The notes below the pieces were generated by a model, which did no database searches, was not told where the DNA came from, and was given only the letters and a program-made list of their open reading frames with translations. Position numbers and translations under genes: made by a program. Shown one piece after another: positions 1 to 64,000 of a DNA stretch of 64,000 nt; within the stretch, counting starts at the first letter, position 1; every line of letters starts with the position of its first letter. Source of the DNA: TM7 phylum sp. oral taxon 348 (GTDB taxonomy: Bacteria > Patescibacteriota > Saccharimonadia > Saccharimonadales > Saccharimonadaceae); assembly GCA_007845485.1 (NCBI GenBank), contig SDRW01000001.1:62001-126000 (forward strand), read 5' to 3'.

Positions 1-499
1 TTGAAAGATTTTTATAACCTTCTTTCCCTAATAATTTTTCCCAGTATTTTTTATCACTAGTGGATGTAATCCTAAGCTCAGGGCTAACCAACGTAATTTC
101 ATCCCGCGCAGCTTGATTTGTTTCAACGGGTCGAATTCGAATAACGCCGTAATCTCGTTTTTCGTCCAAATCATCGCCAGAAAAAGTAGAACCATCAGCA
201 AACCCAAAAGCCATTAATTCTCGACTATTATATTTTACCGACACACCCAAATTAGACTTGACTTCCTGATTCAACGGGGCGCTATCTTTGGTATCGAGTA
301 GCGCAGCCATTTCATTTGGAGTTTTTCCATTATCCGATGAGCTTTTTGACGCACAAAATATCCATACACCAACACTGATAAATAAACAAAATCCTGTGGT
401 TATCATCAATATGAAAATAATCTTAGTTGCGGATGATTTTTTCGGCAAAGTTTGAGGCTGTGTATTATAAGGTTGGTTCGGATATTGATTTGGGTACAT
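1..499 (-). CDS. Membrane-anchored protein of unknown function, 3' part outside the window
   Basis: An open frame starts at the ATG at 499 and has no stop before position 1, so at least 166 codons are visible and the C-terminus is missing. The first ~25 residues are rich in Pro, Gln, Asn and Tyr (begins MYPNQYPNQPYNTQPQ). One hydrophobic segment at about residues 26-50 is followed by a polar domain, so the protein is probably anchored with its C-terminal domain outside the cytoplasm. It starts 26 nt after the uvrB stop on the same strand and may be co-transcribed. The short cytoplasmic P/Q/N/Y-rich tail plus anchor is a common style of lineage-specific protein in this group. I do not recognise the soluble domain. 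Confidence 0.75.
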   Translation of the reverse strand, partial: MYPNQYPNQPYNTQPQTLPKKSSATKIIFILMITTGFCLFISVGVWIFCASKSSSDNGKTPNEMAALLDTKDSAPLNQEVKSNLGVSVKYNSRELMAFGFADGSTFSGDDLDEKRDYGVIRIRPVETNQAARDEITLVSPELRITSTSDKKYWEKLLGKEGYKNLS

Positions 500-525
500 A
501 ATTTATATATATTTTAGCATAATTA

Positions 526-2490
526 TTATTGTTTCTTGCGAATTTCAGCAATTAAATCACGTAATTCAGCAGCCTTTTCAAATTCCAAATTAGCACTAGC
601 TAAATTCATCTGGTTAGTTAAATCTTTGACTAAAGCTCCATATTCTTCTTTTGGAATCTTTTTTAGATCAATTTTTGGTTTCTCATTATCCTTTTGTGGA
701 ATTATCGCACGAAGACCCTCATCAATCGCCTTATTGACCCCACGAGGTGTAATATTATTCTCTAAGTTATATTGTTGTTGTAATTTTCGCCGAGAATTTG
801 TTTTATCAATAGCTAGACGCATACTCCTAGTTATTACGTCACCATACATCAAAACTTTACCTTCAACATGACGGGCAGCTCTACCAATAGTCTGAATGAG
901 AGCACTCTCACTACGTAAAAAACCCTCTTTATCTGCATCCATAATCGCAACTAAACTTACCTCGGGTAAATCTAACCCTTCTCGTAACAAATTAATACCA
1001 ACTAATACATCATAAACACCAGATCTTAGATCTCGCAGAATATCACCACGCTCAAGAGTATCAATTTCGCTATGAATATACGCTGTTTTTATACCAAGTT
1101 CTTGAAGATATGCACTCAAATCTTCAGCCATACGTTTAGTTAAAGTAGTAACAAGAACACGCTGTTTTTTATTAATGCGATCACGTATTTCTTTAATTAG
1201 ATCGTCAACCTGACCTTCAGTTGGTCTTATATCAATCTCTGGATCAAGTAGCCCAGTTGGACGAATAATCTGCCTTGCCAATGTTGAGCTGTGCTGAAGT
1301 TCATAATCACCAGGTGTAGCGGAAATATAAATAGCTTGATTAATATGATTATAAAATTCTTCAAATTTGAGAGGTCGATTATCTAACGCGCTAGGCAAGC
1401 GAAATCCATGTTCAACCAAAACCTCTTTACGTGCACGATCTCCATTATACATCCCCCTAACCTGAGGTAATGTCATATGAGATTCGTCAACTAAAAGCAA
1501 CCAATCATCAGGGAAATAATCAATTAAAGTTGCTGGCTGCTCGCCCTGCTCACGATTACTTAAATACCGACTATAATTTTCTATACCTTTGACAAATCCT
1601 GTTTGTTCAAGCATTTCTAAATCATACTTAGTGCGTTGCGATAACCGCTGAGCTTCTAAGAATTTATGATTTCTTTCAAACCAAGCTAATCTATCCTCAA
1701 ACTCCTTCTTTATGCCTTCAATGGCCTTCATGATCATTTCTTTTGGAGTAGCATAATGACTATTAGGAAAGATAGAAATTTGCCTTGGTTCACCTGTAAT
1801 TTCTCCAGTTAAAGGATTAAGTCTCGTTATTCTATCGACTTCATCACCAAAAAACTCTATCCTATAAGCTTGATCCATACCCGCGGGAAATATATCAACA
1901 ACGTCACCCTTAACCCTAAAGATTCCACGATCGAAATCAATATCATTACGCTGATATTGAATATCTGTTAATTGGCGGATAAATTTGTCCTGGCGGCGAT
2001 GCTCACCCATCTTAATATCAATAGACATATCAGCATAAGTATCAGGTGAACCAATGCCATAAATACAACTAACGCTCGCTACGATTATAGTATCTGAACG
2101 AGTCAGAAGAGCTGTAGTAGCAGCGTGCCGCAAGCGATCTATTTCATCATTAATTTTAGAATCTTTTTCTATATATGTATCACTACTCGCAATATAAGCT
2201 TCGGGCTGATAATAATCAAAATAACTTACAAAATAATGGACTTCATTTTCTGGAAAAAACTGCTTAAATTCGCTATAAAGTTGAGCTGCTAGAGTTTTAT
2301 TGTGCGCTAAAACTAAAGTGGGGGCTTGATAATTAGCAATTATATTTGCCATGGTAAAAGTTTTTCCACTACCTGTAACCCCAAGTAGAGTCTGTTCTCT
2401 GTCACCACGGAAAAGACCAGCAGTAAGACTTTTAATCGCCTCTGGCTGGTCTCCAGTTGGTTTGTATTTCGATTTTAACTTAAACTCCAC
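526..2490 (-). CDS. uvrB: Excinuclease ABC subunit B
   Basis: UvrB is the damage-verifying helicase-like subunit of UvrABC nucleotide excision repair. At 654 aa it has the full family length. Walker A GVTGSGKT is at residues 37-44, followed by the beta-hairpin that clamps damaged DNA ([20 protein letters not shown]), a DESH Walker B, helicase motif VI (QTIGRAARH), and a C-terminal UvrC-binding UVR motif ([11 protein letters not shown]). The start codon is GTG. There is no Shine-Dalgarno sequence; only AT-rich -10-like sequence lies immediately upstream, so the mRNA may be leaderless. uvrA and uvrC are not in the window. Confidence 0.98.
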
Positions 2491-2510
2491 TATTATTTTA
2501 ATATTAGCAT

Positions 2511-3332
2511 TTATTCTTGATAACGTACACTAGCCAATATATCAAATGCTTTTTTGTAATTATCAGAGCTAAGTGAGGCTTCAGCTTCTTCTCGTGTTGA
2601 AAATAGTTCTACATTATCTTCATCATCATGATAAAAAGAATTTGTCATGAAATAAAGGTAAGGAATAAATTCATATTTAGCTATAGTATTAACTTGTAGT
2701 AATTGAGCAAGATGTAATTGACAACCATTATATTCTCCCGGAGTAAGCCCATTTCCTTGTTCATCCTTGTTAGATAACATTAGGAAATTAGCATATTTAC
2801 CATCCTTATAATTTGGAATTACTCCAGAAATTGCATAAGTCTTATTTAGTAACTTAGGATTAGACAAGTGTAACTTTGAAAGTTTAGAGTTTTTGATAAT
2901 TATCTTTTGATTAGAATCGCATGGACCCGCACCAATACCATAAACTCCAGCAAAAAATTTAAGCTTTATTTTTTTATCGGGACTAGCTACAAAAACTTTA
3001 TCTGTTTTTACATCAGTTCCACTAACAGTTGCAGGCTCAGTACTTACAGACCAATTTTCAGGATAAGTGAAACACATCTTCTCGTATTGACCACAAAATT
3101 CCTTATACTTTAAAGTTTTTTCAGCTATTTTATTATTGTTAGACTGTGGTGTGTTCTTTCTATCGTTCTTGTAACCTTCGAGATTATTCTGATTTGTTAT
3201 ATTTTTATTATCAGATCCTTTGTACTTATCTAATAATAAGTATACAGACAAGCCAACCGAAGCCAATAATAATACAACTAAAATAGAAATTATTACTGTA
3301 GTTTTTTTGTTTATCCCTTCAGATTGTTGCAT
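2511..3332 (-). CDS. Single-pass membrane protein with a Cys-containing extracytoplasmic domain
   Basis: 273 aa. A short polar N-terminus is followed by one strong transmembrane segment (about residues 12-33), an Asn/Lys-rich low-complexity linker to about residue 70, and then a soluble domain with several Cys residues ([18 protein letters not shown]) that could form disulfides outside the cell. The stretch around FTYPENWSV resembles the opening strand of PsbP-like folds, but this is weak. It lies 20 nt upstream of uvrB on the same strand and shares the anchor-linker-domain plan of the partial gene at the left edge. Function unknown. Confidence 0.8.
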
Positions 3333-3422
3333 GAAATAACCCTCTCTTGATAGTCTATTATTGATATGATAATACCATGTCGTATAGCTTTTGTATAGAA
3401 TGGTTATTATATAAAATACTAT

Positions 3423-3430
3423 GCTATACT
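3423..3430 (+). promoter_or_regulatory. Extended -10 promoter for the LOG-family gene
   Basis: TGCTATACT has an extended -10 (TG-n-TATACT) about 48 nt before the ATG at 3478. No good -35 is visible, as expected for extended -10 promoters. The intergenic stretch 3333-3477 serves this gene and, divergently, the minus-strand gene starting at 3332. Confidence 0.45.
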
Positions 3431-3477
3431 AAGAAGAGTGTTTAATTTCAGAAAATAGAATATAAAAGGATAATAAG

Positions 3478-4182
3478 ATGAAGCCATCCACAAACTTACC
3501 TAACACTACAGACGATGGACAACGTTTCTGCGCACCACGCGAAATTTTACTACAATCAGCAATGTTTAGACTTGGCGAGGTAGAAAACGAAATACGTTCT
3601 GGATATGAAGTATTACGTAAATATCACAAAACGGTCACCATCTTTGGATCTGCAAGAATTAAAGAGACTAATAAATACTACAAACTAGCCATGGCAATTG
3701 CAAAGAAATTATCAAACCAAGGTTACACTATAATAACTGGTGGCGGTGGCGGAATAATGGAAGCTAGTAATCGTGGAGCTTTTGAGGCAAATGGCAACTC
3801 TGTTGGATTTAATATAAAGCTTCCACATGAACAAAGTCTAAATAGCCATACAACTGATTCTTTCTCTTTTCAGCATTTTGCACCACGAAAAATAGTCATG
3901 ACACTTTACGCAGATGCTTACATATTTTTTCCAGGGGGATTTGGAACACTAGATGAACTCGGCGAAATTCTAACACTAGTTCAGACTGGTAAAACCACAA
4001 AAGCTCCTATTGTTTTATTTGGGTCAGAATTTTGGCATTTATTTAATGAATTTATTTGCACCGAAATGCGAGACAAAGAGCAATTAATTACTCCTGGAGA
4101 TGAAAGTATTTATACAATTACAGATGATATAGATGAAGCGGTAGATTTAGTTTTAAAAAATAAAACCTACTGCGAACATTGA
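3478..4182 (+). CDS. LOG-family (TIGR00730) putative nucleotide 5'-monophosphate phosphoribohydrolase
   Basis: 234 aa with a Rossmann-like fold. The Gly-rich loop GGGGGIMEAS is at about residues 82-91 and the family hallmark PGGFGTLDEL at about residue 145. Characterised LOG proteins release adenine-type bases from nucleoside monophosphates and activate cytokinins in plants; bacterial members are often misannotated as lysine decarboxylases. The N-terminal ~45 residues precede the fold and may be helical. The gene ends in TGA, one nucleotide before the stop of the convergent minus-strand gene at 4183, which shows that TGA is a stop here. The physiological substrate cannot be told from sequence. 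Confidence 0.85.
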   Translation: MKPSTNLPNTTDDGQRFCAPREILLQSAMFRLGEVENEIRSGYEVLRKYHKTVTIFGSARIKETNKYYKLAMAIAKKLSNQGYTIITGGGGGIMEASNRGAFEANGNSVGFNIKLPHEQSLNSHTTDSFSFQHFAPRKIVMTLYADAYIFFPGGFGTLDELGEILTLVQTGKTTKAPIVLFGSEFWHLFNEFICTEMRDKEQLITPGDESIYTITDDIDEAVDLVLKNKTYCEH

Positions 4183-4638
4183 TTAAATTCTATGGCGCAA
4201 CCACTTCATTAATTGAGCTAATTTATCCCTAGAAACTGAAGACACTACATAGCGAGCTTCAATTTCATTCAGTAAAGCCTGGCGCATAAAATGAAGAGAT
4301 CTCATTTCAAACGTAGAAGAATTCGCTTTATCTTGTTTTAAATCTTTTATATTGAGAGATATTATTTCATCACCAATAGCAACCGCCACATATTCACAAT
4401 TTTTTAATAGGTTCTTAGCATCACTATAATTTATTAGAGCTTGATAAATTTCTCGTGGAGTTGAGTCTGTAGAATCTAAGCCTAATTTTTTAATACAATT
4501 ATGAGATTTTTTCCATATATCACTAATCAATACAACATCAACATTACTAGAGTGAGTAGTCTTTTCAAAATTATTAATTGTATGTATTAGAAGACTATCA
4601 TCAGATCTGCCTAATAATCTAGCTAAAAACATCGCCAT
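4183..4638 (-). CDS. Hypothetical protein at the end of the pentose-phosphate operon
   Basis: 151 aa, soluble, mixed alpha/beta by eye, with no transmembrane segment and no motif I recognise. It starts within the stop region of the PfkB-type kinase (1-nt overlap at 4638), so the two are translationally coupled. It is the last gene of the sugar-phosphate operon. A regulatory or chaperone role in carbon metabolism is only a guess from position. The basic C-terminus (WLRHRI) and the Ser/Asp-rich N-terminal third are its only visible peculiarities. Confidence 0.7.
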   Translation of the reverse strand: MAMFLARLLGRSDDSLLIHTINNFEKTTHSSNVDVVLISDIWKKSHNCIKKLGLDSTDSTPREIYQALINYSDAKNLLKNCEYVAVAIGDEIISLNIKDLKQDKANSSTFEMRSLHFMRQALLNEIEARYVVSSVSRDKLAQLMKWLRHRI

Positions 4639-5606
4639 TACATTCTTCTCTCGATAATATCCATATCGTTAATTTTTGCTCCAGCTTTTAATATACCAGA
4701 TTTTGCGCCAACCTTAGTTACAACAGACGTTGAATTTGCGCTCGCAAAAACCACTGAGTTACGTAAACTCTTACCTAAAATCCACTGACTTAAAAATCCA
4801 GAGCCAAATGCATCACCTGCCCCCGTCCTATCTACAACATTAACCTCGGCGTATATACCAGCCTCTACAATAGTTTTTCCATCAGAAGCCACAACTCCAT
4901 TAGAGCCGTCGCTAATAATTACAGTAGGTACTATACGCTGAAGTTTTCTAACCATGTCGCTCAGATTATCCCCTGAAACAATCTGTTGCGCTTCTTCTTT
5001 ATTTACTAATAGAATATCAACGTCTTGCAATAAGCCTCTCAGTTGATCTGGCTGATCTAATTCACCCTTACCAGGATTAAAGCATATCTTAATGTTTAAT
5101 CTCCTAGCCTGGTGAAAAATTTTATCAAGAACATCCATACTACCAGCCATACTAGATACATATATCCAGTCAGCGTCGCTATCTTTTAAATCAAAATTAG
5201 AAGCATCATAGTGAGTACTAGCGCCACGGTAAGTTAATATAGTTCGCTCGCCGTTTGGCGCCAGTAACAATACAGAATAGCCTGTATTAAACTTTTCAGA
5301 AAAACTAACATGAGAAGTATCGACACCCTCTTTATCTAAATCAGTAAGAACCGCCTGCCCAGCAGGATCATGACCAACCGTTCCCATAAAAGAAGATCTA
5401 AGACCTTGTCTAGCGAAAGTTACAGCGGCATTGGTCGCACCTCCACCCGTGCTAAAATTAATATTATTCACATTAACTTTTACACCTAGATCTAGACGCA
5501 AAAAACAGTCATTAGGGTTTGCACAAACAGGAGAAAATTTATCGCTTTGACTCAAAAAAACATCTTGAATGCCAGCACCTATTGTAATGATGTAAGGAGT
5601 AGCCAT
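4638..5606 (-). CDS. PfkB-family (ribokinase-like) carbohydrate kinase
   Basis: 322 aa. The N-terminal substrate-binding part has the GGGATNAAVTFARQG signature. The C-terminal PfkB signature DRTGAGDAFGSGF (about residues 258-270) supplies the anion hole and the catalytic Asp of GAGD. PfkB kinases phosphorylate sugars or sugar phosphates such as ribose, fructose, fructose-6-P or tagatose-6-P. It overlaps the preceding aldolase by one base (5606), so the pair may act consecutively, a sugar-phosphate kinase feeding a class II aldolase. That would make it a candidate for the phosphofructokinase-type step, but substrate cannot be assigned from motifs. No PfkA-type enzyme is in the window. Confidence 0.88.
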   Translation of the reverse strand: MATPYIITIGAGIQDVFLSQSDKFSPVCANPNDCFLRLDLGVKVNVNNINFSTGGGATNAAVTFARQGLRSSFMGTVGHDPAGQAVLTDLDKEGVDTSHVSFSEKFNTGYSVLLLAPNGERTILTYRGASTHYDASNFDLKDSDADWIYVSSMAGSMDVLDKIFHQARRLNIKICFNPGKGELDQPDQLRGLLQDVDILLVNKEEAQQIVSGDNLSDMVRKLQRIVPTVIISDGSNGVVASDGKTIVEAGIYAEVNVVDRTGAGDAFGSGFLSQWILGKSLRNSVVFASANSTSVVTKVGAKSGILKAGAKINDMDIIERRM

Positions 5607-6517
5607 TAAATAAACACCTTTCCAGTGCTACCAAAGGCATTTATCTTCTCCTCTACCACAGCCTGAACTTCTGTATATATTTTTGGCATTAATTTAACTA
5701 TCGCATATTCATTAGGATTGTCCGCCAAAACCTTTTCAAGTGTCGTTCTAAATACATATCGCATATCGCTATTTATATTGATCTTGCTGACACCAATTTT
5801 CGCTGCATCCTCGAAATAATGAAGTGGAGTACCGCTTCCACCATGCAAGCTAATTGCGCAATTAATAGATTGACGTATGCTAGTTAATAAATTCAGGTCT
5901 AAAATTTTAGGCACTGAGTATTTGCCATGAAGATTACCAATTGCTGCAGCAAATGTATCTACGCCAGTAGCATCGACAAATGCTTTAGCTCCTTCTGGAG
6001 TACTAAATGTTTTCTTGACTTCATCATAATTAATAGCTTCATTATGAAAATTACTACTACCACCAAAATAATGCAATTCACTTTCTACTAATGCGCCTGT
6101 AAATTTAGCATATTCTACGACTTCTTTTGTTTTACTTATGATTTCTTCATCAGTAGCATCATGTCTGGCCTGACTAATATCAATATGTATAAACTCAAAG
6201 CCGGCATCAATTGCCTTTTTACAATCTTCTACGGTAGGACCATGGTCGAGATTAAGATACATCTCTATACCATATTCGGATTTATAATTATTTACCATAT
6301 CACGAATATTATCTAATCCTATTGCCTTTGCCTCACCGTTACTCACTTCAACTAGAACTGGTGACCGCATTTTTTGCGCCGCCCTAGCAACAGCTATTAA
6401 TGTTTCTTGATTATCAATATTAAACGCACCGACTGCGAATTTTTGCGTACGGGTTCGGTAATATAGATATCTAGCATTATTTATATTATTACGGATCTCC
6501 TGGATTGTTAGCCCCAT
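5606..6517 (-). CDS. fba: Class II (metal-dependent) ketose-bisphosphate aldolase
   Basis: 303 aa, normal for the FbaA/GatY/KbaY superfamily. LDHGPTVEDC (about residue 92) carries the Asp-His pair of the active site, VESELHYFGG a conserved Glu/His region, GNLHGKY the next zinc-ligand His, and HGGSGTP the phosphate loop and third His; NINSDMRYVF matches the conserved C-terminal barrel strand. These enzymes cleave fructose-1,6-bisphosphate or tagatose-1,6-bisphosphate into DHAP and glyceraldehyde-3-P. The position between split transketolase and a PfkB kinase supports a central-carbon role. Fructose versus tagatose bisphosphate specificity is not resolved. Confidence 0.9.
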   Translation of the reverse strand: MGLTIQEIRNNINNARYLYYRTRTQKFAVGAFNIDNQETLIAVARAAQKMRSPVLVEVSNGEAKAIGLDNIRDMVNNYKSEYGIEMYLNLDHGPTVEDCKKAIDAGFEFIHIDISQARHDATDEEIISKTKEVVEYAKFTGALVESELHYFGGSSNFHNEAINYDEVKKTFSTPEGAKAFVDATGVDTFAAAIGNLHGKYSVPKILDLNLLTSIRQSINCAISLHGGSGTPLHYFEDAAKIGVSKININSDMRYVFRTTLEKVLADNPNEYAIVKLMPKIYTEVQAVVEEKINAFGSTGKVFI

Positions 6518-6603
6518 ACTACTCCTAAATTAGTTTGTGATTATTATCTAATAGATAATTATATCACGCTAAAGCTTAAAATTACATTATTATGATATAA
6601 GAT

Positions 6604-7596
6604 CTAAAAACCAGGATGATACTTGGGAGTGTTCTCTACAAAAGATATAACTTGTGGCACAATTTTCTCAGCAGTTAATCCAAATAAATCCATAAGCTCA
6701 CGCGGAGTACCACTTTCGCCAAACCTATCAACTACACCAATTCTCTTAAGTGGTGCTGGAAATTTTTCGCTCAATATTTCAGCTATAGCCCCACCAAGAC
6801 CACCTGCAATTTGAGCCTCTTCTGCTGTTATAGCTCGGCCCGTTTTTTCTATGCTGGAAAGAATAGTCTTCTCATCAAGTGGTTTTATTGTTGGAATATG
6901 CACAACCTCAACATTTATGCCATTGCTATCCAGAATTTTAGCGGCAGACAGTAGCTCTACTGTCATAATCCCCGTACCGAATAAAGTTACATCTGTACCT
7001 GAGCGCAATACATACGCTTTTCCAATCTCAAAAGGAGATTCATTTGTACTAAAAATTGCGGTTTTATCACGACAAAGCCTTACATAACTTGGTTTATTAA
7101 GGTTAGCCATAGCAATTGTGGCTTTTTTCGCCTCAATGGCATCACCAGGAGCTAACACAATCATATTAGGCAAAGCACGCATCATCGCAATATCTTCAAG
7201 CATTTGGTGAGTTGCTCCATCAGGACCAACCGTTACACCAGCATGACTACCGACCAATCTAACAGGCATATTATTCAAGCATATCGTGGTTCTAATTTGT
7301 TCCCAGTTGCGACCAGGGCTAAAAGAAGCATAACTAGCAGCAAAAGGTATTTTACCAGCACGAGCCATACCACTAGCAACGGTTACAAGGTTCTGCTCTG
7401 CTACACCAACCTCAATAAAACGATTACCAAATTTATTTTTAAAATCCTGCATCTGTATACTCTCTGTCAGGTCAGCACAAAGAGCTACCACATTATTATC
7501 CTTTTCACCTGCCTGTACAAGACCTTCACCAAAACCAATTCTGGTTGATATATACCGTGGATTACCATCCATGAATGCTCTATCAATTTTATACAT
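6604..7596 (-). CDS. Transketolase, C-terminal subunit
   Basis: 330 aa, equal to the pyrimidine-binding plus C-terminal domains of a full transketolase. It contains the conserved VGVAEQN motif, whose Glu activates the TPP aminopyrimidine, then GSHAGVTVGPDGATHQ and the C-terminal fold. With the N-terminal subunit it forms a split enzyme transferring two-carbon units between pentose, triose and hexose phosphates. Its start overlaps the N-subunit gene by 8 nt (7589-7596), consistent with 1:1 translation. It is followed by an 86-nt gap before the aldolase. Split transketolases occur in archaea and several bacterial lineages including CPR. Confidence 0.93.
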   Translation of the reverse strand: MYKIDRAFMDGNPRYISTRIGFGEGLVQAGEKDNNVVALCADLTESIQMQDFKNKFGNRFIEVGVAEQNLVTVASGMARAGKIPFAASYASFSPGRNWEQIRTTICLNNMPVRLVGSHAGVTVGPDGATHQMLEDIAMMRALPNMIVLAPGDAIEAKKATIAMANLNKPSYVRLCRDKTAIFSTNESPFEIGKAYVLRSGTDVTLFGTGIMTVELLSAAKILDSNGINVEVVHIPTIKPLDEKTILSSIEKTGRAITAEEAQIAGGLGGAIAEILSEKFPAPLKRIGVVDRFGESGTPRELMDLFGLTAEKIVPQVISFVENTPKYHPGF

Positions 7597-8449
7597 CTTT
7601 AGCCTCTTGTTGTAGACTCTTATAATCAGCCTTTAGTTTATTTACAATATAATCAGCCTGCTGATTGTCTGGAACCTTACCATGCCACTTATAATCATAT
7701 TCCATAAAATCGGCTCCTTTACCTGATATTGTGTACGCAATTATAGCACTAGGTTTATTTGTTATAGCTTTTGCCATTTCAACCGATGATGTAATTTCAT
7801 CTATATTATGACCATCAATTTCCTGAACATGCCAACCAAAACTTTCCCATTTTTCACGCAGGTTACCTAAAGGCATTACATCTTCAGTCTGACCATCTAT
7901 TTGTATATTATTCCTGTCTATTATTGCAATAATATTACCCAATTTATATTTATTCGCAAACATAGCTGCTTCCCAAATATTACCCTCATTAAGCTCACCA
8001 TCACCTAGCATAGTATATACAAAACGATGAGGATTATAATCTAAATATTGCAGTACGTAAGCTATACCAGATGCCTGGCTTAACCCCGATCCTAATGGTC
8101 CGCTTGTAGTTTCTACACCTGGTATCATAACACGCTCGGGATGACCTTGTAGTATACTACCTAGTTTACGTAAATTATATAACTCAGACCTATCAAAATA
8201 ACCAGCTTCAGCCATTGCGGCATATAAAACTGGTGCAGTATGACCGTTGCTTACAATTAAATAATCACGAGACGACAAATCTGGTTCATTGGATCGATAA
8301 TTTAATAACTTAAAGTATAGGGTAGCATAGATATCTGCGAGCCCAAGCGAACTTGCAGAATGACCACTACCTGCACATTCTAACATTCTAACCACATTCT
8401 GACGAATAATATTAGCCTTGATGGCAATTCGATCAGAGGAAAGTCGCAT
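7589..8449 (-). CDS. Transketolase, N-terminal (TPP diphosphate-binding) subunit
   Basis: 286 aa. It has the thiamine diphosphate-binding motif GDGELNEGNIWEA with a downstream Asn (DRNNIQIDG), plus SAGHSASSLGLADIYATLYF-type N-terminal features (here CAGSGHSASSLGLADIYATL) and HGHxxP-like GHTAPVLYA. It supplies the cofactor pyrophosphate/Mg2+ site and pairs with the next gene to make the complete transketolase. It directly abuts the epimerase gene (stop/start at 8449/8450), so the genes are one transcription unit of non-oxidative pentose-phosphate enzymes. Confidence 0.93.
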   Translation of the reverse strand: MRLSSDRIAIKANIIRQNVVRMLECAGSGHSASSLGLADIYATLYFKLLNYRSNEPDLSSRDYLIVSNGHTAPVLYAAMAEAGYFDRSELYNLRKLGSILQGHPERVMIPGVETTSGPLGSGLSQASGIAYVLQYLDYNPHRFVYTMLGDGELNEGNIWEAAMFANKYKLGNIIAIIDRNNIQIDGQTEDVMPLGNLREKWESFGWHVQEIDGHNIDEITSSVEMAKAITNKPSAIIAYTISGKGADFMEYDYKWHGKVPDNQQADYIVNKLKADYKSLQQEAKDV

Positions 8450-9094
8450 TTATAAAACTCCGCGACGATTTATTTCTATTACAAGCTTTTTATAAGCAGC
8501 TGCAGAATTGTCAGCAAATTGGATTGCGCCGCCAACATTCAGAATATCAACCCCCCCTTGCACCAAGGAGTAAGCATTATCAATAGTTACACCGCCATCC
8601 CAACCAATTTCCACAAGAGGATTAATCTTCTTAATTAATCTAACTTTTTCCAACTGCATCATATGAGCCTTGCTACCATACTGTCCAAGTTCGCCAGCAA
8701 ATATCATAACATGGTCAACGAGCTCAATAAGCTCCGCAGCATTGGCTGGCACGGTTTTGCGCAATAACACTAGACCAGCTTTTATACCATATTGCTGTAA
8801 AGTTACAAATACAGATGGTAAATTACCCTCAGATTCAGCATGAAATAAAACCATATTTGGTCGTAAACGAATTAAATCTGCTAGATAGTCCTCTGGTTTC
8901 TGCACCATCGCATGGATATCCGCATCTACATTTTCTGGCCACCAAATATCACTAAGCGGTATTGTTTGATTCTCGGCAAAATTGCCATCGGTAAAATCTA
9001 TATGTAAACGAGTAGCAAATACTTGAACATTCTCCATTTGCTGTTTATAAATTTCAGGGTTCTCAGCTAAAATAGTTGGTACGATTTCACTCAT
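8450..9094 (-). CDS. Ribulose-phosphate 3-epimerase-like protein
   Basis: 214 aa TIM-barrel protein in the position and length of Rpe, which interconverts ribulose-5-P and xylulose-5-P. PTILAEN corresponds to the N-terminal PSILAAD. HIDFTDGNF matches the HxDxMDG metal/acid-base motif, with Phe-Thr replacing the usual Val-Met. GWDGGV matches VDGGI with the second catalytic Asp. The Rpe motif MTVNPGFGGQ has diverged to MIFAGELGQYG. It sits between rpiB and the transketolase genes with no spacing, which fits an epimerase. Because of the changed loop, activity on another ketose phosphate is possible. Confidence 0.82.
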   Translation of the reverse strand: MSEIVPTILAENPEIYKQQMENVQVFATRLHIDFTDGNFAENQTIPLSDIWWPENVDADIHAMVQKPEDYLADLIRLRPNMVLFHAESEGNLPSVFVTLQQYGIKAGLVLLRKTVPANAAELIELVDHVMIFAGELGQYGSKAHMMQLEKVRLIKKINPLVEIGWDGGVTIDNAYSLVQGGVDILNVGGAIQFADNSAAAYKKLVIEINRRGVL

Positions 9095-9547
9095 TTATAC
9101 CTCATCAATCTGCGCATTGCGTCGCTTAAATCTTGGCGCAGCAGCGAATGGCGTCTCTAGCCAAGTATCTATAATATCTTGCCACTCTTTCTGATTATTT
9201 TCTAACACTCTTGCTGGCAAACAAAGTATATTACTATCGTTATCATTACGCGTCATCTTTGCTTCATACCTATCCCAAATTACACTAGCCCTAATGCCAC
9301 GAAAGCGATTTGCAGCCATGCACATACCCTGACCACCACCACAAATTAAAATAGCTCTCGGATCGTTTTTAGTATCTTCTCCTAAAACTCTAACAGCCGC
9401 CGCCTGGGCAAATTGTGGGAAATCATCATCAGGGTCAAGCTCATTATCGCCAACATCAAATACTTCATAGCCGCGCTTTTTTAAATAATTAAAAACATCC
9501 TCTTTTAATCTAAATCCATTATGATCAGAGCCAAGAAAAATCTTCAT
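9095..9547 (-). CDS. rpiB: RpiB/LacAB-family sugar-phosphate isomerase
   Basis: 150 aa. The N-terminus MKIFLGSDHNGFRLKE is diagnostic for RpiB/LacA/LacB. ICGGGQGMCMAANR holds the active-site Cys and anion loop, and NDNDSNILCLPAR matches the family's HNDANVL-type strand. RpiB isomerises ribose-5-P and ribulose-5-P, and its place directly before the epimerase and transketolase genes supports that role over galactose-6-P isomerisation. The stop is followed immediately by the epimerase ATG. The start at 9547 gives the standard N-terminus. Confidence 0.92.
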   Translation of the reverse strand: MKIFLGSDHNGFRLKEDVFNYLKKRGYEVFDVGDNELDPDDDFPQFAQAAAVRVLGEDTKNDPRAILICGGGQGMCMAANRFRGIRASVIWDRYEAKMTRNDNDSNILCLPARVLENNQKEWQDIIDTWLETPFAAAPRFKRRNAQIDEV

Positions 9548-9586
9548 AACATTACTAGTATAAGCGTTATAGAATAATTTTGCAAT

Positions 9587-10603
9587 TTAGTAGTTAATAG
9601 CACGACCAATATCAGCCACAAGTTCAATTAACCTATTACTATACCCCCATTCATTGTCGTACCAAATACAAACCTTTACTAAATTACCATCCACTACTCT
9701 GGTTAAAGCTAAATCAACGATACCTGAGTAACTACTTCCTATATAATCACGGCTCACGAGAGGATTATCACTAACAGTTAAAACACCCTGGTAGAATGGC
9801 TCCTTGGAGGCTTTTATAAATACACCATTAACCTCTTCAACTGTTACATCTCTACTCAACAATACAGTTACATCACTAATAGAAACTACTGGCGTTGGAA
9901 CACGCATACTAATGCCATCAAATTTACCTCTAAGTCCTGGTAAGACTTTAGTTACAGCTATAGCAGCTCCTGTACTAGTTGGTACAATATTTTCAGCGGC
10001 ATTGCGACCTTCACGGGGGTCTTTTGCTGGAGCATCTTGAACTTTTTGGCTGGCAGTGTAGCTATGCACTGTAGTAAGCATAGATTTCTCAATACCAAAA
10101 TTTGCATCTAAAATAGCCATAGCCGCACCTAAACTATTGGTTGTACAGCTAGCATTGCTTACAACTGGGGTAGAAGTTATAATTTTCTCATCATTTGCTC
10201 CCAATACAATGGTATCTACATCTTCAGATTTAGTGGGGCCACTTATAACTACACGCTTTGCACCCGCCTGAATATGTTTAGACGCATCTTCTGATTTTGT
10301 AAAAAATCCTGTTGACTCAATAACAACATCTATAGACATTCCACGCCATGGGAGCGACTTTGGATCACGTTCACTTAAAACAGCTATGTGTTTACCATCA
10401 ACAATAATACCAGTATCATCACTAGATACATCATATTGATAAGTTCCATAATTACTATCATATTTTAATAGGTATGCCAAAGTTTTTGTATCTGTTAGAT
10501 CATTTATTGCAACGACTTCTATATCGCTGCGCTCAAATGCAATTTTAAAAGCGCTCCTTCCGATTCTTCCGAATCCATTAATTGCAACTCGAGTCACACT
10601 CAT
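9587..10603 (-). CDS. gap: Type I glyceraldehyde-3-phosphate dehydrogenase
   Basis: 338 aa. NAD-binding motif NGFGRIGR lies at residues 9-16, the catalytic Cys in SNASCTTN at about residue 153, and the C-terminal WYDNEWGYSNR is conserved. It oxidises glyceraldehyde-3-P to 1,3-bisphosphoglycerate and so connects the downstream pentose-phosphate/aldolase genes to lower glycolysis. It is the first gene of the minus-strand carbon operon and has a G-rich Shine-Dalgarno (GGGGGGA) 6-7 nt before the ATG. Its promoter region is shared, divergently, with rel. Type I with standard catalytic residues suggests a catabolic NAD-linked enzyme. Confidence 0.97.
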   Translation of the reverse strand: MSVTRVAINGFGRIGRSAFKIAFERSDIEVVAINDLTDTKTLAYLLKYDSNYGTYQYDVSSDDTGIIVDGKHIAVLSERDPKSLPWRGMSIDVVIESTGFFTKSEDASKHIQAGAKRVVISGPTKSEDVDTIVLGANDEKIITSTPVVSNASCTTNSLGAAMAILDANFGIEKSMLTTVHSYTASQKVQDAPAKDPREGRNAAENIVPTSTGAAIAVTKVLPGLRGKFDGISMRVPTPVVSISDVTVLLSRDVTVEEVNGVFIKASKEPFYQGVLTVSDNPLVSRDYIGSSYSGIVDLALTRVVDGNLVKVCIWYDNEWGYSNRLIELVADIGRAINY

Positions 10604-10676
10604 TCTGTCCCCCCATTTTAATATAATAATGTTAATGCTTTTGCTTGTTATTGTACAACATTATTATTATCCTGTA

Positions 10677-10705
10677 TAGACTTTTGTAGAGTGTCAACTT
10701 ATAAT
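10677..10705 (+). promoter_or_regulatory. Sigma-70-type promoter of rel, giving a leaderless start
   Basis: TAGACT (10677-10682), a 17-nt spacer, then a perfect TATAAT (10700-10705). Only 7 nt (TATTAGT) separate the -10 box from the ATG at 10713, so the transcription start would coincide with the start codon. A TTGACA on the opposite strand (10692-10697) lies inside this promoter and could be the -35 of the divergent gap operon, in which case the two promoters would overlap. Confidence 0.65.
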
Positions 10706-10712
10706 TATTAGT

Positions 10713-12278
10713 ATGAAGCGTCGTGAACTATTAGATCTAGCCAAACAGCTTTATACTGAAGATGAAATATTTGAACTTGAACTTGCAATTGATTTCGCAA
10801 CCCATGCCCATTATGGTCAAAAACGCAAAAGCGGAGAGTCCTATATAACCCACCCTCTAGCAGTAGCTGGAATCTTAATTGATTGGGCAATGGATATAGA
10901 CACTATTTTAGCAGGTGTTCTGCATGACACCATAGAAGATACTGACGCAACACTAGATGAAATTGAATCTTTATTTGGGCACGATGTAGCATTTTTGGTC
11001 GACGGCGTAACCAAGGTTGGTAGAGCTCGCGCTGGTATGAAAAACCTAGAAAATTATCTACCACAGACCACCGATAACCTTTCCAAATTATTAGTAGCCG
11101 TTAGTCAAGATGTTCGAGTAATAATCATTAAACTTGCCGATAGATTACATAACTTACGTACATTAAAATATATGAGTGAGGAAAAGCAAAAGAAAATCGC
11201 TAAAGAGAGTTTGGATGTATTTGGCAGAATGGCTGACAGATTAGGAATGGGTCAGGTCCGTATGCAAATAGAGGAACTAGCTTTTAGTTATTTAGATCCT
11301 CACGAATTTAATCACCTTCGTAATATTATGAAAAAACGATTAGGTAAAAGTACTCGAAAACTTGGCGCAGTTAGGATTGAAGTTGAAAAGCGACTAAAGA
11401 ACGAAAATATATCTTTCGAAATCAATGGTCGAGTCAAAAGCATCTACAGCTTATATAAAAAACTTAAAAAAGTAAATGGCAATATTGATGATATTTATGA
11501 TCTAATGGCCCTAAGAATTATAGTTAATACTAATGAGGATTGCTACCGTGTCCTCGGTATACTACATAGCATGTATCAACCCATGATTGCACGAATTAAA
11601 GACTATATTTCAGTGCCAAAACCAAATGGATATCAAAGCCTTCATACTACTGTTATAACTCCAAATAAACATATAGTAGAATTTCAAATACGAACTTACG
11701 AAATGCATGAGTACGCAGAACGTGGTTTAGCTGCTAGCTTTCATTATCACGATCAAAAGAGCAGTAAAGATTACACAAGGAAGAGGAAAATTTCGCAATT
11801 ACCTCCTCAGCTACAATGGATTACAAGACTCCAAGAAATTGCACAGCAGCTCACAAATAACGAGGAAATAAGTCGCGAACAATTAAATATAGATTTATTT
11901 AATGATCGAATTTTTGTCTATTCACCAAAAGGCGATATTTATAATCTTCCAGAAGGGTCTTTGCCTTTAGATTTTGCCTATTTAATACATACCGACATCG
12001 GTAAACATGCTTATGCTTTCAAAGTTAATGGTTCTATACAAGCATTTGATAAGCCTCTAGCAAATGGAGATATGGTAGAAATTATCACAAGAAAAACTAC
12101 TATCCCAAAGAAAGAATGGCTAGATTTAACCATCACTAGCCATGCACGATCAAAAATACGTAACCAATTAAAAAGAAATACATCTGTAGGCGCCTTAGAG
12201 ACACTAGTGCGAACCAATGAAATAATTCGTAGAAAAACAAAAACAGATCGCAATGAATCAAAAAACGCCTGCAACTAA
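10713..12278 (+). CDS. rel: Bifunctional (p)ppGpp synthetase/hydrolase, Rel type without ACT domain
   Basis: 521 aa against about 700-750 for full-length Rel/SpoT. The HD hydrolase domain spans about residues 20-180 (H47, HDTIED at 71-76, RLHNLRTLKY near 143). The synthetase domain covers about 235-345 (DIYDLMALRIIV; ARIKDYISVPKPNGYQSLH). The RxKD motif in RIKDYI is the form found in bifunctional enzymes rather than the ExDD of synthetase-only RelA. A TGS domain (DRIFVYSPKGDIYNLPEG) follows, and the protein ends soon after, lacking the C-terminal zinc-finger/ACT region that senses ribosome state. Regulation of this truncated form may therefore differ. A terminator hairpin overlaps its stop codon. 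Confidence 0.93.
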   Translation: MKRRELLDLAKQLYTEDEIFELELAIDFATHAHYGQKRKSGESYITHPLAVAGILIDWAMDIDTILAGVLHDTIEDTDATLDEIESLFGHDVAFLVDGVTKVGRARAGMKNLENYLPQTTDNLSKLLVAVSQDVRVIIIKLADRLHNLRTLKYMSEEKQKKIAKESLDVFGRMADRLGMGQVRMQIEELAFSYLDPHEFNHLRNIMKKRLGKSTRKLGAVRIEVEKRLKNENISFEINGRVKSIYSLYKKLKKVNGNIDDIYDLMALRIIVNTNEDCYRVLGILHSMYQPMIARIKDYISVPKPNGYQSLHTTVITPNKHIVEFQIRTYEMHEYAERGLAASFHYHDQKSSKDYTRKRKISQLPPQLQWITRLQEIAQQLTNNEEISREQLNIDLFNDRIFVYSPKGDIYNLPEGSLPLDFAYLIHTDIGKHAYAFKVNGSIQAFDKPLANGDMVEIITRKTTIPKKEWLDLTITSHARSKIRNQLKRNTSVGALETLVRTNEIIRRKTKTDRNESKNACN

Positions 12279-12291
12279 ATCAGGCGTTTTT
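12261..12291. terminator. Bidirectional intrinsic terminator between rel and ppa
   Basis: 11-bp perfect stem AAAAACGCCTG / CAGGCGTTTTT with a 9-nt loop. T-runs are present on both strands because the stem ends are A/T homopolymers. The left arm and loop contain the last codons and TAA of rel, so the hairpin overlaps coding sequence. It also lies 18 nt past the ppa stop and can end both convergent transcripts. Confidence 0.9.
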
Positions 12292-12309
12292 ATTATTGTT
12301 TTACGCTAC

Positions 12310-12840
12310 TTAACGATTATTCCAGCGAGAAATTGCATCTTTTACAACGCTCTTAGCTTCGTCAATATCGCCCCAAGATTCTACCTTTGTTGTACCAGGT
12401 TTTTTCATATCCTTATAGTGGTTAAAATGAAATTCAATCTGTTTGATTAATTGACTAGGTACATCTTCAAGAGAATTAATAGAATTGCCATTATTGCGAT
12501 CATCAGCTGGTACGGCTACTATCTTATCATCAACCTCGCCATCATCAACAAACTTCATCACTCCAATTATTTTAGCTTCAAGATATACACCAGTACTAAG
12601 TGGCTTGTCAGTTAAAAGTAAGACATCTAGTTCATCACCATCTTCATCAAGAGTTTGTGGTATAAACCCATAATTAGTCGGCTTAGCAAACACGATAGGC
12701 TCATCTCGGTCTAGTTTAAAAAGCTTTTTTTTTCTATCCCATTCAATTTTATGATTAGATCCGCATGGAATTTCATTAACAACATTAATAAAACCTTCCT
12801 CTACATTTCCAGGTGTAAGAACTTCGTTAAAATCTCCCAT
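12310..12840 (-). CDS. ppa: Inorganic pyrophosphatase, family I
   Basis: 176 aa, the usual bacterial length. EIPCGSNHKIE corresponds to the EIPkGS.xKYE start of the fold; NYGFIPQT and the signature DEDGDELDVLLL carry the Mg2+-binding aspartates; DDGEVDDKIVAVP is the next acidic cluster. It hydrolyses pyrophosphate from polymerisation and tRNA charging. An AGAGGAG Shine-Dalgarno precedes the ATG. It converges on rel and shares the terminator at 12261-12291. Confidence 0.97.
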   Translation of the reverse strand: MGDFNEVLTPGNVEEGFINVVNEIPCGSNHKIEWDRKKKLFKLDRDEPIVFAKPTNYGFIPQTLDEDGDELDVLLLTDKPLSTGVYLEAKIIGVMKFVDDGEVDDKIVAVPADDRNNGNSINSLEDVPSQLIKQIEFHFNHYKDMKKPGTTKVESWGDIDEAKSVVKDAISRWNNR

Positions 12841-12893
12841 AATATAACTCCTCTTTTTTATAATTACACTATTAGTATACCACTTTTAATATT

Positions 12894-13820
12894 TCAATGT
12901 TTTTGCGATTCTAAATATTCACGAATAGATAGCGCCGCAGAGGCACCCTCTCCTACAGCACTAGCAATCTGCATAGTCGCACCGCTTCTTACATCACCAC
13001 TAGCAAAAATACCAGGTATATTAGTTTCCAATCGAGAATTAGTTTTTATTAGACCTTGTTCATCAAGTTCAATACCACTTCCTTGAAGAAATCCAGTATT
13101 AGGATTTAGTCCAATAAATACAAAGACGCCTTCTACCTCAAGCTGCTTTATATCGTCTTCTTGATTAATTTCTATCCCATTAATTTTACCTTCTAAGCTT
13201 AAGATCTTTTGAGGGGTAGTTTTTAGATGAACGGTAATTTTTCCTTCGTCTATGTATTTTTTAAGCTCCTTCTGTAAAACATCGCTAGCCCTAATTTTGC
13301 TACGAACCAATAAATCTATATGTGAAGCAAAACGTGTCAAAAATATAGCTTCTTGAATAGCAGAATTTCCACCGCCAATGACTGCTATTTTTTTATCTCT
13401 ATAGAAAGCTCCATCACAAGTTGCACAATAATGTACTCCCTTGCCGTAAAAATCATCTTCACCAGGCATACCAGTTTTCTTATAGCTACTACCCGTTGCG
13501 ATTAATACAGCATCAGCCAATATGGGTTTATTATCAACTATAATCTCAATTGCATTATTAAGTTTTTTTACAGATGAAACTTCGCCAAACTCAATATCTG
13601 CACCAAAGCGTTCAGCCTGAGATTGGAATTGATTAGCCAAAATCATACCTTCCACGCCACTAGGAAAACCTGGATAGTTTTCAACTTTGTCAGTGATAGC
13701 CGCCAATCCTCCAACTACACCTTTCTCATATAGGACAGTTGGAATATCTTCGCGAGTAGTATAAATAGCGGCTGCTAAAGCACTAGGACCAGCACCTATT
13801 ATTGCTAAACTTTTTTTCAT
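12894..13820 (-). CDS. trxB: Thioredoxin-disulfide reductase
   Basis: 308 aa, low-molecular-weight type. FAD-binding GAGPSALAAAIYT is at the N-terminus, the redox-active CATC in HYCATCDGAF near residue 131, the NADPH motif GGGNSAIQEA next, and the terminal FAD motif GIFASGDVRSG. It passes electrons from NADPH to thioredoxin. Its start overlaps the stop of the upstream FKBP gene by one base (13820), with GGAGGG as Shine-Dalgarno inside that gene. No thioredoxin gene is visible in the window. Confidence 0.96.
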   Translation of the reverse strand: MKKSLAIIGAGPSALAAAIYTTREDIPTVLYEKGVVGGLAAITDKVENYPGFPSGVEGMILANQFQSQAERFGADIEFGEVSSVKKLNNAIEIIVDNKPILADAVLIATGSSYKKTGMPGEDDFYGKGVHYCATCDGAFYRDKKIAVIGGGNSAIQEAIFLTRFASHIDLLVRSKIRASDVLQKELKKYIDEGKITVHLKTTPQKILSLEGKINGIEINQEDDIKQLEVEGVFVFIGLNPNTGFLQGSGIELDEQGLIKTNSRLETNIPGIFASGDVRSGATMQIASAVGEGASAALSIREYLESQKH

Positions 13821-14521
13821 TAAAGAGACCCTCCTTCTGACAATAAATCTTTTGGTAATTCTGGAGCTTTCAGATTACTCTTTTCTATGGCAAAAATTAT
13901 AAATTTTAGAGGTGAATTCGCAGGAATATCTTCACCACGGGATTTATCACCATACGCTAGATTAGCGGGAATCGTCAATTCTCGTACGCCTCCTATCTTC
14001 ATTCCAATTACACCGCGTTGCCAGCCAGGTATTGCTGAAGAGGGATTAAATGGTGCACTCATTTTGCCATCCTTCGCTGAAGTATCAAAAATCTTACCCT
14101 TATCATTCCAGCCGATATAGTAAGCTCGCATGTCATCAGGCGTTTTAACTTCATTACCATCGCCCTGTTTCAAATCTTTTATACCAAGTTCAGTAACCTT
14201 TGAACCATCAAACGGTTGAGCATATGACTTATAAGATTCAACCTCAGCAAGATATTTAGGACCAAGTTCATTGGCTTCAGCTGTTACTTTTTTCTGAAAT
14301 TCTTCATTCTCTTGTTGATATTTTTTAATAGCCTCGCTTAACTTAGCTTGCTTTTCAGTTTGTTCCTTTAGGTCAATTTCCTGATTTTTGCTAGCTACAA
14401 TCATAATAAAGAATGAACCAATTGTACCAATAGCCATAACTACAGCAATAACAATAATTCCAATCCTCTGAGTCTTAGAAGTCGTCGACGACATATTCCC
14501 CCTATTCTTATAATCCTGCAA
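13820..14521 (-). CDS. Membrane-anchored FKBP-type peptidyl-prolyl cis-trans isomerase
   Basis: 233 aa. One transmembrane helix (about residues 17-40) is followed by a Gln/Glu/Lys-rich coiled-coil (about 42-100) and a C-terminal FKBP domain (GWNDKGKIFDTS, PGWQRGVIGMKIGGVRELTIP, AYGDKSRGEDIP). The domain would lie outside the membrane and assist folding of exported proteins. Coupling to trxB (1-nt overlap) suggests a link between export folding and redox, though trxB itself is cytoplasmic. FKBP core residues around PGW and LAYG are intact, so enzyme activity is plausible. Confidence 0.92.
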   Translation of the reverse strand: MQDYKNRGNMSSTTSKTQRIGIIVIAVVMAIGTIGSFFIMIVASKNQEIDLKEQTEKQAKLSEAIKKYQQENEEFQKKVTAEANELGPKYLAEVESYKSYAQPFDGSKVTELGIKDLKQGDGNEVKTPDDMRAYYIGWNDKGKIFDTSAKDGKMSAPFNPSSAIPGWQRGVIGMKIGGVRELTIPANLAYGDKSRGEDIPANSPLKFIIFAIEKSNLKAPELPKDLLSEGGSL

Positions 14522-14553
14522 GAAATTATAACATAAATATGATATTCATTCTA

Positions 14554-16332
14554 CTAGCCAGCAATATCAAATTTCTGCAGCTTCTTTTTAGCATCTTTTG
14601 TTGCGCTGACTTGAATATTAAGAAGCTGACTATAGATTCCATTAGTTTTTGCAAGCTCGAATGGAGTGCCAATCTCATCAACCTTACCATCTTTCAGTGT
14701 AACTATTTTATCTACATTAGCTATAGTACTTAATCTATGGGCTATAATTAATGTGGTGCGTCCTTTCATTAATCTGTCTAAAGCCCTTTGAACTTCATAC
14801 TCGGCATAGCTATCTAAGGCAGAAGTAGCTTCATCTAAAATCAAAACTGGAGCGTCTTTTAAAATAGCCCTCGCAATTGCAATACGCTGTCTTTGGCCAC
14901 CACTCAATTTAACTCCTCGCTCACCCACCATTGTATCAAATCCGTTTTCTAATTCATTAATAAACCCAAGAGCATTAGCAGCTCTAGCTGCTCGTTCAAT
15001 ATCTCTATTACTTGCTTTTGGATTTGCATAGGCAATATTCTCACGTACAGTACCACTGAATAAAATTGCATCCTGGAAAACTGTAGCAATCTTACTGCGT
15101 AGTGCGTTCGTATTTAGGTCCGCTATATTCTTATTATTTATAGAGATTTTTCCGCTGCTCGGAGAATAGAGCTTCATTAATAAATTAGATAGTGTAGTTT
15201 TACCACCACCACTAGCGCTAACTAGAGCCAACTTTTCGCCTGGCTCTATGACAAAACTTACATTTCTTATTATTGGCTTATCATCGTAAGCAAAAGTTAC
15301 ATCTTCATATTCTACTCTAGCCACGTTAGATGTTATTTTTTCGCCGCCCTTTTTAGCAATTTCAGGAGTTTCTAACATAACTTTTGCGTAATCTTTACTA
15401 TTTGCAACAGCGCGCTGATACATATCGACAAAAAAACTCATGTTTTGCATAGGTCGACTAGTCTGTTGAAGCAGGGTTATTATTAGGATTAGATCACCCA
15501 TTGTAATTTGCCCTTTTGCGGCGCGCCAGAATAAAATAGCATAGACGATAATGTAAACCGATACCTGAACTAGCGACCTAATCGTGTCCATGGAGTGCCA
15601 ATACTTTGATTGATATTTAGTTATATCAACAGTTTGGTTAAAATTTTTAGCAAAAAATCTAGATTCACGACGTTCTGTTCCAAAACTTTTCACTAGACGT
15701 ATATTACCAATTACTTCTGAAAATCTACCCCTTGCAATATCAAGATGTTGATTTTTATCGTCCTCCATCTTTTGCCATTTCTTACTGGTGAGCATAGTTA
15801 TGTATATGTAAATCGGAATCTGCAAAACTACAATAATAGCGATTTCCCATGAGTACCAAAGCATCACACCAACAGATATAACAACAGTCAAAAGCATTTG
15901 CAAAAGAACATTACTAAACATATTAATAAACCTAGTAACATCAGCAATTGCACGATCAAGTCGGCTAATAATTTTACCTGTATTTTCATTATCATAGTAA
16001 GATTGAGGTAAAATTAATAGATGATCATAATATACACAACTTAATTTAAACCGCATTTTTGCCGCCAAAACATCGCCTATATAGCCATTAATGTTACCCA
16101 AAATAGCACTGCTAATATAACTGATCGCTAATATAATCAATAACAATATTAGATAATCTAATTTTAAAGCTGTTTTGCTAGATATTGATAACGATATTGT
16201 ATCCGTAGCAAATTTAATGACAAAAGGAGCAATCATATCAAGTAAGGCAATCAAAATACCAGCAATCGCTACAAATATAACGTATTTATAAAGACCTCGG
16301 GCATAGCCAAATAATCTAAAAATATCTTTCAT
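14554..16332 (-). CDS. ABC exporter half-transporter (fused membrane and ATPase domains)
   Basis: 592 aa. The N-terminal ~320 residues form a six-helix type I exporter domain. The nucleotide-binding domain has Walker A SASGGGKTTLSN, Q-loop FQDAILF, signature LSGGQRQRIAIARA, Walker B LILDEATSALDS and H-loop AHRLSTIA. It should function as a dimer. Relatives include MsbA-like lipid flippases and multidrug or peptide exporters, and the substrate is not deducible. There is no adjacent partner, so a homodimer is likely. It is divergent from eno, with 45 nt between the starts. Confidence 0.93.
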   Translation of the reverse strand: MKDIFRLFGYARGLYKYVIFVAIAGILIALLDMIAPFVIKFATDTISLSISSKTALKLDYLILLLIILAISYISSAILGNINGYIGDVLAAKMRFKLSCVYYDHLLILPQSYYDNENTGKIISRLDRAIADVTRFINMFSNVLLQMLLTVVISVGVMLWYSWEIAIIVVLQIPIYIYITMLTSKKWQKMEDDKNQHLDIARGRFSEVIGNIRLVKSFGTERRESRFFAKNFNQTVDITKYQSKYWHSMDTIRSLVQVSVYIIVYAILFWRAAKGQITMGDLILIITLLQQTSRPMQNMSFFVDMYQRAVANSKDYAKVMLETPEIAKKGGEKITSNVARVEYEDVTFAYDDKPIIRNVSFVIEPGEKLALVSASGGGKTTLSNLLMKLYSPSSGKISINNKNIADLNTNALRSKIATVFQDAILFSGTVRENIAYANPKASNRDIERAARAANALGFINELENGFDTMVGERGVKLSGGQRQRIAIARAILKDAPVLILDEATSALDSYAEYEVQRALDRLMKGRTTLIIAHRLSTIANVDKIVTLKDGKVDEIGTPFELAKTNGIYSQLLNIQVSATKDAKKKLQKFDIAG

Positions 16333-16364
16333 ATCGCACCCTATTATATCATCTATTTTTTTGT

Positions 16365-16370
16365 TATTAT
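16365..16370 (+). promoter_or_regulatory. -10 element of eno, leaderless arrangement
   Basis: TATTAT lies exactly 7 nt before the eno ATG (16378), the same geometry as at rel. No Shine-Dalgarno fits in this spacing. The -35 is not distinct. Confidence 0.45.
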
Positions 16371-16377
16371 ATTACTT

Positions 16378-17664
16378 ATGGTAAATGTAAGTATCTCTAA
16401 AATTATAGGCCGCCAGATTCTTGATTCCCGCGGCAATCCTACAACGGAAGCTGATGTTATTTTAAGCGATGGATCTTTTGGGCGTGCATCTGTACCATCA
16501 GGTGCAAGTACTGGCAGTCACGAAGCTGTCGAATTGCGTGATGGCGGAGACTACTTTAATGGTAAAGGCGTACAAAATGCCGTAAATAATATCAACAAAG
16601 TTATAGCCCCAGTTTTAATTTCTCAGAAAGCCAGCGATCAACGATATATAGATAGCATAATGCAAAAATTAGACGGGACTCCCAATAAGTCAAATTTAGG
16701 AGCAAATTCTATACTAGCAGTAAGTTTGGCTGTCGCTAAAGCTATGGCAAATAGTAAAAAATTAGAATTTCATGATTATATAGCCCAAATAGCCGACACT
16801 ACAAAAGAGCAATCTTTACCATTACCAATGATGAATGTTATGAATGGCGGTCAACATGCCGCTGGAAGTACAGATATACAGGAATTTATGATAATACCTC
16901 ATATGGCTGATAATATCAATCAAGCAGTTGAAATAGGTGCAAATATATTTCATAACTTAGCAAAAGTTTTAAAAAATCACGGCTACATGACTACAGTAGG
17001 AGACGAAGGTGGTTATGCACCTAAAGTTGTTCATGGAAATAGTGAACCACTTAACCATATAATGGAAGCAATCAATCTGTCAGGATATAAACCTGACACG
17101 CAAGTCTCATTAGGTCTTGATGTAGCATCAACAGAATTTTTTAAAGACAGTATTTATACTCTATCGACAGAGAATAGAGATCTAAATTCAGAGGAAATGA
17201 TTAATTGGCTTGATGAATTATCTAATAAATATCCGCTAATTTCGATTGAAGACGGACTAGCAGAAGATGATTGGGATAGCTGGAAAAATCTTACTGACAG
17301 ACTAGGTAAAAAACTACAGTTAGTTGGTGATGATTTATTAGTTACAAATACAAGTTTGCTTCAAAAGGCAATTAAAAATGGGGCTGGAAATGCAATATTA
17401 ATCAAACCAAATCAAATAGGTTCACTCACAGAAACAATTGATGCGGTATTAATGGCAAAAAAGGCGAACTGGCGAACGATAATATCCCATAGATCAGGAG
17501 AAACAGAGGATACTTCAATAGCTCATATTGCGGTAGGTTTGGGCGCTGGGCAGATTAAAACTGGTTCTCTATCGCGAACAGATCGTATTGCAAAATACAA
17601 CGAACTTATGCGTATAGCTGAACTTAATCCTAATTTGAAACTCGCCCACCCTTTTAGAGGTTGA
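16378..17664 (+). CDS. eno: Enolase
   Basis: 428 aa. Converts 2-phosphoglycerate to phosphoenolpyruvate. RQILDSRGNPTTEADV, GANSILAVSLA, SIEDGLAEDDW (metal ligand Glu/Asp), LVGDDLLVTN, and the signature ILIKPNQIGSLTET with catalytic Lys are all present, as is the HRSGETED loop. It starts leaderlessly and is followed after 3 nt by the dehydrogenase-PGM fusion gene, so enzymes for consecutive steps (PGM, enolase) and for lactate formation are encoded by one transcript. Confidence 0.98.
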   Translation: MVNVSISKIIGRQILDSRGNPTTEADVILSDGSFGRASVPSGASTGSHEAVELRDGGDYFNGKGVQNAVNNINKVIAPVLISQKASDQRYIDSIMQKLDGTPNKSNLGANSILAVSLAVAKAMANSKKLEFHDYIAQIADTTKEQSLPLPMMNVMNGGQHAAGSTDIQEFMIIPHMADNINQAVEIGANIFHNLAKVLKNHGYMTTVGDEGGYAPKVVHGNSEPLNHIMEAINLSGYKPDTQVSLGLDVASTEFFKDSIYTLSTENRDLNSEEMINWLDELSNKYPLISIEDGLAEDDWDSWKNLTDRLGKKLQLVGDDLLVTNTSLLQKAIKNGAGNAILIKPNQIGSLTETIDAVLMAKKANWRTIISHRSGETEDTSIAHIAVGLGAGQIKTGSLSRTDRIAKYNELMRIAELNPNLKLAHPFRG

Positions 17665-17667
17665 TTT

Positions 17668-19323
17668 ATGGCTGTAATAGTTTTTTATGAAGTAACACCA
17701 GTAGATACGTTCCAACTAACAAATGGCTTGCAGGGCACAGATCACTACTGGGAGTATGTTTCTGGCGTAATCACTCCAGAGAATATAAATCCTAATGCAG
17801 AAGTTATATCTGTTTTTGTTGATAGTGTAGTAACGCAAGAGATCATGAAGCGTATGCCAAAATTAAAACTTATTGCCACAAGATCCAGCGGAGTTAATCA
17901 TATTGATTTAGATTACGCAAAACAAAGAAATATAACTGTCGTAAATGTACCAAACTTTGGTGAAAACACTGTAGCAGAACATACATTCGCGCTACTTTTA
18001 ATGTTAGCTCGCAAATTACCAGATACTATTAACTCAGTGAAAGATGGATCATACAGCCCAGCTCAACACATAGGTATAGACTTGATTGGTAAAACTATCG
18101 GTATAATAGGTATGGGGAAAATTGGCAGCTTCATGGCCAGTATATCAAAAGGATTTCAAATGGATGTATTGGCTTATGATATATCGCCTAAGCCAGATCT
18201 TGCTGAAAAACTAGGCTTTAAATATACAGATATGATCTCTCTACTTGAACGTAGTGATATTGTATCACTGCACATTCCTCTATCGCCAGAGAGCTATCAT
18301 CTAATTAATCCAAAAACTATCCAGCACATGAAACGCGGAGTTATTCTACTCAACACAGCTCGTGGCGAACTAGTAGATAATCGCGCTTTAGTAAGGGCAT
18401 TAGCCAGTGGACATATAGCCGGAGCTGGTCTGGATACAATTGAGGGCGAAAAATTTTTAAAAACCTCATCTATAATTGGCAATTTGGTAGAAAAAGCTGC
18501 TGCACCAGAAAGCTATTTACATACAGCCGAGGCTATGGCCCTATTGAGAATGAAAAACGTAGTAATAACACCTCATAGCGCATATAATACTATAAAAGCG
18601 ATCTCACGTATTAACACTTGTACTACAAAAAATATTATCGATTTTTGGTATGGTAATACCCCAAATAAAGTTAACATACCACACAGCTCGGGTAAACTCG
18701 TCATCGTCAGACATGGTCAGAGTGAGTGGAATGCTCTCGGCAAATGGACAGGTACAACTGATGTGAGTATTACAAGCACTGGCATTCAGGAATCTATAGA
18801 TATTGGTAAAAAAATAATGAATATACCTTTTGACTTCGCCTACATTTCACAGCAAATTCGCACGAAAGAAACTTTAGACGCAATCAAAAAAGGAGCCAAT
18901 CAACCAGATCTAAATTATGAAGAAACCGCATCTATAAATGAGCGCGATTATGGTATATATACTGGTATGCGCAAAAATGATATTAAAAAAATTATTGGAG
19001 ATAAAGAGTACGACTTACTACGCCGAAGCTGGGATGGACCCGTAGAGGGTGGTGAGTCTCTAAAAGACGTTTACGAGAGAGCCGTTCCCTTCTATTTAAG
19101 AATTATATTACCTAGACTATTACATGGACAAAATATTTTAGTAGTTGCACACGGTAATTCTATAAGATCTCTCGTCAAATACATAGAAAATATTTCTGAT
19201 GCAGATATAGGAAATCTCGAGATGATCCAAGGTTGCGCACTCAGCTATGAAGTCAATAAAGATGGTCGCATGAAACATAAAGAAGTAATTTTAATGGACA
19301 CAACAGAAGACAACGAGCCATAA
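17668..19323 (+). CDS. Fusion of D-2-hydroxyacid (lactate-type) dehydrogenase and 2,3-BPG-dependent phosphoglycerate mutase
   Basis: 551 aa in one uninterrupted frame. Residues 1-335 are a D-isomer-specific 2-hydroxyacid dehydrogenase: NAD motif GIIGMGKIGS near 146, Arg in LNTARGELVD near 232, Glu in GLDTIEGE near 260, catalytic His in TPHSAY at 303. Residues about 343-551 are a cofactor-dependent phosphoglycerate mutase: LVIVRHGQSEWN with phospho-His 349, NERDYGIYTG, GPVEGGES, and second His in VVAHGNSIRS. The linker is only about 7 residues. Directly after eno, the protein joins a glycolytic step before enolase to a pyruvate-reducing step after it. Dehydrogenase substrate is inferred (pyruvate to D-lactate) from similarity and context. 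No internal start is evident at the junction. Confidence 0.92.
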   Translation: MAVIVFYEVTPVDTFQLTNGLQGTDHYWEYVSGVITPENINPNAEVISVFVDSVVTQEIMKRMPKLKLIATRSSGVNHIDLDYAKQRNITVVNVPNFGENTVAEHTFALLLMLARKLPDTINSVKDGSYSPAQHIGIDLIGKTIGIIGMGKIGSFMASISKGFQMDVLAYDISPKPDLAEKLGFKYTDMISLLERSDIVSLHIPLSPESYHLINPKTIQHMKRGVILLNTARGELVDNRALVRALASGHIAGAGLDTIEGEKFLKTSSIIGNLVEKAAAPESYLHTAEAMALLRMKNVVITPHSAYNTIKAISRINTCTTKNIIDFWYGNTPNKVNIPHSSGKLVIVRHGQSEWNALGKWTGTTDVSITSTGIQESIDIGKKIMNIPFDFAYISQQIRTKETLDAIKKGANQPDLNYEETASINERDYGIYTGMRKNDIKKIIGDKEYDLLRRSWDGPVEGGESLKDVYERAVPFYLRIILPRLLHGQNILVVAHGNSIRSLVKYIENISDADIGNLEMIQGCALSYEVNKDGRMKHKEVILMDTTEDNEP

Positions 19324-19338
19324 AACTCGTTGTCTTTT
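19308..19338 (+). terminator. Intrinsic terminator of the eno/fusion operon
   Basis: Stem AGACAACGAG / CTCGTTGTCT (10 bp) with loop CCATAAAA, followed by TTTT. The left arm encodes the last residues of the fusion protein and the loop holds its TAA. This is the same stop-overlapping design as the rel terminator. Confidence 0.88.
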
Positions 19339-19360
19339 ATATCGATTGTAAAAGCTTTCC

Positions 19361-21877
19361 TTATTTTATAGATCCATTAAGTTTCACTGATATAGCTTTA
19401 TTTATATTTTCTATAATGCGAGATGCATCGGTAGCTGTTAAAGTACGATTATAGTTTGTCATACTAATATTTAAAGTAATAGTCTTAAATGAACTATCCT
19501 TTGCTCTATATATATCAACGAGCCTAATGGATATAAATTCATCATCTTGCTTTTGTAAACTATTTTTAACAACATTTAGCACATCTTTATATGAGACAGC
19601 CGAATCAATTTCTATAGAAATATCTCGCCTCGTCGAGGGAAATTTACTGAGCGGATGATATGAATCACCTATATTTTTACTCATATTTTTCTGTAATATA
19701 TCGATATCTATCGAAGCTGCAGATATATACTGTGGTAACTTGAAATTTTTAATAACCGACTGCTTAAGCTCTCCCACTAATCCTACAATATCACCGTTAT
19801 CTATTATAATTAATGAACTTCTATCTATATCAAATGGAGCTAAAATTTGTTTATCAATTTGATTAACTATTTTTTCAAATTCAAACTTTACGCCAAGGTC
19901 CTTTCCTAAATTATCAATTATTTTTTTAGCTACATAAAACGGCGCACCTGGCTTATCTTTTTTAGATGTATAGACAAGATCTATATAATTATTCTCAATT
20001 GGTAAACCCTCTTTATTTAATCCCTTGGATTTAAGATGACCTTTACCTATCTCAAATAGTGCAAATTCATTATGTCCAGATTTGATATTAGTATAAACTT
20101 TATCTAATAAGCTTGGTAGCACAGTTAAGCGATAATATTGCAAGTCAGGACTGAGAGCATTGGATAGTTTATATGCCTGGATAACGTCTTGTTCGGCGTT
20201 CTTTAAAATGCGCTCGTGAACAAAACTATAAGTCAAAATTTCATTGGCGCCAGCGCGGCTCAAACTTTGGCGAATGGCATTCTTCAGTTCGTGGCGCAGA
20301 TTTTTCGGTGCTGGCTTAATACTGCGATGCGGCAACTCACGCGGTAGTTTGTCAAAACCATATAACCTACCAACTTCCTCGACGATGTCTTCTGACAACT
20401 CCAGGTCGGTGCGCCAGAATGGCGACTGAATGCAGATATAATCTAGTTCTTCTTCTGGACCGTGGCTTTTGATTTCCACGTTATTTAACAAGCCGCAAAT
20501 ATCGTTTTCGCTTAATTTCAAGCCTAATCTTTCATTGATGAATTTACTATCAATATCAATGTTGGCTGGCGTGTATTTTCCATCAAAATAATCGTCAAAT
20601 TCGTCGCTGAATTGTTTCAGGTCAAATACCTCGCTCGCCTGCACCCCGCCAACCATACTCATCAACAGTTTCAAAACGGCGGCATTTTGTAGCGGCGACT
20701 GACCCTTGTTGAATCGTGCCAGTGCATCGGTAAAGACGCCGTGGCGCATAGCAGTTTTGCGCAGCGCGTACATATCAAACGTCGCACATTCCAGGACGAT
20801 ATTTTTCGTGTCGTTCGAGACCTCGGTATTGCTGCCGCCCATAATTCCCGCCAGGCCGATTACACCTTCGCCATCAGCAATGATAATATCATCCGCCGTC
20901 AATTCGTATTCTTTGCCGTTTAGTAAAATAACTTTTTCACCAGACCGAGCCAGCCGCGCGCCCAGCTGATGCCCGCGCAATTTGTCATAATCATAGGCGT
21001 GCGTCGGTTGCGCCGTCATCAGCATGATGTAATTTGTGGCGTCAACGATGTTGTTGATCGGCTTGCCCCCCATCGCCACCAGCTGGCATTGCAGCCACAG
21101 CGGACTAGGCTTAACCTCGACATCCTTGATCGCTACCGCCATAAAGCGCGGCACTAATTCTGGCGCGCCATTCGTTACCATCAGATCCAAACCTTCGGCC
21201 GTGCTAAATTGCTGCTGCGCTTTGTACCACTCCGGACTGGTAAATTGCTGCCCAAAAATCCCAGCAATCTCGCGCGCCACGCCCAATTGTCCGAAGCAAT
21301 CTGGCCGGTGCGTAAACATCTTGTTCTCGATATCCAGCACGAAATCATCCAAACCAAACGTTTCCGCAAAACTGGCGCCTGCCCGCAGCTCCGCGCCGCT
21401 CGGCAGATCATTTTCAGTAATTTCAATAATTCCTTTATGATCCGTACCAATCGCCAGCTCGTCCGCCGCCGCCAGCATACCTTGGCTCAATACGCCACGC
21501 AAAGGTCGCGCACCCAGAACAAACGGCTCAGTATCATCAAAACTTACTGGCACCGTGCTGCCAGGCGGCAGCCAAATCGCCCACATATCCGCATGCACAT
21601 TCGGCGCGCCGCAGACCACTTGTACATAGCCGTTGTCATCGCGCGATACGTCTGGCACCGCACCGCCATCATCAATCTTGGTAACACTCAAGCGATCGGC
21701 ATCCGGATGCTTGCCGCACTCAACAACACGCACAATCCGCACACTGGAATATTTGACACCGAGATCAATCACCTCCTCAACCCCGCCCAGCTGCTGGTTG
21801 ACTCGCGACACCAATTCATCCACCGATGGTAATTCAAAATTAATCAAACTTCTTACAATATTAAGACTTACTTTCAT
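19361..21877 (-). CDS. pheT: Phenylalanyl-tRNA synthetase beta subunit, base-composition mosaic
   Basis: 838 aa. N-terminal tRNA-binding (EMAP/OB) domain (IVRVVECGKHPDADRLSV, VQVVCGAPNV), then the B3/4 editing domain, B5 domain, catalytic-like core and the C-terminal anticodon-binding FDX-ACB domain (FPSTRRDISIEI). It pairs with PheS to charge tRNA-Phe. The coding sequence changes composition near 20230: 21361-21420 has 36 G/C of 60, while 19861-19920 has 16 of 60, yet the frame is intact. So about 550 N-terminal residues are encoded by GC-richer DNA and about 290 C-terminal residues by backbone-like DNA. pheS is 6.7 kb upstream rather than adjacent. Confidence 0.97.
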   Translation of the reverse strand: MKVSLNIVRSLINFELPSVDELVSRVNQQLGGVEEVIDLGVKYSSVRIVRVVECGKHPDADRLSVTKIDDGGAVPDVSRDDNGYVQVVCGAPNVHADMWAIWLPPGSTVPVSFDDTEPFVLGARPLRGVLSQGMLAAADELAIGTDHKGIIEITENDLPSGAELRAGASFAETFGLDDFVLDIENKMFTHRPDCFGQLGVAREIAGIFGQQFTSPEWYKAQQQFSTAEGLDLMVTNGAPELVPRFMAVAIKDVEVKPSPLWLQCQLVAMGGKPINNIVDATNYIMLMTAQPTHAYDYDKLRGHQLGARLARSGEKVILLNGKEYELTADDIIIADGEGVIGLAGIMGGSNTEVSNDTKNIVLECATFDMYALRKTAMRHGVFTDALARFNKGQSPLQNAAVLKLLMSMVGGVQASEVFDLKQFSDEFDDYFDGKYTPANIDIDSKFINERLGLKLSENDICGLLNNVEIKSHGPEEELDYICIQSPFWRTDLELSEDIVEEVGRLYGFDKLPRELPHRSIKPAPKNLRHELKNAIRQSLSRAGANEILTYSFVHERILKNAEQDVIQAYKLSNALSPDLQYYRLTVLPSLLDKVYTNIKSGHNEFALFEIGKGHLKSKGLNKEGLPIENNYIDLVYTSKKDKPGAPFYVAKKIIDNLGKDLGVKFEFEKIVNQIDKQILAPFDIDRSSLIIIDNGDIVGLVGELKQSVIKNFKLPQYISAASIDIDILQKNMSKNIGDSYHPLSKFPSTRRDISIEIDSAVSYKDVLNVVKNSLQKQDDEFISIRLVDIYRAKDSSFKTITLNISMTNYNRTLTATDASRIIENINKAISVKLNGSIK

Positions 21878-21899
21878 ACTACTTACTAGTATAACATCC

Positions 21900-23237
21900 T
21901 TATAACAGCTTACTAAAAATTATTTTATTGAATACGCCAACTATCCCATTCCAAATATCACCAAAAAACCCAAGCACGCCGCCAACAAAATCACTTACAA
22001 CCTGTCCGATAGCGTTAAAGATACCGCCAAACCAACTGACAGCAGCACTCCAAGCGGATTTTATAGCCTCCCACGCTTTGCCGAATATATTGAACTTTAC
22101 CTGTAAAAACACCAGTACTCCAACCACCGCTGCTATAGCAGCAACAATCAAAAGCATTGGATTTTTACCAGTTACTAAATTAAATGCTTCCATGGCCGTT
22201 TTTCCGCCACGAATAGCACTCGCAAATTGAATCATACTAGCAGCGAACGACCCCACTTTCATAGCCACTAGGGCAACGCCAGCAGCGGTTACTGCTGGTA
22301 CGAAATTGTTTATAACTATATCCGCAACCTTCTGGATCTTATCCTTATTCTCTTCCAGCCAATTTGTAGCATCCTCAACGGCTTTGCTAATTTTATCGAA
22401 CACGCCGCCAGCTTTGACTTGCCCAGTCGCTGCATCCACGCCCACGATTTTCATGCCCACATTGGTGATTGTTTCCAGCAAGTTACTCATGTGTCCGTTG
22501 AATGTTCGGGATTGCTTAATCGCGCCCTGAAAAGCCATACCACCCTCAGCACTCGCCATCTGGAGTGCCTTGCGTAGCACATCAGCTGTTACTTTGCCCT
22601 TTGATAGGTCGTCGCCGAACGTCTTGATAGAATGTCCCGCACCCATCGCTGCGATGATGTATTTTTTGAATCCACCAGCACCCTGGTTGATGATCTGATA
22701 CCAATCCTGCGTCATCATCTTGCCAGTACCGATTGCCTGCGTGATTGGCAGCGCCAAACCCTGCAAATCCGCGCCAGTTGCCCCAGCCAAGTCGCCCAAG
22801 TTTCGCATCCAGCCCATCAAATCCTGTACCGCCACGCCGTTTGCTAGGAACATTTTGGCGGTTGCCTGGATGGATTTATTGTCAAAGGCTATTTCTTTGC
22901 CGTATTGGTACAGTGTTTTCATGACGACATTTGTCGCCTCTACTGTTCCAGTTAGCGATTCAAATGACGATCGCAGAGACTGCAACTCAGAGGCGCTTTT
23001 CACGAACGACATCAATCCAAAGCTACCACCCACTGCCACCGCAGCAACGCGCTTCAGTGTCGATTCGATAAACCCGCCCGCTTGACTAAAAGCATCCTTT
23101 AAATTAGCAGCATTGCCGACTAGTTTCTTGCCCACATTGCTGCTAAAATTTTTAACGCTCGCCTGAGCGGTCTTCAAGGCAGTCTGCAGGGCTAATACGT
23201 TTGCCCGGATTGTTAGAGTGAGTGTGCTGTTATTCAT
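21900..23237 (-). CDS. Truncated phage tail tape measure protein
   Basis: 445 aa. The N-terminal ~300 residues match the tape-measure N-terminal domain: QTALKTAQASVKNF opening, then LQSLRSSFESLTGTVEAT, GLALPITQAIGTGKMMTQD and INQGAGGFKKYI. Two hydrophobic stretches (about 310-340 and 355-440) and Trp/Phe/Gly-rich repeats follow, ending in FNKIIFSKLL. Tape measures are normally far longer, so the C-terminal part has been lost, and the stop lies 23 nt from the pheT start in AT-rich junction-like DNA. Tape measures set tail length and can enter the host envelope. It follows the tail assembly chaperone, as in siphophage tail modules, apart from the inserted plus-strand genes. Confidence 0.85.
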   Translation of the reverse strand: MNNSTLTLTIRANVLALQTALKTAQASVKNFSSNVGKKLVGNAANLKDAFSQAGGFIESTLKRVAAVAVGGSFGLMSFVKSASELQSLRSSFESLTGTVEATNVVMKTLYQYGKEIAFDNKSIQATAKMFLANGVAVQDLMGWMRNLGDLAGATGADLQGLALPITQAIGTGKMMTQDWYQIINQGAGGFKKYIIAAMGAGHSIKTFGDDLSKGKVTADVLRKALQMASAEGGMAFQGAIKQSRTFNGHMSNLLETITNVGMKIVGVDAATGQVKAGGVFDKISKAVEDATNWLEENKDKIQKVADIVINNFVPAVTAAGVALVAMKVGSFAASMIQFASAIRGGKTAMEAFNLVTGKNPMLLIVAAIAAVVGVLVFLQVKFNIFGKAWEAIKSAWSAAVSWFGGIFNAIGQVVSDFVGGVLGFFGDIWNGIVGVFNKIIFSKLL

Positions 23238-23272
23238 CTTCCGCCTTCTTTTTTCTAGCGGACGAAAAACAA

Positions 23273-23299
23273 CAAAAAAATGCGGCTCAAAGTCCGCAT
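23273..23299 (-). terminator. Intrinsic terminator/attenuator upstream of the tape measure gene
   Basis: Read on the minus strand: ATGCGG, 8-nt loop, CCGCAT, then a run of seven T. It lies between the palindromic promoter at 23311-23333 and the tape measure ATG (23237), so it would stop most minus-strand transcription before that gene. Confidence 0.75.
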
Positions 23300-23310
23300 A
23301 TATTACCCAT

Positions 23311-23333
23311 ATTATATCACATCGTGATATAAT
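23311..23333. promoter_or_regulatory. Perfect palindrome carrying a TATAAT on each strand
   Basis: ATTATATCAC-ATC-GTGATATAAT: 10-bp perfect arms around a 3-nt centre. The right arm gives TATAAT for the plus-strand gene pair (ATG 23364, with AAGGAAAGG as ribosome site). The left arm gives TATAAT for the minus strand towards the tape measure gene. The symmetry also suits an operator for a dimeric repressor covering both -10 boxes. Confidence 0.6.
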
Positions 23334-23363
23334 CCCTCCATAAGGAAAGGAAAATAAACTAAC

Positions 23364-23756
23364 ATGTTTAATCTCTTCAAGAAAAAAGAAAAACTGCCGC
23401 TATGTGCCAGCGGCGAATATAACGGGACATACAATCCTATCAAAGACAGCGTTTTGTCAGCTGAATTATTATTTGATCACGATAGTGTTACCTTTTTGTT
23501 TGATAAGGGTGTTAAAAAAGATGTCATACGGCGCTTTGATTGGTCAGAGGTAGAGGGCTTTGATTTTAATTCAAAAAAGGAAGACAAAACTGTTGTTTTC
23601 CGTACAATATTGTACTTGAAGGACGGGCAAATCACTTTGGTTAAACCAATTGAAGAAAGCAATGTTCAATATGGCATTATCACCACACTAGAACCTCATT
23701 ATAAGAAAATACGCCAGTTTGTCGCTGGCAAATTAAATTCGGAGTCCTCCAAATGA
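23364..23756 (+). CDS. Small soluble protein, possibly PH-like fold, first gene of an inserted pair
   Basis: 130 aa with no transmembrane segment. It begins MFNLFKKKEKLPL (basic, amphipathic), followed by alternating hydrophobic/polar strands (DSVTFLFDKGVKKDVIRRFDW, TVVFRTILYLKDGQ) and one C-terminal helix, a pattern seen in bacterial PH-like domains. This is a visual impression only. Its stop overlaps the next start (ATGA, 23753-23756), so it is coupled to the Excalibur protein. The pair is oriented against the surrounding phage genes and has its own promoter, like a moron. Confidence 0.75.
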   Translation: MFNLFKKKEKLPLCASGEYNGTYNPIKDSVLSAELLFDHDSVTFLFDKGVKKDVIRRFDWSEVEGFDFNSKKEDKTVVFRTILYLKDGQITLVKPIEESNVQYGIITTLEPHYKKIRQFVAGKLNSESSK

Positions 23757-24721
23757 GCCTGTCCCTCCGCCGCAAAAAATCCGCTGAATCCAACAAAACC
23801 GACAAGACCAAACCATCTGCCAAAAGCTTCAAACAAATCTACCAAGAAAGTAAGAATAGACCGCTTACCAAAAACGAAAAGCGAGGCTGGGCTATTTTTG
23901 GCGGCATCATCATAGCTATTCTCATCATTACTCACATTAGCAATGTGATGGAGCAGTCTCGCCTCGAAAAAGACAATGTTTCAATCGTTATCTCTGATAT
24001 AGAGGACAATATCAAGCTCGATTACCACACCGACAAGCGTGAGATATCCGCCAAAATATCGGGTGTTAGCTCATTTGCCGAGGTAAAAATATCAGGCGAC
24101 AAAACCGATATCCACGACCGCAAAGACGCAGCTGGCAATATCAAATACGAAGTTAAAAATATTAAAGAGGGAGACAGCGATATTACTATATCTGCTGTTG
24201 ACGGCAAACGCCACAGTAATAAAACGGTTAAGTTTCACCGCCAAACAAAAGCCGACTACAATAAGCAAGAGCTCGAAAAATCTCTCAAGTATACCGAGGA
24301 AGTAGTCAAAAAGGCTGAAGAGCAACCCACCGACGAAAACATCTCTCGTGCCAAATCAGACATCAATAAACTACCAGAGGATAAGCGTGCCCCATTCTCT
24401 GAACGTATCACTAAATTAGAAAAAGCCAAGCAAGAAGAAAAAGAGCGAGACGAACAGGCGAAGAAAGCCGCCGAGGAGAAGAAAAAACAAGAGGAAGCCG
24501 CTGCTGCTAGCGCTCGCCAACAGCAGGCGCACTCATCACAACCAACAGCCATACCTCGCCAGACTACACCCGCACCACAACCCGCTCCAGCAGAATTGAA
24601 CTTTGGCAGTTGCAAAGAAGCGCGTGCCGCTGGCTACAGCCATATGCGCCGAGGCGAACCCGGGTACGCACCGCACCTTGATAGAGACGGCGACGGTATC
24701 GCCTGCGACAAACACAGATAA
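23753..24721 (+). CDS. Membrane-anchored protein with C-terminal Excalibur calcium-binding-type domain
   Basis: 322 aa. A basic N-terminus (residues 1-42) is followed by one transmembrane helix (about 43-65, GWAIFGGIIIAILIITHI), a beta-rich region, and a long Lys/Glu-rich coiled coil with an Ala/Gln/Pro-rich linker (about 170-280). The C-terminal Excalibur module (about 285-322) has CKEARAAG, GYAPHLDRDGDGIAC with the DxDxDG loop and two Cys. Excalibur domains occur on secreted or surface proteins, sometimes with nucleases, and resemble EF-hand calcium loops. No catalytic domain is visible. It ends 19 nt before the stop of the minus-strand frameshift product. Confidence 0.88.
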   Translation: MSLSLRRKKSAESNKTDKTKPSAKSFKQIYQESKNRPLTKNEKRGWAIFGGIIIAILIITHISNVMEQSRLEKDNVSIVISDIEDNIKLDYHTDKREISAKISGVSSFAEVKISGDKTDIHDRKDAAGNIKYEVKNIKEGDSDITISAVDGKRHSNKTVKFHRQTKADYNKQELEKSLKYTEEVVKKAEEQPTDENISRAKSDINKLPEDKRAPFSERITKLEKAKQEEKERDEQAKKAAEEKKKQEEAAAASARQQQAHSSQPTAIPRQTTPAPQPAPAELNFGSCKEARAAGYSHMRRGEPGYAPHLDRDGDGIACDKHR

Positions 24722-24740
24722 AAGTAAAAGCAAGGGCAGC

Positions 24741-25297
24741 TTACTGCTGTCCCACCTTATCAATCTGCTCCTTTTCGACCACCGCCTCAACTTGGCGCCG
24801 CACTAGGATAGCCGCAGTAAACTCTTCCGGCTGATCCATATACTCATCGTACGTCCAGCCATACTCCTTGCAGATAAGTGCAATTTGGATCATCTGCGGC
24901 ACTTCGCCAGAACCATTGCGCAGAGCGCGGTCGTACTTAATCGACCACGCCTCTATTCTTTTGGGAGCTCCCTCTCTTTGCCGAACACTTCCATAACCTT
25001 ATTGCTGATAGTCTCGTAGTCGTCGCCAAATTCGCTGTCCATCAGTGCTTCAAATGGCTGTTCACGGTTGCCGCAATATTCCAGCAATAACTTCTCAATT
25101 AACTTATCACTCGCTCCCATAACTCTGCTCAAATCGACATCTACCTCGCCATCGCTGGCTTCCATTTCCTTGGTAGACATAGTTTGACCCTCGAGCATTA
25201 GCCGTCGATACATACTTCTGTCGCGATTGCGAATAAAACCGCGGATAACGGCACTACGTCCATCATTCAGTTCAATTGTCACTTCTCGATTACTCAT
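24741..25297 (-). CDS. Phage tail assembly chaperone, short (114 aa) and -1 frameshifted long (185 aa) forms
   Basis: The zero-frame product runs 25297-24953 (114 aa, ends ELPKE). A slippery heptamer C-CCA-AAA occurs in frame just before its stop. A -1 slip continues as ...LPKRIEAWSIKYDRALRNG... for 72 more codons to TAA at 24741-24743, giving 185 aa. The layout (tail protein, chaperone with -1 frameshift extension, tape measure) is the conserved order of siphophage tail modules (lambda G/GT). The extension frame has no other start near its beginning. AGGAG precedes the ATG. Both forms look intact although the flanking phage genes are truncated. Confidence 0.88.
24959..24965 (-). other. Programmed -1 ribosomal frameshift site CCCAAAA
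   Basis: On the minus strand the heptamer fits X-XXY-YYZ with zero-frame codons CCA AAA. Re-pairing one base back allows CCC AAA. The zero-frame stop TAG comes two codons later, and the -1 frame is open for 72 codons. Confidence 0.85.
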
Positions 25298-25312
25298 TTA
25301 TCTACTCCTAGT

Positions 25313-25450
25313 TTAGTATTCATATTTATTAACCAATTCAGCTTCAATAGTCTTACTGTCTGTAATGTTTAGCAAGCCCTCAAAGTTGATAGTCTCAGTT
25401 GAAATATCGCTCAGTCCGTAGCTTGGTTCACGACTGGAAATCGCCACCTT
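25313..25450 (-). pseudogene. 3' fragment of a phage major tail (tube) protein gene
   Basis: A frame ending at TAA (25313-25315) encodes VAISSREPSYGLSDIS, then a Glu/Leu-rich C-terminus (INFEGLLNITDSKTIEAEL...) and lies 15 nt before the chaperone start, where siphophages carry the major tail protein. Upstream of about 25450 the sequence abruptly becomes A/T-rich and the translated N-terminus (MTHKDHSIIIIYFLQ) looks non-coding, so the 5' part is missing. Assignment rests on position and style, not on a motif. Confidence 0.5.
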
Positions 25451-25492
25451 GCTTAAACTATAGGATTGTAAAAAATAAATTATTATTATAGA

Positions 25493-26578
25493 ATGGTCTT
25501 TGTGAGTCAAGTCATCGTACTCCTAAGTGAAATCTTAGGATATGCAAGTCCATTGTTCACGCCGCTAATCACTGCGATTAGCCTTATCCTAGGTCCGACG
25601 TTGCATCCAGAAATTGTTGCAGCACAAGACCAACTAAAATCGCCGTCAGAAATTGAAAAATTGAGTTACGACGATGCAATTGCCAGGGTCAATGATATTA
25701 TTGCCGAAGAGAATTCAACGAACGACATTCGTCCTGAGTGTCACTCGATTATGAAGGATCACGGCAAAAAAACAGACAAGGCAGTAGTTCTTATCCACGG
25801 AGTAAGTGGTTGTCCAGCTCACTTCGCTGAGTTGGCTAACAAATTTTACAACGAAGGATATAATGTTTTCATTCCCCGAATGCCGAAACATGGTCTTACT
25901 GACAATAATCGGCACGGAGAGGTAACGCTGGCAGAACTTGCAAGTTTTGCCGAGCAGACTACTTCAATCCTTAGTGGATTGGGTGAAGAAGCAGGTGTTG
26001 CTGGATCTTCTGGAGGTAGTAGTGTTGCAACATGGATTGCTCAATACGGCAAGGGTACTGTTAAAAAACTTCTCTTGCTCGAGCCCTTCTATGCAACCTA
26101 TGATAAATTCCAAAATACCTTAGTGAAAAAGGTATATGGATGGAATCTCCTCCCAGATATTTTAATTAATGGCAACCTGTCACTTCGCGCCCTTGGTAAA
26201 TATCTGTTGCTTGTGGATTCTTACAAGCCTGATATGTACGCTCCTGGTGTCGAATCCATCAGTGTCATCCTCAGTGAGGGAGATACAGGAATTGATCACA
26301 GTGAAGCTGCCAATATCTCAAAGAAGATGGCAGACTCATCGGGAGCAGAATATCAGTATGTCGAGTTGCCAAAGTCTATGGGACTTAAGCACGGCATTAT
26401 TAACCCAGGCGACCCGCTAGTAATTCCGCACAAGGAAAAGCTTTATGATATGTATTATAAAGCTTATACTGGCGAAAAAGTTTCGGCGTTAGCTGAATCT
26501 AACACAATTGAAGACACAGAAACAGAGGAAGAGCAACCTTCACAGCTTTCTGAATTGTCTCTTGTGCTAGAACAGTAA
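25493..26578 (+). CDS. Exported or membrane-attached alpha/beta hydrolase
   Basis: 361 aa. A hydrophobic N-terminus (about residues 1-38) could be a signal or anchor. The hydrolase core has VVLIHGVSGCPAHF (oxyanion HG motif), FIPRMPKHGLTD, and nucleophile elbow GVAGSSGGSS with Ser. The late LKHGIINP supplies a plausible catalytic His. The last ~30 residues are acidic and Gln-rich. Similar proteins are esterases or lipases; for an epibiont it could act on host or diet lipids (inference). The gene starts in an A/T-rich junction just past the tail fragment, with TATTAT 6 nt before the ATG, and ends in a clear terminator. Its composition differs from both flanks, which suggests separate acquisition. 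Confidence 0.85.
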   Translation: MVFVSQVIVLLSEILGYASPLFTPLITAISLILGPTLHPEIVAAQDQLKSPSEIEKLSYDDAIARVNDIIAEENSTNDIRPECHSIMKDHGKKTDKAVVLIHGVSGCPAHFAELANKFYNEGYNVFIPRMPKHGLTDNNRHGEVTLAELASFAEQTTSILSGLGEEAGVAGSSGGSSVATWIAQYGKGTVKKLLLLEPFYATYDKFQNTLVKKVYGWNLLPDILINGNLSLRALGKYLLLVDSYKPDMYAPGVESISVILSEGDTGIDHSEAANISKKMADSSGAEYQYVELPKSMGLKHGIINPGDPLVIPHKEKLYDMYYKAYTGEKVSALAESNTIEDTETEEEQPSQLSELSLVLEQ

Positions 26579-26592
26579 ATAGTCGGATCTAC

Positions 26593-26627
26593 AGGCTGAT
26601 TATCTTCTTAGGTAATCAGCCTTTTCA
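26593..26627 (+). terminator. Intrinsic terminator of the alpha/beta hydrolase gene
   Basis: Stem AGGCTGATTA / TAATCAGCCT (10 bp perfect) with loop TCTTCTTAGG, followed by TTT. It sits 15 nt after the hydrolase stop and just before the end of the convergent HIT gene. Confidence 0.88.
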
Positions 26628-26634
26628 ATTTACA

Positions 26635-27099
26635 CTAAATATTGCCCTGTATATTAATTATTTTTTTCTGAATTTCATCCAGCTGAGCATCATCCATTTT
26701 TGGGCCATCGGCAGTCGTCAACCAACCTGGATATTCTTCGTAAAACGCCTGTTCATGAGACACTGGCGAACCAATTCCTTTTGCTAAATCACCGTGCAGC
26801 GGCACCAGCTTGGCATGCACATGCGCCACGCCCGTCCCTTCAAAAATTAATGCTACTCGCGGCGCGTCAAATGCTTTTTCCAAAATATTCGCAACCTTTT
26901 TGACTGCCAACATCATCTCAGAATATAGCTCATCATCCAAGGAAAATACGTAATCGCCCGGATTTTCTTTGGGAATCACCACCGTAAAGCCTGGCGTGTT
27001 GGGAAACGGCGTTAAAAATGCTAAAAATTTCTCGTCCTCCCAGACTTTCCATGACTTCATTTTGCCTGATACGATATCGTCGAAAATTGTGTGGTTCAT
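26635..27099 (-). CDS. HIT-family nucleotide hydrolase with changed third histidine
   Basis: 154 aa. Conserved FLAFLTPFPNTPGFTVVIPK and the active-site region GVAHVHAKLVPLHG. In classical HIT proteins the motif is HxHxHxx; here the first two His (the second being the usual nucleophile) are kept and the third is Lys. HIT enzymes hydrolyse dinucleoside polyphosphates or AMP conjugates. It sits 9 nt after the flavoprotein gene on the same strand, inside the GC-richer block, so the two are probably co-transcribed. Confidence 0.9.
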   Translation of the reverse strand: MNHTIFDDIVSGKMKSWKVWEDEKFLAFLTPFPNTPGFTVVIPKENPGDYVFSLDDELYSEMMLAVKKVANILEKAFDAPRVALIFEGTGVAHVHAKLVPLHGDLAKGIGSPVSHEQAFYEEYPGWLTTADGPKMDDAQLDEIQKKIINIQGNI

Positions 27100-27108
27100 A
27101 CTCCTCCT

Positions 27109-28431
27109 TTACGCAAATAAATCGTTCAATGCCTCACTCACCGTTGGATGAGTGAATATTTGGTCACGCAGTACAGTATACGGCAGGTCATTATCCATTA
27201 CGGTTTTGATAATATTAATGACTTCTGGTGAGTTACGACACAATAAACTAGCACCCAAAATTTGTTCAGTGTTTGCATCAATCACCGCACGCAGCAAGCC
27301 TGTTGTAGCATTATCAACATGTAGGCGTGGAATCGCCATAGCGGGCAGCTCTTTTATGATAATTTCGCGCCCCGTCGCACGCGCCTCAGCCTCTGTCATA
27401 CCCACCCGACCTAGCGGCGTTTGCATAAAGACCGCGTACGGCAAGGTTTTTTGTTTGGCGCGAGTGTACAGACCATCGCCCAGCAACTGGCTTCTCACAA
27501 TCCGAAAATCATCCAGCGACGCATAGGTAAATTGTGGCCCGCCCGTTACATCGCCCATTGCCCAAATATGCGACCGGCTAGTGCGAAGTGTTTCATCAAC
27601 CACAATTGCCCCACGCTCATCCGTCGCTACACCAGCAGCTGGTAAATTCAAGCTCATCGTCGCCGGGCGACGGCCCGTAGCCATCAACACCGCATCATAA
27701 CCAGTGTAATCATCATGATTTACTGTGCGAATCGTTGCAGTAGACTCACCCTCAATCGCTGTCACATCCACGCTAAACACAATCTCTATACCCTGCGCCT
27801 GCAGCGCTTCAGTAGCAGCCTGAGCAATTGTTGGATCTTCACGCGTAAGCAAGGAATCACCCCGCTCAAACACTGTTACTTTTGTACCAAGTTTGGCATA
27901 AGTTGAGGCGAATTCTAACCCAATATAACCGCCACCAATGATAGCTAGCTGTTTTGGCTGCGTCATTTTATCCAGCAATTCAGTACTGGTATATACAAAC
28001 GGCTTATCAACACCTGGAATATCTGGGATGATTGATTCCGCACCGGTGTTAATAAAAATCTGCGGTGCACTCACTACTAGCTCGTCGCCACCCGCCACAA
28101 CCTTCACAGTACGATCATCTACAAACGATGCCTCACCCTCAATGACACTCACCGTTTCACGATCCGCGAGCATGTGATAGTTCTTCTCATTCAACCGCGT
28201 CACTACCGTTGTCTTATGCGCCATCGCCTCATCAAAACTTTGATGATGTTCGGCCGCACTGACCAGCACCTTAGTAGGAATACAAGCAATATTAATACAG
28301 GTGCCGCCATACATCTTTGGCGACCGCTCCACCAGCGCTACCTTTTTGCCCGCATTTGCCAGCGCTACCGCCAATGTCTTGCCAGCTTTACCAAAACCAA
28401 TAATAAGTGCGTCAAATTGTTGTGTATCCAT
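27109..28431 (-). CDS. rclA: RclA/Har-like flavoprotein disulfide reductase (hypothiocyanous-acid reductase candidate)
   Basis: 440 aa class I pyridine nucleotide-disulfide oxidoreductase. N-terminal ALIIGFGKAGKTLAVALA and MYGGTCINIACIPTK (redox Cys45/Cys50) match E. coli RclA closely by memory, including the unusual GFGKAGKTLA dinucleotide-binding loop. NAD(P)H motif IGGGYIGLEFA and C-terminal FTHPTVSEALNDLF with the catalytic His are present. RclA and the pneumococcal Har reduce hypothiocyanous acid, an oxidant made by lactoperoxidase in saliva, which would suit an oral organism. Mercuric reductase is unlikely: no N-terminal HMA domain and no terminal Cys pair. AGGAGGAGG ribosome site. Confidence 0.82.
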   Translation of the reverse strand: MDTQQFDALIIGFGKAGKTLAVALANAGKKVALVERSPKMYGGTCINIACIPTKVLVSAAEHHQSFDEAMAHKTTVVTRLNEKNYHMLADRETVSVIEGEASFVDDRTVKVVAGGDELVVSAPQIFINTGAESIIPDIPGVDKPFVYTSTELLDKMTQPKQLAIIGGGYIGLEFASTYAKLGTKVTVFERGDSLLTREDPTIAQAATEALQAQGIEIVFSVDVTAIEGESTATIRTVNHDDYTGYDAVLMATGRRPATMSLNLPAAGVATDERGAIVVDETLRTSRSHIWAMGDVTGGPQFTYASLDDFRIVRSQLLGDGLYTRAKQKTLPYAVFMQTPLGRVGMTEAEARATGREIIIKELPAMAIPRLHVDNATTGLLRAVIDANTEQILGASLLCRNSPEVINIIKTVMDNDLPYTVLRDQIFTHPTVSEALNDLFA

Positions 28432-28512
28432 TTACCTCCTCCTATCTTTTTTAGCGATCTCTCTCGCTGTAACAATTTCTCTATCGGCATACAGAACTGC
28501 TTCTTTTATCAC
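28432..28512 (-). CDS. Possible 26-codon leader ORF fused end-to-start with the flavoprotein gene
   Basis: A GTG-initiated frame (VIKEAVLYADREIV...) ends in TAA directly abutting the flavoprotein ATG and contains that gene's AGGAGGAGG. The same frame is open all the way back to the pheS stop, about 40 codons in total. It has protein-like composition (Ala/Glu/Arg-rich helix), but no clear ribosome site of its own. Confidence 0.3.
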   Translation of the reverse strand: MIKEAVLYADREIVTAREIAKKDRRR

Positions 28513-28554
28513 AAGTTTTTGAGATACTACTATTATCGTGTGCGCAATAGCTCC

Positions 28555-29598
28555 TTAAAACTGCTCCAAAAAATCCAATCGTCCGCTCTCAAAATGCCGC
28601 ACGTCCTCGATGCCGTATTTCATCATCACCAAGCGGTCGATGCCACAGCCAAAGGCAAAGCCGGTATATTCGTTCGGATCGATATCAGCGGCTTCCAACA
28701 CTTTCGGGTGAATCATGCCGCAGCCCAAAAGCTCAATCCAGCCTTCGCCAGAGCAAACTTTGCAGTCTGGATTCTTGCCTTCACAAAATGGGCAGCTCAG
28801 CGCAAATTCAAAGCTCGGCTCAGTGAACGGGAAATAAAATGGATTGACGCGCACGTACAATTTTTTGCCATAATATTCTTGCAAAAACTCCTGCAAGGTG
28901 GCGATCAGATTGCCGACGTTGACGCCCTTGGCGACATACACGCCCTCGACTTGATAGAACGTGTGCTCGTGCCGCGCATCCAGGTCTTCGTTGCGAAACA
29001 CCCGGTCGGGTACAATAGCCGCTATCGCCTCACCTTTTGCCAGGTTGTCGCGGTATTTGACCAAAACGCGGTTCTGCATCGTCGATGTGTGCGCTGGTGC
29101 AATCAACCGATCGCCGTCCTTGTCGGTCTCGACGGTCATAAATGTATCGTAATCATCGCGCGCCGGGTGGCCTTTTGGAAAATTCAAGCTTTCAAACATA
29201 TGGAATTGATCGTCAATCTCGCGCGATTCTTCCATCACAAAGCCCATGCGATTGAAAATATCAGAAATGCGATCAATCTCGCGGCTCAACGGATGAATCG
29301 TACCGCGATCGCTTGGTAGTAGCTCAGGCTGCGGCGCGTTAATATCCATCGGCGCCGTGATGTCGATTGGTGGCAAACTAACCGTATTTAAAACTTCCTC
29401 ACGTTCCAAAATAGCTTTTTCAATCTCTTGTTTTATTCCGTTAATTTTCTGACCAAAACTAGAGCGCTCTTCCACTGGCAATGTTTTAATCAAGCCATAT
29501 AGTCCCCTCAATTCTTTTGAACGTAGGACCTCACGAGGACTATCAGAGTCATAGACTTTATCTAGTAATATTTTCCTTACTTTCTCAATACTCTCCAT
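28555..29598 (-). CDS. pheS: Phenylalanyl-tRNA synthetase alpha subunit, base-composition mosaic
   Basis: 347 aa. N-terminal coiled coil (about 1-90), then the class II catalytic core: HPLSREIDRISDIFNRMGF, FPKGHPARDDYDTF (motif 2 region), NEDLDARHEHTFYQ, Cys-rich CPFCEGKNPDCKVC, and motif 3 FGCGIDRLVMMKYG. It partners PheT. The first ~70 codons are AT-rich like the backbone and the rest is GC-richer, with the switch near 29390. pheT lies downstream on the same strand after 6.7 kb of cargo. Only the small membrane-protein gene at 29609 precedes it. Confidence 0.97.
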   Translation of the reverse strand: MESIEKVRKILLDKVYDSDSPREVLRSKELRGLYGLIKTLPVEERSSFGQKINGIKQEIEKAILEREEVLNTVSLPPIDITAPMDINAPQPELLPSDRGTIHPLSREIDRISDIFNRMGFVMEESREIDDQFHMFESLNFPKGHPARDDYDTFMTVETDKDGDRLIAPAHTSTMQNRVLVKYRDNLAKGEAIAAIVPDRVFRNEDLDARHEHTFYQVEGVYVAKGVNVGNLIATLQEFLQEYYGKKLYVRVNPFYFPFTEPSFEFALSCPFCEGKNPDCKVCSGEGWIELLGCGMIHPKVLEAADIDPNEYTGFAFGCGIDRLVMMKYGIEDVRHFESGRLDFLEQF

Positions 29599-29608
29599 AT
29601 AAACTCCA

Positions 29609-29848
29609 TTAGCTCGATTTTATAACTAAATACAATATCGTAGCAATCCCAGCAATTCCTAAAACAATCCACACACCTAGTAAACCAGAAGACGTCTTAG
29701 TGCCGTCCATATAATTGGACTGATCAGCAAGATCCGTAATAGGCTCTGAATCCAACGCCGAGTTCTGCATTGATTTTGCACGTAAATCAGCAGCTATTTT
29801 TTCCTGTATTTTTGAACGCTCTTCATCGCGCTTTATATATAATCCCAT
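29609..29848 (-). CDS. Small tail-anchored membrane protein
   Basis: 79 aa. A charged N-terminal half (DEERSKIQEKIAADLRAK) is followed by a single hydrophobic segment at the C-terminal end (GLLGVWIVLGIAGIATILYL). It lies 10 nt upstream of pheS on the same strand. No recognised family. Confidence 0.7.
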   Translation of the reverse strand: MGLYIKRDEERSKIQEKIAADLRAKSMQNSALDSEPITDLADQSNYMDGTKTSSGLLGVWIVLGIAGIATILYLVIKSS

Positions 29849-29916
29849 ACTATCTAGTATACCATCTTTATATTATGATATACTAAATGCATATTTCATT
29901 TATAAAGGAGGGAAAT

Positions 29917-30786
29917 ATGTCGACTAAAAAAACCACTCCTGCGAAGAAGTCTAGTAAGACAACTTCAAAAAAGAGTGGCGCAAAGAATAATACAGCAACC
30001 GTAAGTACAAATGTTACGGAAATTGAAACAAAGGCAGTTAAGGTGTCAAAAAAACGTGTCAGTTTAGATGCGAAATCGCTACCAATTAGCGCTTTCATTG
30101 CAGAATTTGTAGGTACATTTATATTAGCAGCTGTAGCTTTAGTTGCAAGCGGCGGTGCTATTCCTATGGGATTTGCTTTAGTTGCGATAGTTTTAGCAAT
30201 TGGTGCAATATCTGGTGCGCATGTTAATCCATTGATTACCGTTGGAGCATGGGTGACTCGTCGCATTTCTGGAGTTCGCGCAATTGGCTATATACTTTCA
30301 CAGGCTCTAGGTGCAATGTTAGCACTAGTAGTCCTAACATCATTTACTACGGCTATTCCAAAAATAAATACAAATCAAATGACACTACTCAGCCAGCAAC
30401 AGCCACAGCTACTTGAGGTTTCACAAATTAATAGTGCAACACCAGGCGTATGGTTTATTTTGCTTGCTGAATTAATCGCTGCTATGATATTTAGCTTTAT
30501 AGTAGCTAGCGTATCTCAACGTAAAAATGATTTTGGTGCACAAGCTTTAACTGTAGGATTTGGTCTATTTGTAGCGTTGACAGTTGCAGGTGGCGCAGCA
30601 GCTTTTGTGAGTGCAAATGTAATTTGTAATCCAGCAATAGCTTTAAGCTTAAAGGCAGTCACTCTACAATCTAAAGATGTTTGGCCTGTATTAGTTTATA
30701 TTCTAGTGCCTGTGATTGGAGGTGGTATCGGCTTCTTCTTACAGGATGTTCTGCAAAAGACTTCAAAAACTGAATCAGCAGAATAA
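29917..30786 (+). CDS. MIP-family channel (aquaporin/glyceroporin)
   Basis: 289 aa from the ATG at 29917, chosen because AAAGGAGGG lies 5 nt upstream; an in-frame ATG at 29887 precedes this ribosome site and is rejected. A ~60-residue Lys/Thr/Ser-rich N-terminal extension is followed by six transmembrane segments. The two half-pore motifs are NPL (SGAHVNPLITVGAW) and NPA (NVICNPAIALSL), so the first NPA is altered to NPL. MIP channels move water, glycerol or small solutes. The basic N-terminal tail is unusual for this family. Confidence 0.9.
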   Translation: MSTKKTTPAKKSSKTTSKKSGAKNNTATVSTNVTEIETKAVKVSKKRVSLDAKSLPISAFIAEFVGTFILAAVALVASGGAIPMGFALVAIVLAIGAISGAHVNPLITVGAWVTRRISGVRAIGYILSQALGAMLALVVLTSFTTAIPKINTNQMTLLSQQQPQLLEVSQINSATPGVWFILLAELIAAMIFSFIVASVSQRKNDFGAQALTVGFGLFVALTVAGGAAAFVSANVICNPAIALSLKAVTLQSKDVWPVLVYILVPVIGGGIGFFLQDVLQKTSKTESAE

Positions 30787-30803
30787 AGAAATCTATACCA
30801 ATA

Positions 30804-30835
30804 AAAGAGATCCAAATTAAGTCGGATCTCTTTTT
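30804..30835. terminator. Intrinsic terminator after the MIP channel
   Basis: Stem AAAGAGATCC / GGATCTCTTT (10 bp), loop AAATTAAGTC, then TTT on the plus strand. A-rich on the left, so it may also serve the convergent rmuC transcript. Confidence 0.88.
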
Positions 30836-30860
30836 GGTTGTTGATTTATTAAAAATATTA

Positions 30861-31925
30861 TTAGGCATCGTCTTTTTGTGGACGATCTATTAATAACGGA
30901 TCAACTGACGGAGTTTTATTTGAAACTTTAATCACATCTTTATCAATCTTTTTAAGTTCTTTGTGAGCATTATTATAGTGATTCACTGTAGTACTTAAAC
31001 TATTACCAAGCTTATGCATCAACTGCTCATAAACATCAATATGGCGTCCAAGCTGTACTACTCGCGATTGAATTTCTTTTGCCTGTTTTTCTATCTGTAG
31101 ACTACGTAAACCCTGTAAAACTGTTTGTAAATATGCCATAAAACTAGTGGGGCTTACTATTATTACCTTTTTATCCTGAAATGCATATTCTAATAAATCC
31201 CGAGCACCTGCTCCAGTACCAACATCACCAATTAACAAATCATAATATAAAGATTCTGACGGTATAAACATAAAAGCAAAATCCATAGTATTTTCATTCG
31301 GTAATATATATTTACTAGTTTCGTCAATACGCTGTTTTAAATCCTGGCGAACTCTAGCTAGCAAGCTAACCCTTTCCTGTTTACTCTCAGACGCAATCAT
31401 ACGATTATAATTCTCTAAACTAAATTTACTATCAACAGGCAATATCATGTTCTTTTCTAGAAAAACCACAGCGTCAACAATACTTCCATTTTTAAACTTA
31501 TACTGCATTTGAAACTGCTTTGGAGGTAATACATTTTCAAGTAAGCTTTGTAGATAAAATTCGCCAAAGACACCACGTTGCTTTGGATTTTGCAGTATAT
31601 TTTGCAGAGTCTTTAAATCACTAGCAACATCAATTACACGCGCATTAGTTTCATCTAACTTCGTTAATCTATGACTAACGTCTGAAATTATTTTTGCACT
31701 CTGGGCTAATTGCCTTTGCATTGACTCCTGCATTTTATAATTATTCTGATCTAGCCTATCAGAAACGCGCTCTTTCATAGACTCTAGTGATCTATTAATC
31801 TCTAGCAAATCTGACTTTATTAAGCCAATATCTCCAGATTTTTCTATTTTTTTAATTTTCAAAAAAAGACCAACTATAACAACTGCCGCAGATATAGCAA
31901 AAAATAAAATCAAAAATACATCCAT
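30861..31925 (-). CDS. rmuC: RmuC-family DNA recombination protein
   Basis: 354 aa. N-terminal membrane anchor (about residues 3-22), coiled coil to about 110, then the RmuC nuclease-like domain: NPKQRGVFGEFYLQSLLENVLP, VDAVVFLEKNMILPVDSKFSLENY, and YDLLIGDVGTGARDLLEYAFQ-like segments. PVDSKF contains the conserved Asp/Lys of the PD-(D/E)XK-like fold. RmuC limits inversions at short inverted repeats in E. coli. It stands alone, convergent with the MIP channel. Confidence 0.93.
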   Translation of the reverse strand: MDVFLILFFAISAAVVIVGLFLKIKKIEKSGDIGLIKSDLLEINRSLESMKERVSDRLDQNNYKMQESMQRQLAQSAKIISDVSHRLTKLDETNARVIDVASDLKTLQNILQNPKQRGVFGEFYLQSLLENVLPPKQFQMQYKFKNGSIVDAVVFLEKNMILPVDSKFSLENYNRMIASESKQERVSLLARVRQDLKQRIDETSKYILPNENTMDFAFMFIPSESLYYDLLIGDVGTGAGARDLLEYAFQDKKVIIVSPTSFMAYLQTVLQGLRSLQIEKQAKEIQSRVVQLGRHIDVYEQLMHKLGNSLSTTVNHYNNAHKELKKIDKDVIKVSNKTPSVDPLLIDRPQKDDA

Positions 31926-31955
31926 AGAACTAAGTATAGCACTTTAATAACTCTA

Positions 31956-32435
31956 TTAGAAAGACATAGGAATAATGCGTGCCAGTATTGTTATAATAAT
32001 GAAAGTTATAAGCATCACAGGTGCTTTACGGATACGGGATATCCAAGCGAACAACGCATAAGATAATGTGTAGAGTATAATTATAGCAGTCGCAAATATT
32101 ATCGTACTACGACCAAAAAGCCAGCCACCTATCCCCCAAAGACATATTGTTGCACCAAGAGATATAATAACTGGTCTATATACGCCAATTTTCACAAGTG
32201 AAATCACACCTATAATAGCGCCTAAAACTAATGCTATATTACCAGCGTACGAATTAGCCTCCACGCAAATAGATTGACCCGCAGTACAGATGATATCACT
32301 AAGCACAAAACGCCATAACACATAAGAAATAACACAGATGACCGCACCTAATACGGCGCCCACTAACAATATCTTGGCGAGTAGTCGCTTATCTTGTTCT
32401 ATAATTGCAGGTTGCGACTCATATACGTAATCCAT
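31956..32435 (-). CDS. Small integral membrane protein
   Basis: 159 aa with about five hydrophobic segments (from residues 23, 62, 85, 110, 138) and a short acidic N-terminus (MDYVYESQPAIIEQDKR). A Cys pair (CTAGQSICVE) lies in a loop after the first helix and could form a disulfide outside the cell. Just downstream of the PAP2 gene on the same strand. Family not recognised. Confidence 0.75.
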   Translation of the reverse strand: MDYVYESQPAIIEQDKRLLAKILLVGAVLGAVICVISYVLWRFVLSDIICTAGQSICVEANSYAGNIALVLGAIIGVISLVKIGVYRPVIISLGATICLWGIGGWLFGRSTIIFATAIIILYTLSYALFAWISRIRKAPVMLITFIIITILARIIPMSF

Positions 32436-32443
32436 GATGGATA

Positions 32444-32926
32444 TTATACATTAGTTTTGCGTTTTTTGCAACTTAGCTCATCTATATACCACATAGCTCC
32501 GATCATCGCCGCAACTATTCCACCAATCACATCAAGCGAAGTATGAACTAATGCCATAACTCTACCAACACAAACCAAAAAAGCTAATATTATTAAACTT
32601 AAAGATAAAATCTTATTACGAACTGCATAAATCACCGCAAACACTATAGCCCAAACAAACAGAGAGTGATCAGACGGGAAACCAGGATTGTCCATATATG
32701 AAGCACCTGGATTTACATTCATAAGTTCAAAAGGACGCATGCTACTTGGTTGATAAACTATGCTCATTATCTTAGCAACCAAATAAGATGTAAGTCCTGC
32801 CACTAAAATACGCCCGTAAGTTAAGTACTTTCGATTGTTAGGAACCTTAACAATCAGGAAAAAAGAAGAGATAGCTACAATTATAAAAACTAATCCATCA
32901 GCCAAAAAAGGAATGAGTTTATCCAT
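32444..32926 (-). CDS. PAP2-family membrane phosphatase (BcrC/undecaprenyl-diphosphatase-like)
   Basis: 160 aa with five membrane segments. The three PAP2 phosphatase motifs are present in reduced form: SSMRPFE (C1), GFPSDHSLF with catalytic His (C2), and GRVMALVHTSLDVIGG with His and Asp (C3). This type dephosphorylates undecaprenyl diphosphate to recycle the peptidoglycan lipid carrier, or acts on other lipid phosphates. Given that murF is also in the window, a cell-wall role is a reasonable inference. Confidence 0.87.
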   Translation of the reverse strand: MDKLIPFLADGLVFIIVAISSFFLIVKVPNNRKYLTYGRILVAGLTSYLVAKIMSIVYQPSSMRPFELMNVNPGASYMDNPGFPSDHSLFVWAIVFAVIYAVRNKILSLSLIILAFLVCVGRVMALVHTSLDVIGGIVAAMIGAMWYIDELSCKKRKTNV

Positions 32927-32947
32927 ATATTATAGTATATCACGTTG

Positions 32948-34324
32948 CTAGGGATGTTTGTGTAGAGCAAGTACACCAAATGCCAACCACGCAAATGACA
33001 CCACAGCACAGATCACCATAAATTTAGGTAATCCAAATAATACAATCATAGGCATAGACATAGCAGTAACTATCCCTCCTCCCATAAAAGGCTCAAAAAG
33101 CAGCTGTTTATATCCAAAACTTTCAACAGCTCCAGTTCGCTGTTTTGGATCAACAACATGAGCAAATAATAATCCAGTTGCAGTAGTGCCCATAGATTGA
33201 CCAATACCTATAATCGCATTTGTAAACCAATAACGCACAAATATATGTCGCGCCAAAAATACAAAACAGAACAAAACCCATAAAACACCGCTTAAAGCCA
33301 GGATTAAAAATGCAACTCCATCTGTAGATATAAAATCAAGTTTCATGGTACCAATTGCTGATGTTACCAACATAGCCAATACTATACTACTAAGTAAATC
33401 AATTAATGGTAACGATATTTTGAAGCCTAACCTTCTCCAAATAGTTTGCGCAATCATACCTCCAAACATGCAAAATGTAAATCTAGGCATATATCCAAAA
33501 ATTTTTAAGTCACCAGCTGCTCCCCAGGTTGCGCCTTCAATTTGTAACATAAGCCAATGGATCGCCCAACCAATCAAAACTCCAGCTATTAACAAAATAA
33601 TATGTGAAATAATGCGCCAAAACACTAAATCCTCACGTAAGTTATAACCTATTTTTAAAAGTTGAGCCACGATTCGACGGTGATATACCATCCCCTTTAC
33701 TTTATCAACTGATAACGTATCTTTTTCAATCAAATTCCTACGTCTACCGATAGAAATTAGTGTAAATCCTACGGTCAAAGTCGCAAATAAACTAGTTGTA
33801 GCTAAAGCAACAGCCATTTCTTGCCCAGTTTTGTAGTTTAACTCACTAAATACACTCTCCATACCAGCAGCAGTGCCATGACCGCCCTCAAAACTTATTT
33901 CGAGTAAGGAAGCCGCTAGGTGATTAGTTCCAAAAACTGGTGCAAGTATAAATAAAACCACAAAACTACCAACAGCATAATATCCCCATGCAATCATCTG
34001 ACCAAAAGCAGCCTGCGGAGCAGCCATACGCCATATTCCTTTTAGCGAAGCTAGAGGCTTCCCTAAAAATAATGCTGCAAAAATTACATTAATCAAAAGA
34101 CCGGGCAAAGGCTCCCAAGCTTTATATAGTGACTCAGCTATACTGGATTCTGTAGGAAATTTACCCAATAACTGAGGACTCAGCAAAAGTAAAACTAAAC
34201 CAGCCGCCACACTTGCCGGTAAAAAACTACGCCTAATCCAAGGTAGTTGTACTATCAGATAACCTACAGTAATTGCACCAAATAAAACAAGTAATGCAGA
34301 TCCATAAAAAACTACATTATCCAT
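32948..34324 (-). CDS. GltS-like Na+/glutamate symporter
   Basis: 458 aa, about 11 hydrophobic helices in two halves. FEGGHGTAAGMESVF in the first half is the re-entrant-loop motif typical of GltS, and SMGTTATGLLFAHV occupies the matching place in the second half. GltS imports glutamate with sodium. For a Saccharibacterium without amino-acid biosynthesis, uptake of glutamate is expected. It stands 20 nt from the PAP2 gene start on the same strand. Confidence 0.85.
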   Translation of the reverse strand: MDNVVFYGSALLVLFGAITVGYLIVQLPWIRRSFLPASVAAGLVLLLLSPQLLGKFPTESSIAESLYKAWEPLPGLLINVIFAALFLGKPLASLKGIWRMAAPQAAFGQMIAWGYYAVGSFVVLFILAPVFGTNHLAASLLEISFEGGHGTAAGMESVFSELNYKTGQEMAVALATTSLFATLTVGFTLISIGRRRNLIEKDTLSVDKVKGMVYHRRIVAQLLKIGYNLREDLVFWRIISHIILLIAGVLIGWAIHWLMLQIEGATWGAAGDLKIFGYMPRFTFCMFGGMIAQTIWRRLGFKISLPLIDLLSSIVLAMLVTSAIGTMKLDFISTDGVAFLILALSGVLWVLFCFVFLARHIFVRYWFTNAIIGIGQSMGTTATGLLFAHVVDPKQRTGAVESFGYKQLLFEPFMGGGIVTAMSMPMIVLFGLPKFMVICAVVSFAWLAFGVLALHKHP

Positions 34325-34349
34325 ACCTAGAATATTTTAACACAAAACC

Positions 34350-35258
34350 CTAACGCTTGTGATTTTGTTTTATTTTTGGTTGCGGACTAGAGCTTGAGCC
34401 AGACTGAGAATTAGAATTATCATCAGCCTCAGACTTTGAGTAAGGAATAATTATACCATTTTCATCAAAAGCATTTTTTATTCGTTTACGAAATTCACCA
34501 GCAATCGCCCATTGAGCAGCTGGTCGAACTTTTCCCAGAGCTTTTATTAACATAGCAGACTCTTCAAACTCATTCAAACGCAAAAAAGATATTGGATCAT
34601 AAATATCCTTTGCCCATTTTTCGTCCGATGCCATATCTAAACCAACCTGGTTAACAACTTTTTCTACTTTATCTATATCAGAATAATAAGATACAGGTAG
34701 ATTAATATTAACATTGGCATATTCATAGCTTAAATTAGTAATAGATTGAGGTGTACCGTTACTGACTATATGTAAATTACCATCTAAATCACGTAATTTA
34801 GTTATTCGAATTGTCAAATCCTCAACCGTACCCGAAAGCATAACACTACCAATCTGCAAACGTATTACATCTCCAACTCTATATTGATCTTCGCCTATAA
34901 TACACAGACCAGATACAAAATCTTGAATCGCGCCCCTGGCACCAAATCCAAAAATAACACCAAAAAAACCTGCACCAGTTGCCAAAGTACCCAGGTCGAT
35001 TCCAGACTGGCGAAGCAAGACTAAAACAACTATAACCCACAAAACCACTGTAGTTAGAGTACGCAAAACCCCCTTTAATGTATCTCTGCGTTTAATCTCA
35101 TCTCCTTTGGTGGAGTAATTACGTTGACGCACCATACGGTCAACAATGGCGCTAACTAATGCTCTAAGTAAAATATGGAGAACTATTGCAACTATAACAG
35201 TAATTAAAAGCTGCAATACAACGTTACCCTTAATAATAGTCTCCACATTTATATTCAT
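34350..35258 (-). CDS. MscS-family mechanosensitive channel
   Basis: 302 aa. Three N-terminal membrane segments (about 13-35, 65-90, 95-125). The pore helix and following loop GFFGVIFGFGARGAIQDFVSG is a clear MscS signature, followed by the beta domain (YRVGDVIRLQIGSV, VEDLTIRITKLRDLDG, VSNGTPQSITN) and a C-terminal alpha/beta domain. The Ser/Asn/Lys-rich tail is low complexity. It releases solutes on hypo-osmotic shock. The LysM-like gene is 11 nt upstream. Confidence 0.93.
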   Translation of the reverse strand: MNINVETIIKGNVVLQLLITVIVAIVLHILLRALVSAIVDRMVRQRNYSTKGDEIKRRDTLKGVLRTLTTVVLWVIVVLVLLRQSGIDLGTLATGAGFFGVIFGFGARGAIQDFVSGLCIIGEDQYRVGDVIRLQIGSVMLSGTVEDLTIRITKLRDLDGNLHIVSNGTPQSITNLSYEYANVNINLPVSYYSDIDKVEKVVNQVGLDMASDEKWAKDIYDPISFLRLNEFEESAMLIKALGKVRPAAQWAIAGEFRKRIKNAFDENGIIIPYSKSEADDNSNSQSGSSSSPQPKIKQNHKR

Positions 35259-35269
35259 ATTAGTTTTCT

Positions 35270-35701
35270 CTACTTTTTAGATTCACCGACATTGTTTGTG
35301 TAAAAATCTACAAACGGTACATAAGTTTGCCAAGCTGATAAATCTTTATCATTAAGCTTCATGGCATTTTCAATCGCTTTTGCAATTGTATTCTCTTCAA
35401 GCTTAACCTTTTGACCTATTTCAAGAAGAGGCCATCCAGCAGATTCCGTCAATTTTGTTTCAATTGCCACAATCCTAGCTTTACCAATGTCTTTTTTATT
35501 ATTAATTCCATATGTCTGTACAGCCTTACGTACTATCTTAGTATAGGAGTCGCCTTCCTGCGCTACATATTCATAAGTTTTCTTATTGTTATTTTTTACC
35601 TCACTATTGTTTTGCACAGCATCCGCTTGATTGCTGAACGCAAAAACAGAAGCTGTTGCAACCACCAGCAAATACACCCCTAATATCTGAATAATCTTCA
35701 T
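35270..35701 (-). CDS. Secreted LysM-like protein
   Basis: 143 aa from the ATG at 35701, which has GGAGG 5 nt upstream; an upstream in-frame ATG (35740) lacks a site. A signal peptide (MKIIQILGVYLLVVATASVF, then AFSNQADA) precedes an Asn/Lys-rich linker and a domain with a LysM-like pattern (YVAQEGDSYTKIVRKAVQTY ... LEIGQKVKL). LysM domains bind peptidoglycan glycans. The fold is inferred from the start and end strands; the middle is longer than a canonical LysM. Confidence 0.72.
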   Translation of the reverse strand: MKIIQILGVYLLVVATASVFAFSNQADAVQNNSEVKNNNKKTYEYVAQEGDSYTKIVRKAVQTYGINNKKDIGKARIVAIETKLTESAGWPLLEIGQKVKLEENTIAKAIENAMKLNDKDLSAWQTYVPFVDFYTNNVGESKK

Positions 35702-35870
35702 GCTTCCTCCGTTTTTAGTATTATGGGTACATAGTAACATAAGTATATTTATTTTACAAAGAATTTATATTTTAATTAATAATAAATCAACAATAGACTG
35801 CTACGAACAGTCTAATTATATATAATCACTAATATACTTATAAATTTATACTTAAATGGATAGTATAAAC

Positions 35871-35945
35871 TGGCTGGGGTGGAGGGATTCGAACCCCCGA
35901 GTGACGGGACCAGAACCCGTTGCCTTACCACTTGGCGACACCCCA
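35871..35945 (-). tRNA. tRNA-Gln (CTG anticodon)
   Basis: 75 nt with encoded CCA. The acceptor TGGGGTG pairs with CACCCCA; D-loop AAGTGGTAAG; anticodon stem ACGGG/CCCGT around TTCTGGT with anticodon CUG; T-loop GGTTCGAAT. All arms are standard. Confidence 0.95.
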
Positions 35946-36173
35946 ATAGTAATAATATTTTAGCAAATAAAATTTAAATCATCAATACTAATGATATTAC
36001 CCAAACTAATACCTAACTGACCATCTAACCGTCCCATACCGTGTTCTAGTTGACCAATACCTTGGTCGTATTCTTCACTATCTTCATTACTAAGATTAGT
36101 AAGGTCTGAAGAGCTGTTGTTTATACTTTAACTATGGTCTTGATCATTACCAGTAGGGTGATTACGTGTATAC
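35946..36173 (-). other. Gene-free stretch with a possible decayed coding fragment
   Basis: On the minus strand a frame ending at TAA near 35960 encodes NNSSSDLTNLSNEDSEEY followed by Gly/Leu-rich residues. It continues, through one in-frame TAA, upstream to the end of the gene at 36174 in a shifted frame. It may be the frameshifted hydrophilic tail of that membrane protein or a dead gene. No ribosome site or RNA element is seen. Confidence 0.3.
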
Positions 36174-36626
36174 TTATACCTTATCTCGCCAAAATACCCT
36201 AAATGCTAGATATAATATTAAAAGTAAAAATATTAAGCTAGGTTTCACTAAATACACACCCAGCATACCAACATTTAAACCGTTAATCAGGGCAAAAAGT
36301 ATAATAATAATCCAAAGAATAGCTACTATCAAACCACATAAACGTGAAACGTTTAATAAACTTTTACTAGCGCTTAGCCCTATAGCATAAGGTAAACTAA
36401 ATATCGTCACTACAATAGAAATTATAAGTAATCCAGTCCAGATATCAGAAAAATCCCCCACATTCAATGCTGTTGTTTTATCTAAAGAAAACAGATGAGA
36501 AACTGCTATTATAGTAGCTACGATAGTATATAAAAAAGAATATGTCTTATTTTTGGGTATTATATCTTTCAACATATTACCTATTACTATGGCGTATTTG
36601 ATGGTTTTGGTCAATAATTTATACAC
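36174..36626 (-). CDS. Integral membrane protein, about four helices
   Basis: 150 aa with hydrophobic segments at about residues 30-47, 65-85, 100-122 and 125-145. No recognised motif. Its stop is followed, in another frame, by further protein-like sequence, so the gene may have lost a hydrophilic C-terminal tail by frameshift. It stands alone between tRNA-Gln and trmD. Confidence 0.6.
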   Translation of the reverse strand: MYKLLTKTIKYAIVIGNMLKDIIPKNKTYSFLYTIVATIIAVSHLFSLDKTTALNVGDFSDIWTGLLIISIVVTIFSLPYAIGLSASKSLLNVSRLCGLIVAILWIIIILFALINGLNVGMLGVYLVKPSLIFLLLILYLAFRVFWRDKV

Positions 36627-36783
36627 ACCTTTTCCACAGGCTATATAAATATTTTATATTCTGCTTGCGCTTTAATAGTTTTTTATGTATATTAAAGCCA
36701 GCGAAGCATTGCAAAAACAAAAAACATCAAAAAAGTTTTAGCGATGGGTTTTTCGCTCTACGATATACCCACCACAACAAGTT

Positions 36784-36812
36784 AGCACTCCTTTACTTAC
36801 CGAAGGAGTGCT
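36784..36812. other. Hairpin downstream of trmD
   Basis: AGCACTCCTT / AAGGAGTGCT, 10-bp perfect stem with a 9-nt loop, 12 nt past the trmD stop. Minus-strand sequence after it is not T-rich (AACTTG), so it may be a 3'-end stabiliser rather than a classical terminator. The rest of 36627-36824 shows no gene. Confidence 0.5.
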
Positions 36813-36824
36813 ATTTAATGTTGA

Positions 36825-37484
36825 TTATTTATTTTTTATCTTTTTAGAATGATCAGCACGCCACTGATCAATTTTTGCATGATTTCCACTTAGTAAAATA
36901 TCAGGTACACGCATTCCCCTGAATTCTGCAGGGCGAGTATACTGAGGAAACTCTAGAGTTTCACCATCAGAAAAACTTTCAATAATCGCACTATTTTTAC
37001 CTCCCAAGACCCCAGGGATCAGCCTAACTATACTATCTATAATAGTCATCGCAGGCAACTCACCTCCAGTCAGAATATAATCTCCCACGCTAATTTCTAT
37101 ATCAACCAAGCTCATAACCCTCTCATCAAAACCTTCGTATCGACCACAAATAAAAATATAGTTGTCACCATTTTCAGAAAATTCTTGAGCCAAAGATTGT
37201 TTCCATCGAAATCCGCGTGGAGTCATAATTACAACTTTAGCACTGGAATCAATAGTTTTTGCATACTCAACTGCACTAAATATAGGCTCAGGTTTCAAAA
37301 GCATACCATCACCGCCACCATAAGGAGTATCGTCGACTTGTTTGCGCACTCCTAAGCCAAATTGGCGCAAATCTATAGTATTCAATTCAACAATTTGTTT
37401 ATCTTGCGCTTTATACATCATACCAGAGCCGAATACTTCAGTAAACATCTCTGGAAATAAAGTTATAACCTGGAATTTTCTCAT
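36825..37484 (-). CDS. trmD: tRNA (guanine-N1)-methyltransferase
   Basis: 219 aa from the ATG at 37484 (MRKFQVITLFPEMF), the canonical N-terminus; a longer in-frame start at 37529 adds an implausible leader. SPOUT-fold trefoil-knot motifs PRGFRWKQSLAQEF, YIFICGRYEGFDERV, and VGDYILTGGELPAMTIID are intact. It makes m1G37 in tRNAs with G36, preventing frameshifts. It lies behind khpA and rpsP, as in many bacteria, but RimM and L19 genes are absent here and a structured leader separates it from khpA. Confidence 0.97.
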   Translation of the reverse strand: MRKFQVITLFPEMFTEVFGSGMMYKAQDKQIVELNTIDLRQFGLGVRKQVDDTPYGGGDGMLLKPEPIFSAVEYAKTIDSSAKVVIMTPRGFRWKQSLAQEFSENGDNYIFICGRYEGFDERVMSLVDIEISVGDYILTGGELPAMTIIDSIVRLIPGVLGGKNSAIIESFSDGETLEFPQYTRPAEFRGMRVPDILLSGNHAKIDQWRADHSKKIKNK

Positions 37485-37518
37485 ATAAACAGTGTAGCAA
37501 GGATTAATAAAACCACAA

Positions 37519-37627
37519 AACCACCCCAAAAGGAGTGGTTACGTAGACATATAAGGCTCTCAACTCTTATAAAAGTTGCTCGCATAGAGCTTTTGTTCTC
37601 GCAGTTCAAGGTTGTTTTTTTGAACTG
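37519..37627 (-). ncRNA. Structured leader with terminator-like hairpin between khpA and trmD
   Basis: In minus-strand order: CAGTTCAA/TTGAACTG (37627-37620 with 37609-37602), GCTC/GAGC (37590-37578), CAACT/AGTTG (37578-37561), then AACCACTCC-TTTT-GGGGTGGTT (37540-37519, one mismatch) followed by TTTTGTGGTTTT. The last hairpin plus T-rich tract resembles a terminator before the trmD start. A cis-regulatory attenuator is possible; no known RNA family is recognised. Confidence 0.45.
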
Positions 37628-37633
37628 TCTTTA

Positions 37634-38011
37634 TTATATATCCAAGTCATCTAATTCTGCAAGCTCTTTTCTAGACATATCTGCAAAATTAGAATGCTTT
37701 TCCACAGTCTTATCTATAGAGTCATCCACAGAATGAGAAGATTTTTCAGAATCATCTTCTGAATTAGTAGTATTTGTTATTTTTAAATTATAACGCGCGT
37801 TATTTTTTACACCTAAAGACCTAAGTAAGTTACGTAAACTTTGTGCAGTAAAGCCACGTCGACCTATGACGCGTCCTATATCAGCATCATTAACCTTTAG
37901 AGTTAGCAATACGCCTTTCTCATCAATTTCACGTTCAACTACAACATCTTCTGGATGCATAACTAATAGTTTTACAACATATTCTACAAATTGCTGATCG
38001 ATTGTTGACAT
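37634..38011 (-). CDS. khpA: KH-domain RNA-binding protein (KhpA-like)
   Basis: 125 aa. KH type II core DADIGRVIGRRGFTAQSLRNLL has the GxxG loop (GRRG) that grips RNA, preceded by VLLTLKV strands. The C-terminal ~45 residues are acidic/Ser-rich and absent in shorter KhpA proteins. KhpA acts with KhpB in RNA binding and cell-wall/division control in Gram-positives. The location after rpsP and before trmD is its conserved genomic place. Confidence 0.9.
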   Translation of the reverse strand: MSTIDQQFVEYVVKLLVMHPEDVVVEREIDEKGVLLTLKVNDADIGRVIGRRGFTAQSLRNLLRSLGVKNNARYNLKITNTTNSEDDSEKSSHSVDDSIDKTVEKHSNFADMSRKELAELDDLDI

Positions 38012-38087
38012 CTCACCCTCCTGTATTTATACAAATACTCCACTTTATTTATATTTTATATTGTATCATGGTTTATAAGATAAAGAT

Positions 38088-38125
38088 AATAAAAAGTCGT
38101 CTCCATTTCACAAGAAGACGACTTT
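38088..38125 (-). terminator. Intrinsic terminator after rpsP
   Basis: Minus strand AAAGTCGTCT ... AGACGACTTT (10-bp stem, 13-nt loop) followed by TTATTATC. It lies 19 nt past the rpsP stop, so khpA may be expressed by read-through or from its own promoter. Confidence 0.82.
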
Positions 38126-38143
38126 AAGTTTACAAATTCACGA

Positions 38144-38467
38144 TTAGTCTTTTGGTTGGTTCTTTCGTAACTTTTCTATATTCTTAATTGATCTTTTCTT
38201 ATTATTTTGTGGCTCTTTAACCCACTTAGGTAATTTGACACCGCCATCTTTCAAAAGTTTAATCACACGAGGCGATGGCTGGGCACCATTATCTAGATAC
38301 TTCTGTGCTAGTTCAACTTGAATTGAATTCTCCTTAGTATGTGGATTATAGCTACCTACATAAGCTACCACACGACCACTTGACGGATGTCGATTAGACT
38401 CCTGGACAGCTAACCGATAAACTGGATACCCCTTACGACCCAAACGTTGCAGACGAATTGCAAGCAT
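38144..38467 (-). CDS. rpsP: 30S ribosomal protein S16
   Basis: 107 aa from ATG 38467 (MLAIRLQRLGRKGYPVYRLA), which is the canonical S16 start. An in-frame TTG at 38476 would add three residues and is rejected. Conserved DSR-like region is RHPSSGRVVAYVGSYNPHTK. The basic C-terminal ~25 residues extend the usual ~82-residue core. S16 is an early-assembling 30S protein. Confidence 0.96.
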   Translation of the reverse strand: MLAIRLQRLGRKGYPVYRLAVQESNRHPSSGRVVAYVGSYNPHTKENSIQVELAQKYLDNGAQPSPRVIKLLKDGGVKLPKWVKEPQNNKKRSIKNIEKLRKNQPKD

Positions 38468-38565
38468 AAAATACAAATTCCTTCTCTATTATTTAATTTA
38501 CATTTAAATATCTTAAGCCATTTTACCTTTTTTTAGTAAATATGTCAATCTAGTCCTATAGTATT

Positions 38566-39285
38566 TCAAGATACATTAGATATATCATTATATAATTTAA
38601 GCGCCGCTCTAGCAGCCTGTTGCTGACCTAATTGTTTACTTGGACCACAGCCCTTACCCATCATTTTTTCACCCACAAAAACACCTATTGTGAATAACTT
38701 ATCATGATCTGGACCAATCTCATCTAAAACTTTATACTGCGGCGTAAGATTATCGATTCGCTGACTAACTTCTTGTAAGTGTGATTTTGGATCACGCCAA
38801 GATCCCTCTTCAATAATTTTATCAAGTTTTACGAGAATATGTTTAGAGATAAATTTCTCAGCAAATTCATAACCTTTTTCCAAATAGATTGCACCAGTAA
38901 CAGCTTCAAAAGCATTAGCTAAAATTTGTTGCCTAGCACGATCGCTACCATGCTTTTCCCCGCGACTCATACGTAATAGGGGTTCATAGCCCAATTTATC
39001 ACCAGCTGATCCTATACTTTCAGTACGTACTAAGGCCGCCCGCCAACTCGTTAATATACCTTCTGACTGAACGTAGTTTTTAAACAAAAAATCAGTTACT
39101 ACAAGTTCAAGTACCGCATCACCCAAAAATTCTAAACGTTCATTATGCTCATTAACACTTTTACGATGCTCATTAACATAGCTTCTGTGTGTCAATGCAG
39201 TAATTAATATATCAATATTTTCAAACTCAAACCCTAGCTTATCACGAGCAAATTCTCTATAAGGTGTTTTATCCATTCCACTCAT
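38566..39285 (-). CDS. rnc: Ribonuclease III
   Basis: 239 aa. The RNase III signature NERLEFLGDAVLELVVTDFL (residues about 43-62) holds the catalytic Glu/Asp cluster. The second acidic cluster is in NAFEAVTGAIYLEKGY, and a C-terminal dsRBD has GKGCGPSKQLGQQQAARAAL. It cuts double-stranded RNA, including rRNA precursors. The first ATG overlaps the Nudix stop (39285). MDKTPYREF three residues in is an alternative start. Confidence 0.97.
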   Translation of the reverse strand: MSGMDKTPYREFARDKLGFEFENIDILITALTHRSYVNEHRKSVNEHNERLEFLGDAVLELVVTDFLFKNYVQSEGILTSWRAALVRTESIGSAGDKLGYEPLLRMSRGEKHGSDRARQQILANAFEAVTGAIYLEKGYEFAEKFISKHILVKLDKIIEEGSWRDPKSHLQEVSQRIDNLTPQYKVLDEIGPDHDKLFTIGVFVGEKMMGKGCGPSKQLGQQQAARAALKLYNDISNVS

Positions 39286-39782
39286 TATAAATTCCCCTGT
39301 CGTATTTGCTTCATTGCTAATAACATTAATTTACCAATATCTTCGTATTCAATTACATCTAAAGCATCGTGAAAACTAAACCATTTTATACCATTCATCC
39401 ACTCTTCTTTTTGAATAGCATTAGTGTCGCCTTTGGCTCTTACTAAATATATTTGAGTAGTCATTAGAACTAACTTATCTACTCTGCGATAACGAAAATG
39501 AATTTTACCAAGCCAATTTAAAACTTCGACATTATTTAAACCAGCTTCCTCACCTATTTCCCGTTTAGCAGTTGCTTGAGCCGTCTCGCCCTCTTCAATA
39601 TGACCTTTTGGTATTGTCCATCGATCTTTTGCGTCCTGGATAAGCAATATCTCGACTTTACCCTCTTTATTATGACGAAAAACTATACCTCCCGCAGTTG
39701 GTTCACGCACAATTTCCTGAATTGAAGGTTTTTTACGATGAAAATATTTTTTAAATTTATCAAACTTCGGAGTTGTTGGCAT
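39285..39782 (-). CDS. Nudix hydrolase
   Basis: 165 aa. Nudix box [23 protein letters not shown] fits Gx5Ex7REUxEExGU exactly (residues about 70-92). A basic N-terminus ([15 protein letters not shown]) precedes the fold. These enzymes hydrolyse nucleoside diphosphate-linked compounds (Ap4A, oxidised dNTPs or capped RNA); the substrate is unknown. It overlaps nusB by 23 nt and rnc by one, so the three RNA-related genes form one unit. Confidence 0.92.
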
Positions 39783-40218
39783 TATTATTCTCCTCTACAA
39801 GAGTCCTAAATGCCGTACCTAGTACGCCATTAATAAACTTGCTTGAATTATCGGAACCAAACAATTTTGCCAACTCAACAGCCTCATTCAGAGCAACGCG
39901 CGCAGGTATATCGTCTTTACAATAGAGCAATTCATAGAGCCCTATTCGCAAGACATTTCTATCAATACGAGCGATTTGTTCTAAAGGCCAATCAGGAGCT
40001 AAAGGCCGCAGAGTATTATCCAACTCTTCTAAATGGCTAATTACTCCATCAACTAATCTATATACAAAATCTGTGTCTTCAATATCTTCTTTATATTTTT
40101 CAAGATTACGCTTTGTCACTTCGCTGATATTGACAGGATCCGTTGGAGAATTACGAAAGTCATACTCATAAAGAGTTTGTAATGCAACCATTCTTCCTAG
40201 GTGACGATTTGATGCCAT
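39760..40218 (-). CDS. nusB: Transcription antitermination protein NusB
   Basis: 152 aa, all-helical. [17 protein letters not shown] at the N-terminus binds boxA RNA in homologues. [17 protein letters not shown] and [17 protein letters not shown] then [10 protein letters not shown] are the conserved core. With NusE (S10) it supports rRNA antitermination. It is the first gene of the nusB-nudix-rnc set. Confidence 0.95.
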
Positions 40219-40255
40219 ATTGATTGGTTCTCTCTTTAAATTATTAATGTTTATC

Positions 40256-40286
40256 TATAAAAAGATTGCGCAGAAAATACGCAACC
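40256..40286 (-). terminator. Intrinsic terminator after rpmF
   Basis: Minus strand GGTTGCG ... CGCAATC followed by TTTTT; stem about 6-7 bp with a wobble. It starts directly after the rpmF stop at 40287. Confidence 0.7.
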
Positions 40287-40427
40287 TTATTTTTTGCCAG
40301 TCTCTCGTTTTGTAGTTCTGACCTTAACTGGTGACGTAGCATTTACACGACGTGCAAGCTTAAGCACTAAGTGACTACGACGCAATCCTGTTTTACGAGG
40401 GCTGCTTTGCTTTTTAGGCTGTGCCAT
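40287..40427 (-). CDS. rpmF: 50S ribosomal protein L32
   Basis: 46 aa: starts MAQPKKQSSPRKTGLRRSHL and ends in a basic tail. MA-PKK-S-R---RRSH is the L32 pattern; the CxxC...CxxC zinc-ribbon present in some L32 proteins is absent. It stands alone between nusB and leuS with its own terminator. The leader upstream (TACTCATG) has only a weak ribosome site (GGAG 8 nt before the ATG). Confidence 0.88.
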   Translation of the reverse strand: MAQPKKQSSPRKTGLRRSHLVLKLARRVNATSPVKVRTTKRETGKK

Positions 40428-40532
40428 GAGTAGAATACTCCTTACGTTTCTTTAAACAATTCACTGATAATTATACAGTAATTTCAGGTAAACTTCAATA
40501 CAGAGAAAATATCCTATGTTACCTCAATAGCC

Positions 40533-43352
40533 TTATTTCACAACAATATTTAAAATTTTATCTGGTATATAAACATTTTTTATATTTTGCTTACCTTTGA
40601 TAAAGCTCATTACATGGCCATTAGCAAAGGCCATAGTCTCCACTTCATCTTTAGACAATCCTCGATTACACTCCAAACGGGCACGAACTTTACCGTTAAC
40701 CTGTATTATAATAGTAGTTTGGTCAGATTTTAATAGATCATCATTCCAAGAAGGCCAATTATCAATATGAATTGTTGACTTATGACCAATCTGATACCAA
40801 AGCTCTTCTGTAATATGTGGCGCAAATGGCGCAAGAACCATTAGTAAATTCTCCAAGGCAATTCTCCAAGGTTCTGATTTGGTAATACAATAATTTTCTT
40901 TTATTTTATATAAATTGTTTACAGTTTCCATCATAAAAGAGACAGCCGTATTAAACTTTTCATCACGAATATCCTCAGTTACTTTTTTCGCTACCAAGTT
41001 GGCTATGCGTAGAATTTCAGTGTCATATTTAGGATTGCTCCTCTCGGTATCACTAGAGTCAATATACTCCTGGACCAAATTCCAAATACGATTTAAGAAC
41101 CTATAAGAACCTGGCACGCCACGAGTATCCCACGGTGCATCCATGTCATACGGCGCGATAAACATTTCGTAGACTCTGAGTGCGTCGGCGCCATAGCCGC
41201 TGTCCATAATTTCCATTGGATCGATGACATTACCTTTGGACTTAGACATCTTTTGACCGTCGGGCGCCATGATGTAGGCGTTGTACATCATCCGCTTAAA
41301 CGGCTCGGGCGTTGGTACTAAGCCAAGTTTGTAGAAAAAGCGCATCCAAAAACGGCTATATAGCAAGTGCGCCACCGCGTGATCCGCCCCGTTGTAATAG
41401 TCGACCGGCATCCAGTGGTTAATTCGCTCTGGATCCCACGCCTGCTTGTCATTATGCGGGTCCAGATAGCGCAGGAAATACCAACTAGAGCAAGCATAGC
41501 CATCCAATGTATCAGTTTCGCGCCTACCTTTAACCCAATTATTACCTTCTGGTTTCGGATCGGTAATCGGCACTGTCTTACTTGTCTCAACGTCAACCCA
41601 CACGCGCACCCAATCGTCAACCTGCGCCAGAACGGACGTGTTTCCGCCAGTCGGTTTGAAATCCTCAACCTCTGGCAAAACCACTGGCAAACACTCGTCT
41701 GCCACGGCAATCGGCGCTCGCCCATCAACATGAACAATCGGAATAGGCGCACCCCAGTAGCGCTGGCGAGAAATCAGCCAGTCGCGCATCTTGTATGTCG
41801 TTTTACTCTGTCCAGCACCTTGCTGTTCTAGCCATGCCACAATTTGCTCGCGAGCATCTTCGCTGCGCGTGCCATCAAATTGGCCAGAATTAATCAACTC
41901 GCCTTCACCAGTATAGCAGCCAATGTCCGCCGAATTTTCTGGCTTATCAACCACTTGGATAATTGGCAGGTCAAACTTTTCAGCAAAGGCAAAATCACGC
42001 TCATCATGCGCTGGTACCGCCATAACCGCGCCCGTGCCATAGCTACCCAATACATAATCAGCTACCCAAATTGGAAGTTTTTTTCCGTTAACTGGATTAA
42101 TTGCATAGCTACCAGTAAATACACCTGTCTTTTCTTTATTTTCTTGACGTTCAATATCTGTCTTCTGCTGAGAGCCTTTAATATATTCCTCTATTTTTTC
42201 GCGAGTATAATTATTTAATAATTTTGGAACTAATTTATGCTCAGGCGCTAGAGCTAAATAGGTTGCGCCAAATAATGTATCAGGGCGAGTCGTAAAAACC
42301 TTAATCGGTGGTAAATACTCAAAATCATAAACCGTAAAAATATCATCCAACGAAACTTCTTCGCCATAGAATTTCCTAAAACTCAACAATTTTTCATTAT
42401 CATCGCTATAATGCTCATGTCCAGAAGCATCATTAGGTATATCTCTTAGTGGGAGCTGGCGGATATTAGCTATTTTTATATATCCAAATGAAGATACTTT
42501 CTCTCCATCACGTACCATAGCATCAGCAATATCACCAATCTTAAGTTTTTTAGCTTCATACCTAATTGTATTAGTTTTTTTACCAGAAATAATTTTTTCT
42601 GCCAGATCGGGGGTGAATTTCAGAGAGTCAGATGCTATTAAATCGAGAGTAAAATTAACCTCAGCGCCAACAGAACGACCAATCCAATTCTTCTGCATAG
42701 TTTTGACCATTTCTGTCCAATCAAGATCATCAGTTGCATCTAAGATCTCGTCTGCATATGCCGTTATACGGAAGAACCATTGCTTTAAATTTTTCTTAGT
42801 AACTGGATTACCACAACGCCAACATTTTCCACCCTCAACTTGCTCATTTGCTAAAACAGTATTATCTGTTTCACACCACCATTGCGGCTGTTCTTTCTGA
42901 TATGCTAAATCATGTTTATATAATTGTGTAAAAATCCATTGCGTCCATTTATAATACTCAGGATCAGCTGTTGAAATTTCTTTCGTCCAATCATAGCTAA
43001 ATCCAAGGCGCTTCAACTGCTCTTTGAAATGGATCTTAGCCTCATCATGTGCAACTCTAGGAGTTTTTCCAACTTTAATAGCGTAATTCTCCACTGGCAA
43101 ACCAAAACTATCCCAACCAATCGGATGATAAGCATTATAACCCTGTTGACGTTTAGCTCGAACTTTTATATCTGAAAATTGATAAGTCCTACCGTGCCCA
43201 ATATGAATACCAGCACCAGTAATACCAGGCAACATACTAAAACTATAATATTTTTTACGGGAATCATCATTTAAATCAACTTTATAAGTTTCATTTTCAT
43301 CCCATATTTGTCGCCATTTTTTCTCTACTTCAATAGGGTTGTAACGCTTCAT
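40533..43352 (-). CDS. leuS: Leucyl-tRNA synthetase with an inserted ASCH-like domain
   Basis: 939 aa. HIGH-class motif HIGHG (residues 50-54); zinc-type Cys cluster C160, C177, C180; CP1 editing domain with threonine-rich TTRPDTLFG (from about 354); and KMSKSKGNVIDP in the catalytic core, then the anticodon-binding helices. Between GAEVNFTLD and PPIKVFTTRP, where normal LeuRS has a few residues, about 110 extra residues are inserted (about 238-347). The middle of the gene (41110-42060) is much richer in G/C than both sides (41581-41640: 36/60; 42541-42600: 12/60) with the frame intact. Confidence 0.97.
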   Translation of the reverse strand: MKRYNPIEVEKKWRQIWDENETYKVDLNDDSRKKYYSFSMLPGITGAGIHIGHGRTYQFSDIKVRAKRQQGYNAYHPIGWDSFGLPVENYAIKVGKTPRVAHDEAKIHFKEQLKRLGFSYDWTKEISTADPEYYKWTQWIFTQLYKHDLAYQKEQPQWWCETDNTVLANEQVEGGKCWRCGNPVTKKNLKQWFFRITAYADEILDATDDLDWTEMVKTMQKNWIGRSVGAEVNFTLDLIASDSLKFTPDLAEKIISGKKTNTIRYEAKKLKIGDIADAMVRDGEKVSSFGYIKIANIRQLPLRDIPNDASGHEHYSDDNEKLLSFRKFYGEEVSLDDIFTVYDFEYLPPIKVFTTRPDTLFGATYLALAPEHKLVPKLLNNYTREKIEEYIKGSQQKTDIERQENKEKTGVFTGSYAINPVNGKKLPIWVADYVLGSYGTGAVMAVPAHDERDFAFAEKFDLPIIQVVDKPENSADIGCYTGEGELINSGQFDGTRSEDAREQIVAWLEQQGAGQSKTTYKMRDWLISRQRYWGAPIPIVHVDGRAPIAVADECLPVVLPEVEDFKPTGGNTSVLAQVDDWVRVWVDVETSKTVPITDPKPEGNNWVKGRRETDTLDGYACSSWYFLRYLDPHNDKQAWDPERINHWMPVDYYNGADHAVAHLLYSRFWMRFFYKLGLVPTPEPFKRMMYNAYIMAPDGQKMSKSKGNVIDPMEIMDSGYGADALRVYEMFIAPYDMDAPWDTRGVPGSYRFLNRIWNLVQEYIDSSDTERSNPKYDTEILRIANLVAKKVTEDIRDEKFNTAVSFMMETVNNLYKIKENYCITKSEPWRIALENLLMVLAPFAPHITEELWYQIGHKSTIHIDNWPSWNDDLLKSDQTTIIIQVNGKVRARLECNRGLSKDEVETMAFANGHVMSFIKGKQNIKNVYIPDKILNIVVK
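41110..42060. other. GC-rich tract inside leuS
   Basis: A roughly 950-bp internal segment of leuS has G/C content about double that of the flanks on short hand counts (36/60 versus 12/60). The frame continues through both borders, as expected for a homologous recombination tract from a related donor. Confidence 0.65.
42312..42641 (-). other. ASCH-like domain insertion in LeuRS
   Basis: Encodes residues about 238-347: LKFTPDLAEKIISGKKTNTI, RYEAKKLKIGD, YIKIANIRQLPLRDI, then LLSFRKFYG and DIFTVYDFEYL. The order 'F-x-LAEKIL-x-GKKT-x-TIR', 'L-x-x-GD', a strand plus 'v-x-x-l-x-LRDI', and a final 'v-x-DF-x-YL' follows the ASCH fold, a PUA-related RNA-binding domain. It lies outside the GC-rich tract, so it is part of the backbone allele. 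Confidence 0.68.
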
Positions 43353-43414
43353 AATAAATATATTATAACAAAAGCTAACAAGTTTTGTTTACAAAACTAA
43401 AATCCACGAGAATG

Positions 43415-44512
43415 TTAGTTTTGTAATATATTATAAATATTTCTTATATCAACCGTTTCCGTATTATTAGGAAGCCTAGGTTCGACTTTATCTCCATAAG
43501 ATAACTTTAGATTAAGGTCGTAAGAAAATCCCTTCTTCTTGTTGTCCTTGGACTGTAGTTCTATATGTGTAATTTTATGAGATATTCTATCAACCCAAAT
43601 GGTAAAATTATTAGACAGCTCTTGTTTTTGCCTATCTTTTTTAGATTCAAATAATTTCAAAAATTTGTTGCAAGACGAAGATTCATTTACTATATCTAGA
43701 TCCCTAATAGAATGCATAAAATTATCAGCCTTACTTTTATCAAACTTAATTCTAAGCCCCTTAGAGCCAGATTTATCTGCGATATTTTGATTTTCATCCA
43801 CTAAAATAAATTGATTTTTACGAAAGTTCTTTACTAGGATACTAGAAGTAGATTTATCATTTCTAATTTTATTATTCAAGTCATCAATACATTGTAAAAC
43901 TTGCCTACTTACATCGTTTCTACTTAACATTCCGTAGTTAATTTTTATCCACTTACCCCTAAGTTTATTTGCAACACGAGAGAAGTAATTTTCGACTTTT
44001 TCTTTTAGCTGGTCTTTATTCAAATTATTATTAACTTCATCTACAGTATCCTCAATAGATAATTTTTTAATATAGCTATTGCTAAGAGTATTAGTAATTT
44101 TATCTATATCATCAGCTTTAATATATAAAGATCCGTTGAAGTTTGTTATTAAATCTAAGCCGATTTTAGCTTCTTTATTAGGTACAGAGGATTTACCATT
44201 AGATAGTCTACTAACTTTAATTTTAGACCTACCAAAATCTTTTTCTCGTACAAAATCCACACTCATAAATGTGGATGCAGAGTTATTTTTTAAATTTATA
44301 TCCCCATTAAAACCCGTAGAACTTAATAACCCAGCAAAACCATCGGCCATCATTTTATTGGGATTATTATACCAGCACATACAAGCAAAAATAGATAGGG
44401 ATATAACCACAATTAATATAACTACAACACCAACAACCACGAAAGACTTCTTTGTTCTACTACATAATGAAGATAGTTTACTTTTATTGTGATTGAGTGT
44501 ATTGGAGCTCAT
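43415..44512 (-). CDS. Membrane-anchored protein, paralogue of the adjacent gene
   Basis: 365 aa. Cytoplasmic N-terminus (about 20 residues), transmembrane helix about 23-45, then a long extracytoplasmic beta-rich domain. It shares with the next gene the sequence landmarks FNGDINLKN/LNGDISMAN, SLYIKA/NLYIKA, GKWIKIN/GKWIVIN, NQFILV/NRFIFI, the KFDKSKADNFMHSI/KFDREVLNKFMNSL block and a late Ser-Cys. The pattern is reminiscent of periplasmic lipid-binding LolA/LppX-type folds, but that is only a suggestion. The 21-nt spacing puts the pair in one unit. Confidence 0.8.
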   Translation of the reverse strand: MSSNTLNHNKSKLSSLCSRTKKSFVVVGVVVILIVVISLSIFACMCWYNNPNKMMADGFAGLLSSTGFNGDINLKNNSASTFMSVDFVREKDFGRSKIKVSRLSNGKSSVPNKEAKIGLDLITNFNGSLYIKADDIDKITNTLSNSYIKKLSIEDTVDEVNNNLNKDQLKEKVENYFSRVANKLRGKWIKINYGMLSRNDVSRQVLQCIDDLNNKIRNDKSTSSILVKNFRKNQFILVDENQNIADKSGSKGLRIKFDKSKADNFMHSIRDLDIVNESSSCNKFLKLFESKKDRQKQELSNNFTIWVDRISHKITHIELQSKDNKKKGFSYDLNLKLSYGDKVEPRLPNNTETVDIRNIYNILQN

Positions 44513-44533
44513 CGGTCAATCTCTTGCTAATAT

Positions 44534-45595
44534 TTATCGCGTAATCTGTGAATTATATTGTTCTGCCGTCTTTTTAAATACGCCTATCATTTGAGAAATG
44601 TCAGAAAGTATATCTGATACAGGTACCGCATCATCCGCAGGAGCATCTTCTACTTTTACCTTATCATAAGATAGATTGATTCCGATATTTGCCGATTGAC
44701 CTCCTTCTAGAGTCGAAGTCATATTAACAGATTTTAATTGATCTTTATCATCAATTACTATATCTAGAGATATGTTTGTATTAGAATTATTATTTTGTGA
44801 AGTTTGCTCTTGTTGACTATTTTGATTCTCTGACTCAGAGGCTAAATTAATTCCTGAACAGCTCTTTGTATCCTTGATAATAGATGATTCTTGTAGTGAA
44901 TTCATAAACTTGTTTAATACTTCTCTATCAAACTTAACGGAATATATAGTATCGTTCCCATCTTTAGATGTATTCTTTATGAATATAAATCGATTATTTT
45001 TATAGACGTCCAGGAATGTATTCTGTATATTTTTATCTTTCTTTAGTTTACCAAAAACATCGGCAATACAGTTCTGACCCTGAAACGTCTTATTGTCAAC
45101 TCTATTTATTACAATCCATTTTCCATTTATTTTTGCAACAGCCTGATCAGCATAAAGTTTTGCTTCTGGGGCGCCAGAGAGTAAATAACTACTTAAACTA
45201 CCTAGACCTGTAGCTTTAATATATAAATTAGACTTATTGCTAATCGAACCGCGAACATCAAAAGAAGCATCGACTTTATTATTGCCTTGTTGCATATTAA
45301 CAGTGAACTTAGCGCTAATTTTATCAGCATTAGCCATAGAGATATCACCGTTCAGACTGATTGGTGATGTTCCACCAGATTGTTTTGTCGCAATTTTTGC
45401 TGATATATTATCTTTAGACATGGCTGTAAAAATCGCATCAATAATCCGCTGCTCACCAGAACTACTACCACGAGCTATTATATTTCCTATACAGAAGGCG
45501 CAAACGACCAAAATAGCAACCCCAGCAACTACAAATAGTCTATTAAATTTACTATCCATCATTTTTTTGATTATCTTTTTAGTCGCCTTCTTCAC
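44534..45595 (-). CDS. Membrane-anchored protein, paralogue of the downstream gene
   Basis: 353 aa with the same plan: short basic N-terminus (KKATKKIIKKMMDSKFNR), transmembrane helix about 17-38, extracytoplasmic domain. Landmarks shared with its neighbour are listed there. A low-complexity Asn/Gln/Ser insert sits around residues 255-275. The last ~40 residues are acidic then helical. The pair is a tandem duplication followed by strong divergence. Function unknown; surface location suggests involvement in envelope or host contact. Confidence 0.8.
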   Translation of the reverse strand: MKKATKKIIKKMMDSKFNRLFVVAGVAILVVCAFCIGNIIARGSSSGEQRIIDAIFTAMSKDNISAKIATKQSGGTSPISLNGDISMANADKISAKFTVNMQQGNNKVDASFDVRGSISNKSNLYIKATGLGSLSSYLLSGAPEAKLYADQAVAKINGKWIVINRVDNKTFQGQNCIADVFGKLKKDKNIQNTFLDVYKNNRFIFIKNTSKDGNDTIYSVKFDREVLNKFMNSLQESSIIKDTKSCSGINLASESENQNSQQEQTSQNNNSNTNISLDIVIDDKDQLKSVNMTSTLEGGQSANIGINLSYDKVKVEDAPADDAVPVSDILSDISQMIGVFKKTAEQYNSQITR

Positions 45596-45640
45596 TATTC
45601 CCCCTTATTTCTATTAATTATACTATAGTGATTATCTCTT

Positions 45641-46921
45641 TTAAAACTTTGAGAAAAAATTTGTCTTAATTTCTAGCCACTCTGGCTCCTGGCGGACTAG
45701 CTTTTTCATATCATCAGTTGACTTAAGCATGATTTTTAGAGCTTCCTCGGCAAAAATACCATTCTGCGAGCCCTTAGCTAAAACTACTGCCCCCCTCTCT
45801 AGTTTGCTATGCACAAAAGCGCCCGCACTAATTGCATCTGGAAAACTACGGACAAAGCAGCCATTCGCTTCAGCAACTGGCGCCAAATATCTACCAGATT
45901 CATTTCCAATTGTAACAACCCAGTTAATTCCATTTGGATGACATAATCTACCAAGTTCTGCATGCTCTTGTGCAGACGTAGCGCCAAGTTCATTCATATC
46001 GCCTAAAATTGCAATTTTTTGAGGTGCTTCTATATTTGACAAAGTATTAATTGCAGCAGCTGCGGCGGCTGGGCTAGAGTTATATGCATCGTCAATTAGA
46101 ATACTATCTTTAACTCCACGCAAAATATTCATTCTACCAGGGACTGGGCGAATTAATTCAGCACCTCTCACAACAGCCTGTGGCGACATACCAAAACGAA
46201 TCGCGACAGCTATCGCTCCAATAATTGGTCTAATATTATGTTCACCAACAACTTGCAGGGTCGTGCGTATACCATTACCCAGCTCTGGATTTATTAACCT
46301 ACCAGTATATCCATTACCTATAGAAAAACTTTCAATTTCAAATGAATATTCAGCAAGGCTACTAGTACCATAAGTGATAATATTATTATTTGTGAGCATA
46401 CTGGCATATTCTTGAGGCGTATCATCACGATTTATTATAGCTATATCGCTAAAATCAGTAGCTGAAAGTTCTTCTTGAGCAACAGCAGCTAATGTACCAA
46501 AAAATTCCATATGCTCAGGGGTTATACCAGTTACAATAGTAATATCTGGCTTTAAATATGTTCCAAAACACTCAATATCACCAGGCTTATCAGTTCCCAA
46601 TTCTTGAATTACAATATCAACATCTACTGGCTCTTTAATTCGCCTCTTAGCTTGTTTAAAAACATCTCGCCAAGCAGAAACACTTCTAATATCTCTAGGA
46701 TAAGGTATTCCCAGTATAGCTAATGGAGCACTCATATTGGTATTATGATTTCCAGTATGTACTCGGATTCTATATTCCTGAGTTAGAATATTAGCCAAAG
46801 CCATTTTAGTACTAGTTTTACCAACACTACCAGTTATACAAACTAATTTAACATCTGGATGTGAAGCAAAATATCTGCGCACATATTTTTCAAGTTTCCT
46901 CTGAACATACTCTTTGAGCAC
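45641..46921 (-). CDS. murF: MurF-type Mur ligase (UDP-MurNAc-tripeptide:D-Ala-D-Ala ligase)
   Basis: 426 aa. ATP-binding CITGSVGKTSTKMAL (GKTST), HNTNMSAPLAIL, ELGTDKPGDIE metal-binding region, NRDDTPQEYAS, VGEHNIRPIIGAIAVA, IDDAYNSSPAAAAAA, and ILGDMNELG all fit MurF order. It adds D-Ala-D-Ala to the peptidoglycan precursor in the cytoplasm. The N-terminal MurF recognition domain is short, starting almost directly at the ATPase domain, as in several CPR versions. The start is GTG with a GGGG-type ribosome site. Confidence 0.9.
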   Translation of the reverse strand: MLKEYVQRKLEKYVRRYFASHPDVKLVCITGSVGKTSTKMALANILTQEYRIRVHTGNHNTNMSAPLAILGIPYPRDIRSVSAWRDVFKQAKRRIKEPVDVDIVIQELGTDKPGDIECFGTYLKPDITIVTGITPEHMEFFGTLAAVAQEELSATDFSDIAIINRDDTPQEYASMLTNNNIITYGTSSLAEYSFEIESFSIGNGYTGRLINPELGNGIRTTLQVVGEHNIRPIIGAIAVAIRFGMSPQAVVRGAELIRPVPGRMNILRGVKDSILIDDAYNSSPAAAAAAINTLSNIEAPQKIAILGDMNELGATSAQEHAELGRLCHPNGINWVVTIGNESGRYLAPVAEANGCFVRSFPDAISAGAFVHSKLERGAVVLAKGSQNGIFAEEALKIMLKSTDDMKKLVRQEPEWLEIKTNFFSKF

Positions 46922-46997
46922 AATAATTCCCCGTCTGTAAGTTTAGTATAATAGTAAGCAGTTTATATCAAAGTATAACACACAAACATAAGCTATA

Positions 46998-47483
46998 CTA
47001 TAAATCCTCTGCAATTAACTCACTATCTTTACGATAAGACCGCAGTATTTTTAACGACATGCGCGCAATTGGTCCAGCGACCAATATTTGCCACCAAAAC
47101 GCCGCGCAGAAATTCACTGGCCATACCGAGGCAAAGCGCAGCGGTAACTCAAACAGCGGCGTGCCCACCAGCATCAGCCCGATCAAACTCATCGCCAGCG
47201 ACATACCCGTCACCATGCACACTGTTCGCGCCAGTGCATGGGCTTCTGTGCTGTCTTTCGCCTGGACAAAACGCTTCATAGTTTTTTGCGCCAGATTCGA
47301 TACGAGCAAACCCTCGACAACCATGACGATTGCGAAAATCACTGGCTGCAGCAGTAGCGCTTTCTTCAGTGACGACATCGATGCGCCAGCGTGCAAAAAC
47401 GTATTCAGCAAATTCATAAAAATTGACATAGTAAACACCATGACAACGCCATAAAATATTCCTTCTCGCTTGGTGCGGGGCAT
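46998..47483 (-). CDS. DUF2798-family membrane protein
   Basis: 161 aa with four transmembrane segments: about 12-30, 42-65, 92-115 and 122-145. The N-terminal REGIFYGVVMVFTMSIFMN and the pattern with a second half starting ARTVCMVTGMSLAMSLIG match the duplicated DUF2798 layout. Function of the family is unknown. A consensus-like promoter and a leader with a terminator-type hairpin precede it, suggesting conditional expression. Confidence 0.8.
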   Translation of the reverse strand: MPRTKREGIFYGVVMVFTMSIFMNLLNTFLHAGASMSSLKKALLLQPVIFAIVMVVEGLLVSNLAQKTMKRFVQAKDSTEAHALARTVCMVTGMSLAMSLIGLMLVGTPLFELPLRFASVWPVNFCAAFWWQILVAGPIARMSLKILRSYRKDSELIAEDL

Positions 47484-47514
47484 ATTTCCTCCTTTGGTTA
47501 ATTATTTTTTGGCA

Positions 47515-47604
47515 ATAAAAAAGTTGCGCGTTATCGGTGCAACTAGGGTGTTTTATCTTTACAACATTACGCTCCCGCTCAGGGTAAAAGCAACGTATTG
47601 ACCT
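47515..47604 (-). ncRNA. Leader RNA with terminator and competing GTTGC copy (attenuator candidate)
   Basis: Downstream of a strong promoter, the minus strand contains TACG...CGTA around CCC-TGAGC-GGG, then AGTTGC ... GCAACT followed by TTTTTT (47544-47517), a clear intrinsic terminator before the DUF2798 gene. A second GTTGC (47594-47590) could pair with the same GCAAC, as in antitermination. Not assigned to a known riboswitch class. Confidence 0.55.
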
Positions 47605-47610
47605 CTGAAA

Positions 47611-47639
47611 ATCTTAGCAGGGCGGCGGGTTTTTGTCAA
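47611..47639 (-). promoter_or_regulatory. Consensus-like promoter for the DUF2798 leader
   Basis: TTGACA (47639-47634), 17-nt spacer, TAAGAT (47616-47611). The -35 is perfect and the spacing ideal. It sits about 120 nt upstream of the DUF2798 ATG. Confidence 0.8.
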
Positions 47640-47841
47640 GGATTCGCCTAGTGCTATTTAGACGATTTTTGCGATATCTTTACAAGAACAGAGTACGCTA
47701 TTTGATGTATAATTAGAATGTGATTAAAGAAGCTATAATAAAAAAGATTACATTACTGTATAAGTTTAAGTTCGGCAAATAAAATCATCTTGTTAAATGA
47801 TATAAAATATAAAGACTTAGTTAAATAGGAGAATTAAACCA

Positions 47842-48369
47842 ATGTCTCAAACATCACACTCAAATTCAGCTTTACAATTATATAAATTCTGCCCAAAATG
47901 CGGCGGTAAATTTGTTCATCGCGGCGGCAATCATCTGAAATGCCAATCCTGTGATTATAGCTATTTTGTCAATCAGGCGCCGACTGCTGGAGTAATTATT
48001 TTTAATAGCGAGGGCAAGGTGATGATGGCTAAGCGAAAGTTTGAGCCGAAAAAAGGAACATGGCAGTCAATCGGCGGATTTGTCGGATTAGATGAATCTT
48101 TGGAAGAAGCCGCTGTGCGCGAGGCTAAAGAGGAACTTGGCGTGAATATAGAAATAGATAATTATCTAGGCAGCTTTCCTGAGACTTATGAGTTTGGCGG
48201 AGTTGCTGTACCGTTTTTAGCAATTTACTTTACTGCAAAGATTATCGATGGAAATCCGAAACCAAATGATGACGTAGCGGAAATCGGCTATTTTACGCGC
48301 GACGATCTGCAAAAATTAGATATTACGTATCCTGCGCTGCGTGAATTATTGCTTGCAAAAATGTCTTAA
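47842..48369 (+). CDS. Nudix hydrolase with N-terminal zinc ribbon
   Basis: 175 aa. Zinc ribbon CPKCGGKFVHRGG...CQSCDY (residues about 19-43) is followed by the Nudix domain with box GFVGLDESLEEAAVREAKEELGV. This arrangement resembles NudC-type NADH/NAD-RNA pyrophosphatases and related 'zinc-ribbon Nudix' proteins. The NudC SQPWPFPxS motif is not evident, so substrate is open. Ribosome site AGGAG 12 nt upstream. The 200 nt before it (47640-47841) are A/T-rich with several TATAAT-like boxes but no other feature. Confidence 0.88.
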   Translation: MSQTSHSNSALQLYKFCPKCGGKFVHRGGNHLKCQSCDYSYFVNQAPTAGVIIFNSEGKVMMAKRKFEPKKGTWQSIGGFVGLDESLEEAAVREAKEELGVNIEIDNYLGSFPETYEFGGVAVPFLAIYFTAKIIDGNPKPNDDVAEIGYFTRDDLQKLDITYPALRELLLAKMS

Positions 48370-48464
48370 GCTCAAAGCGAAAGTAACATATTAACCCATA
48401 GATAATTTAATAAATAGAATAAAATTTCGTCAAATATGCGTAACTTATTAGCTCGTTAGATAGT

Positions 48465-48499
48465 GGGGCGGAAAAGTTCTGTAATTACTTTTCCGCCCC
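48465..48499. other. Strong 13-bp hairpin
   Basis: GGGGCGGAAAAGT / ACTTTTCCGCCCC with a 9-nt loop. It sits between the convergent Nudix gene and the 34-aa peptide gene. There is no T-run on either strand, so it may block 3' exonucleases or act as a factor-dependent end. Confidence 0.7.
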
Positions 48500-48520
48500 T
48501 TAGACAATGACAGTTAGCCG

Positions 48521-48625
48521 TTAATCGTCATTACCGCCATCATTGTCGAATCCGGAGCCCTCAGGACCGTTATCCTGCTCATTAGCAGCCCCGTCGTCCC
48601 AGTCCCAGCCGTCGTAGGAAGACAT
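48521..48625 (-). CDS. 34-residue acidic Asp/Gly/Trp peptide
   Basis: Begins MSSYDGWDWDDGAANEQDNG and ends FDNDGGNDD. The ribosome site AAGGAGGTGAATT before the ATG is an almost perfect anti-Shine-Dalgarno complement, which supports real translation. A hairpin with a GCGA (GNRA) loop lies just upstream. No lysine or arginine, and nine or ten Asp: strikingly acidic and Gly-rich, with two Trp in a YDGWDWDDG core. It follows a metallopeptidase gene on the same strand (63 nt) and could be its partner, a precursor peptide or a metal-binding peptide. No family recognised. Confidence 0.65.
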   Translation of the reverse strand: MSSYDGWDWDDGAANEQDNGPEGSGFDNDGGNDD

Positions 48626-48688
48626 AATTCACCTCCTTCCTAAGGCTATCGCTAGCCTAGATATAATAGGTTAGCAAGTGGACAATTA

Positions 48689-49660
48689 TTAATTTAGCAT
48701 ATATATATGCAGTTCGTCAACTACTTTAATCGCTGACTCGAATATAGCAGCATCAATCAATTTTCCCTCTTCAATATAATCGGTCAGTTTTGGTAACATA
48801 TGCAAACTTGCCCAATTGATAATCTGATTTGACGTTGGTTTTCGCTTGGCAAGTAATCTCTCAAACGATGGACGCATATCATTAACAGTTGAACGAGGCT
48901 TTCCAGTAAGTTGAGGACTTAAGTATCCTCCACCAATTGTACGGCTAGCAATACAATAAGCTAAAAGCTCGTTATATACCGAGCGCCACGTATAGCCAGG
49001 CGGAGACACAAGTTTTTTTGGAAGGATAAACTTCTCGTACGAAGATCTACCCGCTTCTTGAAATAATTTTGATTGCTGAATTAGTCCATGCGCATACTCG
49101 TGAAGTATGACGATTCTGACAGCCTCTTTTTTCTGGTCATTAAATGAATAATGTGGTCGTAGGAGTATAAAGTTGCTACTACTGATTTTATGTCCAGCAG
49201 GGCCACTTGCTTCTGGGCGTGGCGGTAACAGAAATACAGTACTATCCTGTACAGCCTGCCTATCCAACCCCAGAAAAACAGCTATTTTTTGCAACTGTGG
49301 ATACAGATCATTATATGAAAAATCATTTATAGCATTACGCCACATAACAAGGTTCTCATGACAATCTTGCCAAATACTATCAAATCTATCCATAAGAGGA
49401 GCAGAAATATGAGCAATTAAACGGAGGTTTTTGTTATCAAATTTTTCACTATATAGCTTTCGCAAAATATCATAAGGATTAGAGTCTGACTGTATAATAG
49501 CGCGCACTTGCGACAGAATAGGCTCGTCGGCGGGTTGAATGACATGGCGGTAATACGTAAATAATGGATACTCAAACGCATATGACTTATCCCATTTAGA
49601 CACCGTCTGTAGCCAGTAAAAGAACGCTACATTTTTATTAAGAGTTGCCACTATATTCAT
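48689..49660 (-). CDS. Zincin-type metallopeptidase-like protein
   Basis: 323 aa, no signal peptide apparent. VILHEYAHGL (about residues 188-197) gives an HExxH zinc motif, and the downstream YNELLAYCIASR has a Glu in a position that could be the third ligand (gluzincin style). The N-terminal half is helical with many aromatics. TAAAAT lies exactly 7 nt before the ATG, so the transcript is probably leaderless. It precedes the 34-residue acidic peptide gene and lies just downstream of a structured RNA with terminator. Family not recognised beyond the zincin motif. Confidence 0.75.
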   Translation of the reverse strand: MNIVATLNKNVAFFYWLQTVSKWDKSYAFEYPLFTYYRHVIQPADEPILSQVRAIIQSDSNPYDILRKLYSEKFDNKNLRLIAHISAPLMDRFDSIWQDCHENLVMWRNAINDFSYNDLYPQLQKIAVFLGLDRQAVQDSTVFLLPPRPEASGPAGHKISSSNFILLRPHYSFNDQKKEAVRIVILHEYAHGLIQQSKLFQEAGRSSYEKFILPKKLVSPPGYTWRSVYNELLAYCIASRTIGGGYLSPQLTGKPRSTVNDMRPSFERLLAKRKPTSNQIINWASLHMLPKLTDYIEEGKLIDAAIFESAIKVVDELHIYMLN

Positions 49661-49734
49661 TTACTCAATTTTATCAACTATTCTATCAATTAACCAGTTC
49701 ATAAAGATAAAATAACATCTAGAAAGATTTAATA

Positions 49735-49850
49735 ATAAAAAATCGCCACGTTCTATAGTGGCGATTTACGCTGTTACGCGCCCACCCGGGGCACGGTTGT
49801 TGATTTATGTTTGTTTTTGCAACAGGGCGGCCCCATTGCGTACCAGCTTA
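49735..49850 (-). ncRNA. Pseudoknot-capable structured RNA with intrinsic terminator
   Basis: Minus strand. P1 GCTGGTACGC (49847-49838) with GCGTAACAGC (49779-49770), 10 bp with one G-A mismatch; P2 GGGGC (49834-49830) with GCCCC (49792-49788) and TGTTG (49824-49820) with CAACA (49802-49798). The 5-nt internal loop CGCCC (49829-49825) can pair with GGGTG (49787-49783) outside P2, forming a pseudoknot. An intrinsic terminator AAATCGCCAC/GTGGCGATTT plus T-run (49767-49735) follows. Either an independent small RNA or a riboswitch-like leader of the metallopeptidase gene. Confidence 0.6.
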
Positions 49851-49856
49851 TACTTG

Positions 49857-49885
49857 ATTATGCACCAATTAAGTATAAAACACAA
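49857..49885 (-). promoter_or_regulatory. Promoter for the structured RNA
   Basis: TTGTGT (49885-49880), 17-nt spacer, CATAAT (49862-49857) on the minus strand. The predicted transcription start, about 49850, is just before P1 of the structured RNA. The remaining gene-free part, 49890-50027, is A/T-rich and shows nothing further. Confidence 0.6.
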
Positions 49886-50027
49886 GCGCTATAAATTATC
49901 AAAATGGTTTAAATTTTACACACTTATGAATAACCTCAATCGCCAGTCCTATTAATAATGAGAAATAATTTATATTTTTGACTTTCTCTATATGTTCATA
50001 TAGTGAATTTTATTACTATCTTAACAA

Positions 50028-50603
50028 TTACAAGTCATCACGGGCAGTAAACCATTCACCGAATTTCTGCCAATGCTGAAAATGGTCAGGGTTAATCTCC
50101 GTGCCGTCATGGCGGAGCGCAAACTCTTCAGTAATCGTTAACCCGCCACTATCCTCCATTGATACAACCTGATTCATTGACGTTCCTTCGCCGCGCGGCT
50201 CGTTTATAAACACGCCAGTTTGATCAGATATAAATAACTTTAATTGCTCGCCATCAAAGTACGCCACGACGTCATGCAATATAATTCTCCGATCATTTTT
50301 ATCTTTCATCAAAGCCAAAAAATCTTCAGCCGTAAACCAATTAGCAACATCCTTCATGTAACCGCCCGGGAAACCGCCGAGTACTGGAATTTCCCAGCTA
50401 CTATCGTTAACCACGACTGGCTGGCCCGCTTTTTCATACGCCGACTTAACTTTTGCTTCGGTAATTTTCAGCGGATCATGATGCTGGATTTCATCAATGT
50501 CAATTTGCAGCGATTCAACAACGATTTCGTAGTTTTTCAGAACCGACTTGGCTTCTTCAAGTTTATGCGGGTTACCAGTGATAAACGTGATTTTCTTAGA
50601 CAT
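50028..50603 (-). CDS. HAM1/RdgB-like non-canonical purine NTP pyrophosphatase
   Basis: 191 aa. ITFITGNPHKLEEAKSVL is the canonical N-terminal substrate motif (TxNxxKxxE). VNDSSWEIPVLGGFPGGYMKDV corresponds to the family's DDSGL...PG region, with Asp-Ser-Ser-Trp in place of Asp-Ser-Gly-Leu. These enzymes hydrolyse ITP/XTP and prevent their incorporation. Next to a MazG/HisE-like gene, it forms a nucleotide house-cleaning pair. TATAAT-like sequence directly precedes the ATG. Confidence 0.85.
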   Translation of the reverse strand: MSKKITFITGNPHKLEEAKSVLKNYEIVVESLQIDIDEIQHHDPLKITEAKVKSAYEKAGQPVVVNDSSWEIPVLGGFPGGYMKDVANWFTAEDFLALMKDKNDRRIILHDVVAYFDGEQLKLFISDQTGVFINEPRGEGTSMNQVVSMEDSGGLTITEEFALRHDGTEINPDHFQHWQKFGEWFTARDDL

Positions 50604-50626
50604 ATTATTATATTACCAACTTTATC

Positions 50627-51040
50627 TTAATCTTCACCAGGTTTTTCTTCGCGATATTTTTCTGGTTGGGCGCGGAAGATTTTCACCCATCTGCTATCAT
50701 CCGCCAGGTCATGATATTTAATGTAATGTCGTTTGTCAAAGCCGCCCTTATCTTGCTTTTTACGCGCCATTTCCTCCTGAACTTGCTCTATAGAAAAGCC
50801 AAAGTCTTGGCGCAGCGCGTCAACAACTTCCTGCAAATCAGCCAGCTCTTTAAGCGATTCATTACGCTGATTATCGTCCAGCGGGATTTCGTCCGCCTCC
50901 TCATGAATCTTACGAAGCAGTTCGCGGCGAAATTCTTGCTTGTTTAGTTCGCGGTACTCCGTATGTAAAACTTCTTCGTCATCCAGACACTTTTTCACGA
51001 CTTTGTCGCGAACTAATTTTTGTAAATAAAAACGTACCAT
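50627..51040 (-). CDS. MazG/HisE-like nucleotide pyrophosphohydrolase (COG4997 type)
   Basis: 137 aa. N-terminal FYLQKLVRDKVVKKCLDDEE is typical of the 'phosphoribosyl-ATP pyrophosphohydrolase-like' house-cleaning group. The metal-binding EExxE...ELxDxxE pattern is in IHEEADEI and LKELADLQEVVDAL. The final ~40 residues (KQDKGGFDKRHYIKYH) match the family tail. It probably hydrolyses abnormal NTPs. Stands just upstream of the HAM1-like gene. Confidence 0.85.
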   Translation of the reverse strand: MVRFYLQKLVRDKVVKKCLDDEEVLHTEYRELNKQEFRRELLRKIHEEADEIPLDDNQRNESLKELADLQEVVDALRQDFGFSIEQVQEEMARKKQDKGGFDKRHYIKYHDLADDSRWVKIFRAQPEKYREEKPGED

Positions 51041-51053
51041 AACATTCTCCTTT

Positions 51054-51659
51054 TTATACCTGATCTATCTCGCGTATCAGCCGCCGAAGAATCATCACCA
51101 TATAAAGCCCATATCCAGCCGTTGCCAGCGCGCCGCCAATACCACTCACAGCATACGCCATCTGCCACGAAGCATTCGTTGTCAAGGCGATATAGAACGC
51201 CGCAAGTGCCGCGACAATTGCCAAAGGCGCTAGGCAATAATCAATCGTGCGATGAAAAATCTTCGCTTGCGGTACGAAATGCATACCAATAATCAACGTC
51301 AGCGCCGGCATGATATACCGCTGCAAGCTAAACACGGCCAATAATATAATGATAATCCACAGCGGAATATACGTCAACGCGCTGAGTATCTGCATTTGCT
51401 TGCCAATCCTGTTTACTTCTGGCGTTGGCTTTGGTTGCGGTAATTGTGCCACTGCACGCACAGCACTCACGCCATGAAAAATCAGCCAGCCCGCATATAC
51501 AACAAGCAGTGCAAAAACAGCCCAACCGATCAAGCCCCACGCCAACCCGAACCATACGGCATAGATCAGCATGAAGACGGCCATCAGAATAGGGAACGGG
51601 GCGCTGCTTTTTGCCGCGATAATTGCTTCGGAGGTTTTTGCTGATCCTTGGACTGTCAT
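51054..51659 (-). CDS. Integral membrane protein, about five helices
   Basis: 201 aa with hydrophobic segments at about 22-40, 42-62, 93-112, 115-135, 142-160 and 165-190. A short Pro/Lys cytoplasmic loop (LPQPKPTPEVNR) separates the first pair from the rest. It follows ligA by 9 nt on the same strand. No family recognised. Confidence 0.72.
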   Translation of the reverse strand: MTVQGSAKTSEAIIAAKSSAPFPILMAVFMLIYAVWFGLAWGLIGWAVFALLVVYAGWLIFHGVSAVRAVAQLPQPKPTPEVNRIGKQMQILSALTYIPLWIIIILLAVFSLQRYIMPALTLIIGMHFVPQAKIFHRTIDYCLAPLAIVAALAAFYIALTTNASWQMAYAVSGIGGALATAGYGLYMVMILRRLIREIDQV

Positions 51660-51668
51660 ATATTTCTC

Positions 51669-54821
<3,153 letters not shown>

Positions 54822-54825
<4 letters not shown>

Positions 54826-55697
54826 AATTTGTCTGCATTCTTTCGAAGTCTAGCAATTCGATCCTCTAGTGGCGGATGAGTGCTAAACATATTACTTAGA
54901 AAACCAGATTTAAGCGGGTTATTAAAGAATAAATGAGCTGTAGCTGTATTTTGATTACGCATAGGTTGAGTATGATCTCGCAATTTCTCAAGTGCACTGG
55001 CTAGGCCTTCTGGATGCCTAGTTGTCATTGCACCAGTAGCATCAGCTAGATATTCACGCTGACGACTTACAGCCATTTGCACTAAAAATGCTGCAAATGG
55101 AGCTAGTATCACTAATATAATGCCTATAATTAAAACTACTGGATGAACATTACGATCACGATCGTTACTAAAAAACATCATCCGCAATGCTAAATCAGAT
55201 AAAGCACCAATAGCACTAACTAATCCAAATGCAATCATAGATACACGAATATCATAATTCTTAATATGAGCCATTTCGTGAGCTAAAACACCTTCAAGTT
55301 CTTGGTCGTTCATAATATCCAATAATCCAGTAGTTGCCGCTACTAGAGCATGTTGTGGATCACGACCAGTCGCGAAAGCGTTAGGAGCTGGGTCATCAAT
55401 AATATAGACCTTCGGCATAGGCAAACCTTCAGTTATAGCTAGATTTTCAACAATTCTATACATACGAGGATTATCAGACTTCTCGATTTCTTGCGCACCT
55501 GTTGACATTACAGCTAATTTTGATGCTAAGAAATATTGAATCAAAGCATAAAATAATGCACCACCAACAATCCAAGGTGTAATTGATGAATTTCCATATA
55601 TAGAACTTAGTAAATAACCTATTCCACCTATTATGCCAACGAACACCGTCATTATAATGACGGTGTTACGTTTATTGGCTGCTATAGCGTTATACAT
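54822..55697 (-). CDS. htpX: HtpX-like M48 membrane metalloprotease
   Basis: 291 aa. Two N-terminal helices; DDPAPNAFATG before the zinc motif VLAHEMAHIKNYD (HExxH, about residues 140-146); two further helices; then SRQREYLADATGA with the third ligand Glu. HtpX degrades damaged membrane proteins. LemA precedes it by 17 nt, a frequent pairing in bacteria. Family-typical length and complete motifs. Confidence 0.95.
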
Positions 55698-55714
55698 AAT
55701 GCAGCGACCCTTAG

Positions 55715-56272
55715 TTAGAACTGTACATCTACAGGCTTTTCAATAGATTCACGATCTTCAACTTCAAAGAATTCGCGCTCTTTAAAACCTAACATATTCG
55801 CAAAAATATTATTTGGGAATAACTTAATTTTGGTATTTAGATCGCGCACACCGCCATTATAAAAACGGCGAGAAGCCTGAATCTTATCTTCTGTATCAAC
55901 AAGCTCGGCCTGAAGCTCACTAAAATTCTGATTGGCTTTCAAATCTGGGTAACTCTCAGCTACTGCAAACAGACTCTTTAAAGCTCCTTCAAGCTGGTTT
56001 TCAGCCTCAGCAGTTTCTTTAACACCCTTAGCATCCATAATTGCGCTACGAGCCTTTGTGACTTCTTCAAATACGCCCTTTTCGTGAGCAGCATAACCCT
56101 TTACAGTATTTACAAGATTTGGAATCAAATCTGCTCGACGCTTAAGCTGAACTGTTATGTCGCTCCAAGCTTCATCTACACGAATTTTGAGAGTAACCAA
56201 TCCGTTGTAAGTCATCCATACAAACAAACCAACTACAACTACTATACCTAAAATTATATACAATACTGTCAT
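55715..56272 (-). CDS. lemA: LemA-family protein
   Basis: 185 aa. One N-terminal transmembrane helix (about 1-22), then the LemA helical bundle: [48 protein letters not shown], and [21 protein letters not shown]. Family function is poorly known; it is often next to HtpX, as here. Surface orientation is expected for the bundle. Confidence 0.95.
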
Positions 56273-56395
56273 CTAAATCCCTTCCATATCAATTTATATA
56301 TTAATATTATATATGCTTTTTAAACAAAAGGCTACATTTTATTCAATATTAAAACTATTTATAGACAATCATAATTATAGTACAATATCCAATAT

Positions 56396-56470
56396 GCGAG
56401 TATCGTATAGTGGCTATTATATATGCTTCCCAAGCATGAGATGAGGGTTCGATTCCCTCTACTCGCACCA
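56396..56470 (+). tRNA. tRNA-Gly (CCC anticodon)
   Basis: 75 nt with encoded CCA. Acceptor GCGAGTA/TACTCGC; anticodon loop TTCCCAA (CCC); T-loop GGTTCGATTCC. Discriminator base is A73 rather than the usual bacterial U73 for glycine tRNAs. Confidence 0.95.
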
Positions 56471-56498
56471 ATTCAGCTATATTCCCAGGTAATTTAAA

Positions 56499-56521
56499 TC
56501 CCCACAATTATATTGTGGGGA
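56499..56521 (-). terminator. Intrinsic terminator after the 106-aa membrane protein
   Basis: TCCCCACAA/TTGTGGGGA, 9-bp perfect stem with 5-nt loop, followed on the minus strand by TTTAAATT. It also lies after tRNA-Gly(CCC) on the plus strand. Confidence 0.75.
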
Positions 56522-56535
56522 ATGTTGATTGTAAA

Positions 56536-56856
56536 CTATTTTCCAGGAGGAGTGACTGAATATTTATCAAAGAAGTCTAGCCAGACCTTATCCTCGTCCC
56601 TCTTAATATCTTGACTGAAAAACTTACTATAAATTAGTAAAACAATTCCAACAATCAACAGCACAACGAGAATAGCATTATAAATAAATCCGAAACCCTC
56701 CAAATACAGCACAGCATTGACAATTTCAATATAAGCCATAATACACATAGTGATAAAAATCGTAACCGCAATTCGAGATTGAATGACAGATGCGTCTTTA
56801 TCAATCTTATAATCATCGATTATTTTAGAGGCTTCATCATTTATTTGAGATTCCAT
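56536..56856 (-). CDS. Small membrane protein, two helices
   Basis: 106 aa. Polar N-terminus (NDEASKIIDDYKIDKDASVI), two transmembrane helices (about 27-48 and 55-77) and an acidic cytoplasmic tail (SQDIKRDEDKVWLDFFDKYS). No recognised family. Flanked by tRNA genes on the other strand. Confidence 0.7.
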   Translation of the reverse strand: MESQINDEASKIIDDYKIDKDASVIQSRIAVTIFITMCIMAYIEIVNAVLYLEGFGFIYNAILVVLLIVGIVLLIYSKFFSQDIKRDEDKVWLDFFDKYSVTPPGK

Positions 56857-57049
56857 AAAGACACCTTCTTAAAGTACCTAGATCCGATCTTAGTACATAC
56901 GATATATGTACATTAATAGTCTATTTCAACTTTCTATATTATATACATTTTATAGATTATGTCAATGATATGGGTTTCTGTTGTATACTCAAGCTATTGA
57001 CTTATTTAAAATGGATTTGCTATAATACGTAAGTAATTCAATTATTTAT

Positions 57050-57125
57050 GCGGGTTTAGCTCAGTTGTTAGAGCGCTTCCTTGCCATGGAAGAGGCCAGG
57101 AGTTAGAGTCTCCTAACCCGCACCA
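57050..57125 (+). tRNA. tRNA-Gly (GCC anticodon) with altered D- and T-loops
   Basis: 76 nt with CCA. Acceptor GCGGGTT/AACCCGC and anticodon stem CTTCC/GGAAG with loop TTGCCAT are regular. The D-loop reads AGTTGTTA (only one G where G18G19 is universal) and the T-loop TTAGAGT (A where C56 is universal). G19-C56 is thus replaced by U19-A56, which can still pair. Confidence 0.9.
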
Positions 57126-57399
57126 ATGAATTTGGTACCGTAAATAATTCATGATTTTGTTAAGTAGACGTTTAGGCGTCTTTTTGTTTTTTATAAAGCT
57201 CACTTTACACCTTAGTTTTTTGTAACACAATGCCTTAATTGTTTACTAGATTCAATTCAATAAAAAATCTATTGATACTTGCATTAATCTATAAAATAAT
57301 TTCTAAATAATTGGTCTATCTTACCTTGAATATTAATCGCACTAGTCCTATAAGTCTAAATTTTAAAACCTGATATAAAATCAGGATTTTAATCAATGA
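57126..57399. other. Gene-free stretch with the tRNA-Gly(GCC) terminator
   Basis: AGACG-TTTAGG-CGTCT followed by TTTTG (57166-57186) is a short intrinsic terminator for the tRNA. A second hairpin AAAACCTGA/TCAGGATTTT at about 57365-57390 can end the minus-strand tRNA-Phe transcript. Nothing else is recognisable. Confidence 0.6.
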
Positions 57400-57475
57400 T
57401 GGTGGCTCCTCCCAGACTTGAACTGGGGACACAAGGCTCTTCAGGCCTCTGCTCTACCAACTGAGCTAAAGAGCC
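57400..57475 (-). tRNA. tRNA-Phe (GAA anticodon)
   Basis: 76 nt with CCA. Acceptor GGCTCTT/AGGAGCC, D-loop AGTTGGTA, anticodon loop CTGAAGA, T-loop TTCAAGT: all standard. It is the substrate for the PheST enzyme encoded in this window. Confidence 0.95.
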
Positions 57476-57576
57476 ACATCTAGAACAATTTTACCTTAAA
57501 TACCCAAAAACTACAAGTGCCGTGCTTATTGTAATATATCTCAATACTATTTATATGTGATATAATTATGATGCGT

Positions 57577-57650
57577 GGCGCCTTGGCGGAGTGGTTACGC
57601 AGCGGTCTGCAAAACCGCGTACACCGGTTCAAATCCGGTAGGTGCCTCCA
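57577..57650 (+). tRNA. tRNA-Cys (GCA anticodon)
   Basis: 74 nt with CCA. Acceptor GGCGCCT/AGGTGCC, anticodon loop CTGCAAA, T-loop GGTTCAAATCC. Only 6 nt separate its end from the start codon of the next protein gene. Confidence 0.95.
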
Positions 57651-57656
57651 CTATTT

Positions 57657-58214
57657 ATGAAAGCATTAGTTATAGCCGATAGAAATCCAACAATAGACTT
57701 AATCGAAACAGTCAAGAATGAAAATGTTAACTTAATAATTTCTTTAGGTGATTTTGCAAGAGAAGAACTACTACAGCTATCATTGATTAACAGTATTCCA
57801 AAGATAGGTGTATATGGTAATCATTGTAGTGGCACTTACATGCCAGAAATTGGTATGTGGGATATGCATTGTAAAATATGGCGATATAATGGCTTTTCCT
57901 TTGGGGGATTCGGCGGATGTGTACGCTATAAATCATCACCCTACGCTGTAATGTTTACTCAAGAAGAAGCTACGAACTTAACAGCCAGCTTCCCTTACGT
58001 TGACATATTCATAACCCATTGCCCGCCGCGAGGTGTTAATGATGAAGAAGAGTTAGCTCATCAAGGCTGGGATTGGTTACGGGATTACGTTTTGAAAAGA
58101 AAGCCAAAAATACTATTACACGGACACACTTATCCAACTGAAGATAATATAGTTAAAAAACTTGGTAGTACAAAGATTGAATACATTCATGGCTGGAAAA
58201 TAATTAATCTTTAG
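57657..58214 (+). CDS. Calcineurin-like metallophosphoesterase with altered DxH motif
   Basis: 185 aa from ATG 57657 (MKALVIADRN); an upstream in-frame ATG (57642) lies inside tRNA-Cys and is rejected. YfcE/MJ0936-like layout: VIADRN in place of the DxH motif (the His position is Asn), LGDF, VYGNHC (GNHD/E variant), ITHCPP, and LLHGHTYP. The other metal-binding His residues are present, so metal binding may be partly retained. It has no room for a promoter or ribosome site after tRNA-Cys and is likely expressed by read-through. Confidence 0.82.
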   Translation: MKALVIADRNPTIDLIETVKNENVNLIISLGDFAREELLQLSLINSIPKIGVYGNHCSGTYMPEIGMWDMHCKIWRYNGFSFGGFGGCVRYKSSPYAVMFTQEEATNLTASFPYVDIFITHCPPRGVNDEEELAHQGWDWLRDYVLKRKPKILLHGHTYPTEDNIVKKLGSTKIEYIHGWKIINL

Positions 58215-58293
58215 GCTAACTAGTTTACTTTTTAACTCATCAGTATTAAAATATATATACGTGCAATATGCACGAGTTTAAATTATAAACTAT

Positions 58294-58381
58294 GCGCGAG
58301 TGGCGGAATTGGTAGACGCGAGGGACTTAAAATCCCTTGGATGAATAATCCGTGCGGGTTCGATTCCCGCCTTGCGCACCA
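58294..58381 (+). tRNA. tRNA-Leu (TAA anticodon)
   Basis: 88 nt class II tRNA with a long variable arm (TTGGATGAATAATCCG). Acceptor GCGCGAG/CTTGCGC; anticodon loop CTTAAAA; CCA encoded. Confidence 0.95.
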
Positions 58382-58386
58382 AATTG

Positions 58387-58425
58387 GAAAAACTAAAACG
58401 TCGTCCTTGTGGACGGTTTTTTAGT
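58387..58425 (+). terminator. Terminator-like hairpin after tRNA-Leu(TAA)
   Basis: AACTAAAACGTCGTCC-TTGT-GGACGGTTTTTTAGTT: long imperfect stem with a 4-nt loop and an internal T-run. Ends the tRNA transcript before rarA. Confidence 0.75.
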
Positions 58426-58453
58426 TTATAAATTAATGCAGTTTAAATAAGTA

Positions 58454-59656
58454 ATGAATAAAATACCTTTAGCTGAAATTATGAGACCCCAAAAAATAAA
58501 AGATATTATTGGGCAGAGACATCTATTATCCGAGGGTAAAATTCTATATAAAATAATCGAGCAAAAAGAGCCCGTTAGTTTAATTTTATGGGGGCCACCA
58601 GGGTCTGGCAAGACAACTCTAGCTAGAATTATTGCAAAAGAAACTGAAGCTAATTTCATGGAATTAAGCGCAGTAACTAGCGGTAAAAAAGAAATAAATA
58701 ATATTATAGAAATAGCAAGACAAAATTGGAACCTGCAACTCAGAACAGTGCTTTTTGTAGATGAAATTCATAGATTTAGTAAAGTTCAGCAAGATGCTTT
58801 TTTACCACACATTGAATCTGGATTAATTACATTGATAGGGGCTACTACCGAAAATCCAAGCTTTGAAATTATTACCCCATTACTCAGTAGAGTAAAAGTA
58901 ATGGTTCTTAAACCATTAGAAGATGAAGATATAAGTCAAATATTAACTAAAGCAATAGAAAAACTAGGTAAATCTAAGTTAGTTACAAATGAATCAATAG
59001 AGTATTTAGCTCACATTTCAAGTGGAGATGCACGAGTCGCTCTGGGTAGCTTAGAGCTGGTACTTGGAACTAACAAAGGAAAGATTACCCCAGATACCAT
59101 TAACACCGCGCTACAAAAAATCCCGCCAACCTATGATAAAAATGGAAACTATCATTACGATACAATAAGTGCGTTTATAAAATCCATGCGAGGATCAGAC
59201 GTAGAAGCAACCCTTTATTACCTGGCTCGCATGATTAATGCTGGGGAAGATCCAAAGTTTATTGCAAGGCGAATGATTATCTTTGCATCTGAAGATATTG
59301 GTCTTGTTGGCAACGGCGCACTTAGTCTAGCGGTTGCAACATTTCAAGCAGTCGAGAGAGTTGGTTTGCCCGAGGCTAGTTATAATCTATTCCATTGCGC
59401 TACCGCCTTAGCTAGAAGTAATAAATCACGCGAAGTTACAAATCTAATGCATAATGCTCAATCTCTAGTTAAAAAATTCCCAAACAGCCAAATACCCTTA
59501 CATATTAGGAATTCTACATCAGCAATAACTAAAGACTTAGGTTACGGAGAGAACTATAAATGGCAAGCTGGTTTTAAACATGAAAAAGGATTTTTACCAA
59601 AAGAGATATTAGATTACAATTCTAGTCATGGCCAAGATAACGAATCTCAGCATTAG
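58454..59656 (+). CDS. rarA: Replication-associated recombination protein A (RarA/MgsA AAA+ ATPase)
   Basis: 400 aa. AAA+ Walker [14 protein letters not shown] (about 48-60), Walker [17 protein letters not shown], sensor [10 protein letters not shown], then the MgsA-type C-terminal domain ([28 protein letters not shown]). RarA acts at stalled replication forks. The C-terminus converges on and overlaps the minus-strand phosphatase gene by 35 nt (59622-59656). Confidence 0.95.
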
Positions 59657-60212
59657 CCATAAAAGGAATCTTTGTACAATCTAAAGCAGGATGTATCTTT
59701 TGGTATACTGCCTGTATAGCTTGAAGATTATCGCCGTGCGAAACCAATAATATAGTCTTATTACGATGAAGATTTTCAATACCCTCAATTAAACGGATAG
59801 CTCTATTAGCAACGTTAACGAGATTCTCTACTCCATGTCCATATTCCCTGCCTGTAGAATCTACATGCCATACGTTTGCATATTTTTTATCAGATTCAAA
59901 CTCTAATTCTCCAAAATTACGCTCCCCAAGTTCCGTAGATGCTATTGGGTTAGCAGCGCCTATTGTATCAGCAATTATCTGCGCAGTTTGCATTGCGCTA
60001 GAAAAATCTGATGAATAAATTATAGTTTCAGAACCAAGCCCACAATTTTTGGCAGCCATTTGTGCCTGGCTGATACCTTCTTTACATAAACCATTAACTA
60101 AGCTTTTACCATTTTCTGGCCAAGATATGATTATACCGCGTTCATTTGGAATACTTAAGGCGTGGCGCATTAAGTAATAATCATTTTGTAATTTAGATGG
60201 CATTTTTCGCAT
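59622..60212 (-). CDS. Histidine-phosphatase superfamily protein
   Basis: 196 aa. YLMRHALSIPNERG has the catalytic His in an RHA variant of the RHG motif. SSDFSSAMQTAQIIAD is the second conserved block, and LLVSHGDNLQAIQAVY carries the second His. Such proteins are phosphoglycerate mutase-like or phosphatases with varied substrates; the cofactor-dependent PGM of this window is the separate fusion at 17668. It overlaps typA by 20 nt. Confidence 0.88.
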   Translation of the reverse strand: MRKMPSKLQNDYYLMRHALSIPNERGIIISWPENGKSLVNGLCKEGISQAQMAAKNCGLGSETIIYSSDFSSAMQTAQIIADTIGAANPIASTELGERNFGELEFESDKKYANVWHVDSTGREYGHGVENLVNVANRAIRLIEGIENLHRNKTILLVSHGDNLQAIQAVYQKIHPALDCTKIPFMANAEIRYLGHD

Positions 60213-62019
60213 GACGTTTTCGCTCGTTTGAATCTAAATATCTTTTCCTTAATCGTAAATTTTTTGGAGTAACTTCAAGTAATTCATCATCTTCAATAAA
60301 ATCTAAACATTGCTCTAAACTGAAGTCTGTAAATGGTGTGAGTTGTACAGATCCATCACTAGATTTACTTCTCATGTTTGTCAACTGCTTAGCCCTGCAG
60401 ACATTAATTTCTAGATCATCTTGGCGATTATATATACCAACTATCATTCCAGCATATACTTCAGTTCCCGCACCGACTAACAATTCACCGCGCGCCTCAG
60501 CAGCCTGCAAAGCATAAGGGGTTGTTATTCCAGCTTCAAAAGCAATTAACACTCCGTTCCTCGTTCTAGGTAATTTACCAGATAAAGGCTGATATCCATG
60601 TGGTAAGCTATTCATAATTACCGTACCTTTTGTAGCAGTTAGTAACACGTTTCGCAAACCAATTAGGGCTCGAGTCGGCAAAATGTAGGTAAGTCTCACA
60701 GACCCACTAGAAGTTGTCTCCTGGCCACGCATTTCCGCCCGCCTGGCACCAAGCTCCTGGCTAATCGCACCAATAAATTCAGAACCAGTTTCAATCAAAA
60801 GCTCTTCTACTGGCTCTTGTTCAATACCATCAATCATTGCTGTAACTACGCGCGGTCGACCAACTTCAAATTCATAACCTTCACGTCGCATTGTTTCTAT
60901 TAATACAGAAAGATGCAACTCACCACGACCAGATACAGTAAATCCTATACCATTTTCTTCAACTCTTAAGCTAACATTGGTTTCAATTTCACGACTTAAA
61001 CGATCACCTATTTGTCTACTAGTTGTAAACTCACCTTCCCTCCCTTTCATAGGACTAGTATTTGGACCTAAGTACATACTTAGGGTTGGAGACTCAATAT
61101 CTATAGTAGGTAAAGCCTCAGGAGATTGCTTATCTGCTACAGTATCACCAATATGTGCCTCAGATATACCTGTTAAGGCGACGATATCCCCAGCGACGGC
61201 TTCTTGTAGCTCTTCACGGTTTAACCCTCTATAACCAAATATCTTATCAATGCGCCCGTTAATCGTCTGATCCCCACGCTTTATGAGTGTAATTTGCATA
61301 CCAGGCTTTGCATTTCCACGAGCAACACGACCAATAGCATATTTACCAAGAAAGGAATCGTACTGCAAACTAGTTACCAACATTTGAAAAGAACCTTGCT
61401 CAACTTTAGGCGCAGGAATATCTTCAATAATCGCATTAAATATAGGAGTTAAATCGGCATGTTCGCTTGGGTTGTCAGGCATTTTTTCCCATGCCTTACC
61501 ATCACGCCCAATCGCATAATAAACTGGATATTGTAGTTGATCATCGCTAATTGCAAGCTCCAAAAATAAATCCGACACCTCATCCAAAACCTCATTAATA
61601 CGGCGAGATGGCTTATCAATTTTGTTTATAATTACAACAGGCTTTAAACCAAGTTCAAGAGACTTTGATAACACAAATTTCGTCTGTGGCATAGGACCCT
61701 CTTGCGCATCAACAATCAAAAGTACTCCATCAGCCATATTGAGTGTTCGCTCAACCTCACCGCTAAAATCAGCATGACCAGGCGTATCAATAATATTTAT
61801 TTTATAATCACCATAAAAAATCGAGGTCTGCTTTGCAGTGATAGTAATACCTCTTTCATGTTCCTGATCACCCGAATCCATAATAAGATCCTGACTCATT
61901 TCAGCTTGGTTATCGCGAAAAGTTTTACTTTGCTTTAAAAGCCCATCAACCATAGTGGTTTTACCATGATCCACATGGGCAATTATCGCAATATTACGAA
62001 TTTTCTGTGAATTTTCCAT
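60193..62019 (-). CDS. typA: Ribosome-binding GTPase TypA/BipA
   Basis: 608 aa, family length. G1 AHVDHGKTTMVDG, G2 ERGITITAKQTS, G3 DTPGHADF, G4 NKIDKPSRR; then domain II, EF-G-like domains III/V and the BipA-specific C-terminal domain with PLRTRNG-like LPRTRNGVLIAFEAG and ECRAKQLTNMR-type motif (here CRAKQLTNMRSKSSD). BipA assists 50S assembly and stress adaptation. It starts a unit that runs into the histidine phosphatase. Confidence 0.97.
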   Translation of the reverse strand: MENSQKIRNIAIIAHVDHGKTTMVDGLLKQSKTFRDNQAEMSQDLIMDSGDQEHERGITITAKQTSIFYGDYKINIIDTPGHADFSGEVERTLNMADGVLLIVDAQEGPMPQTKFVLSKSLELGLKPVVIINKIDKPSRRINEVLDEVSDLFLELAISDDQLQYPVYYAIGRDGKAWEKMPDNPSEHADLTPIFNAIIEDIPAPKVEQGSFQMLVTSLQYDSFLGKYAIGRVARGNAKPGMQITLIKRGDQTINGRIDKIFGYRGLNREELQEAVAGDIVALTGISEAHIGDTVADKQSPEALPTIDIESPTLSMYLGPNTSPMKGREGEFTTSRQIGDRLSREIETNVSLRVEENGIGFTVSGRGELHLSVLIETMRREGYEFEVGRPRVVTAMIDGIEQEPVEELLIETGSEFIGAISQELGARRAEMRGQETTSSGSVRLTYILPTRALIGLRNVLLTATKGTVIMNSLPHGYQPLSGKLPRTRNGVLIAFEAGITTPYALQAAEARGELLVGAGTEVYAGMIVGIYNRQDDLEINVCRAKQLTNMRSKSSDGSVQLTPFTDFSLEQCLDFIEDDELLEVTPKNLRLRKRYLDSNERKRHAKNAI

Positions 62020-62152
62020 AAAATTACTATTTTTATTAGTCTCCTTAGTGCGATTATATCAGTTGAATGGTTATATACAAAATATAGCTATTGCATTTTC
62101 TCTATTAAGTCTATATAATTATCCTTGTAGTATAAAGGCTATTAAATAGTGA

Positions 62153-62229
62153 GGGCGCTTAGCTCAGTTGGCTAGAGCGCTTCGTTTACACCGAAGAGGT
62201 CGGGGGTTCGAGACCCTCAGCGCCCACCA
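62153..62229 (+). tRNA. tRNA-Val (TAC anticodon)
   Basis: 77 nt with CCA. Acceptor GGGCGCT/AGCGCCC; anticodon loop TTTACAC; T-loop GGTTCGAGACC. Followed by a terminator-type stem at about 62243-62275 (AATTCAATCAA/TTGGTTGAATT then TTT). Confidence 0.95.
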
Positions 62230-62293
62230 TATTTAGTCGGATAATTCAATCAAGTTATATTGGTTGAATTTTTATTTTATACCAAAATAAAAA

Positions 62294-62312
62294 GCTACCT
62301 ATTTACAGTAGC
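62294..62312 (-). terminator. Terminator of tRNA-Leu(GAG)
   Basis: Minus strand GCTAC-TGTAAATAG-GTAGC followed by TTTTTATTTT, 20 nt past the tRNA. Confidence 0.65.
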
Positions 62313-62331
62313 AATTTAAATTATTCAGATT

Positions 62332-62419
62332 TGGTGCGAGCGAGAAGACTTGAACTTCCACGAGCGCAATGCTCACTAGCCCCTCAAGCTAGCGCGTCTA
62401 CCAATTCCGCCACGCCCGC
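62332..62419 (-). tRNA. tRNA-Leu (GAG anticodon)
   Basis: 88 nt class II tRNA with variable arm (GAGCATTGCGCTCG). Acceptor GCGGGCG/CGCTCGC (one G-U), anticodon loop CTTGAGG, CCA encoded. Confidence 0.94.
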
Positions 62420-62444
62420 ATATCCATTCATGATTTTAATCCAA

Positions 62445-64000
62445 CTACGGAGTTTTGTAAACACTATTTGTACGCACTGTCCAATTTTGAACATCAAAAT
62501 AACGGTCAGTAGATAATATAAATCTCATATCAGAATTAACTGCTTGTACCCCCTTCAGTGACACATATAAAGCTGCTGGGCGATATAATCCGATTGCTGG
62601 AACTTGCTGAATCCACCTATTTACAAAGTTTCTATATTTCGCCTCTCGTAGAGAATCTTTAGGGCGCGAACGACCACTACTCAGGGCATCATCCGATATT
62701 CCATCTTTATAATTAGATAGATTTAGCCCTCTAGCTACAGCCTGAGAAGAATGCCAATACGCGTATACATCTGGATCAGCCCCAACAGATAGATTATATA
62801 TTAAAACATCGTAATCACGCGGCTGGAGCACTAGACTTGCAAAGTTCTGAGTAGGGTCAGAAGTATCTGTAATACTAATTTGAGATTCAATACCCAATAA
62901 TCGCCACTGATCTGCTATATTTTTTGCCACCTTTTCGTATTCATTATCTTTCTTTAGAGCAATTCGCAAAATGAGCTTTTCATTATTTTTTGTACGAACA
63001 CCAGACACATCTCGTTTCCAGCCAGCTTTTTCAAGAATATCATTTGCTTTATCTTGATTATATTGTGAGATTTTTATATTCTTAAGACTTGCAATCTGGC
63101 TATCTAAAATCGGCAGATCGGCAGATAGAGGATTATAACCTATGTCTTTTTTAATTCTTTTAATATCAAGACCGTATCTAAGAGCGCTTCGCACACTGGC
63201 ATCTTTTAGAATTTCAGAATCAGTATTTAATATAGCGTAAACGCCAGCATTTATTGTAGGTGCGTATCCATTAAATCTTGGATCATGAGTTAATTTACCG
63301 AAACTATCAGACGTAACATCTGCTGCAGCATTAATTGATTGACTCTTTAATGCAGCAACGAGAGATTCATTATCACTATAAGTGTGAAGTTGAAAACGCT
63401 CTACTTTTGAAGCACCTTTATAATATCTAGAATTACGAATCATATGTAGAACAGTATGTTTATTGGCTTCTTTTGTGCGCTGTAATAAACTAAACTTAAA
63501 AGGACCACTGCCAATAGGTGAATTACTAAACCTATCTTCACGCAAAGAATGAATTGGTACTCTCTCTAGGATATGTTTTGGAAGTATCGAAAAAGTTAAA
63601 GTATTTGGGAATGGCGTATATGCGCTAGGTAGTTTAAATTCTATTTTTGTATTATCTACCTTTTTAAACTCAATATTACGCCAACCCTCAGAATTAGGCG
63701 CACCAGAAGATGATCTTTTTATGATATTTAATGTAAAAATAACATCATCAACGGTAACAGGTGTATTATCATGCCATAACGCTCTTTGATGTAGCGAAAC
63801 AGTATATATTTTACCAGTTTTATCAACATTATACCCCGTTGCTAGATCACCACTTAGACTCCCGGTGTCATCGTATCTAAATAGCGAAGAGAACATTAAT
63901 CGACTAGCTGCAATCTCACTGGCAGTTGTAGCATAGATTGGATTCAATGTAGAAATATCTCCAACCATTCCTTCGGCATACGTACCTCCTCTAATTGGCG
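62445..64000 (-). CDS. ABC-type oligopeptide/nickel substrate-binding protein (SBP_bac_5), 5' end outside the window
   Basis: The frame is open to the right edge; residues before the internal Met at 63968 read PIRGGTYAEG, the normal lead-in of this family, so the signal peptide and start lie beyond 64000. At least 518 codons are visible: VGDISTLNPIYATTASEIAA, LSGDLATGYNVDKTGKIYTV, SLHQRALWHDNTPVTVDDV, GPFKFSLL, and late YDVLIYNLSVGADPDVYAYW. SBP_bac_5 proteins capture peptides for Opp/Dpp importers; peptide uptake fits an auxotrophic epibiont. The transporter subunits are not in view. Confidence 0.92.
   Translation of the reverse strand, partial: PIRGGTYAEGMVGDISTLNPIYATTASEIAASRLMFSSLFRYDDTGSLSGDLATGYNVDKTGKIYTVSLHQRALWHDNTPVTVDDVIFTLNIIKRSSSGAPNSEGWRNIEFKKVDNTKIEFKLPSAYTPFPNTLTFSILPKHILERVPIHSLREDRFSNSPIGSGPFKFSLLQRTKEANKHTVLHMIRNSRYYKGASKVERFQLHTYSDNESLVAALKSQSINAAADVTSDSFGKLTHDPRFNGYAPTINAGVYAILNTDSEILKDASVRSALRYGLDIKRIKKDIGYNPLSADLPILDSQIASLKNIKISQYNQDKANDILEKAGWKRDVSGVRTKNNEKLILRIALKKDNEYEKVAKNIADQWRLLGIESQISITDTSDPTQNFASLVLQPRDYDVLIYNLSVGADPDVYAYWHSSQAVARGLNLSNYKDGISDDALSSGRSRPKDSLREAKYRNFVNRWIQQVPAIGLYRPAALYVSLKGVQAVNSDMRFILSTDRYFDVQNWTVRTNSVYKTP

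Follow-up and report, generated by a model that had tools for sequence, protein, structure and literature searches.

Integrase-free hotspots have an established model in double recombination at the core genes that flank them (PMC5635113). Hotspots of the Oliveira type (2017, PMC5635113) have core-gene anchors and diverse cargo with turnover, lack an integrase and show exchange in their flanking core genes. The locus described here resembles them in each of these respects and lies in an organism group known to be transformable. Those hotspots were described among strains within species, whereas the present case lies between Saccharibacteria species and genera seen in metagenome assemblies, and, unlike in that description, its breakpoints are mapped inside two synthetase genes. 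It adds a new and well-mapped case to a known class of hotspot; in the literature searched, of which coverage was partial, we found no report of one for this phylum.

Saccharibacteria are naturally competent, and deletion of comEC abolished detectable transformation (Wang et al. 2023, PMC10633639). That work demonstrated comEC-dependent uptake of linear DNA, which was integrated by way of homologous arms of about 0.5-1 kb. It was done in the laboratory with designed arms, whereas here a natural outcome is deduced and the arms, of 0.8 and 1.7 kb, would be the GC-rich parts of genes. In groundwater Patescibacteria, the searched passages of PMC12455944 describe horizontal gene transfer events, prophages and genomic islands and propose competence as one route, a likeness to the exchange considered here; those passages contain neither gene-internal aminoacyl-tRNA synthetase mosaics nor a pheS-pheT hotspot.

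The window, by which we mean the whole 64 kb stretch analysed, sits on the 370 kb contig C5 of a Saccharibacteria metagenome bin that totals 890 kb (completeness 96%, contamination 7.7%). From a background of about 36%, GC climbs from ~0.36 to 0.42-0.51 over about 20.2-29.4 kb. The two ends of this block fall within pheT (19361-21877) and pheS (28555-29598), which share the minus strand, are intact with full domain sets and are spaced 6,677 bp apart (21878-28554). We think it probable that the block arose by homologous exchange with a GC-richer relative resembling L038 (OX335598.1), with arms in pheS and pheT, at an integrase-free hotspot that has been used repeatedly. Two further relatives recur below, the congener G001 (JAUMZA010000001.1) and L037 (CAMCBN010000002.1). 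The parts of the locus are:

19361-20175, minus strand: AT-rich 3' end of pheT with GC3 0.20, not part of the proposed import; set off by a change point, with fourfold identity at chance level against every relative compared.
20176-21877, minus strand: 5' part of pheT, GC-rich (GC3 0.55), putative homology arm; L038 nearest at 74% amino acid identity, fourfold identity to L037 43-64%.
21900-23237, minus strand: truncated tape measure protein of a phage tail (PF20155, E 6e-19; PHROG tape measure profile partly covered).
23364-23756, plus strand: hypothetical protein of 130 aa without a family match.
23753-24721, plus strand: protein with a C-terminal Excalibur domain (PF05901, E 3e-14).
24953-25297, minus strand: hypothetical protein of 114 aa without a family match.
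25493-26578, plus strand: alpha/beta hydrolase, by weak Pfam hydrolase matches slightly below cut-offs; 49% amino acid identity to the L038 gene in the same position.
26635-27099, minus strand: HIT-family protein (PF01230), 92% amino acid identity to L038.
27109-28431, minus strand: RclA/MerA-like flavoprotein disulfide reductase (PF07992; best NCBIfam model RclA, sub-cut-off), 97% amino acid identity to L038.
28555-29367, minus strand: 3' part of pheS, GC-rich (GC3 0.62), putative homology arm; set off by a change point, fourfold identity to L037 48-63%.
29368-29598, minus strand: AT-rich 5' end of pheS with GC3 0.30, not part of the proposed import; set off by a change point, its fourfold comparison limited to 11-16 sites.

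Binomial change points in GC3 locate both borders. In pheT the point is at codon 567, window position 20176 (support range 20110-20194), where GC3 falls from 0.55 to 0.20 with a lnL gain of 49.6 (shuffled maximum 9.4); in pheS it is at codon 77, position 29367 (29361-29388), where GC3 rises from 0.30 to 0.62 with a gain of 12.8 (shuffled maximum 10.3). The steps amount to -0.35 in pheT (relatives' mean 0.00; z -6.7, n=41) and +0.32 in pheS (mean 0.06; z +3.7, n=48), and none of the relatives compared, 41 for pheT and 48 for pheS, has steps this strong in these genes. The first-pass annotation, from hand counts, had called the 3' part of pheS and the 5' part of pheT GC-richer with unbroken frames, in a block at 20230-29390; the change points and intact genes bear this out, and both of its ends lie within about 60 bp of a change point.

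A step in composition could also arise without any exchange, if the GC-rich halves were conserved domains that resisted AT drift, and these halves are indeed the better conserved protein parts of pheS and pheT in all relatives. Yet the step is sharp and lies at synonymous sites, and relatives whose proteins are conserved in the same way show it much more weakly or not at all. Well conserved genes outside the block, such as eno and rnc, have GC3 of 0.23-0.24. Fourfold degenerate sites speak in the same sense: identity between the window and L037 is 147/274 (54%) inside the block and 29/129 (22%) outside it (Fisher 2e-9; counts recomputed from rounded percentages). Protein conservation cannot be the cause of this contrast. 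With the nearest relatives also switching, as set out below, we reject a conservation artefact on these synonymous-site tests and consider it barely credible.

Homologous exchange, by contrast, would account for two ages within one gene. Identity to L037 is 43-64% at fourfold sites in the GC-rich parts of pheS and pheT and at chance in pheS codons 1-77, pheT codons 568-838 and rmuC. Because parts of the same genes are compared with the same relative, we regard this as our strongest single result, and the halves of each gene differ in the age of their common ancestry with that relative. Fourfold identity to L038 inside the block is weaker, at 31-49%, and the donor is only roughly placed because the test is clear with L037 and weaker with L038.

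The nearest relative likewise switches, from mostly G001 outside the block to the L038 lineage in most testable GC-rich pieces. Proteins were compared with five genomes, several genes only where the available stretches contain them. Among the genomes compared, G001 is the best match for fkbp, abc, eno, serA, hyp79, aqp, rmuC, hyp159, gltS, mscS, rnc, nudix, nusB, the leuS 3' end, murF and htpX, with near ties for pap2, trmD and KH. L038 is best for the GC-rich pheT part (74 vs 67%), the flavoprotein (97 vs 90%), the HIT protein (92%), a patch in leuS (91% amino acid identity vs 79% for G001) and ligA (85 vs 71%); the GC-rich pheS part gives a tie near 91%. In trees, the window groups with G001 in rmuC (support 100/98) and with L038 in ligA (98/97), where G001 is rejected (p-AU 9e-6). 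An AU test on the joined pheS 3' and pheT 5' parts rejects G001 by a narrow margin (p 0.0475); the tree of the leuS patch prefers L038 (92/87), with an AU test (p 0.118) that does not reject G001. The 77-codon pheS 5' end was too short for trees and was left out.

Separate trees of the gene halves, which the first-pass annotation had proposed as a check, did not divide pheS and pheT neatly into native and imported halves. The AT-rich pheT half does not group with G001 and leans to L038 (55% vs 46% for G001; tree support 85/80). Agreement of both halves on their closest relative had been named as evidence against exchange, and for pheT this is partly what we find, both halves being nearest L038 by protein among the five genomes. 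The pheT border therefore marks a difference in age more than one in lineage.

Similar signals recur elsewhere in the window: the GC3 change points in pheS, pheT, leuS (two) and ligA are all outliers against 15-48 relatives. Two further tracts are delimited as follows.

41036-42050, minus strand: GC-rich patch of leuS, second putative exchange tract, between two change points; 91% amino acid identity to L038, 79% to G001.
51669-53507, minus strand: GC-rich part of ligA, third putative exchange tract, by a change point at 53489-53534, tree and AU test.

The 1.0 kb leuS patch has both ends within the gene; the ligA tract has its mapped border at about 53507 and the other further left. The frequency of GC patches was judged from sampled stretches of contig C5, in one bin. 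Another GC-rich stretch (0.42-0.50) begins about 1 kb beyond the window end (L024 1000-12000; G000 C5:127001-138000); it runs collinear with L038, to which it is 71-82% identical. Within leuS (40533-43352; codons about 238-349), an ASCH domain (PF04266) is inserted beside the LeuRS editing domain; the L036 alignment spans this insert, which is skipped in L038, G001 and L041. Left of the GC-rich ligA block, three genes at 46998-49660 have no match in the relatives' stretches compared and are possibly further cargo.

Could the mosaic be an assembly product, with contigs of co-occurring clade-A Saccharibacteria (L035-L043) joined at conserved stretches of pheS, pheT, leuS and ligA? The bin's 7.7% contamination, several small contigs at 48-55% GC and a contaminant contig, C10, that is clade-A-like (74-85% identical to L035 and L038) would fit such a chimera. 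It would, however, take five or more joins that all keep the reading frame, including two in leuS separated by 1 kb, and the exact runs common to the window and relatives near the borders are just 8-20 nt, although real parental alleles may differ. Moreover, the bin has one copy each of pheS and pheT, C10 has GC3 of 0.62-0.69 whereas the imported parts of core genes have 0.54-0.62, contig C9 has only a distant relationship to clade A, and G001, a separate assembly, has the same kind of pheS mosaic. We judge a chimera improbable. The short bin contigs L139, L140, L142, L143 and L145-L149 (47-55% GC), some with second gene copies such as rarA, are consistent with contamination by other Saccharibacteria. 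Another short contig, L136 (G000 C6:1-6000, GC about 43%), has frames resembling Cas9 (HNH motif) and Cas1 by eye.

The cargo between the two synthetase genes includes a truncated tape measure protein, as might be expected if a prophage or other integrative element had inserted there and its att site had altered the gene ends or it had carried them along. Searches of the window's pheS-pheT interval with Pfam, PHROG and NCBIfam profiles found no integrase or relaxase, and no flanking direct or att-like repeats were found there, so that the integrase and att repeats expected of such an element are both missing from this interval. The GC-rich block extends 0.8 kb into pheS and 1.7 kb into pheT with frames preserved, and the same signal appears in the leuS and ligA patches. 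We therefore reject insertion of a mobile element, which we hold to be very improbable. Of the cargo proteins, the flavoprotein is a predicted relative of RclA (reactive chlorine resistance) and of MerA hypothiocyanous acid reductase; scoring under the curated NCBIfam cut-offs for both (603.7 bits vs 740 for RclA, 539.5 vs 650 for MerA), it is not assigned as a member.

That pheS and pheT share a strand and are parted by phage, hydrolase, HIT and flavoprotein genes, as first described, is confirmed. The accompanying premise, that the two genes usually adjoin and the cargo is an oddity for the organism, does not hold for Saccharibacteria. Among 76 colinear loci, the genes adjoin (<=27 bp) in 28, and 48 have a gap of at least 312 bp, spanning 0.3-9.3 kb (sizes extrapolated from tblastn ends); the gap exceeds 1.5 kb in 10. 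In these loci, gains are rare at the junctions flanking pheS on its far side. Among relatives, 52 cargo families lie between pheS and pheT, with an RclA-like flavoprotein, a HIT protein and an FMN reductase seen repeatedly. In L037, some 17 kb separate pheT from pheS, with typA and rarA in between, and the HIT and alpha/beta hydrolase genes still adjoin pheT. One core gene pair thus flanks diverse accessory genes in 48/76 loci, tested across species; no mobile-element machinery was found in the window's interval, and the flanking core genes carry a homologous recombination signal, with an independent case in G001. We read the pheS-pheT interval as an integrase-free hotspot for cargo that the phylum has exchanged repeatedly.

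G001 has 48% GC across the stretch homologous to the window and identical flanking gene order, and its pheS has a change point at codon 83, almost the same codon as the window's 77. Fourfold identity between G001 and L035 is 70% in pheS 77-347 and 75% in the flavoprotein, and at chance in the pheS 5' part and rmuC. G001 thus carries an independent exchange of its own: it and L035 have recently shared the 3' part of pheS and the flavoprotein. A simple import from G001 was rejected as the whole story for the window: its pheT 5' part is only 69% identical to G001 in nucleotides, and the cargo differs in all but one gene.

We propose a model in which a Saccharibacteria genome low in GC (about 36%) would have taken up DNA of a GC-richer relative near L038, integrated by RecA-type homologous recombination with the conserved pheS 3' and pheT 5' sequences as arms, so that all DNA between them would have been imported too. 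The first-pass annotation had likewise anchored an exchange with a relative in pheS and pheT, and the fourfold ages, the switch in nearest relative and the leuS and ligA patches support that part. Its import of everything in one event finds no support: the flavoprotein has 86% fourfold identity to L038, against about 41% in the neighbouring pheS and pheT parts (p 4e-25). Given a flavoprotein younger than the pheS and pheT halves that surround it, and given the independent exchange in G001, there was probably more than one event rather than a single clean import. The lean of the AT-rich pheT half to L038 suggests an older replacement of pheT, or of pheS-pheT, beneath the newer import. The order may have been an older pheS-pheT replacement, then the GC-rich import, with the flavoprotein moved more recently.

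Natural transformation is the likely entry route, since ComEC is present (score above cut-off), the interval yielded neither an integrase nor flanking repeats, and Saccharibacteria are known to be competent. It is tempting to speculate more widely, and with somewhat less than even confidence, that the pheS-pheT junction may be a long-standing integrase-free exchange port across Saccharibacteria. The conserved pheS 3' and pheT 5' ends would serve as widely shared arms through which even separate genera exchange genes for oxidant defence and other niche functions by transformation, the synthetase ends being replaced repeatedly.

In a broader context, streamlined epibiotic bacteria are often pictured as gene losers. 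This locus suggests that homologous exchange across large distances can renew essential genes as well as accessory cargo. The mapped breakpoints can be tested with strain genomes, and pheS, pheT, leuS and ligA may mislead phylogenies of the phylum.
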